Source: Alienimonas chondri (lineage in GTDB: Bacteria > Planctomycetota > Planctomycetia > Planctomycetales > Planctomycetaceae). Taken from it: a stretch of DNA of 34,447 bases. A model generated the notes under the pieces. That model saw only the letters and a program-made list of their open reading frames with translations, did no database searches and was not told where the DNA came from. The position numbers were made by a program, and so were the translations under genes. The stretch lies in NCBI RefSeq assembly GCF_013036045.1, contig NZ_WTPX01000039.1:1-34447 (forward strand), given 5' to 3'. This document shows positions 1-34,447 of this stretch, piece by piece; positions within the stretch are counted from its first letter, which is position 1, and every line of letters begins with the position of its first letter.

Positions 1-1
1 C

Positions 2-529
2 CCATCGGGAGCCGCGGCCGATGCGCCGCCGACGGCGCCGACCGCGGCTCCCGATGGGCGGGCCGACCTCGCGGAGACGCCGACGCCGCTACCCCCGCCG
101 CCCTCTCTGCCCCGCCCCCGGGTGGACAAGGAGAAGTTGCGGGAGGAGATGCGGCAGTTGCGGGCGATCGCCAACACCAGCGCCCGCAGCGCGGTCATGG
201 AATCGACTTGGAAACAGACCCGCACCCGGTTGGTGATGGAGGTGCTGATGTGCCTCGTCAGCCTCGGGCTGGGCCTCACGTTGATCGTGACCAGCGTGTG
301 GGGCGCCGCCGTCCACTACGGGCTGGGCGGGACGATCTGTTTGGCCGCGGTCTGGATCGCCCGAGACTTCGGTCGCACGCTGGACTTGCTGCGTCGGCAA
401 AAGGCCGCCGCGAAGAAAGCCGCCGAGGAGGAGGCCGCCCGCACCGGCGTCGATCCGCGGCGGTCGAACGAGCGGGCGCTGAACGTCCCCGCCGCCGACA
501 GCGGCGATCGCTTTCAAGCCGTGGATTGA
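2..529 (+). CDS. Small two-helix membrane protein, 5' end outside window
   Basis: The reading frame is open to the left edge, so the gene probably begins outside the window. A GTG at 122 (giving MDKEKLREEM) is an alternative start and would give 135 residues. The roughly 40 residues before it are Pro/Ala-rich (ending PPPPSLPRPR) and look like a disordered linker. From the GTG on there is a charged helix (about 1-35), two hydrophobic segments (about 38-60 and 63-80), then a basic/acidic helix containing RRQKAAAKKAAEEEAA and a polar tail. It lies just upstream of a MoxR ATPase on the same strand, so co-transcription is plausible. I recognise no family. The membrane topology is visible; the function is unknown. 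Confidence 0.6.
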   Translation, partial: PSGAAADAPPTAPTAAPDGRADLAETPTPLPPPPSLPRPRVDKEKLREEMRQLRAIANTSARSAVMESTWKQTRTRLVMEVLMCLVSLGLGLTLIVTSVWGAAVHYGLGGTICLAAVWIARDFGRTLDLLRRQKAAAKKAAEEEAARTGVDPRRSNERALNVPAADSGDRFQAVD

Positions 530-626
530 GGACCGAGCCGCGGAGGAACCGGCGCCTCGGTTGCCGTGCACGTCCGCCGCGGCGACTCTGCCGGTCTCCG
601 TCCCGTTTCCAGACCGTGATCGCCGC

Positions 627-1775
<1,149 letters not shown>

Positions 1776-1783
1776 GCCGGTCC

Positions 1784-1958
1784 CCCCTCTCCCCTTTTTG
1801 GGGGAGAGGGGTCGGGGGAGAGGGGGCTTTCACCGACCAATCGGCCTTCGCACCTCCAACGCTCAACCCGTCACGCAACCGATCGAACTGCGAACGATCA
1901 TGTGAGAGGACTCGCTCACCCTCACCCCCGGCCCCTCTCCCTCAAGGGAGAGGGGGGC
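1784..1958. repeat. Inverted pair of CCCTCTCCC-type palindromic repeats
   Basis: Copy 1 (about 1784-1826) reads CCCCTCTCCCC, a short loop, GGGGAGAGGGG, then TCGGGGGAGAGGG. Copy 2 (about 1915-1958) is the same motif on the opposite strand. They fill the gap between the convergent MoxR and cytochrome b/c genes. Each copy can form a hairpin, and the two can also pair with each other. This is the arrangement of REP doublets (REPINs). A terminator role for the convergent genes is also possible. Confidence 0.7.
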
Positions 1959-1969
1959 GCTAAGGCCTC

Positions 1970-3982
1970 TCACCGCCCCAGCCAGTCGCCTCGCAGCCAG
2001 TCGACGAGCAGCAGGATCTCCTCGCGGGTCAGCGTGTTCGACGGGTCTTCGGTTCCGTCTTCGCCGATGTTGGGGGCGTACGCCGGCATGGCGTTTTCAT
2101 CGCCGTAGTAGCGCTCGTGACCGGGGTTGGAGATGAAGTCCGCGAGCCAACGACGCGAGCCGTAACCGTCCAAGGTGACGGCATAGCCGTACTCTTCCCC
2201 GGCGAAGTTGTGGCAGTCGGTGCAGGCGCCGGGGAGGCCGCCGTCGGCGCCGGTCATCAGGGCGCGGCCCTGCTGGACGAGCGCGGCGAGTTCGTCGGAC
2301 GCGAACGTTTCGCCCCCATGATCGAGCGCGATCGGCAACCCGCCGTGCACCCGATCGCCCGCTTCCGCGGCGACCGCGGCGGCGACCGCGTTAAGAATCG
2401 CATCCGTCGCCTCGGCATCGACCGTGCCCGGTTCGACGCCCTCCCACAACGTGTTCTTCACGTAGTCCGTCATATCGCCCTCGGCAAAGGGCGTGCAGCC
2501 GAAGTAGGTCTTCGAATCGACCTGCTGCGGGTCCAGCATGTTTCGCATCCAGCGACGAGAACCGAACCCGGCGAGGTTTGCGGCATTGCACTCGCTGCCG
2601 ACGATGGAGTGCTCCGGTCCCCACGATTCCACGGCCGGGCCGGTGTGGGAGTGACAGGCGGCGCAATGGGCGCGAAAGAGTTCCGGGCCGCGGGTCTTCG
2701 GATCGGCGGCCAGCAGGGCGGCCGGCCCCTCCGGCGGGATGCCGTAGTCGGCCAGTTCGGAGGCCCGCTCGGCCCGCGCCGCGGCGGCACGCCGCACTTC
2801 GAGGTAGTGCTCGTCGGCCTGATCGCGGCTCATCGACATGATCGTCAGCCCGCTCCAGGCGACCAAACCGCCGAAGACGATCAGGTACCGCATCGCCGCG
2901 CCGACTCGGTGCCCGAGCCGGTCGATCCACGGGATCGCCGCCAACAGGGCGATCAACAGCGTGGGCAACACGCCGGTCGCGAGAAAGTCGAGATCCGGCG
3001 GGGGATAGGTCCGCAGTTCGAACAGGAAGCGGAAGTACCACTCCGGCCGCGGCATGCTTTCGACGTCGCCGCCCGGCGGGGCGTCCAACGGCGCGGGATG
3101 CCGCTCCGCCATCACCCAGACCAGGCCGAACACCGCCGCGAACGCGACGGCGTTTCGGATCGTTTGATTCGGAAAGTACGGCGTTTCGCCCGGCTGATGG
3201 GCGTGGTTGACAGTGTCCGGTCGACCGCCGGCGACGGGGTCCTCGGGCCGCACCGTGCCCCACCGCAACAGCTGATAGAGGTGGAACAGAATCAGCCCCG
3301 CCGCCGCCAGCGGGAGGAAGGCGATGTGCAGCGCATAGAAGTGCGTCATCGTCAGATGACCCGCCTGCGGACCGCCGAACAGCATCTGCTTCATCGGCGG
3401 ACCGACCTGCGGGGCGCCGGCCAGCACCGCGCCCTCGACTTCCACCTGATCAAACGCCTTCTGGCTGCCGGACAGCGGGTTCCCCGTCACCGCGGCGGTC
3501 ACCAGCAGGGGAAACAGCAGCACCCCGCTGACCCACGCCAGCTCCCGGGGCGAGCGGAACGCCGCGGAGAGCATCAGCCGCGCAAGGTGAATCGCGAACA
3601 CGACGATCAGGGCGTGCGTCGTCCAGTAGTGCAGGCCTCGCAACAGCGAGCCGCCCGGCTTGCTCTCGATGTGGTGGACGCTGGACCAGGCGGCGTCGGC
3701 GCTGGGGACGTAGCCGGTCATCAGCGCCAAGCCGGTGACGAACACCACGATGAACAGCCCCAAACTGACCGGCCCGGTGACGTACCGCCACCGCGCGCCG
3801 CCGGGGACGGTGCGGTCCGCGAGCCACTCGAAGGCGCCGCGATGTCCGGTGCGTTCGTGGACCCAACCGCCGACCGCCGCGCCGCGTTCGGTGATTGCTG
3901 TCCGCACGCGCCCGGGGCCGTTCGCAGTCGCGGTCGAATCCGGCTCGATGGGAGAGCTTGCCTCTGGCGTGTCCACGCTCAT
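1970..3982 (-). CDS. Cytochrome b (b6/subunit IV type) fused to di-haem cytochrome c
   Basis: This is the membrane core of a bc-type quinol:cytochrome c oxidoreductase, 670 residues. The N-terminal half is a full cytochrome b: paired haem-b histidines 14 apart at His118/His132 and 15 apart at His219/His234 (the b6-type spacing), and the quinol-site PEWY motif at 313-316. Several hydrophobic helices lie between about 70 and 380. The C-terminal part (about 400-670) is a cytochrome c with two haem attachment motifs, CAACH (440-444) and CTDCH (587-591). Candidate axial methionines are Met503 and Met632. Each haem motif is followed by a similar GYGSRRW/GFGSRRW segment, suggesting an internal domain duplication. 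The start ATG overlaps the Rieske stop codon by four bases, so the two are translationally coupled. In many bacteria the b and c subunits are separate genes. Function is confident; exact class of the complex is inferred. Confidence 0.93.
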   Translation of the reverse strand: MSVDTPEASSPIEPDSTATANGPGRVRTAITERGAAVGGWVHERTGHRGAFEWLADRTVPGGARWRYVTGPVSLGLFIVVFVTGLALMTGYVPSADAAWSSVHHIESKPGGSLLRGLHYWTTHALIVVFAIHLARLMLSAAFRSPRELAWVSGVLLFPLLVTAAVTGNPLSGSQKAFDQVEVEGAVLAGAPQVGPPMKQMLFGGPQAGHLTMTHFYALHIAFLPLAAAGLILFHLYQLLRWGTVRPEDPVAGGRPDTVNHAHQPGETPYFPNQTIRNAVAFAAVFGLVWVMAERHPAPLDAPPGGDVESMPRPEWYFRFLFELRTYPPPDLDFLATGVLPTLLIALLAAIPWIDRLGHRVGAAMRYLIVFGGLVAWSGLTIMSMSRDQADEHYLEVRRAAAARAERASELADYGIPPEGPAALLAADPKTRGPELFRAHCAACHSHTGPAVESWGPEHSIVGSECNAANLAGFGSRRWMRNMLDPQQVDSKTYFGCTPFAEGDMTDYVKNTLWEGVEPGTVDAEATDAILNAVAAAVAAEAGDRVHGGLPIALDHGGETFASDELAALVQQGRALMTGADGGLPGACTDCHNFAGEEYGYAVTLDGYGSRRWLADFISNPGHERYYGDENAMPAYAPNIGEDGTEDPSNTLTREEILLLVDWLRGDWLGR

Positions 3983-4578
3983 GCTTCGATCCGCTCCGCA
4001 ACGCCGGGCCGGAAACGCTTGTATTCGATCTCCACCCACCAGTCGCCGCCCGCGTCTTCGACCAGTTCGCAGTTCAGCGAATCGAGCCCGCGCGGGCTGG
4101 GGTTCGGCCCGCCGCCGGGCATCGGGAGGGCGTCGCCGTCCAGGGCGAAAACGGCGCCGTGACAGGGGCAGTGCAGGGCTTCGACTTGCGCATCCTCCGC
4201 CGATCGCAGGGCGCCGCTGACTTGGCAACCGGCGTGCGGGCAGACGCTGCTGAAGGCTTTCACCTCGGCCTCCGCCGGATCGACCTCCGCGGGCGAGGTG
4301 CGCAACACCCACGCGCGGCCGACGGTTTTCGCGGGGTGCCGCGTCCAGGCGTCGACCGATTCGCCGGTGATCGGCACGAGCTTCGGCACGCCGGGCGTGA
4401 GGACGGACAGCTTTACCGCCCGATCGCGAATCGGCCCGACGGGGGGCGCCGAAAGCGGAGCGCCGAAGAACTTGGCCGCGGGCCACGCGACCGCCGCGGC
4501 ACAGACGGCGTACATCCCGCGGGCCGCCCATGCGAGCCAGTTACGGCGGCCGGCGTCGGGCGCAGGAGAGTCCGTCAC
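3979..4578 (-). CDS. Rieske [2Fe-2S] protein of bc-type complex
   Basis: This subunit carries electrons from quinol to cytochrome c in the bc-type complex whose other subunit is encoded immediately downstream. From the GTG at 4578 it has 199 residues: a cytoplasmic GRRNW segment, one membrane anchor (about 17-40), then the Rieske fold. Cluster-binding motif 1 is CPHAGC (113-118) and motif 2 is CPCH (137-140). By family knowledge Cys113, His115, Cys137 and His140 bind the cluster and Cys118/Cys139 form the disulfide. The frame extends to a TTG at 4656, but homologues of this type start with a short polar segment and a GRR motif, so the shorter form is preferred. It ends in an ATGA overlap with the cytochrome b/c gene, making a two-gene operon. 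Confidence 0.9.
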   Translation of the reverse strand: MTDSPAPDAGRRNWLAWAARGMYAVCAAAVAWPAAKFFGAPLSAPPVGPIRDRAVKLSVLTPGVPKLVPITGESVDAWTRHPAKTVGRAWVLRTSPAEVDPAEAEVKAFSSVCPHAGCQVSGALRSAEDAQVEALHCPCHGAVFALDGDALPMPGGGPNPSPRGLDSLNCELVEDAGGDWWVEIEYKRFRPGVAERIEA

Positions 4579-4769
4579 GGGGCGGGTGGGTTGAAAGGGT
4601 CGAAAGGCGGGAACCCGAGGGGATTCGATGATGCGAGCGCCGGACGAGCCGGTCAACCGGGTCGGGAACCGTAGGCCATCGGCGCTTCGCAGATGGATCG
4701 GTACGCGGCGATCCGTCGTTCGGCTACGGTGACGCCGGGAGCGCCGTCATCCTTGAACGCAGTCGATCC

Positions 4770-5702
4770 ATGAACGTCCCGGAATGCTCATCGCTCGTTT
4801 CGTCAGCCACGTCGCGGCGACGGTTCCTCCGGCGGGCCGGGGGCGCGGGACTCGCCGGGTTGGGCGCGACCTGCCTCGCCCCGTTCGTCCGAGCCGACCC
4901 GTTCGCTCGAGAGGAAGAGCGGACGCGGCCGCTGCGGGTGATCGCCTACAACGTCTACGAGTGCACCGGTTGGCCGAAGGACCGGGCGATGGTGAAGAAA
5001 GCGACGGCCGCGGGCCAGATGCCGGATCGCTTCGCCCGGGAACTCGCGTTGTATGAGCCGGACGTCATTAACTTCTCCGAATCGCCCGACGAGAAAGTCG
5101 TCCAGCAAATCGCCGAGCGGTTGGAGATGCACCACGTCCGCTTCCCCAGCGGCGGAAACTGGCCGGGCACGCTGCTCTCCCGGTTCGAGATCGTCGATCC
5201 GCAAAACGCGCCCGTCGTCGGCGGGGAGCGGCCGGCCGACCTGTTCACCCGGCATTGGGGCCGCGCGACGGTCAAGCTGCCCGGCGGCGAGTCGCTAATT
5301 GTCCATTCGGCCCATCTGCACCCCGCCCCGGAACCGGACGTGCGGCTGCGGGAGATCCCGGCGATGTTGGCCTCGATGCGGGAGGATCTGAACGCGGGCC
5401 GCTCGATGCTGTTGATCGGCGACCTCAATCACACGCCGGATGTCGCCGAGCACCGCCTGTGGACGGACGCCGGTTGGGTCGACACGTTCGTGAAGGTCGG
5501 CGCCGGCGAGGGGCTGACGATCAAAGCGGACGAGCCGACTCGCCGGATCGACTACGTCATGGCGGCGGGGCCGATCGCCGGGCAGATCGTGGAATCGCGA
5601 CCGCTGTTCGAGGGGGCGTTCCGCACGAACCCGGCGGATCCGCAGTCGTTCGCGCTCAGCGATCACCTGCCGCAGCTCGCCGTGTTCGACCTCGCCAAGT
5701 GA
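4770..5702 (+). CDS. Tat-exported endonuclease/exonuclease/phosphatase-fold hydrolase
   Basis: The 310-residue protein begins with a twin-arginine export signal (SRRRFLRR at about 15-22, hydrophobic stretch GLAGLGATCLAPFVRA). The rest matches the EEP fold shared by DNase I-like nucleases and phosphoesterases. Visible motifs are VIAYNVYECTGW near residue 57, DVINFSES near 97, LIGDLNHTPD near 213, RRIDYVMA near 253 and LSDHLPQLAVF near the C-terminus. The DLN and SDH motifs supply the usual metal-binding and catalytic residues. Planctomycetes carry many exported members whose substrates are mostly unknown. It is divergent from the Rieske/cytochrome operon. Fold assignment is confident; the substrate is not known. 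Confidence 0.85.
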   Translation: MNVPECSSLVSSATSRRRFLRRAGGAGLAGLGATCLAPFVRADPFAREEERTRPLRVIAYNVYECTGWPKDRAMVKKATAAGQMPDRFARELALYEPDVINFSESPDEKVVQQIAERLEMHHVRFPSGGNWPGTLLSRFEIVDPQNAPVVGGERPADLFTRHWGRATVKLPGGESLIVHSAHLHPAPEPDVRLREIPAMLASMREDLNAGRSMLLIGDLNHTPDVAEHRLWTDAGWVDTFVKVGAGEGLTIKADEPTRRIDYVMAAGPIAGQIVESRPLFEGAFRTNPADPQSFALSDHLPQLAVFDLAK

Positions 5703-5710
5703 CAGGCGAT

Positions 5711-5732
5711 GCCCCGTCGTTTTTCGCGGGGC
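5711..5732 (+). terminator. Candidate terminator hairpin
   Basis: Stem GCCCCG/CGGGGC with a T-rich loop starts 9 bases after the EEP hydrolase stop codon. There is no clear T-tract after the stem, so it is only a candidate terminator. Confidence 0.4.
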
Positions 5733-5807
5733 TTCAACGCAGAAACGGCGGCGACTCGCTCCGAGGAGCAAGTCGCCGCCGCGTCGGGCGGGGTCGCCGG
5801 AACCTGC

Positions 5808-5829
5808 GGACGCCTGCGGGGCGTCCTTT
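5808..5829 (+). terminator. Candidate terminator hairpin followed by TTT
   Basis: A perfect 7-bp stem GGACGCC/GGCGTCC with a 5-base loop is followed directly by TTT. It lies about 105 bases after the EEP hydrolase stop and could end that transcript. Confidence 0.4.
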
Positions 5830-5863
5830 CACTCAGGGACGCGGCGGACTCCGTTCACCCGGT

Positions 5864-5897
5864 CGGCGGAGCGATCCGTCTTGAGATCGCTCCGCCG
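5864..5897. repeat. 12-bp perfect stem-loop
   Basis: Arms CGGCGGAGCGAT and ATCGCTCCGCCG (5864-5875 and 5886-5897) flank a 10-base loop. It sits between convergent genes with no T-tract on either side. It may be a bidirectional stop or a member of a palindromic repeat family. Confidence 0.55.
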
Positions 5898-6121
5898 CCG
5901 CGTGCAGCCGCCTCAGTCTCCATCGACGGGCCGTCCCGTCGATTCGTTCGAGGTGTGACTCAGAGGTGAGACTTCAAAGTGTCGAGCTTCGGTGACTAGG
6001 GTCGAGCTTTGACGCTCGGGGAGCGATGCGGGCGGTTCCCGGTCCGCGTCGGCCGCCGGTACGGGGGGCGGGCCGACGTTAGTCCTGAAAGCCAGGGGGG
6101 AACCGTTCGCGTTCGCTTCGA

Positions 6122-7651
6122 TCACAGGCAGCCGGTGTCGCAACCAGCGTCACAGGCGGCCGGGCCGCAGGAGTCGCCGTGCAGGCCGCCGAGCAAGCCG
6201 CCCAGGATGCCGCAGCCGGAGGGGCCGCAAGCGGTGGCCGGGCCGCAGGCCGGAGCCGGGCAGACGGGGACTTCCTTGCAGACGACGCGGGGGACGCACA
6301 CGGTGCGGGTCAGGCAGACGGTCCGCGGGACGCAGGTCGTCTTGGGGACCATGACCGTTTCGCACACCTTGCGGCATTTGACGTACGGGATCTGCTTGCA
6401 ACGGGTTTCGCAGGTCCAGCTACAGGTGGTGTAGGGAATCCGCTTGGTCCGCTGTTCGCAGGTCCAGCTGCAGGTCGTGTAGGGAATCCGCTTGGTCCGC
6501 TGCTCGCAGACGAAGCTGCAGGTCGTCTTCGGGATCCGCTTGGTGCGGGTCTCGCAGGTGAAGCTGCAGGTGGTGTAAGGCACCTTCTTGGTCTTCGTCT
6601 CGCAAACCCAGCTGCAGGTGGTGTAGGGCACCTTGCGGGTCTTGGTTTCGCAGGTCCAGCTGCAGGTCGTGTAAGGAACCTGCTTGCTCTCGGTGTAGGG
6701 CACCTGACGGCAGACGGTGTAGGGAACCGTCTTGCGGCAGACTTCGTTGACGTAGCGGGTGCACTCGATCTGCTTCTGCACGACCTTCGGGCAGCAGACC
6801 TGTTCGCAAACGGTGCGGGCCGGGGTCGGGCAGCACACGGTCCGGCAGCTGCCGGGCTGGTAGACGTAGCGGCAGGTGCGAGCGTCGTAGACGCACTGGC
6901 CGGGGGTCTGAACGATCTTGCGAACCATCGGGCCGGGCACGGTCCGTTCGACGGTCTTCATCTCGTTGACGCGGACGTTGATCGTCTTCGTCTCGGTGAC
7001 CGGCTTGCAGACGGTGTAGCAGACTTCGCGGGTCTTGTTCTCCGTGACGGTGCGGTACTTGGTGCAGCACACGGTCTTGTAGCAGGTGTTGTAAACCGGC
7101 TTACGAACCGTGTAGCAGACGTCCTTGTAGCACGTGTTGTACACGGGGCGACGCACCTGGTAGCACACGTCCTTGTAGCAGGTGTTGTACACCGGCTTAC
7201 GGACCGTGTAGTTCACGCAGGTGTAGGTCGTGTTGTAGACCGGCTTGCGGACCGTGTAGCACACGTCCTTATAGCAGGTGTTGTAAACCGGCTTGCGGAC
7301 CGTGTAGTTCACGTCCTTATAGCAGGTGTTGTAAACCGGCTTGCGGACCGTGTAGTTCACGGTCTTGTAGCAGGTATCCAACACCAGGCGGGTCTTTTGG
7401 ACCGGCACCTGCGTGGTCACGCGATCAAGCACCGTGCGGGTGTACGGCACCTGCTTGGTGTCATACACGATTTCCCGCACAGTCCGAGTGCAGGGCGCGG
7501 CGACCGGGCCGCAATCGGCGCCGTGGGCGCCGCCGGCGATGCCGGAATCAGGGACGCAGCCGAGGCTGCCGGCGCCGCAGAGGCCGGCCGAAGCAGCCGG
7601 GGCGACGTAACAAACGGCGGTGAGGACCGCCGCGGCGATGAGCCGTTTCAT
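6122..7651 (-). CDS. Secreted cysteine-rich YTV-repeat protein
   Basis: The mature part of this 509-residue protein consists mainly of short cysteine-rich repeats. The ATG at 7651 gives a classic signal peptide (MKRLIAAAVLTAVCYVAPAASA). Block 1 (residues 99-196) is six near-identical 16-residue units of the type YTVRKPVYNTCYKDVC. Block 2 (325-430) is about six 16-residue units of the type VPYTTCSWTCETKTRK, with partial units at each side. A cysteine-dense linker lies between them, and the C-terminus (about 467-509) is Gly/Cys-rich. The YTV pattern matches the Pfam YTV family known from planctomycetes and linked in the literature to their cell envelope. Regular cysteine spacing suggests disulfide cross-linking outside the cytoplasm; that is inference. 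A GGAAAG about 10 bases before the ATG can serve as ribosome-binding site. The frame continues upstream to 7807 but without signal-peptide sense. Confidence 0.85.
   Translation of the reverse strand: MKRLIAAAVLTAVCYVAPAASAGLCGAGSLGCVPDSGIAGGAHGADCGPVAAPCTRTVREIVYDTKQVPYTRTVLDRVTTQVPVQKTRLVLDTCYKTVNYTVRKPVYNTCYKDVNYTVRKPVYNTCYKDVCYTVRKPVYNTTYTCVNYTVRKPVYNTCYKDVCYQVRRPVYNTCYKDVCYTVRKPVYNTCYKTVCCTKYRTVTENKTREVCYTVCKPVTETKTINVRVNEMKTVERTVPGPMVRKIVQTPGQCVYDARTCRYVYQPGSCRTVCCPTPARTVCEQVCCPKVVQKQIECTRYVNEVCRKTVPYTVCRQVPYTESKQVPYTTCSWTCETKTRKVPYTTCSWVCETKTKKVPYTTCSFTCETRTKRIPKTTCSFVCEQRTKRIPYTTCSWTCEQRTKRIPYTTCSWTCETRCKQIPYVKCRKVCETVMVPKTTCVPRTVCLTRTVCVPRVVCKEVPVCPAPACGPATACGPSGCGILGGLLGGLHGDSCGPAACDAGCDTGCL
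6362..6679 (-). repeat. Coding tandem repeats, 48-bp units (block 2 of YTV protein)
   Basis: About six 48-base units encode (V/I)PYTTCSWTCETKTRK-type repeats. Drift is mainly in the last residues (TKTRK, TKTKK, TRTKR, QRTKR). The units are part of the reading frame of the YTV protein and not a CRISPR array, since there are no unique spacers. Confidence 0.85.
7064..7357 (-). repeat. Coding tandem repeats, 48-bp units (block 1 of YTV protein)
   Basis: Six 48-base units encode YTVRKPVYNTCYKDV(C/N). Nucleotide identity between units is very high, suggesting recent duplication or gene-conversion-like homogenisation. One unit has TTYTCVN in place of TCYKDVC. Confidence 0.88.
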
Positions 7652-7963
7652 GAGGGAATCTTTCCGTGGGAGGGACGCGGTTCCTTGGGGGGTGAACGGC
7701 CTCCCTCGACTCGCGGCCTGGGCCGCGAAGTCAGGGGAGCCGTCCCGACCCATTTGGCATCGACCCCCCGCATTGCCTGAACCCACCACTTTGCCGAACC
7801 ATCTCACTTTTCCTCGTCACGCGCCGCGACGAGCCTTGCGCAGCCCGAACCACCCGCACGACCACACCGTGCTTCGCCAAGCCGCGGACCGCATCGCGGG
7901 TCGGGACGCCGTTTGGCGTCGCTCGTTAGACTGCGGCGCCGCTCCGAACCCCGCCTCGTCGTC
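7652..7963. other. Divergent spacer between YTV gene and isomerase gene
   Basis: This spacer holds the leader of the YTV gene (minus) and the upstream region of the isomerase-like gene (plus). The only clear element is an 8-bp palindrome with a 2-base centre at 7711-7728 (TCGCGGCC/GGCCGCGA), which would lie in the 5' leader of the YTV transcript. I cannot point to a convincing -35/-10 pair on either strand. Confidence 0.45.
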
Positions 7964-8794
7964 ATGTCCTTTCGCTACGCCTACTGCAACGAAACGCTCG
8001 CCCCCGGCCGGACGTTTCGGGAGCAATGCGACCTGATCGCCTCGCTGGGCTACACGGGCATCGAGGTCGCCCCCTTCACCCTCGCCGAGGCTCCGGCGGA
8101 CCTCTCCGCGAACGAACGCGCCTCCCTGCGGGCGGATGCGCAGGCCGCGGGACTGGACATCGTCGGGCTGCACTGGCTGCTGGCGAAGACCGTCGGGTTT
8201 CACCTCACCACCGCAGACGCTGCGGTCCGTAACGCCACCGCGGACCGCCTGATTGAGCTGACCGATTTGTGCGCCGATCTGGAGGGTTCGCTGATGGTGC
8301 TGGGTTCGCCGCAGCAGCGGAATCTCGAACCCGGCATGAGCCGCGAGACCGCGACCGACCACGCCGCCGAGGTGCTCGCGAAGGTCGCCCCCCGCTTGGA
8401 GGAACGCAGCGTGACGCTGGCGCTCGAACCGCTGGCCCCCTCGGAAACGGACTTCCTTCGCACCTGTGCCGAGGCCGTCGCGCTGGCCGACCGCATCGGC
8501 AGCCCGCGAATCCGACTGCATCAGGACGTCAAGGCGATGGTCGGCGGCGAAGCGGAGGCGCCTGCGGAGATCATCCGCCGCTTCCCGGAGCAAACGGCCC
8601 ACTTCCACGCCAACGACGCGAACCTGCTCGGCCCCGGCATGGGCGACACCGACTTCGCCCCGATTCTGCGGGCGTTGAAGGAGACGGGCTACGACGGCTG
8701 GGTCAGCGTCGAAGTCTTCGCCGACGGCCCCGGCCCCGTCGAAACGGCTCGGTTGAGCCTCGAACATCTGAAAGCGGTCGCCGCGACGCTCTGA
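7964..8794 (+). CDS. Sugar phosphate isomerase/epimerase-like TIM-barrel protein
   Basis: The 276-residue protein belongs to the AP-endonuclease-2/xylose-isomerase-like TIM-barrel family. Family-typical segments are the start MSFRYAYCNETL, LGYTGIEVAPF (first strand/helix), VGLHWLL, MVLGSPQQRN, LALEPLAP with a metal-binding glutamate, RLHQDVKAM with a metal-binding aspartate, FHANDANLLGPGMGDTDF with His and Asp, and WVSVEVF near the C-terminus. These conserved Glu/Asp/His residues bind the divalent metal in the family. The ATG at 7964 was chosen over an upstream in-frame start at 7913 because it aligns with the first strand. Such genes are very numerous in planctomycetes and usually act on keto sugars or polyols. 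The substrate cannot be told. It converges with the DUF58 gene 27 bases away. Confidence 0.85.
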   Translation: MSFRYAYCNETLAPGRTFREQCDLIASLGYTGIEVAPFTLAEAPADLSANERASLRADAQAAGLDIVGLHWLLAKTVGFHLTTADAAVRNATADRLIELTDLCADLEGSLMVLGSPQQRNLEPGMSRETATDHAAEVLAKVAPRLEERSVTLALEPLAPSETDFLRTCAEAVALADRIGSPRIRLHQDVKAMVGGEAEAPAEIIRRFPEQTAHFHANDANLLGPGMGDTDFAPILRALKETGYDGWVSVEVFADGPGPVETARLSLEHLKAVAATL

Positions 8795-8821
8795 ACGCAC
8801 GCTGCTGACCGGCGGAGGCCT

Positions 8822-10141
8822 CTACAGCAGGTGCTTCGCCTTCACTTCGAGGTACCGGCTGACGACCGCGGCGCTGAGGTTCTCCGGGGTCGCCTCGACC
8901 ACCAGCACGCCGTCCGCCGCCAGCGAGGCCGCCCGTCGGCGCTGCCGGGCGCGGAGTTCGGCGGCGGCGGCGATGCGGAACGCCTCCCGTTCTCCCGCGG
9001 CGCCGTCGGCGGGCACCTGGGCGGCCCGCTCCGCCAGCGGGGTGTTTTCCAGTAACGCCACCAGGACCAAGTGCGGCGAGCGCAGCGGGCGGACGTGCCG
9101 GGCGATCTCCGCCAGTTGCACGTCGTCGGTCGCGTGGGTCAGCAGCACGACGAGGCTCCGCCGCCGGTGCCGGGTGCGGACCTCGCGGACCATCGCCCCG
9201 TAATCGCTGGCCTCGTAGCGGGGGGTGAGGTCGTAGGTCTGGCGAACCAGCGACCGCACGCCCGCCGCCCCGCGGACCGGCGGCACCCAGCGCCGCGTGC
9301 TCGCCCCCGCGGCCATCAACGCGGTCGTGTCCCCCTGCCCCGCGGCGACGTGCGTCAGCAGCACCGCCGCGTTCAACGCTCGGTCGAAGTGCGTCACCCC
9401 GTCGGTGGCGTTGCACATCGCCCGGCCGCTGTCGAGGAGTAGGAGGAGGGACTGATTCCGTTCGACGGTGTACTCGCGGGAGACCAGCCCGCCGGTGCGA
9501 GCAGTCGCCTTCCAGTCGATCTGGCGGACCTCGTCGCCGCGCACGTACTCGCGCAGCCGGTCGAACTCCCGCCCCCGTCCCCGCAGCGTGCTGGCTCGCA
9601 CGCCTTCGGTACGGCGGTTCTGACGCGCCAACAGCTCGGCCCCCCGCACCGCGCGGACGTTCGGATAGACCCGCACGGTTCGCTCTTCCCGCACCTGAGC
9701 GTGCCGTTCCCACAGCCCCCAGCGGGTGCGGCTCCGCAGGAAGACCCGCCCGAACGCCCGCGGGCCCCGCAGGTGCGGCGTGACATGGTAGATCACCTCG
9801 CCGGTTCGCCCCGCCGGGAGCGCGACCGTCGCGGGGAGGCCGTCGACGGCGCTCGGGGTCGGCGGCGAATCGTCGACCTCCACGGTGATCGGCGTCGTCC
9901 CGCGGTTCGTCAGGTGCAATGTGACGGGGTTGGGAGCCCCGACGCTGAAGATCTCCGCGGCCTCCCGTTCGACCTGCACGCTCGCCGGGGCGGGCGACCG
10001 GAAAGCGTCCCACGCCGCCGCCGCCGCGAGCAGCGCCGCGGCGAGCAACCCGACATCCGCCCACGGAGCCGACGCGGCGCCCGCCGCCAGCGGGATCGCG
10101 CACAGTCCGAAGAGCAGCAGCAGCCGGCCGGTGGGCGTCAT
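8822..10141 (-). CDS. DUF58 domain protein (vWA-like), membrane-anchored
   Basis: The 439-residue protein has two hydrophobic N-terminal segments (about 6-24 and 30-45), a beta-rich middle, and the DUF58 signature EFDRLREYVRGDEVRQIDWK (192-211). A von Willebrand A-like domain starts at about 231 with SLLLLLDSGRAM, where the metal-site DxSxS is degenerate (DSGRA). DUF58 proteins normally pair with MoxR ATPases in envelope-related assembly. Here the gene is the last of a pta-bpt-DUF58 run, starting inside an ATGA overlap with bpt, while a MoxR ATPase is encoded 7 kb away. Domain call is confident; role is inferred from the family. Confidence 0.88.
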   Translation of the reverse strand: MTPTGRLLLLFGLCAIPLAAGAASAPWADVGLLAAALLAAAAAWDAFRSPAPASVQVEREAAEIFSVGAPNPVTLHLTNRGTTPITVEVDDSPPTPSAVDGLPATVALPAGRTGEVIYHVTPHLRGPRAFGRVFLRSRTRWGLWERHAQVREERTVRVYPNVRAVRGAELLARQNRRTEGVRASTLRGRGREFDRLREYVRGDEVRQIDWKATARTGGLVSREYTVERNQSLLLLLDSGRAMCNATDGVTHFDRALNAAVLLTHVAAGQGDTTALMAAGASTRRWVPPVRGAAGVRSLVRQTYDLTPRYEASDYGAMVREVRTRHRRRSLVVLLTHATDDVQLAEIARHVRPLRSPHLVLVALLENTPLAERAAQVPADGAAGEREAFRIAAAAELRARQRRRAASLAADGVLVVEATPENLSAAVVSRYLEVKAKHLL

Positions 10142-10899
10142 GGCGTCTCCCGGCCCGAATCGGCCCCTTCAGGATCGGCGGAGCGCCACGGCGGAACCTC
10201 GTCGAGGCCGACGCGCTCGGTCAGGATCTCGTGCGGGGCGAACCGATTCTTATAGGCCATCGAGGCGTTCTCCGGGATCCAATAACCGAGGTAGACCCAG
10301 TCCCGGCTGGTTTCTTGGGCGTATTGAATCTCCGACAACGCGCTGAACGTCCCCGGCCCCAGCGGGCGCCAGGCGGGATCGTAGAAGAAATAGATGCTGT
10401 TCAACGCCCCCGGCACGGCGTCCACCAGGCCGACGCCCACCAGTCGATCGCCGTCGTAGTAGGCGAACTCTTTGGCGAACTCATAACCGGGACCGACGAG
10501 GTTTTCGCGGTACTGCCGGGGCGTGGTGACGTCGCCGTCCCAGCCGCGGCGCTCGCTCATATCTTCGTGCCAGCGGTTGTAAAGATCCGCATGCTCCTGC
10601 GAGCTTTCCGCCGGCCGCACGACGACGCGAATATGGGCGTTCCGTTTCCGACAGCGGCGCTGGCTCTTCGTCGGCCGGAACTCCTTCACGTCCACCCGCA
10701 GGCTGCGACACTTCTTGCAGGCGGGGCATTCGGCGCGAAAGAAGCTAAGTCCCTGCCGACGCCATCCGCGGGCCAGCAGTTCTGCGTAATGCTCGCCGCT
10801 GATGTCGATGAACATTTTCACCCCCATCCGCGTCCGCTCCCCGGAGAGATAGGAGCAGTCCACGAGCGGCGAGCGGCCGCTGAGCAGTTCGACCGTCAT
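10138..10899 (-). CDS. bpt: Aminoacyl-tRNA--protein transferase (Bpt/ATE family)
   Basis: This enzyme moves an amino acid from a charged tRNA onto the N-terminus of a protein, marking it for degradation by the N-degron pathway. Bacterial Bpt uses Leu-tRNA on N-terminal Asp/Glu; eukaryotic ATE1 uses Arg-tRNA. The 253-residue length fits the bacterial form. Seen in the sequence: the N-terminal DCSYLSGERTRM segment with Cys15, the CPACKKC cluster (58-64) followed by RSLRVDVKEFRPTKSQRR, the acyltransferase-like segment DRLVGVGLVDAVPGALNSIY, and YLGYWIPENASMAYKNRF, which is typical of the family C-terminus. It overlaps pta upstream and DUF58 downstream by four bases each. Whether leucine or arginine is transferred cannot be decided from sequence alone. 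Confidence 0.9.
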   Translation of the reverse strand: MTVELLSGRSPLVDCSYLSGERTRMGVKMFIDISGEHYAELLARGWRRQGLSFFRAECPACKKCRSLRVDVKEFRPTKSQRRCRKRNAHIRVVVRPAESSQEHADLYNRWHEDMSERRGWDGDVTTPRQYRENLVGPGYEFAKEFAYYDGDRLVGVGLVDAVPGALNSIYFFYDPAWRPLGPGTFSALSEIQYAQETSRDWVYLGYWIPENASMAYKNRFAPHEILTERVGLDEVPPWRSADPEGADSGRETP

Positions 10900-13079
10900 G
10901 CGGCGGCCCCGGGTCTCTCCGCCTCGGCGGCCTGGGCCTGAATCGCGGTGATCGCCACGGTGTTTAGAATGTCCGCCACGGTGCAGCCGCGGGAGAGGTC
11001 GTTCACGGGTTTGTTCAACCCCTGCAACACCGGCCCGACCGCCACGGCGCCGGCGCTCCGCTGCACAGCCTTATAAGTATTGTTGCCGGTATTGAGATCC
11101 GGAAAGATCAATACCGTCGCCCTGCCCGCGACCGGACTGCCGGGACGTTTTGAGGCGGCGGTCTGCGGATCGACCGCGGCGTCGTATTGAATCGGCCCGT
11201 CGATCGGCAGATCCAGGCGGGCGGCTTGCGCCTTGCCGGTCGCCTCCCGCACGCGGTCCACGTCGGCGCCGGTTCCGCTTTCCCCCGTGGAATAACTCAA
11301 CAGTGCCACCCGCGGCTCGACGCCGAACCGGCTCGCCGTGTCGGCGCTGGTCGTCGCGATCTCCGCCAGTTGATCCGCCGTGGGATTGGGTACGACAGCG
11401 CAGTCGCCGTAGACCAATACCCGGTCCGGCAGACACATAAAGAACACGCCGGAGACGACGCCCACCCCCGGCTTCGTTTTAATAAACTCGAACGCCGGAC
11501 GAATCGTGTGGGCCGTCGTGTGGGCCGATCCGCTGACCATGCCGTCGGCCAACCCCAGATGGACTAACATCGTGCCGAAATAACTCACGTCCGTCATCCG
11601 ATCCCGGGCGATGTCCGGCGTGACGCCCTTATGCTCACGCAGCCGGTGATACTCCGCCGCGAAGTCATCGAGCCGCTCGGAGGTCGCCGGATTCTCGATC
11701 GCGACCCCCTCAAAAAGCGAGGCGTCTAACTTTAACTCCGCGATCTGACCCTCGATCGTCGCCCGATCGCCCAAGAGGATCAGGTCCGCCACGCCGCGCC
11801 GCAGGATCGTCTCCGCGGCCCGCAGGATGCGCGGCTCCGTACCCTCGGGGAGGACGACGCGCTTTTTATTCGCCGCGGCGCGGCGGAGCAGGTCGTATTC
11901 GAACATCAGCGGCGTCACCCGCTGCGGGTCCGACACGCGGATCGCCTCGGAGAGCGTCTCTGTATCGACATGCGCGTCGAATAATTCCAACGCCGCCTCG
12001 ATCTTGCCAGGCGCGTCGGGCGAGAGCGCCGCCGGGACCGCGGAGACGTTCGTCGCGGTGGTGAAGGTGTCCGTCGCCACGCCCAGCACCGGAACGCCGG
12101 CCAAGCCGTCCACCAACTTCGCCACCGCGCCGTCGGGCTTCAGGCCGCCTGTCAGCAGGACGCCGGCGATGTTCGGCCCGGTCCGGCTCTTCTCGCCCGC
12201 CAGACTGGCCAGCAGAATGTCGTCGCGGTCGCCGGGGGTGACGACGAGGGCGTCGTCCGTTAGATGCTCCAGAAAGTGCGGCACCCGCATCGCCGCGACC
12301 ACGAAGCGTCCCGCCGGCCGTTCCGCTCCGTCGAAGCGAAACGGGGCGTCCTTCCCCGGCGGCTCGCCCGGTCCGCACAGCCACTGCGCTTCGAGTCCGG
12401 CGGCGATCTCGCCCACCGAGGGACGCTCCAATCGCGGGTCCTCCGGCAGCAGCCAGACGGGCGGGCCGTCGGCTTTCATCGCCGTCAGGGACCCGCGCGC
12501 CATCGCATCCCACGTCTCCGGGACGTGATTGACGATCGCGGCCAGCACCTCGCAGCCGCGGTCGCCGAACTGGTCGAAGGCGATCGCGATCGCGTCCCGC
12601 AGGTCGGCCGGCGTCTTGCCGCGGGCGGTGAACACCGGCAGCACGGCGGAACCGAAGTTCGCCGCGAGATCCGCGTTCAGGTCGAATTCATGCGTCGGGG
12701 CGAACCCGCGAAAACTTGTGCCTTCCACGACGACGAGGTCGTCCGGCTCCCGCGGCCCGCCCTGGGCATCCGCGGGGCCGTCCCGCAGGGCGCGGAACTC
12801 CGCCAGCACGGTGGCGATCAGTTCCGGCACGCGGTCCTCCGCGAGATACGCCCGGGCCTGAGCCCGATTCAACCCGACCAACGATTCGGGATCGACGTCC
12901 TTCAGATAGCGATCGACCACCAACCGCACGGACGGATCGCGGGCGCCGTCGTGCCGCACGATCGGCCGGAAGAACCCGACTCGCCCGCCGCGGCGGGCAG
13001 CCAGTTCACAAACTCCTAACGCGACGAGACTTTTGCCGGCCCCGGCTTCGGCGCTGGCGACGTAGATGCTGGCGGCCAT
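10896..13079 (-). CDS. pta: Phosphate acetyltransferase (long, two-domain form)
   Basis: Pta interconverts acetyl-CoA and acetyl phosphate. The 727 residues match the long bacterial form (E. coli Pta is 714). The N-terminal P-loop-like domain starts MAASIYVASAEAGAGKS (nucleotide-binding motif at about 10-17), followed by the DRTGG-type regulatory domain. The catalytic PTA domain begins near residue 393 with FEYDLLRRAAANKKRVVLPE and contains VSGSAHTTAHTIRP (about 513-526), VVPNPTADQLAEIA, SYSTGESGTG (about 593) and FPDLNTGNNTYKAVQR. No acetate kinase gene is in the window. The stop codon overlaps the bpt start (ATGA). The fab-like cluster lies 76 bases upstream on the same strand, so acetyl-CoA supply and acyl-chain genes may share a transcript; that is inference. 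Confidence 0.95.
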   Translation of the reverse strand: MAASIYVASAEAGAGKSLVALGVCELAARRGGRVGFFRPIVRHDGARDPSVRLVVDRYLKDVDPESLVGLNRAQARAYLAEDRVPELIATVLAEFRALRDGPADAQGGPREPDDLVVVEGTSFRGFAPTHEFDLNADLAANFGSAVLPVFTARGKTPADLRDAIAIAFDQFGDRGCEVLAAIVNHVPETWDAMARGSLTAMKADGPPVWLLPEDPRLERPSVGEIAAGLEAQWLCGPGEPPGKDAPFRFDGAERPAGRFVVAAMRVPHFLEHLTDDALVVTPGDRDDILLASLAGEKSRTGPNIAGVLLTGGLKPDGAVAKLVDGLAGVPVLGVATDTFTTATNVSAVPAALSPDAPGKIEAALELFDAHVDTETLSEAIRVSDPQRVTPLMFEYDLLRRAAANKKRVVLPEGTEPRILRAAETILRRGVADLILLGDRATIEGQIAELKLDASLFEGVAIENPATSERLDDFAAEYHRLREHKGVTPDIARDRMTDVSYFGTMLVHLGLADGMVSGSAHTTAHTIRPAFEFIKTKPGVGVVSGVFFMCLPDRVLVYGDCAVVPNPTADQLAEIATTSADTASRFGVEPRVALLSYSTGESGTGADVDRVREATGKAQAARLDLPIDGPIQYDAAVDPQTAASKRPGSPVAGRATVLIFPDLNTGNNTYKAVQRSAGAVAVGPVLQGLNKPVNDLSRGCTVADILNTVAITAIQAQAAEAERPGAAA

Positions 13080-13155
13080 ACGACGGCGGACGGTTCGCGA
13101 GAGGGCGCGCCGGAAACCGGCGGAGGCGCAAGGATAACCGCGTCCGCCGCGCCGC

Positions 13156-13626
13156 TCAGTCCATCACCTGCAACAGGTTGCTGGTGAACACGAAGTTCCG
13201 CTGATCGGCGCCCTTGTAGTCCGGATCGTCGGGATCGAGGTGGGCGAACAGAATCTCCGCCTCCGCGACCGCGGCGCCGGCCTCGGGGCCGTTGTCGAGC
13301 GTCGCCTCGATGGTGCAGGTTCCGCCCTGCTCCCCCAACGTCTGCACGATCGCCTCGTACCGCAGCACGTCGCCGGGATAGGCGACCCGGTGAAACGAGA
13401 CCTTCGGGATCTTCGCCAGGATCACCAAATGCTCAAAGTCGTTGGCGTGACCGAGCAAAATCCCCGCGGTTTGGGCCATGCCCTCGATCATCAACGAGGC
13501 CGGCAACTGCGGATCGCCGTCGAAGTGATCCTGAAGGTGATCCTCCGCCCGGGAGATGCACTTGATGGCGACCGCGCGTTCCCCGCGGACGAGTTCGGTA
13601 AAACGATCGATCCAGATCCAGCGCAT
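13156..13626 (-). CDS. FabZ-like hotdog dehydratase, variant active-site loop
   Basis: A 156-residue hotdog-fold protein of the 3-hydroxyacyl-ACP dehydratase family. The ATG at 13626 gives MRWIWIDRFTEL, matching the N-terminus of the paralogue encoded at 15159-15644 (MRFSLIDRVTAV). His34 and Glu48 sit 14 apart, as in FabZ, so the catalytic pair is present. The normally conserved Pro-Gly after the His loop reads Pro-Ala here (LPASLMIEGMAQ), and the loop is HFDGDPQ. It lies downstream of acp and fabG in one run. It may dehydrate a particular beta-hydroxyacyl-ACP, or act in another hotdog role such as chain-length control. A thioesterase is a weaker alternative. Confidence 0.82.
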   Translation of the reverse strand: MRWIWIDRFTELVRGERAVAIKCISRAEDHLQDHFDGDPQLPASLMIEGMAQTAGILLGHANDFEHLVILAKIPKVSFHRVAYPGDVLRYEAIVQTLGEQGGTCTIEATLDNGPEAGAAVAEAEILFAHLDPDDPDYKGADQRNFVFTSNLLQVMD

Positions 13627-13702
13627 ACCGCAGACTCTAGCGACGCAGCCCGCCGCCGTCACCCGGCGAGGCCGGGCGAGGGGCGACGGGATCGCGAACC
13701 GC

Positions 13703-14095
13703 TCAGGCGTTCACGCGGGCGTCGAGGAAGTTCACGATCATGTTGACGGTGAACAGCTCGGGAATGTTCTCGACCTTCGGATCGTCGGCGAACGAATCGA
13801 TGTCGGCGTGCGGCATCTTCGTCCGCAGTTCGGCGAGACCCTGCTCGGTCACGACGCCGTCCTGCACGAAGTTGCTGTCGGCGGCGGTGAGGCTCTCCGG
13901 AAACAGTTCCCCGCGGGGAATCTTGATGCCGAAGGCTTTTTCCAAGCGGAAGACGATGTCCAAGAAATCGATGGACTCCGCTCCCAGATCGCCGGTGAGG
14001 GTCGCTTCGGGGGTGACTTCGTCCTCGTCGACGCCCAAGGCGTCCTGGAGGCGGTCGGAGACCTTGGCGAAAATGTCGTCGCGGGTCATCGGCAT
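13703..14095 (-). CDS. Acyl carrier protein, long form
   Basis: This protein carries acyl chains on a phosphopantetheine arm. The 130 residues start MPMTRDDIFAKV and include the attachment site in GDLGAESIDFLDI, with Ser41 as the modified serine (the usual DSL reads ESI here). Helix 2/3 sequence EKAFGIKIPRGELFP is typical of the fold. Standard ACPs are near 78 residues. This one carries about 45 extra residues at the C-terminus (to VNFLDARVNA), including a segment around VENIPELFTVNMIVNFL that resembles the last ACP helix. So the length comes from an insertion after helix 3 (region about 78-110). It sits between fabG and the second fabZ-like gene, which are its likely partners. Confidence 0.85.
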   Translation of the reverse strand: MPMTRDDIFAKVSDRLQDALGVDEDEVTPEATLTGDLGAESIDFLDIVFRLEKAFGIKIPRGELFPESLTAADSNFVQDGVVTEQGLAELRTKMPHADIDSFADDPKVENIPELFTVNMIVNFLDARVNA

Positions 14096-14280
14096 CGGTG
14101 AGTGTCCGTGGTCTGTCCGTGACCGCCGCGGGCGGATCCGGGTTGGGGTGATTCTGTCGATCGTACGCGGGACCGAGACCCGCGGGGTCGGGAAGTCTAG
14201 CGGCGGAACTCGCAACGGCCTACCCCGTCCACGGTTCCGCCCTCATCCACTCTACTCCCTCCGTTCCGAAAGAGTTTCGA

Positions 14281-15057
14281 CTACATCCCGCCGAGCGTCA
14301 GCCCGCCGTCGACGGTGATCGTCTGGCCGGTGACGTAGTCGCTGCGTTCGTCGGCGAGGAAGCAAACCGCCCGGGCGATGTCCTCCGGCTTGCCGAGTCG
14401 TTTCCGCGGGATCGCCTTGGTGATCACGTCGCCGGCGGCGTTGCGGACCGCTTCGGTCATGTCCGTTTGCACGAAGCCGGGGGCGACCGCGTTCACCGTC
14501 ACGCCCCGCTTGGCGATCTCCGTGGCCAAACAGCGGGTCAGGCCTTCGATCCCGCCCTTGCTGGCGGCGTAGTTCGCCTGGCCGGGGTTGGAATAGTGGG
14601 CCGCGACGCTGCTCATGTTGACGATCCGCCCGTAGCGGGCGCGCATCATCGGCATGATCGCCGCGTGGCAGAAGTTGTAGACGCCGGTCAGGTTGGTATC
14701 GATCACCGCGCCCCAGTTCTCCGGACTCATCGTGGCGAACAGACCGTCCCGGATGATGCCGGCGTTGTTGACGAGGATGTCCAGCTGGCCCCAGTCGTCC
14801 ACGACCTTCTTGACCAGTTCCGCGGCGGCGGCGTTGTCGGTCACGTCGCACTGGAACGCTTCGGCGGTCCCGCCGGCCTCGGCGATCGCGGCGACGGTCT
14901 CGTCGGCGGCGGCGGTGTTGCCGGCGTAGACGACGCCGACCCGCGCCCCGCCCGCGGCGAGCATCTCCGCACAGGCCCGGCCGATGCCCCGGCTCCCGCC
15001 GGTCACCAACGCGGTGCGGCCTTCGAACGGCTTGGGGATGAAGGGGGAGTCAGCCAT
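14281..15057 (-). CDS. fabG: 3-oxoacyl-ACP reductase (FabG-type SDR)
   Basis: It reduces beta-ketoacyl-ACP to beta-hydroxyacyl-ACP with NADPH. The 258-residue short-chain dehydrogenase shows the cofactor motif TGGSRGIG (19-26), NNAG (97-100), and the catalytic Ser150, Tyr163 and Lys167 with the YxxxK spacing and the 13-residue Ser-Tyr distance of FabG. The C-terminus GQTITVDGGLTLGGM is typical. It starts at the ATG at 15057 and lies between a fabZ-like gene and an acp gene on the same strand. Because FabG paralogues are common, this may be a pathway-specific copy and not the housekeeping enzyme. Confidence 0.92.
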   Translation of the reverse strand: MADSPFIPKPFEGRTALVTGGSRGIGRACAEMLAAGGARVGVVYAGNTAAADETVAAIAEAGGTAEAFQCDVTDNAAAAELVKKVVDDWGQLDILVNNAGIIRDGLFATMSPENWGAVIDTNLTGVYNFCHAAIMPMMRARYGRIVNMSSVAAHYSNPGQANYAASKGGIEGLTRCLATEIAKRGVTVNAVAPGFVQTDMTEAVRNAAGDVITKAIPRKRLGKPEDIARAVCFLADERSDYVTGQTITVDGGLTLGGM

Positions 15058-15158
15058 GAGAATGCGATCCGTCGGGCGCCGGGCGGAGCCGGGCGATCAG
15101 GGGGAGAACGAGTGAATCAGCGGGCGGGACGCCCCGCGGGCGAGGGGCCCGGGAGAGC

Positions 15159-15644
15159 CTATTTGTCGGCGGCGTACACTTCCGACCACTCCTTGCGGAA
15201 CCAGTCGCGGAGAGCGTCGTCCTTGGCGGCGGCGTCCGACTTCGCGTCGGGCCGGTCGGCCCGGTTCTCGCACCGCAGCGTCAGCCGGGCGGAGACGCAC
15301 GTCACCCCGTCGCGGGTGCCGATCGTCTTCAAGGTGGTGAGGTCGCCGTCCCGCTTATGGATGTCGGCGGTGACGGTCAGCGTTTGGCCGGGGGTGATGA
15401 AGGAATTGAACTTCACCGCTTTCGCCTCCGCCAACGTGATGTTGGCGTGGGAGAAGTCGTCGGTGATTCGCAACAACCAGGCGGAGGCCTGCACCATCGC
15501 CTCCACCATCAGCACCCCGGGCATGACGGCGAAGCCGGGGAAATGGTCGCCGAGATACTCCTCGGCCCGGCTCAGCGACTTCACGCCCGTGATACTCTCG
15601 CCCGGCCGCACCGCCGTGACCCGGTCGATGAGGGAGAAACGCAC
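15159..15644 (-). CDS. 3-hydroxyacyl-ACP dehydratase, FabZ-type
   Basis: A hotdog-fold dehydratase. Numbering from the GTG at 15644 (MRFSLIDRVTAV), the catalytic His34 lies in DHFPGFAVMPGVLMVEAM and Glu48 follows 14 residues later, as in FabZ. After the hotdog domain there is an acidic/basic tail of about 30 residues (RADRPDAKSDAAAKDDAL...), not needed in short FabZ. The frame is open to another GTG at 15689, preceded by an AAGGG, so that longer start is possible. It is the first gene of the fabZ-fabG-acp-fabZ run. Confidence 0.85.
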   Translation of the reverse strand: MRFSLIDRVTAVRPGESITGVKSLSRAEEYLGDHFPGFAVMPGVLMVEAMVQASAWLLRITDDFSHANITLAEAKAVKFNSFITPGQTLTVTADIHKRDGDLTTLKTIGTRDGVTCVSARLTLRCENRADRPDAKSDAAAKDDALRDWFRKEWSEVYAADK

Positions 15645-15799
15645 GGGGTGAGGCGCCGGAAACGAAAAACGGGAGACGGTCGGCCGCACGCGGCCCGACC
15701 CTTAGAGCGTCGAGTGATTCCGAAGATAGCGTGGCTGAGACGTCGGTCCAACCTTCCCGGCTCCCCAGCGATCGGGGGGCGGGAACGGCGCCGGCCGGC

Positions 15800-16312
15800 T
15801 CACCATCCGGCCCTGTTCCCGGGGAACCCGGCGCCGTCGTCCCGATCGTACCCCGGCGCCGGCAGCGGGGAGACGTCGAACGAGTAGTCGTATCGCCGCG
15901 CCGTCACGCCGCCGACGGCTACCTCTTTCGCCCGCGGTTCAATCCGCACCGGCGGGCCGAACGGGTCCGGCCGGGCGATGTGCGACTGCCCGAGCGGCAC
16001 GTAGGTCGGAGTCGTCCGAGGCTCCTGAAGAGTCGGCGGGACGTTCGGAACGCCCGGGTACGGGCTCCACCCCGGCGGAGCGAACCCCGGCGCGACCGGC
16101 CCGCCCCACGCCGACGGCGGGAACGGCGAGCGATAGGCGCCCCCAAAACCCGGCCCCGGCGCGCTATAGCCCGGCCCCGGCGCACCAAAATCCGGCCCCG
16201 GTCCGCCATAGCCCAGCCCCGGCCCCGGTCCGGGATGCCATTGAGCATTCGCGGGCGTCGGCGCCATGCAGACCAGCAACGCCGCGGCGAGGGACAGGCA
16301 GGCGATGCGCAC
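15800..16312 (-). CDS. Gly/Pro-rich secreted protein
   Basis: The GTG at 16312 gives a clear signal peptide (MRIACLSLAAALLVCMAPTPANA, cleavage before QWHPG). The mature part (about 147 residues) begins with imperfect GPGPG(Y/F)GAPGPG-type units, then a Pro/Gly-rich stretch, and ends in a more ordered segment with RIEPRAKEVAVGGVTARRYD and DYSFDVSPLP. The gene is divergent from the coiled-coil gene at 16523. I recognise no family. It is probably an envelope or extracellular protein; function unknown. Confidence 0.65.
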   Translation of the reverse strand: MRIACLSLAAALLVCMAPTPANAQWHPGPGPGLGYGGPGPDFGAPGPGYSAPGPGFGGAYRSPFPPSAWGGPVAPGFAPPGWSPYPGVPNVPPTLQEPRTTPTYVPLGQSHIARPDPFGPPVRIEPRAKEVAVGGVTARRYDYSFDVSPLPAPGYDRDDGAGFPGNRAGW

Positions 16313-16522
16313 GGCGGGACTTCGGTTCGAGGAGGAAGGCCCGGGGCGTCGCAACTTCAGCCGATTCGCCTTGGCCGTCTCGACCCTACGGATCGTCAAA
16401 CCCGCCTCGCCACGGCCGACTTCGCCCGATCCGCCCCTTTTGCCCAAAACCCGCGACCGTCGCCGTGCCGACCCTTACCGACCGCAGGTTCAACGTTCTT
16501 CTCCGCAGCACGCCCCGTCGCC

Positions 16523-17386
16523 ATGCGTTCCGCCGCCGCCCCGAATGCTCCCGCCGGCGCCCCGCCGCGCTCGTCGGACCACGCCTCCGCCAAGCCGTCC
16601 GGGATGGCCTGGGTGATGCTGGCCCTGGGCCTCGCCGGGGGGCTGGCGTTCGGTCAGTACACCGCCGGTCGGGCGGTGCAGGCCGACCTGTACGCGTTGA
16701 AGAAGGACGTGGCGCAGCTGCGTCGTTCCGCGGACGCCCTGACCGCGGCCGGCGGTCGGAGCGGGGACGTCGCGACGCTGTTGGAGGACCTGCGGGCGCA
16801 GCGGGCCGCGGTCAAAGAGGCGGACGAGTCTTGGCGCGCCGCCGACGCCGCGCTCGCCCGGTCCGCCCGCTTGCGGGAGCGGGCGGAGTTGGCGCTGGGG
16901 GATGCGGAGGCCACCGCGATTCATTCGCAAACCGTCGCCGTCGCGGTCTCGGATGCGTTGGAGGAAACGCGAGCTGCCCGCAAATCCGCGAACGAAGCGG
17001 GCGCCGTGCTGCGGGCCGTCGCCGGGAGCGGTCCGCAAATCGCCGAGGCCCGCGACGCGATCAACTCGCAGGCGCTGCTGATGTCCGAGCAGGCGGACGC
17101 CTTCGCGGCGATCCGCTCTGCGTGGGACGCCGCCCGCCTTTCCGCAGAGGGACTGATCCGGGAGACGGCGGAGGTGCAAGCGGAGGCCAGCACCGCCACG
17201 GCCGATCTGCGGGGCGCCAGGACGGCGCTGGCGGATCTCTCGGCTCTGAAGCAGCTCGTCCGGGCCGCCGGGGCGGACTTCCCCGCCGTCTGGACGAACC
17301 TCGACGGCCTGATCACCCTGCGGGACTGGCTCGCCGACAACCCCGTCCCCCGCCTCGTGACCGCCCCGGACGACTCCCGGAACTAA
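16523..17386 (+). CDS. Membrane-anchored coiled-coil protein
   Basis: From the ATG at 16523 the 287-residue protein has a polar Ala/Pro leader, one membrane helix (about 28-46, WVMLALGLAGGLAFG), and then a long Ala/Glu/Arg-rich helical region (about 55-255) with heptad-like pattern, for example EETRAARKSANEAGAVLRAV. A short C-terminal segment follows. No enzymatic motif is seen. It is first of three plus-strand genes (with 17482 and the EpmA-type ligase at 17865). The same frame continues far upstream, but that part is low-complexity and antisense to the Gly/Pro-rich gene, so it was excluded. Function unknown. Confidence 0.7.
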   Translation: MRSAAAPNAPAGAPPRSSDHASAKPSGMAWVMLALGLAGGLAFGQYTAGRAVQADLYALKKDVAQLRRSADALTAAGGRSGDVATLLEDLRAQRAAVKEADESWRAADAALARSARLRERAELALGDAEATAIHSQTVAVAVSDALEETRAARKSANEAGAVLRAVAGSGPQIAEARDAINSQALLMSEQADAFAAIRSAWDAARLSAEGLIRETAEVQAEASTATADLRGARTALADLSALKQLVRAAGADFPAVWTNLDGLITLRDWLADNPVPRLVTAPDDSRN

Positions 17387-17388
17387 CC

Positions 17389-17416
17389 GGCGAGCGGAGG
17401 GCGTCAGCCCTCTGAG
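17389..17416 (+). repeat. 28-base palindromic repeat, copy A
   Basis: The copy starts GGCGAGCGG, ends CTGAG, and has a hairpin GAGGGC-GTCA-GCCCTC. It starts two bases after the stop codon of the coiled-coil gene. It differs from the other copies by an A and a T that pair with each other in the stem, where the others have G and C. Confidence 0.8.
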
Positions 17417-17481
17417 GAGGAGGGCGGGGGAGGCGTGGAGTACCGTGATCAGTCTCGCCCCTGCCCTCCCGGTGGCCGCTC

Positions 17482-17868
17482 GTGGAAGCGCTTCTCATAA
17501 TCGTGCTGCTCGCCGCTGCGGGAGCGTGGCTCTATGGGGAGGCCGCGGGCCTGCGGTGGTTACGGATTCCGGCGGTGTTGACGCTGATCGCCGGGGCGGC
17601 GTGGACGGGCGGCATCGCGGGCTACTGGCACCAGTGGTTCACGTTGGGGCAGGAATACGCGGTGCGGTTGCAGCCGTTCCGTGAGGCGGCCGAGACCCGG
17701 CTGGAAGCCGGTGAGAGCGACCGAGTGCTTGCAGAGTTGCGATTTCTCGACGGCCGTCTGACGTATGAAAACCCCCTGACGTGGCGGTCGCTGGAGGAGA
17801 GCACGGCTCGCTTGAATGAACCCGCCGCCGAGACTCAGGGGGCTGACGCCCCCCGCTCGCCGGAATGA
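17482..17868 (+). CDS. Small membrane protein with repeat-derived C-terminus
   Basis: A 128-residue protein from a GTG at 17482. Two hydrophobic segments (about 2-18 and 28-46) are followed by a soluble helix-rich part with RLQPFREAAETRLEAGESD and WRSLEESTARLNEP. The last residues, QGADAPRSPE, are encoded by palindromic repeat copy B (17834-17861), and the stop codon lies just after it. The stop overlaps the ATG of the EpmA-type gene (ATGA at 17865). I recognise no family. Its original C-terminus may have been replaced by the repeat. Confidence 0.65.
   Translation: MEALLIIVLLAAAGAWLYGEAAGLRWLRIPAVLTLIAGAAWTGGIAGYWHQWFTLGQEYAVRLQPFREAAETRLEAGESDRVLAELRFLDGRLTYENPLTWRSLEESTARLNEPAAETQGADAPRSPE
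17834..17861 (-). repeat. 28-base palindromic repeat, copy B, within coding sequence
   Basis: This is the reverse complement of the copy C sequence. It encodes the C-terminal residues QGADAPRSP of the small membrane protein and ends 3 bases before the ATG of the EpmA-type gene. Confidence 0.85.
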
Positions 17869-18932
17869 ACGACTTCCGTCCCACCGCGACGCTCGAGGCG
17901 CTCCGCACGCGGGCGGCGCTGACGGCGCGGCTGCGGGGGTTCTTTGCGGAGCGCGACTATCTGGAAGTCGACACGCCGGTCCTCAGCGGGGACGTCGTCG
18001 TCGACGCCCACCTCGAACCGCTGCGCACCCGCGTGCATCCCGATCCGACCCATCGGGAACGATTCGAGCCGCGGTTCCTGCAAACCTCGCCGGAGTTCCA
18101 CCTCAAACGGCTCGTCGCGGCGGGGTACGGCAGCGTGTGGAACCTGTCGCGGGTCTTCCGCGACGGCGAGATCGGCGCCCGCCACAACCCGGAGTTCACC
18201 ATGGCCGAGTGGTACGGCGTGGGAGAAGGACGCGACGGGTGGCGCGATCAGGTCGCGGTGACGGAAGCCCTCATTCGAGAACTGGCGAGCGGGGGGCGTC
18301 AGCCCCCTGAGCATGTTGAAATGAGCGCCCGCCGTGACGCTCAGGGGGCTGACGCCCCCCGCTCGCCTTATTCTCTCCTCTCCTACGACGATGCCTTCGC
18401 CCGGTTCGCGGGGACGCCGGTGCTGGATCTCACCGCGGCGGATCTGCTGTCGCTCGCCCAGGATCGGGGCGTCACGCTGCCGGCCGGGGTCGAGCAGGAC
18501 CGCGACGGACTGCTGAACGTGCTGCTGGCGGAGCTTGTGGAACCGAATCTCGGAACCTCAGCGACCGAAGGACCGTGCTTCCTGTGCGACTACCCCGCGT
18601 CGCAGGCGGCGCTGGCGACGGTGCGCCGCGACCCCGGCCGTCCGCCGGTCGCGGAGCGGTTCGAGCTGTACGCGGACGGCGTCGAACTGTGCAACGGCTA
18701 TCAGGAACTGACCGACCCGGCCGAACTGCGCTCCCGGAATGCGGAGCAGAACCGACTGCGCGTCGCCCACGGTCTCGAACCGCTGCCGGAACAGAGCCGG
18801 TTGCTCGCGGCGATGGAGCACGGCCTGCCGCGGTGCAGCGGCGTCGCGTTGGGCTTCGATCGCCTCGTGATGTGGCTGACCGGAGCGACGGCGTTGCGGG
18901 ACGTGATCGCGTTTCCGCACAGCATCGCTTGA
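17865..18932 (+). CDS. epmA: EF-P lysine ligase EpmA (GenX/PoxA), with 28-codon repeat insert
   Basis: EpmA is a short class II lysyl-tRNA synthetase paralogue that attaches (R)-beta-lysine or lysine to elongation factor P. It lacks the N-terminal tRNA-binding domain of LysRS. Motif 2 is FRDGEIGARHNPEFTMAEWY (98-117) and motif 3 is SGVALGFDRLVMWL (325-338). ERFELYADGVELCNGYQELT (264-283) is family-typical. Residues 141-168 are an insert encoded exactly by the inverted repeat pair at 18284-18367. It falls between ALIREL and LLSYDDAF, a linker in E. coli EpmA. Without it the protein is 327 residues, close to the 325 of E. coli EpmA. Neither EpmB nor EF-P is in the window. It is translationally coupled to the small membrane protein upstream. 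Confidence 0.9.
   Translation: MNDFRPTATLEALRTRAALTARLRGFFAERDYLEVDTPVLSGDVVVDAHLEPLRTRVHPDPTHRERFEPRFLQTSPEFHLKRLVAAGYGSVWNLSRVFRDGEIGARHNPEFTMAEWYGVGEGRDGWRDQVAVTEALIRELASGGRQPPEHVEMSARRDAQGADAPRSPYSLLSYDDAFARFAGTPVLDLTAADLLSLAQDRGVTLPAGVEQDRDGLLNVLLAELVEPNLGTSATEGPCFLCDYPASQAALATVRRDPGRPPVAERFELYADGVELCNGYQELTDPAELRSRNAEQNRLRVAHGLEPLPEQSRLLAAMEHGLPRCSGVALGFDRLVMWLTGATALRDVIAFPHSIA
18284..18367. repeat. Inverted pair of 28-base palindromic repeats (copies C and D) inside epmA
   Basis: Copy C (18284-18311) and copy D (18340-18367) are perfect 28-base reverse complements, separated by a 28-base spacer. The whole element is 84 bases, so it adds exactly 28 codons with no stop. Each arm holds its own hairpin GGGGGC-GTCA-GCCCCC. 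This is the layout of a REPIN (REP doublet). Confidence 0.9.
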
Positions 18933-18941
18933 AGATCCGCC

Positions 18942-19066
18942 GAGCCCCGACCGTTAGGGAGGGGCCGCTCTCAATCGCACGATCGAGATCGCCCGCCGAG
19001 GAGCTGTTCGGCGCTCGAATCCAGCCCAAACCGGCGAGAGGGGCCCCTTCCTGACGGTCGGGGCTC
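18942..19066. repeat. Inverted pair of GAGCCCCGACCG repeats
   Basis: Left arm 18942-18966 begins GAGCCCCGACCGTTAGGG. The right arm 19042-19066 is its reverse complement with two mismatches in 25 bases. The pair spans nearly the whole gap between the convergent epmA and OmpA-family genes. It fits another REPIN-like family and could also end both transcripts. Confidence 0.75.
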
Positions 19067-19078
19067 AGAACGCCAAAC

Positions 19079-20044
19079 TCACAGCCGCGTCGGGAACATC
19101 GCCCCCGCGACCTTCACCTCGGGGGCAAGGACGTAGATCTCGACGCGGCGGTTCATCGCGCGGTTCATATCGTCGCGGTTGCGGACGACCGGCTGGTACT
19201 TGCTGTACCCCGCGACGCCCATGCGATGCTCCGACAGACCGGCGGCGGAGAGCGTCGTGGCGACCTCGTTCGCCCGGTTCGTGGACAGGTGCCAGTTCGT
19301 CGGGTGCTTCTGCTTCGTGGCGGCCCCGGCGATCCGTTCGTCGTCCGTGTGGCCGACGATCAGGATGTTCAGCCCCTCGGCTTCGGGCGAGGACATGATC
19401 TCCGCGAACTCACGCAGCAGCGGGACCGCGTTCGGGTTCAATTCCGCTTTGCCGCTTTCGAACAGCACGTTCGGGCCGAACTTGCTGATGCCGGTCAGCG
19501 GGTCGAAATCAAAGTCGGGATAGCGGGCGGCGAGTTCCTCGAACCGTGCCGTCGCGGAGCCGGACAGCGGGCTGTCGCCGGAGCCGACGTCGCGTAGCAG
19601 GCCGATGTATTTGCCCTGCAACTCGCCGCGTTCGCCGGAGAGGTTTTCGAGTCGCCGGTTGGCGATATCCAGGCCCGCCTGCAGCTTCGCGGCCATGTGC
19701 TCGCTCTGCTGCGTCTGAGCGATGAGGGCGTCCCGCTCCTGCATGGCGGCGAGGCGGGCGGCGCGTTCCTGCTCGGCGAGCGCGGTCGCCGTTTCGTACT
19801 GGGCCGCGATCGAGTCACGCTCGGCCTGCGCGGTCAGCACTTCGTCGCGCAGTTGGCCGGCGGTCTGTCGACTTTCGACCAGCCGGTTCCGCGGAACCAC
19901 GTCGCACCCGACCGGGACCAGCGCCCCGATCAGCAGCGCACCCAGCCCCCACCGCACGCGGCGGGGCAGGCGCTGATCGGTGCCCGGCTCGCGATTCGCG
20001 CGGGGCGTCTGCGGAGCGGTTGCGGGAGTCGCGGTGGGCGTCAT
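19079..20044 (-). CDS. OmpA-family peptidoglycan-associated protein
   Basis: The 321-residue protein starts at the ATG at 20044 with a polar Pro/Thr leader, a basic patch (RLPRRVRWG), and a hydrophobic segment ending in GALVPVGC. That could be a membrane anchor or a lipoprotein signal, though Pro at position -3 is unusual for a lipobox. A coiled coil follows (about 57-145, rich in QLRDEVLTAQAERDSIAAQ). The C-terminal OmpA domain contains NILIVGHTDD, HLSTNRANEVATTL, GVAGYSKYQP and MNRAMNRRVEIYV, which carry the conserved Asp and Arg residues that bind peptidoglycan in the family. It probably tethers the envelope to the cell wall. It is preceded by a 32-bp perfect hairpin and then a beta-propeller gene on the same strand. 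Confidence 0.9.
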   Translation of the reverse strand: MTPTATPATAPQTPRANREPGTDQRLPRRVRWGLGALLIGALVPVGCDVVPRNRLVESRQTAGQLRDEVLTAQAERDSIAAQYETATALAEQERAARLAAMQERDALIAQTQQSEHMAAKLQAGLDIANRRLENLSGERGELQGKYIGLLRDVGSGDSPLSGSATARFEELAARYPDFDFDPLTGISKFGPNVLFESGKAELNPNAVPLLREFAEIMSSPEAEGLNILIVGHTDDERIAGAATKQKHPTNWHLSTNRANEVATTLSAAGLSEHRMGVAGYSKYQPVVRNRDDMNRAMNRRVEIYVLAPEVKVAGAMFPTRL

Positions 20045-20154
20045 GGCCGGGCTCTCGCCGAGAGTGAATGTCCGATCCCACGGGCGCGAACCTTCGGCCG
20101 CGGGGCAGTTCGGCGGTTTAGGACGAACGGACGCCGCCCGGCAAGAGCGGTTTG

Positions 20155-20230
20155 CCCCGCTTCGCCGTCGCCGCCAGGCGGCGCGCCCGCTCACAGAAGC
20201 GCGCCGCCTGGCGGCGACGGCGAAGCGGGG
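20155..20230. repeat. Perfect 32-bp inverted repeat
   Basis: Arms 20155-20186 and 20199-20230 are exact reverse complements around a 12-base loop. Each arm contains a smaller palindrome GCCGCCAGGCGGC. It lies between the beta-propeller gene and the OmpA-family gene, both on the minus strand. No T-tract follows, so it looks more like a REPIN-type repeat than a standard terminator, although it would still form a strong stem in RNA. Confidence 0.9.
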
Positions 20231-20268
20231 GACGGTTCGAGGAGACGCGCAGCGGGCGAGGCGTTTGC

Positions 20269-21177
20269 TTATCCCTCCGTGAAGAACTCCAGCCGCACGA
20301 CGCGGCCGGTCTCGAAGCCGACGGTCATCAGCTTGCCGGCGGCATCGAGGGCGAGGTCGGTGATCGCCGCGGGGGCCGGCGCCGCCCAGTCGACCTCGCC
20401 GGCGGCGGTCAGGCGGAACAGCTGTTGTTCTAACGTGGCGACCGCCAGCGGTCCCCAGCCGCGAAACGCCATCGCGACTTTCGCGGGGCTGTCGCCGGTG
20501 GACAGCGTGTCCTTCACCCGGCCGCTGCCGTCGAATCGCTGCACGCCGAGGTTGAACGCCGCCGCCGCCATCCGCGTCCCGTCGCCGGTGACCGCAAGGT
20601 CGCCGCAGTTCGCCCACGTCTTCACGTCCAACTGCTGCCGACCGCGGAGATCGTAGGACGCGATCAGTCCCCGATCCGCGGCTCCCACCAGCAAGGGACG
20701 GGTGGCGAGGAAGTGCAGGTGATCCAACGGCCGCAGCGCGGTGAACCGGGACAACCGCTTGCGACGGTTGGTGTAGACAGTCACGTCCCCGTTGGAGAGG
20801 GCGACCGCGACGTGCCGGCCGTGCGGATCGACCGCGAGCGCGGTGATCGACGCCGGCATCGGCAGTCGCCATTTCACCCGCAGGTCCGGCTCGACCCAGC
20901 CGAGGACGTCCGCCCCGAACGCCGCCGCCGCCGCGGTCCCGGAGTCCGCGAAGGCCAACGAAGACAGATCCTTCAATCCCCGTTGCAGATGTTCGACCCG
21001 CCCGGCCGCATCGAGCATCGACAGCCCGCCGCCCTGGTCGGCGACCAGCGTGCGGCCGCCCTCCCGGGCGACGCGGACGGCGATCAGCGGGGCGTCCGCG
21101 GAGAACCCCCACAACATCGCCGGCGGCATCCCCTGCCCCGCGGAGAGCCATCGAGAATCGGCAGAGGACTCGCTCAT
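20269..21177 (-). CDS. Beta-propeller (WD40-like) protein
   Basis: A 302-residue protein made of about seven similar strand-rich units of 35-45 residues. Units show the pattern hydrophobic-hydrophobic-A-x-D-x-x-G, for example SITALAVDPHGRHVAVALSN, CGDLAVTGDGTRMAAAAF and ITDLALDAAGKLMTVGFE. This is the look of WD40 or related beta-propellers. There is no signal peptide or membrane helix, so it is probably cytoplasmic. No catalytic motif is visible. Such proteins usually serve as binding platforms. The partner is unknown; the neighbouring OmpA gene offers no clear link. Confidence 0.7.
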   Translation of the reverse strand: MSESSADSRWLSAGQGMPPAMLWGFSADAPLIAVRVAREGGRTLVADQGGGLSMLDAAGRVEHLQRGLKDLSSLAFADSGTAAAAAFGADVLGWVEPDLRVKWRLPMPASITALAVDPHGRHVAVALSNGDVTVYTNRRKRLSRFTALRPLDHLHFLATRPLLVGAADRGLIASYDLRGRQQLDVKTWANCGDLAVTGDGTRMAAAAFNLGVQRFDGSGRVKDTLSTGDSPAKVAMAFRGWGPLAVATLEQQLFRLTAAGEVDWAAPAPAAITDLALDAAGKLMTVGFETGRVVRLEFFTEG

Positions 21178-21637
21178 CCCGCGAGACTAGCCGTCACCGC
21201 CGGGGAGCGCCGCCCGTGCCGCCGTGGCTCAAGAGAAACGACGAGGGAGGAAACCGACGGTCCTGTTCTAAGCGGGCGCCCGCCGGAGGCCGAAACCCCC
21301 GGCGGCGTTCCCGCTCCCGGTGAAAGCAAGGAAGGACCGCCCACGCCTCCCCCGCCGAGGTCCGATCGAACCGCGACGAAGCACGCCGGGCGAGACACCG
21401 CCCGGGTCAGATCAGTTCGCAGAGAACCTTCGCCGGAGCGGCGGCCGAAGACCTGCTCGAACGCCTTCAGAACGACTTCGTAGTCCGTGCCCGCCGTTGC
21501 CGGCGCGTGGTGCAACCGACAGGCGCGGGCGCCGGGGCGATTGGAGAGCAGCGCCGCCCGCTTGGCGGGAAGGTCGGTAGCGTCCGCAAGCGGCGGACGA
21601 GCACGGCGAGCAGCGGGTCGGCGGTCGGTTCAGACAT
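21178..21637 (-). pseudogene. Frameshifted ORF remnant downstream of reverse transcriptase
   Basis: Seven bases after the RT stop codon an ATG at 21637 opens a frame reading MSEPTADPLLAVLVRRL, which then degenerates and stops at 56 codons. Shifting the frame by one base near 21587 restores sensible coding: ADATDLPAKRAALLSNRPG, then RACRLHHAPATAG and TDYEVVLKAFEQVFGRR, before the frame becomes low-complexity and stops near the start of the beta-propeller gene. I read this as the remains of a gene that was coupled to the RT, broken by a frameshift and probably eroded at its 3' end. No family is recognised. It may instead be non-coding, or a sequencing error may have broken a real gene. The remainder of this stretch (about 21178-21430) shows nothing else. 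Confidence 0.35.
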
Positions 21638-21643
21638 GGCGAA

Positions 21644-22834
21644 TCAACCGACACCGCGGGGAACACCGGGTTCAGCACGTGGCCCGCGCGCCACCATCGT
21701 CAGCACGCCGGCCCATCCGGCGAGTTGCTCGTCCGTGTAAGTGGCGTGCATTCCGGTCCGCCGGCGGTGCAGCGCGGCACGGAGTTCGCGTCGCACCTTG
21801 CGGGGCAGGTTCAGGCGGTCGTTCACCACCAACCCGCAGATCATCTGCCGCTGGTGCTGACGCAGTATGCGGGTCTTGCGGGGGTTCAACCGGAAGCCGG
21901 CCCTTTTCACGACCCGGTCGATCTGCTGCAGGAGTTCGCGGACCGCCTGCGAGTCGTCCTCGGCGCTGCTGAAGGCGAGGTCGTCCGCGTAACGGGTGTA
22001 GCGGAACCCACGTCGGGCGGCGGACTTGGCGAGGGCGTAGTCCACGCCGTGCATCAGCAGATTGGAGAGCCGCGGACTCGTCGGCGCCCCCTGCGGCAAG
22101 CCCGGCTCGCCCCCCTCGCCCGCATGCGTCGTCAGGCGGGTGAGCAGCGCCGCAGCCTCCGCGTTCCAGCCGATGCGGCGGAAGTAGTAATCGACAGACT
22201 TCGCCGTGACCGAGGGGAAGAAGTCTTTCAGGTCGCAGGTGATCACGACCGCCCGGCCGACGTGCGGGGCGGCGTGATCGACGATCCCCTTCCCCTTCTC
22301 AAACCCGCAGGCTGCCGGGTCGGCGTGCAGTTTGGCCAGCACCTTGCGGAGCAGCGTGCGTTGCAGGTCCATCGTCGCCGGGTCGGGGATGTGCAGTCGC
22401 CGCACCCCGCCGGACCGCTTGGGGATCTCCGCCTCGCGGTACTTCGGTTCGTGGTTCTGCAGGAGATGAGTTGTCAGACCGCAGCGCCGGGCCAACTCTT
22501 CGATGTCCATCCCCTTCCCGCGAGCGGCGCGAATCCGGTGTTTCGCCCGGAACAGGGAGTACCGATCGACTCGTTTCAGTCTCTTGAAGAAGTACCACTG
22601 GGCGAGATTGATCCCGATCGCGAAAAGAATCGGCACCGTCAGCCACGGGGCAATCCGTTGCGCAAGCGGCGGACCGAACATCGCCGCAGTCAGGCCGAGC
22701 ACGAAGAGGATGCTGAAGCATCCGCACCCGGTCAGCAATAACGCGATCAGATCACGCCACGCGGAGTAAGGTCGAATCGGCGCCGGTTCGACCTCGTGGC
22801 GATCCATGCGGCCGTACGCGGCGCCGTCGTTCAT
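21644..22834 (-). CDS. Retron-like reverse transcriptase with two N-terminal membrane helices
   Basis: An RNA-directed DNA polymerase. From the ATG at 22834 it has 396 residues. Residues about 29-52 and 63-83 are hydrophobic and predicted to span the membrane. The RT core begins near 135 (AEIPKRSGGVRRLHIPD). Catalytic Asp201 is in CDLKDFFPSVT (200-210), the LPQGAPTSP loop is at 246-254, and the active-site YADD is at 282-285. The retron-specific sites are altered: NAxxH reads HAAPH (187-191) and VTG reads ICG (332-334, in ICGLVVNDRLNLPRK). Other possible starts are 22915 and 22807. There is no maturase or endonuclease domain, so it is not a group II intron protein. A structured stretch lies upstream and a broken ORF downstream. 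Retron-like RT is confident; a working retron is not shown. Confidence 0.85.
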   Translation of the reverse strand: MNDGAAYGRMDRHEVEPAPIRPYSAWRDLIALLLTGCGCFSILFVLGLTAAMFGPPLAQRIAPWLTVPILFAIGINLAQWYFFKRLKRVDRYSLFRAKHRIRAARGKGMDIEELARRCGLTTHLLQNHEPKYREAEIPKRSGGVRRLHIPDPATMDLQRTLLRKVLAKLHADPAACGFEKGKGIVDHAAPHVGRAVVITCDLKDFFPSVTAKSVDYYFRRIGWNAEAAALLTRLTTHAGEGGEPGLPQGAPTSPRLSNLLMHGVDYALAKSAARRGFRYTRYADDLAFSSAEDDSQAVRELLQQIDRVVKRAGFRLNPRKTRILRQHQRQMICGLVVNDRLNLPRKVRRELRAALHRRRTGMHATYTDEQLAGWAGVLTMVARGPRAEPGVPRGVG

Positions 22835-22928
22835 AACCGATGCGGCGGCGGACACGGATTCGAGCGGGCCGGGAGGCGGCGGGCGAGAGTCACAATGAAT
22901 GAGGCGGGCGATCATGCGACCGCCCGCC

Positions 22929-23053
22929 CCAGCGTCCCGCCAGCGGGATGTTCCGCGCCGGAACATCCCACTGCCCGAAGTTTGAAGCCAAACCTGTCGG
23001 CCCGGACGGCGAAACGCCGCCCCGCGCTCGGGCGAGCGCCACCGGGACGCCAG
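22929..23053 (-). ncRNA. Candidate structured RNA upstream of the RT (msr-msd-like)
   Basis: Read on the minus strand, complementary arms GCGTCCCG (23050-23043) and CGGGACGC (22939-22932), extendable to 11 bp with two G-U pairs, enclose about 100 bases. Between them are four hairpins: GCGCTC/GAGCGC (23039-23024), CGGCG/CGCCG with a TTT loop (23019-23007), GTTTG/CAAAC with a GCTT loop (22993-22980), and a 10-bp perfect stem GGGATGTTCC/GGAACATCCC (22969-22945). The order (outer arm, small hairpins, longest hairpin, outer arm, RT gene) resembles a retron msr-msd. The longest stem is short for an msd, and in DNA this rich in G and C some hairpins arise by chance. Confidence 0.35.
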
Positions 23054-23101
23054 CACGGTAGCCCGTGGTGCGGAACGCCGCGAGCGTCCTATCCTGCCGC
23101 C

Positions 23102-23857
23102 GTGTTCCCCCGCCCCGCCCCGCTCGCATTTCTCGCCCACACGCGGCCCGATCCGCGGGAGGATCTCGCGATGGACGAGGCGCTGCTGCGATCCCAGGCG
23201 GCCCGCGGCGGCCCCGGAATGCTGCGCATCTGGGAGCGGCCCGACCTCTGCGTCGTGCTGGGCCGGGCGAACCGGGTGGCTTTGAACGTGAACCGGCCGG
23301 CGTGCGAGGCCGCGGACGTGCCGATCCTGCGGCGAAACAGCGGCGGGGGGACCGTGCTGCTGGGACCGGGGGCGCTCTGTTGGTCGCTCGTGCTGCCCGT
23401 GGGTCCGCCGGACGGGTTATCGAACGACGTGGGCGGGGCGACGTCCGCGATCATGCAGCGGCTCGCCGCGGCGCTGCGGCCGCTCGTACCGGGCGTGGGC
23501 GTCGACGGAACCAGCGACCTCACGATTCCCGGACCCGACTGTGCACGGATCAAGGTCAGCGGGAACGCGCAGCGCTGGTTGAAGCGGGCGATGCTGCACC
23601 ACGGCACGCTGCTGTACGACTTCGATCTCGCCGCGATCCCCCGCTTTCTCACCCGGCCGGAGCGGCAGCCGGACTACCGTGCCGGCCGCGATCACGCCGC
23701 GTTCGTGACCAATCTGCGGATCACTCGATCGGGAGCCGTGGCCGCTCTCCGCGAAGCCTTCGGCGCGACGGCCCCGCCGCCGGAGCCGCCGTGGGCGACG
23801 ACAGACGCGCTGCTCGAAGAACGCTACGCCGACGAGGCGTGGCACCTCAGCCGGTAG
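23102..23857 (+). CDS. Lipoate--protein ligase A family protein
   Basis: A biotin/lipoate A/B ligase-fold enzyme of 251 residues that joins lipoate or a related acyl group to lysine on carrier domains. Visible: the start region HTRPDPREDLAMDEALL, RRNSGGGTVLLGPGALCWSL (77-96, the glycine-rich ligand loop), and KVSGNAQRWLKRAMLHHGTL (151-170), where the lysine is the family's catalytic residue. The small C-terminal domain of full LplA is absent, so it resembles short LplA/LipM-type proteins. A GTG at 23102 or the ATG at 23171 could start translation; GTG is preferred because the preceding residues fit the first strand. The frame runs further upstream through the candidate RNA region, but that extension is low-complexity. 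It is divergent from the RT gene. Confidence 0.87.
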   Translation: MFPRPAPLAFLAHTRPDPREDLAMDEALLRSQAARGGPGMLRIWERPDLCVVLGRANRVALNVNRPACEAADVPILRRNSGGGTVLLGPGALCWSLVLPVGPPDGLSNDVGGATSAIMQRLAAALRPLVPGVGVDGTSDLTIPGPDCARIKVSGNAQRWLKRAMLHHGTLLYDFDLAAIPRFLTRPERQPDYRAGRDHAAFVTNLRITRSGAVAALREAFGATAPPPEPPWATTDALLEERYADEAWHLSR

Positions 23858-23896
23858 TGATGGTGGGTCAGGCTTCTGCGCTCGCACAGAAGGCAG

Positions 23897-23985
23897 TGAG
23901 ACCAGAGCGCAAGCTCTGGCCGTCGAGCGAAGCGAGGCGTTCATTCGCAAAGCGACGCACAGCCGGAGCTTGCGCTCCGGTCTCA
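23897..23985. repeat. Inverted pair of GAGACC...GCAA...repeats
   Basis: Left arm 23897-23920 contains CCAGAGC-GCAA-GCTCTGG. Right arm 23962-23985 is its reverse complement with two differences, containing (read on the minus strand) CCGGAGC-GCAA-GCTCCGG. The two differences pair with each other in the stem. The pair fills the gap between convergent genes. Confidence 0.8.
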
Positions 23986-23995
23986 ACTCGAACCG

Positions 23996-25384
23996 TCACG
24001 CGATCATGGTGCCCGCCGCGGTGGGCACGGGTTCGTCCGGGAGGAACTTCTCCACGATCGCACTGCCGGTGGCGTCGCCGAACACGTTGACCGCGGTGCG
24101 GAAGCGGTCCAGCAGCCAGTCGACGGAGAGAATCAGTCCCGCCAGTTCGACCGGCAGACCGACGGCGTTCAGCACGATGATCAGCGTGAACAGCCCCGCC
24201 TGCGGGATGCCCGCGGCCCCGATCGCCGCGAGGGTGGCCGTCGCCGCGACGATGATCTGCGTCGTCAGCCCCATGTCGATCGCGTCCGCGGACCCGACGA
24301 GCGTTTGGGCGATAAACAGCGCCGCGACCGCTTCATAGAGCGCGGTGCCGTCCATATTGATCGTGGCCCCCAGCGGCAGGACGAAGTCGACGCTTTTGCG
24401 TTTCACATGGGCCTTCTCGATGGCGGTCTCCATCGTGACCGGCAGCGTGGCGCTGCTGCTCGCCGTGGCGAACGCCGTCAGGATCGGGCGGCCCATCTGG
24501 AACAGGAAGCGATACGGGTTCCGCCGCGTCATCACCCACAGGATCAGCGGCAGCGTGAGGAACGCGTGCACCGCCAACCCGGTCAGCACGGTGGCGGAGT
24601 ACCAGCCGACCTTCCGCATCTCCTCCCCGAAGTCCCCCGTGGCGGCCGCCTCGCCGAATTGCCCCGCAACCAGACAGAACACCCCCAGCGGGGCCGTCCA
24701 CATCACCAGCAGCACGAACTTCATCAAGACGTCGTTCGCCTCCGTGACGAACTTGGTGACGGTCCCGACCGCGGCGCCCATGGTCGTCAGCACCGCGGCG
24801 AAGGCCAGGCTGAACACGATCAGCGGGAGCAGATCCGTCTCCGCGGCGCTGGCGAATAAATTGTCCGTGAACAGCATCGTCAGCAGGTTCTCGACGATCG
24901 CCCCGATCCCGGCCGGTTCGGAGACCGCCTTCTCGCCCAACTTGGCGGTCACCTCCGCCCCCGCGGCGACCCGCGCGGCGGAGCCGTCGATTCCCTCGCC
25001 GGGATTGAAGAGGTTGACCAGGATGATCCCCGTCACCACGGCGATCGCGGTCGTGCAAAAATAATAGATCAACGTCGCGCCGCCGGGTCGGCCGAGCTTC
25101 CGCACGTCGCCCATCGACAGCACCCCGCAGACCACGCTGGTGACAACCAGCGGCACCACCAGCATCTTCAACACCGACAGGAACACCGCCCCGCCGACCG
25201 CGAACGACGCCGCGACGTTCGGCGCCAGCCACGCCAGTCCCAACGCCAGCACGATGCCGAGGAAGATCAGCCCGGTCAGCAGGTTCTCACGGCCCCCGCC
25301 CTGCGATCCGTCCCCGGTGTTCTCCGGCGCCGTTCTCTCCGGAGGAAAAGCGGCGGCGGGCGGCGGCGGCGGGTCGGCAGTCAT
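23996..25384 (-). CDS. Dicarboxylate/amino acid:cation symporter (DAACS family)
   Basis: A 462-residue secondary transporter that couples uptake of a dicarboxylate or acidic amino acid to sodium or protons. After a Pro-rich cytoplasmic leader there are about eight hydrophobic segments. Family signatures are visible: the Ser-rich hairpin ASSSATLPVTMETA (about 307-320), NMDGTAL (about 341-347), GIPQAG in the second re-entrant loop, and DRFRTAVNVFGDATGSAIVE (about 420-440). These form the substrate and sodium sites in GltPh-type transporters. The ATG at 25384 is chosen; upstream frame residues are basic and not transporter-like. Compared with E. coli DctA/GltP there is an extra hydrophilic segment around GIDGSAARVAAGAEVTAKLG. 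Substrate cannot be fixed from sequence. Confidence 0.93.
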   Translation of the reverse strand: MTADPPPPPAAAFPPERTAPENTGDGSQGGGRENLLTGLIFLGIVLALGLAWLAPNVAASFAVGGAVFLSVLKMLVVPLVVTSVVCGVLSMGDVRKLGRPGGATLIYYFCTTAIAVVTGIILVNLFNPGEGIDGSAARVAAGAEVTAKLGEKAVSEPAGIGAIVENLLTMLFTDNLFASAAETDLLPLIVFSLAFAAVLTTMGAAVGTVTKFVTEANDVLMKFVLLVMWTAPLGVFCLVAGQFGEAAATGDFGEEMRKVGWYSATVLTGLAVHAFLTLPLILWVMTRRNPYRFLFQMGRPILTAFATASSSATLPVTMETAIEKAHVKRKSVDFVLPLGATINMDGTALYEAVAALFIAQTLVGSADAIDMGLTTQIIVAATATLAAIGAAGIPQAGLFTLIIVLNAVGLPVELAGLILSVDWLLDRFRTAVNVFGDATGSAIVEKFLPDEPVPTAAGTMIA

Positions 25385-25690
25385 AGTCGGAGGATAGCCG
25401 CAGCGACTGCAGCGGTCCCGGCCGCCGAAATCGTCCTCGCTTCGACGGCATGCGCGGCCGACGGACGACACTCGCTCGCGAATCTGCTCAAGGAGCGCCG
25501 AAACATTCGCGAGCGAAGAATCGCTGCCGGAATAGCGGTTTCCACGACAGAACCGAGGGCCGCCCGGCCTCGCGAATCACTTTGGCGCCCGGTTCGCGTT
25601 TCTTCGTGGCACGTCCGACGCGGGACGGACCCCGCTCCCGCCGGTCGCCCCCTCCCCCACGATTCACGCACCTCGACTCGGGCCGCCACG
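25385..25690. other. Divergent spacer upstream of secreted repeat protein
   Basis: This spacer separates the symporter gene (minus) from a secreted protein gene (plus). Its only clear element is the perfect 12-bp inverted repeat at 25472-25516. No confident promoter box can be named. Confidence 0.4.
25472..25516. repeat. 12-bp inverted repeat in divergent spacer
   Basis: Arms TCGCTCGCGAAT (25472-25483) and ATTCGCGAGCGA (25505-25516) are exact reverse complements with a 21-base spacer. It could be an operator for a dimeric regulator or a hairpin in the leader of either gene. Confidence 0.6.
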
Positions 25691-26449
25691 ATGATCGCCT
25701 TCTCCCTCCCCGTTCGCCTGTCCGCCGTCGCCCTCGCCGCGACGGTCGCGTTCGCCCCGGCTGCGTCCGCTCAACGCATCGCCTCGCCGGCCGGCGTGCG
25801 TACCCCGACCCTCGGCGGCTCGCCGGCCGTTCATCACAAACGCATGAACCTGCAGCCGCAACAGATCGGCGGTCATCGCGCCCCGATTCATGTTCAGCCC
25901 CGGCCGATCTACGTGCAGCCCCGGCCGCGTGTGGTTCCGGCGCCGGGTTTCAATCCGATCGTGAATCAGAACGGCTTCGTCGATACGGAATACGACCCGT
26001 TCACCGACGTCCTCGACGTCAATCGGCAAACGCTTTCCACGCGGCTGAGCGCCTACGACCCGAACCGGGATCATGTCGATCCCGGCTCGCTGCGACGAGT
26101 GGATCGCTGGATTCGGGTCAACGGGAGGTTGGTCCGCGAACATGGCATGACTTGGACGAGCTACGGCGTGCCCCACGGCAACCTGACCCGCGACAGCAGC
26201 ACGTTCACTCCCAACAACCCGTACCCCACGCCCTACCCGAGCCCGTACCCGAGCGGCGGCGTCCGGGAGAACGACAGCGACACCGTTATCTTCTCCACCG
26301 GTCCCCAGCCGGGACAGGGCGGCGTACGGGAGAACGATAGCCATTCCGTGCTGTACTCCACCGCTCCGCAGCCGGGACAAGGCGCCGCCCCGTCCGGCGG
26401 CGTGCGGAAGAACGATCGCAAAGTGATGCGGTACAGCCTCCCCCGCTGA
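25691..26449 (+). CDS. Secreted protein with C-terminal GGVRxND repeats
   Basis: A 252-residue protein with a clear signal peptide (MIAFSLPVRLSAVALAATVA, cleavage after ASA near residue 25). A basic Gln/Pro-rich part follows with repeated IHVQPRPIYVQPRPRVV. The middle domain (about 95-170) contains FVDTEYDPFTDVLDVNRQTL and WIRVNGRLVREHGMTW. The tail has a Pro/Tyr-rich spacer (YPTPYPSPYPS) and three repeats: GGVRENDSDTVIFSTGPQPG, GGVRENDSHSVLYSTAPQPG and GGVRKNDRKVMRYSLPR. I recognise no family. It is likely an envelope or extracellular protein. The gene ends before a strong bidirectional terminator. Confidence 0.72.
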   Translation: MIAFSLPVRLSAVALAATVAFAPAASAQRIASPAGVRTPTLGGSPAVHHKRMNLQPQQIGGHRAPIHVQPRPIYVQPRPRVVPAPGFNPIVNQNGFVDTEYDPFTDVLDVNRQTLSTRLSAYDPNRDHVDPGSLRRVDRWIRVNGRLVREHGMTWTSYGVPHGNLTRDSSTFTPNNPYPTPYPSPYPSGGVRENDSDTVIFSTGPQPGQGGVRENDSHSVLYSTAPQPGQGAAPSGGVRKNDRKVMRYSLPR

Positions 26450-26478
26450 GACAGCTCAACCGGCTCCCGCTCCTCGCA

Positions 26479-26514
26479 AAACGCCCCCCGACGCCATCGC
26501 GTCGGGGGGCGTTT
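26479..26514. terminator. Bidirectional intrinsic terminator
   Basis: A perfect 15-bp stem, AAACGCCCCCCGACG/CGTCGGGGGGCGTTT, with a 6-base loop lies between the convergent secreted-protein gene and DUF1559 gene. The stem ends in AAA/TTT, so each strand reads a GC-rich hairpin followed by T residues. Confidence 0.85.
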
Positions 26515-26538
26515 CGTACGTCGGTCTCGGCGCCTCGT

Positions 26539-27573
<1,035 letters not shown>

Positions 27574-27729
27574 GGCGATGCGAGGCGTACGGGGGGCGGC
27601 GGACAGCCGCGTTGAGACTGATTCTCAATCCGCGGTGCGGGCGGAACCCTACCCCCGAGCATTTCCGCATGCAACTCTGCGAGAACCCGATACGCCTCTC
27701 CGCGGCGCGATTCCCGGAGTCCTACCGCC

Positions 27730-28989
27730 TCACGCGGCGCCCCGTCCCGGCAGCGCCGCGTTCGCGGCGTGGGCGAGGTCGGCGCTCGCGACGCCCTCCT
27801 CCACCGGGCACGCCGGTTCGGCCCGACTGCGGACGCACTCGATCCAGTTTTCGAGGTGATACTTCGCCCCGTCGACTTCGTCGTAGAAGTCCAGCCCCCG
27901 CAGCTTCTCCGGCGCTTCCAGCCGCTCCCGGGGCGTCACGCCGCTGCGGTGTTGCGGGATCAGTTCGTACCGCCCGCGATCGATATAGAGGGTCGCTTTG
28001 GAGCCCATTAACTCCGCGCAGGCCCGGTCGCGGTGGTTGGCGAAGGTGCCCTCAAAGTGCATCTGCGGCCCCGGTTTCCCGGCCGCCTCGCCCGCTGATG
28101 CAGCAGAGGGGAACGACAGCAGGGTCTGCACGGTGTCCGGAGTCTCCCAGAGCCCGGCGGTCGTGAAGTGATCGCCGACGCTGACGGCCCGCGTCACCTC
28201 GCCCGGTTCGAGCATCCAGCGGACCGTGTCCGCCCAATGAACCATGAGATCGGTGAAGATCCCGCCGCCGAAGTCCCAATACCAGCGCCAGTTCCGCATC
28301 CGCTGACTATCAAACGGCTGCTCCGGCGCGTCGCCGAGAAAAAGATCCCAATCGACCGTCGACGCATCGACGGCCGGCGCCCGACCGCGGGTCGGGTTAT
28401 TCCGGTTCCAGGTCATCCGCACTTTATAGATCTCGCCCGCCTCCCCGTTTCGCAATAACTCCCGGGCTTCGGCGAGGTGCGGCATGCTGCGGTGCTGAGT
28501 GCCGACCTGCATAATGCGATCGTTGTCGCGGACGGCCTTGATAATGCGGTCGCCTTCCTCGACGGAGTGCGTCAGCGGTTTCTCGCAGTACACGTCTAAT
28601 CCCGCCTCACAGCAGGCGGCGGAGACCGGCACGTGTTGATGGTCCGGCGTGGCGACGAGGGCTGCGTCGAGTCCCCCGGCGTCCAGCATTTTGCGGACGT
28701 CGGTATAGGCGACGGCCTTGGCGTCCGACGCCTTCATGCCCCGGCCGCGGGCGTCGTCCCACACGTCGCAGACCGCCGCCAGCCGCACGCCGGGGATCGC
28801 GGCCAGCCGCACGCCGGGGATCGCGGCCAGCCGGCTCATCAGATGCGTCGCCCGCCCGCCGGTCCCGACGCAGCCGACCTCGATCACGTCGTTCGCCAGC
28901 CGCGACGCGCGGGCCGGGTGCCCGGCGACATGCACGCCCGCGGCGAGAGACGCAGCGGAGAGTGTCAGAAACGTGCGGCGGTCGGTCAT
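27730..28989 (-). CDS. Gfo/Idh/MocA-family oxidoreductase, Tat-exported
   Basis: A 419-residue NAD(P)-dependent oxidoreductase-fold protein. The ATG at 28989 gives a twin-arginine-like signal (MTDRRTFLTLSAASLAAGV). The Rossmann motif is VGCVGTGGRATHLM, then VCDVWDD at the end of the second strand, VATPDHQH, and YCEKPLTHSVEEG with the family's catalytic-type EKP lysine. The C-terminal domain contains YWDFGGGIFTDLMVHWADTV, typical of the large planctomycete branch that acts on sugars or inositols. A 24-base tandem duplication repeats RLAAIPGV just before the second strand. Substrate unknown. It lies downstream of mfd on the same strand with a 110-base gap. Confidence 0.9.
   Translation of the reverse strand: MTDRRTFLTLSAASLAAGVHVAGHPARASRLANDVIEVGCVGTGGRATHLMSRLAAIPGVRLAAIPGVRLAAVCDVWDDARGRGMKASDAKAVAYTDVRKMLDAGGLDAALVATPDHQHVPVSAACCEAGLDVYCEKPLTHSVEEGDRIIKAVRDNDRIMQVGTQHRSMPHLAEARELLRNGEAGEIYKVRMTWNRNNPTRGRAPAVDASTVDWDLFLGDAPEQPFDSQRMRNWRWYWDFGGGIFTDLMVHWADTVRWMLEPGEVTRAVSVGDHFTTAGLWETPDTVQTLLSFPSAASAGEAAGKPGPQMHFEGTFANHRDRACAELMGSKATLYIDRGRYELIPQHRSGVTPRERLEAPEKLRGLDFYDEVDGAKYHLENWIECVRSRAEPACPVEEGVASADLAHAANAALPGRGAA
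28779..28826 (-). repeat. 24-bp exact tandem duplication inside Gfo/Idh/MocA gene
   Basis: Two identical 24-base units (28779-28802 and 28803-28826), followed by a partial third (28827-28833), encode RLAAIPGV twice. The reading frame is kept. Confidence 0.93.
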
Positions 28990-29099
28990 CACGGCGCTCC
29001 GGGCGGGGCAGGGCATCGAACGCCGACACAATGACGTACGCCGATGCGACATTCGACCGTCTACAGAAAACGCAGCGTCCGCCGTTCCCTTCAGCGGCG

Positions 29100-32000
29100 T
29101 CAGCCGATAAAACGCATCAGGTCTTCCAGCAACGCTTCGTCCGTCGCCGTCGGGTCGGGCAGGGGGATATACGCCGTGCGGCGATCCGCGACGCGCAAGT
29201 TCTTCTTGAGCCAGCCCTTCAACTCCGTCATCTTGTCCGCGTCTTCATAATTGAAGCGGGCGTAGCCGTCTTCGATCTTCGCATCCGTGAAGGACCAGTC
29301 GCGGCAGGCGAGTTGGAATCGTTTGACGGCCAACAGACGGCCGACCGGGGCCGGCGGGGGACCGAAACGGTCTTTGAGTTCCTCGGCGAACTCCGCCAGA
29401 TCCGGCGTGCTGCGGACGTTCGACAGCTTGCGGTACACCTCCAGCTTCGTGCGACCCGGCGGGACGTAACCGTCCGGCAGAAAGGCGCTGACCGGCAGAT
29501 CGACGTTCACGGCCAGCGGCTTGCGGATCGGCTCGCCCTTGAGTTGATGAACGGCGTTTTCGAGCAATTGGCAGTACAGTTCATAGCCCACCGCGTTGAT
29601 CTGGCCGCTCTGCTCCGTTCCGAGGATATTGCCGGCGCCGCGGATCTCAAGATCCCGCATCGCGATTTTGAACCCGGCGCCGAGCTCGGAATATTCCTCG
29701 ATCGCCTTCAATCGCTTCGCCGCGACGTCGGTCAACATGCGGCCGTCTTTCAGCAACAAATAGCAGTACGCGCGGTTGTGGTGCCGGCCGACCCGCCCGC
29801 GCAGCTGGTGCAGATCGGCGAGGCCGTAGCGGTCCGCCTCGTGAATAAACATCGTGTTGGCGTTGGGGACGTCGAGGCCCGACTCAATAATCGTCGTCGC
29901 CAGCAGGATATCGAGGTTCCCGCGGACGAACTCCGCCATCGTTTCCTCCACCTGCGACGGCGGCATCTGGCCGTGCACGATGCCGGCGGTCGCCTCCGGG
30001 ACGATCTTTAACACCCGATCGCGGACCTGTTCAATGTCCTGCACGCGATTATGCACGAAGTAGACCTGCCCGCCGCGATTCAATTCCCGCACCAATGCAT
30101 GTCGAATCAGCGTGTCGTCCCACCGGGTGACGCGGGTCTCGATCGGCTGCCGGCCGGGCGGGGGGGTGGTGAGGTTCGAGATATCCCGCAGCCCCAGTAG
30201 GCTCATATGCAACGTCCGGGGGATCGGCGTGGCGGACAGCGTCAATACGTCCACCTGGAGCCGGATCTGCTTCAACGCCTCTTTCACGTCGACCCCGAAC
30301 CGCTGTTCCTCGTCGATCACCAATAGCCCGAGATCCGCGAATTTAATATCCGGCGAAACCAACCGATGCGTCCCGATCACGATATCGACCGTGCCCTCCT
30401 TCAACCCTTTGAGCACTCGTTTCTGTTCGCGGCGGGTGCGAAAACGGGAGAGGCTCTCGACGGAGATCGGAAACTCCGCCATCCGCTCGGCGAAACTGCG
30501 GGCGTGCTGTTCGCACAGCACGGTCGTCGGGACCAACACCGCGACCTGCCGGCCGCCGTCGACGGCCCGAAAGGCGGCCCGCATCGCGACTTCCGTCTTG
30601 CCGTAGCCCACATCGCCGCAGATCAGGCGATCCATCGGGCGGGGCAGGGAGAGATCCGTTTGAATCTCCGCGAACGCCGACGCTTGATCCGGCGTGGGTT
30701 CATAGGGGAAGGCGGCCGCGAATTCCTCGACATAGTCGGTCGGCTCCGCGTGCGACAAACCGGGTTCGGACTGGCGTGCGGCCTGCATCCGCAGCATATC
30801 CGCCGCCATATCCTCGACGGCGTCCGCGGCCTGCTTCTTCTTTTTGGACCATCCCAGCGTGCCCAGCTTCGAGAGCTTCGGAGCCGCCTTCGTCGCCCCG
30901 ACGTATTTTTGCACGAGATGAATGAGCGACGCGGGCACGAACACCCGCACGTCGCCGGCGAACTCCAGTTCTAAATGCTCCTCCTTCTGTCCCCGCTGTT
31001 CGAGCGCCTTTAATCCCCGAAAACGGCCGATGCCGTTCGTGAGGTGGACGATCAGGTCGCCGTCGGACAGATCGAGGAAATTATCGATCGCCCGCGACTC
31101 CGCCGGCCGGCGCGGCCCCGAAGTGCCCCGCACGCCCGCGCGGCCGAACAGTTCATGATCCGTCAGGACGAGCAGACCGTGATCGACCAACCGAAAGCCG
31201 GCCGAGAGCTCCCCCACGCACAGCGTGACGCGATCTTTCAGCGCCGGGCCGTTCTCCGCTTCGACCTCTTCGATCAGTTCGCCGAGTCGCTTTAACTCTC
31301 CCTTGTTATGGCAGGCGACCAACGCCCGTTCGCCCTCGCCGAGCACCAGATCGAGTTGCTCGATCGCCTGTCCCTTGGGACCGGTGAACTTCTCGACCGC
31401 CTCGACCCGCAGGCGGCCGGTCGTTTCGTAGCTGCTGGCGCCGATCCGGGCGAGGGTCACGCTCGGCCGCTGGGTACACCGGGCGAGAACGGTGCGGACC
31501 GTATAAAGACCCCGCGGGTCGTCCAGTCGATTGAGATAATGACGCCCCTCGTCCGTGATCTCCGCGAGGTCCAATAAAGCGACCGCATAGTTCTCCGGCA
31601 GGCTGTCGAACAGCGAGGCCGTTTCGATCGCCGCCCCGTCGGCGCCCGGCGCTTCGCCGTCGATCGGAGCCGCCGGCAGGCAGGTCAGCCGGGCGCGGTT
31701 CAGTCCGTCCCGCTTTCGTTGCGAGACGGGGTCGAACGTGCGGAGGGAATCGATTTCATCGAAGGCGAATTCGACCCGCAGGGGGTCCGTCTCGCCCGCG
31801 GGCCAGACGTCGAAGATGCCGCCGTGCAGGCTGAACTCGCCGGGCATCGCGATCCGCGGGACGCGTTCGAGACCGCGGTCGGCCAGCCACCGCATCAGTT
31901 CTTCGGGATCGGCTTCGTCGCCCACGGTCAGGGTGCGGGTCGCGGCGGCGCGGGCCGACCGCGAGGGCACCGGTTGCATCAACGCCTGAATCGGAGCGAC

Positions 32001-32495
32001 GAGCACGCGCGGACGACTCGCGGCGTCCTCATCCTCCAGACGGTTCAAGGCGCCGGCCCGCGCGGCGAAGACCGGGTCGGCCGGGTCCGGCGTCGCGGTC
32101 AGACCGTCTCTCGCGGGGAACAGGGCGACCGAGCGGCCGATCCCCTCGTTCGTGGACGACTGCTCCCCTAGCATCGCGGCGACGTCCGCGGCGAAGTGAT
32201 CCGTGCCGGCGACGCGCGCGGTGACGACCAGCAGCGGCCGACCGACGCCGCCGACTTCCTCTCCTTGCACGAGCGCAGCGATTGCCGCGGCGGCGGAACC
32301 GGCCCAGGCCCCCTCCAGCGCCGCTCCGTCCCCGCGGGCCAGCGCCGCGGCGACGGTGGAGAGTTGGGGATCGCGCAGCAGCAATCCCGGCAGATCAGCC
32401 AGCACGGCGATATTTTCCGGGCTGACCGCCGCTTGGGCGGACGGGTCGGGTGCCGCCGACGGGGACGCCCCGCCGCGGCGACGAGTGGCGGGCAT
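29100..32495 (-). CDS. mfd: Transcription-repair coupling factor Mfd
   Basis: Mfd removes stalled RNA polymerase from damaged DNA and recruits UvrA. The 1131 residues are close to the E. coli length (1148). In order: the N-terminal UvrB-like/UvrA-binding region (with FPARDGLTATPDPADPVF and MPGEFSLHGGIFDVWPAGE), the CarD-like RNA-polymerase-interacting domain near 465-530 (LSDGDLIVHLTNGIGRFRG), and the RecG-like translocase. The translocase has GDVGYGKTE near 626, DEEQRFG near 726, TLSATPIPRTLHMSLLG, and LRGRVGRHHNRAYCYLL near 898. The C-terminal TRCF domain (about 990-1110) contains AVNVDLPVSAFLPDGYVP. The ATG at 32495 is chosen; the frame goes on to 32663 but without homology-like sequence. 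All translocase motifs are intact. Confidence 0.97.
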   Translation of the reverse strand: MPATRRRGGASPSAAPDPSAQAAVSPENIAVLADLPGLLLRDPQLSTVAAALARGDGAALEGAWAGSAAAAIAALVQGEEVGGVGRPLLVVTARVAGTDHFAADVAAMLGEQSSTNEGIGRSVALFPARDGLTATPDPADPVFAARAGALNRLEDEDAASRPRVLVAPIQALMQPVPSRSARAAATRTLTVGDEADPEELMRWLADRGLERVPRIAMPGEFSLHGGIFDVWPAGETDPLRVEFAFDEIDSLRTFDPVSQRKRDGLNRARLTCLPAAPIDGEAPGADGAAIETASLFDSLPENYAVALLDLAEITDEGRHYLNRLDDPRGLYTVRTVLARCTQRPSVTLARIGASSYETTGRLRVEAVEKFTGPKGQAIEQLDLVLGEGERALVACHNKGELKRLGELIEEVEAENGPALKDRVTLCVGELSAGFRLVDHGLLVLTDHELFGRAGVRGTSGPRRPAESRAIDNFLDLSDGDLIVHLTNGIGRFRGLKALEQRGQKEEHLELEFAGDVRVFVPASLIHLVQKYVGATKAAPKLSKLGTLGWSKKKKQAADAVEDMAADMLRMQAARQSEPGLSHAEPTDYVEEFAAAFPYEPTPDQASAFAEIQTDLSLPRPMDRLICGDVGYGKTEVAMRAAFRAVDGGRQVAVLVPTTVLCEQHARSFAERMAEFPISVESLSRFRTRREQKRVLKGLKEGTVDIVIGTHRLVSPDIKFADLGLLVIDEEQRFGVDVKEALKQIRLQVDVLTLSATPIPRTLHMSLLGLRDISNLTTPPPGRQPIETRVTRWDDTLIRHALVRELNRGGQVYFVHNRVQDIEQVRDRVLKIVPEATAGIVHGQMPPSQVEETMAEFVRGNLDILLATTIIESGLDVPNANTMFIHEADRYGLADLHQLRGRVGRHHNRAYCYLLLKDGRMLTDVAAKRLKAIEEYSELGAGFKIAMRDLEIRGAGNILGTEQSGQINAVGYELYCQLLENAVHQLKGEPIRKPLAVNVDLPVSAFLPDGYVPPGRTKLEVYRKLSNVRSTPDLAEFAEELKDRFGPPPAPVGRLLAVKRFQLACRDWSFTDAKIEDGYARFNYEDADKMTELKGWLKKNLRVADRRTAYIPLPDPTATDEALLEDLMRFIG

Positions 32496-32661
32496 ACGGC
32501 GATTGTGGCCGCCGCGTGCGCCGCGTCCACCAGCGGACCTCGGGCAGCCGTAAGACCGGCGATCAACAAACCGTTGACGGCGGACCCCGGTCCGGTCAGC
32601 GTGGCGCACGCCGATCCGTTCCACAAAGTCCTCGCGTCCCGGACTCCCACCCCAGATTATC

Positions 32662-34059
32662 ATGATCCCGCTGCTGATCTGCTGCGCACTCGGCCCGGAC
32701 CTCCCGGCTCCCGCCGCGTCGCCTCCGGAGGCGCTCCGCGACCTGCCGGTCCGGCTCGCGAAACTGCAGGAGCAGTTGGGAACCGCGGAGCCGACGATTC
32801 GCAGCGTGGTGTTTCGCGACGGGAACGTGATGGTCGCCGTCGGCGACGGCGAGGAGTTCGTGCTGCCGCTGTTGGCCGACTTCGAACCCCGCCCCCCCGT
32901 CCTGCCGCACGTTCATCCGTACGAGGGCGATCATCGAGACGCCCCGCGGAGCAAAGAACGGGAGCGGGACCGCCGCCCCGAAGCAGACGGACACGGCGAC
33001 CGCGATCACACCGACCGCGACCGCACCGACCACGAACACACGGACCGAGAGCACGGCGCCCGGGACCGCGACCACGAACAACGAGCCCGCGACCATCGAG
33101 AGCACGACGCCCGCCGGCCTGATCTCCACCGGCAGGGCGATCAGGAGCGTGACGAGCGACGCCCCAGCGTCCATGAGCGACCGCGAGTCGACCGCGGGCC
33201 GCAGTTCCCCGGGGTCCCGACCGGGCGAATCCACCCGGGTCCGCCCGCGAGAGATGTCCGCCTCCCGCAACCGGCGCCGGCCCCCACGACGGTGCATGCT
33301 CAGTGGTATGTACAGAATCTCGTAAACCACGGCGCCGATTCGTTCCTCTTCTCACAGCCGGCCCCCGGCGGGGCTCCGACGGGGGAGCAAGCGGGCGCCG
33401 CCGTTGAGCGAGCGGAAATGGCCGCTGAACGCGCGGAGGCGCTGCTCGAAGAGACGCTCGGACAGATCGAACGGGCGGAGGAGATGCGCGCCCACGTCCG
33501 TCGCCAGATTGAGGAAAGTTCGGCCGCTTCGCAGCGGCTGAGAGAGGCCCGAGAGCAAGGCGAAGCGGCTCGGAACCGATTCATGCGGGAAGAAATGGAA
33601 CGTCGAGCGACCGAAGCGAAGCTTCTCGCAGTTCGCCGAGGGGGCGGCGAGGAGCGGGGAGCCCGGGACGCGGAGGCTCGTCTGAAGCAGATGAAAGCGA
33701 AGTTGAGCGAGGCCCGGGACCAGCTCGCCGCTGCCGAGAAGTACGCCGAACAGACGGAAGCCCGCTTCAAGCAACGAAAGGTAGACGGTGCGGCCCTCCG
33801 ACAGGCGGAGCAGAAAGTCGATGAGGCCCGTTCAACATTTCGCCAAGTCGAGGCCCAGTACGACCAAGCCGACGCCCAGTTCCGGGGTCTCCGGCGGGAC
33901 GAGGACGCGGAGTCGAACCGGAAACGATCGGCCGACGAATTCGAGGAGCTGGTCGAGTCCGTCTCCGAACTGAAGGCGGCGGTCAAGGAGTTGCGGGCGA
34001 TCGTCGAACGGTCGAACGACTCTAAGAATCGCGATAGGAAGCGCGAACCGAAGCGTTAG
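32662..34059 (+). CDS. Secreted His/Asp/Arg-rich coiled-coil protein
   Basis: A 465-residue protein divergent from mfd. The short hydrophobic N-terminus (MIPLLICCALGPDLPAPAA) may be an export signal. A small domain follows (about 25-80, TIRSVVFRDGNVMVAVGDGE). Residues about 88-175 are a very charged, His-rich low-complexity region built from RDH, TDR and HEH-type units, for example DRDRTDHEHTDREHGARDRD. After a Pro-rich linker and a small Gln/Tyr segment (AQWYVQNLVNHGADSFLF), residues about 245-450 form a long coiled coil (AAVERAEMAAERAEALLEET and similar). The C-terminus is basic. The His/Asp/Glu region could bind metal ions; that is a guess. No family recognised. Confidence 0.72.
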   Translation: MIPLLICCALGPDLPAPAASPPEALRDLPVRLAKLQEQLGTAEPTIRSVVFRDGNVMVAVGDGEEFVLPLLADFEPRPPVLPHVHPYEGDHRDAPRSKERERDRRPEADGHGDRDHTDRDRTDHEHTDREHGARDRDHEQRARDHREHDARRPDLHRQGDQERDERRPSVHERPRVDRGPQFPGVPTGRIHPGPPARDVRLPQPAPAPTTVHAQWYVQNLVNHGADSFLFSQPAPGGAPTGEQAGAAVERAEMAAERAEALLEETLGQIERAEEMRAHVRRQIEESSAASQRLREAREQGEAARNRFMREEMERRATEAKLLAVRRGGGEERGARDAEARLKQMKAKLSEARDQLAAAEKYAEQTEARFKQRKVDGAALRQAEQKVDEARSTFRQVEAQYDQADAQFRGLRRDEDAESNRKRSADEFEELVESVSELKAAVKELRAIVERSNDSKNRDRKREPKR

Positions 34060-34137
34060 AGCGCGTGCGACAGGCCGCCGGTTCGGGGTCCGATCGCAGA
34101 CGACGGACGCTCGAACCGGCACAGCCGGCGGGGGCAT

Positions 34138-34447
34138 TCAATGCGGCGCCGGCCAAAGCGGCGCCGGCGTCACGTTCGGTCTCGGAGGCGATCGGGACGC
34201 GACTCGCGCCCGGAGCGCGGTGCGGCCGTCGCGATCGACGAACCGGCAATTTTCCAAGTTGTGGCGAACGGCGCCCGGAAGCGCACGGGGCGCGGCAACA
34301 TGGGTGTGTGCCGGCCGAACCGCCCGCCGTAGTCGCCCGCGGCCGCGGCGCAGCCGGTCTTCCACGCAATGCACGCTGACGCCGAGTCGCTCGGCGATCT
34401 GGGCGTAGGTGAACCCTTCGACGTGCTTCAGAACCAGCGCGTCCCGG
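34138..34447 (-). CDS. Sigma-70-family (ECF-like) factor, C-terminal part, runs off right edge
   Basis: Read from the right edge on the minus strand, the frame gives RDALVLKHVEGFTYAQIAER, then LGVSVHCVEDRLRRGRGRLRR. This is the sigma region 4 helix-turn-helix (L.hveG.tyaeIAe.LG.s...Ve.rl.RgR..LR) that contacts the -35 promoter box. After it comes a tail of about 60 residues rich in Arg, Pro and Ala, ending at the TGA at 34138. The N-terminal regions lie outside the window. The frame has no start codon before the edge. The class (ECF or related) is inferred from the region 4 sequence only. Confidence 0.7.
   Translation of the reverse strand, partial: RDALVLKHVEGFTYAQIAERLGVSVHCVEDRLRRGRGRLRRAVRPAHTHVAAPRALPGAVRHNLENCRFVDRDGRTALRARVASRSPPRPNVTPAPLWPAPH

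Follow-up and report, generated by a model that had tools for sequence, protein, structure and literature searches.

We identified a retron in Alienimonas chondri, within a window of 34,447 nucleotides (the whole stretch of DNA that was analysed), which is probably a stand-alone system with a reverse transcriptase (RT) tethered to the cytoplasmic membrane, as judged from sequence comparison and structure prediction. Retrons, bacterial elements in which a small RNA is reverse-transcribed into DNA, are generally understood as soluble complexes of RT, RNA and DNA that guard an effector, either separate or fused. The element described here is a retron by its RT and its RNA, and seems to be new as a putatively membrane-anchored family in which no linked effector gene was found. 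The RT gene and the parts of its catalytic region were placed as follows.

22834..21644, minus strand: RT gene, 396 aa, with an ATG start at 22834, recognised by RVT_1 and retron HMMs
21677..22462, minus strand: RT core and thumb, about residues 125-386, from the Ec86 RT match and Foldseek
21980..21991, minus strand: catalytic YADD, residues 282-285, present in 53/53 relatives
22262..22276, minus strand: HAAPH of region X, at the NAxxH position, residues 187-191, where alignment A1 shows A188 and H191 as invariant
21833..21841, minus strand: ICG in place of VTG, at the opening of region Y, residues 332-334, shared by the window and the sister species alone

A profile search of the window ORF located an RVT_1 domain at residues 137-328 (E=1.8e-22). 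Together with the hydropathy profile and an AlphaFold2 model (mean pLDDT 85.7, from a 24-row alignment), this bears out the proposal of an earlier note on this DNA that a complete RT core with YADD lies behind two hydrophobic helices. The RT is under purifying selection, with dN/dS of about 0.2 overall and about 0.17 in the RT part.

Comparison with known RTs resulted in a consistent placement among retrons. The NCBIfam model for retron St85 matched at 1.9e-60, as opposed to 1.8e-20 for group II, and the closest solved protein was the RT of retron Ec86 (Eco1), matched over residues 126-379 with E=2.7e-37. All of the top 18 structural matches in Foldseek were retron RTs, again led by Ec86. The best PADLOC profiles were RT_XIII (264 bits, 4.9e-79), whose match is limited to the RT part (profile positions 133-408 of 469), and RT_outgroup (238 bits); because the scores of other retron types were close, no retron type was assigned. 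Searches of genome contigs with a single sequence gave no matches and those with an alignment did. In a 104-row tree, in which the bootstrap had incompletely settled and some reference rows formed long branches, the RT family (hereafter group A, 34 rows) formed a single clade with support of 100/99 and clustered with the Ec86, Ec67 and St85-type references (96/91), apart from the group II intron row. Identity as a group II intron RT, a placement that the earlier note had named as a refutation, was rejected, the window RT falling elsewhere (73 bits against a cut-off of 300; separate long branch in the tree). A diversity-generating retroelement was also unsupported, with the DGR RT far below the retron RTs in the fold ranking.

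The window RT departs from both signature motifs of retrons, NAxxH and VTG, which counts against reading it as a retron. However, VTG is intact in 34 of the 53 relatives, among which ICG is limited to the window and its sister species, and N is the commonest first residue at the NAxxH position across the family, where the window has H. In validated retrons the N of NAxxH is likewise substituted (Ec48 and Mx65), as is VTG (Vc81 and Ec48; PMC6868368). Since the relatives mostly carry VTG and validated retrons vary at the identical positions, we regard the altered signatures as probably ordinary variation, and motif alteration as the mark of a lineage was rejected. The earlier note had read HAAPH and ICG as possible signs of a separate retron-like lineage: the replacements are present in the window and the family does have a clade of its own, but it is not the altered motifs that set this clade apart, ICG being private to the genus. 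A further point against the retron reading is the short region Y of the family, with a median of 57 residues, counted from the VTG position onward, compared with the length of about 90 residues given for retrons (PMC6868368).

The membrane segment precedes the RT core and consists of two helices.

22685..22753, minus strand: first hydrophobic helix, about residues 28-50 (hydropathy peak 2.41; helix 24-53 in the model)
22583..22651, minus strand: second hydrophobic helix, about residues 62-84 (AlphaFold2 helix 55-89)

In the AlphaFold2 model the two long helices form a hairpin ahead of the RT fold, and the corresponding hydropathy peaks in the sister species reach 2.56 and 2.20, the latter for the second helix. 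A basic stretch follows the second helix in the window (net +8 within 20 residues), which suggests that the RT domain lies on the cytosolic side of the membrane; the net charge after the transmembrane (TM) segment is not positive throughout the relatives, and this counts against the membrane-tethered reading. A TM-like N-terminal segment of one or two helices was found in 32 of the 53 family members, compared with none among 80 retron-type RTs taken from viral contigs, a difference beyond chance. The N-terminally TM-fused homologues whose existence the earlier note had left to a search are thus at hand, and they support its prediction that an N-terminal segment ties the RT to the membrane. In the remaining 21 members, most of which come from Phycisphaerae-type genomes, the protein starts with a short motif, for example MGLFDWIKRLLG, MGFFDFLKRLFS or MSWFRWLLG, and their N-termini are more amphipathic than those of the other genes at these loci (mu p=2e-7), a supportive rather than final test, since the start codons were picked by eye. 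Early-branching members of group A have the amphipathic N-terminus, and a single subclade of the tree holds most of the TM members. Because the members that lack a TM segment start with a short amphipathic helix, membrane attachment seems, at the level of sequence, to have been retained by differing means.

Some RTs carried other terminal features. The RT of locus L151 has an N-terminal region resembling HEAT-type repeats, another RT group (L168, L170, L172, L173, L025 and L072) combines an N-terminal RQEIYDRIRESSKDEFILEEMIRLGFW with aromatic C-termini (KPWWKFW, for example), and the RT of L058 has a TM segment at its C-terminus. In the latter group and in L058, contact with the membrane is possibly made at the opposite end of the protein.

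The hydrophobic N-terminus could in principle be an artefact of a start codon annotated too far upstream, as a second ATG lies within the window ORF at residue 109. This explanation is extremely improbable: the sister species has F in place of M109, the N-terminal 105 residues are constrained (dN/dS about 0.35, as against about 0.17 in the RT part), and several relatives, L029, L031 and L035 among them, lack any ATG or GTG in the roughly 50 codons past the TM segment. With the segment also present in homologues, the downstream true start that the earlier note had held out as a refutation fails.

Upstream of the RT gene, at a distance of about 100 nt in the window, lies a structured non-coding RNA (ncRNA) with the following elements.

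22932..23050, minus strand: structured ncRNA, msr-msd-like, 119 nt (model R1 62.9 bits, MFE z=-5.65, covariation)
23043..23050, minus strand: 5' arm of the closing stem P0, a1-like (covariation, fold)
22932..22939, minus strand: 3' arm of P0, a2-like (covariation, fold)
23042, minus strand: unpaired G immediately after the a1-like arm, invariant in 40/40 sequences
23004..23022, minus strand: SL2, 8-bp stem with a UUU loop (99.4% of cells paired)
22941..22973, minus strand: SL4, 15-bp variable hairpin, msd candidate (fold; stem kept in the sister species, where the sequence differs)
22903..22928, minus strand: G+C-rich hairpin between the ncRNA and the RT gene, in terminator position, with an imperfect T-run in the window

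A conserved element occurs 90-420 nt before the RT start codon in essentially all group A loci, with an ncRNA size of about 100-145 nt. The 40 aligned sequences share a common fold consisting of P0, SL1, SL2 (exactly 8 bp with UUU), a less alignable SL3 and the variable SL4. For P0, SL1 and SL2 combined, 96.5% of cells were paired, with double changes at 12 of 18 pairs (99 cells), whereas slid controls, in which the partner was moved by 1-3 columns, gave 2-8 double-change cells and 29-47% pairing; none of 500 shuffles reached the observed covariation score. SL4 varies in sequence and retains its stem (mean z -3.6, and below -2 for 30 of the 40 relatives). In some relatives SL4 is only 7 bp long, which counts against the retron reading and means that RT-DNA there would be unusually small. 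The invariant G at 23042 is, by its position in the predicted fold, the candidate branching guanosine, and the linked ncRNA as predicted has the order and shape of a retron msr-msd. With an msr/msd-like RNA of its own upstream of the RT, the element is a retron proper, more than retron-like.

The covariance model R1 found a single copy in the whole window genome (62.9 bits, E=5.9e-11) and recovered about 15 loci or copies from outside its building set, and it gave no convincing match in about 60 RT loci outside the family. Among 294 genomes of the phylum the R1 element occurred in 23, all of which carry the RT family with the RNA adjoining the RT. No matching RNA family was found in Rfam at either gathering or relaxed thresholds. 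At three loci (L130, L024 and L146) the ncRNA occurs twice in tandem at a spacing of about 170-200 nt, the copies being similar in their msr-like part and different in SL4.

Strict intrinsic terminators lie between the RNA and the RT in 20 of the 53 loci, as would be expected if the RNA were a cis-regulatory leader with a terminator that controls expression of an RT acting elsewhere. We consider this very unlikely, as a leader accounts poorly for the msr-msd architecture, for tandem copies with different SL4 hairpins, for an SL4 that changes its sequence and keeps its stem, and for an SL2 that matches an RT-bound element of Ec86. The minimal msr fragment of Ec86, which is bound by region Y of the Ec86 RT, is an 8-bp stem with a UUU loop (PMC6868368), and SL2 of group A is the same element. 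The likeness to Ec86 extends to the closing stem, the msr-like stems and the msd-like hairpin, which occur in matching order. In contrast to Ec86, the window RT has an N-terminal membrane anchor and a region Y about 30 aa shorter, and in group A no separately encoded effector was found and the ncRNA and msd hairpin are shorter.

The neighbours of the RT in the window include an LplA-like ligase, an SDF symporter, a WD40-like/beta-propeller-like protein and OmpA, among others. The RT has the identical location in the sister species, and in other genera different housekeeping genes surround it. No conserved effector gene emerged from an all-against-all comparison of the neighbouring ORFs, from gene calls or from searches with Pfam and PADLOC, the last of which gave no match among the 10 neighbours tested; examination of the homologues' surroundings, as the earlier note had proposed, thus yielded no neighbour conserved between genera. 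A tripartite retron defence system was therefore not recovered in the window or in its relatives, in that no linked effector protein was found beside the RT. Assignment to retron type XIII was rejected, since the accessory genes of that type are absent among the window neighbours and no PADLOC match occurred in the tested neighbours of relatives. Downstream of the RT in the window (21174-21640, minus strand) is a 113-aa ORF that matched nothing in Pfam and may be preceded by a frame break; beside other family members no homologue of it was seen.

Type IV retrons (Ec48) encode a transmembrane effector separately. These and the window element both combine a retron with a membrane segment, which in the window is within the RT itself. 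This raises the alternative that the membrane segment is a fused effector, a membrane-active helix or hairpin that the RT-msDNA complex keeps inactive until infection sets it free, in a one-gene version of such a system. No other effector gene is nearby, one-gene retrons exist (the PADLOC 'single gene' models RT-TIR, RT-protease and RT-Toprim), the window carries two helices, and amphipathic and hairpin helices can permeabilise membranes. Nevertheless, we regard a fused effector as unlikely, though a serious alternative: the segment is weakly conserved relative to the RT part (dN/dS 0.35 vs 0.17), and because it is swapped among two TM helices, one TM helix and an amphipathic helix, a tether fits better than a specific membrane effector.

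Group A is almost restricted to Planctomycetota. No members were found on plasmids, phages or viral contigs, where all the RTs belonged outside the family, and most species within the carrier genera of this bacterial family keep the RT. The sole non-planctomycete member found, L057 from Candidatus Methylomirabilis, has both RNA and RT, situated between DUF445 and pyruvate kinase genes. It is nested in the clade, which suggests at least one transfer; its setting points either to a cassette transferred in full or to an error in binning.

The location fixed amid housekeeping genes within genera, the retention by most species of those genera, the absence from mobile and viral sequences as surveyed and the purifying selection would all suit a domesticated retron, in which a chromosomal RT-msDNA system serves housekeeping or regulation and not defence. 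Against this stand the patchy distribution (23 of 294 genomes), the one apparent transfer to Methylomirabilis and the fact that, to our knowledge, every retron of known function acts in phage defence. We therefore see domestication as possible, though on the unlikely side.

A second retron-type clade, group B1 (L175-L186), is present in most genomes of this planctomycete family. Its N-termini bear either a TM segment or amphipathic motifs like MGLFQFIRRLLFGSS, and about 60-300 nt upstream of its RTs is an RNA with a long closing stem, a hairpin of the GCGGGG-ATA-CCCCGC type and a variable msd-like hairpin, on which model R1 gave no match. Groups A and B1 are thus alike in having an amphipathic or TM N-terminus and a conserved upstream structured RNA, but B1 is a separate clade (100/99) with a different RNA, a longer N-terminal region and a full-length region Y. 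A membrane protein of about 250 aa (MPDQELFSIIHPGPP and NRSSPVFAI motifs), designated A4, lies 20-190 bp downstream of the RT at L175, L176, L178, L179 and L181-L185, on the same strand and after 9 of the 12 B1 RTs. Homologues of A4 occur in 130 of 150 genomes of the family, and in the window genome A4 is on contig C2, not adjoining an RT. Given this wide presence and the lack of linkage to the RT here, A4 is a core protein with no evidence for a link, and it was rejected as a trans effector of the window RT.

For the membrane-tethered, stand-alone retron that we favour, the upstream ncRNA would fold via P0 (a1/a2), SL1-SL3 (msr) and SL4 (msd), and SL2 would be recognised by the RT. Synthesis would begin at the invariant G after a1, SL4 would be copied into a short RT-DNA, and the N-terminal helical hairpin would hold the RT-RNA-DNA complex to the membrane on its inner side. 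As no effector is linked, the output would be the anchor itself or would pass via an unlinked host protein. We infer the branched msDNA synthesis, the membrane location and the cytosolic RT domain; the role, most likely surveillance at the membrane for phage or membrane stress, is a guess. A more speculative idea, which we hold to be rather doubtful, is that DNA synthesis is membrane-bound and the interchangeable segment of the RT serves as both tether and output, such that an ncRNA and one protein make up the whole system.

The literature searched, with the classification of Mestre and others (2020) outside its scope, contained no description of membrane-anchored or amphipathic retron RTs; members of group A may be listed in that classification without these features. 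Model R1 supplies a ready covariance model for a compact ncRNA family, which may find use in tools for RT-DNA production. If our reading is true, the output of a retron can be tied to the membrane, and some retrons may be long-term chromosomal residents as opposed to mobile defence cassettes. More speculatively, and as part of the doubtful idea above, the amphipathic or TM N-terminus of the independent B1 clade may point to membrane-bound retrons as a trait common to planctomycetes, perhaps connected with their unusual membranes.
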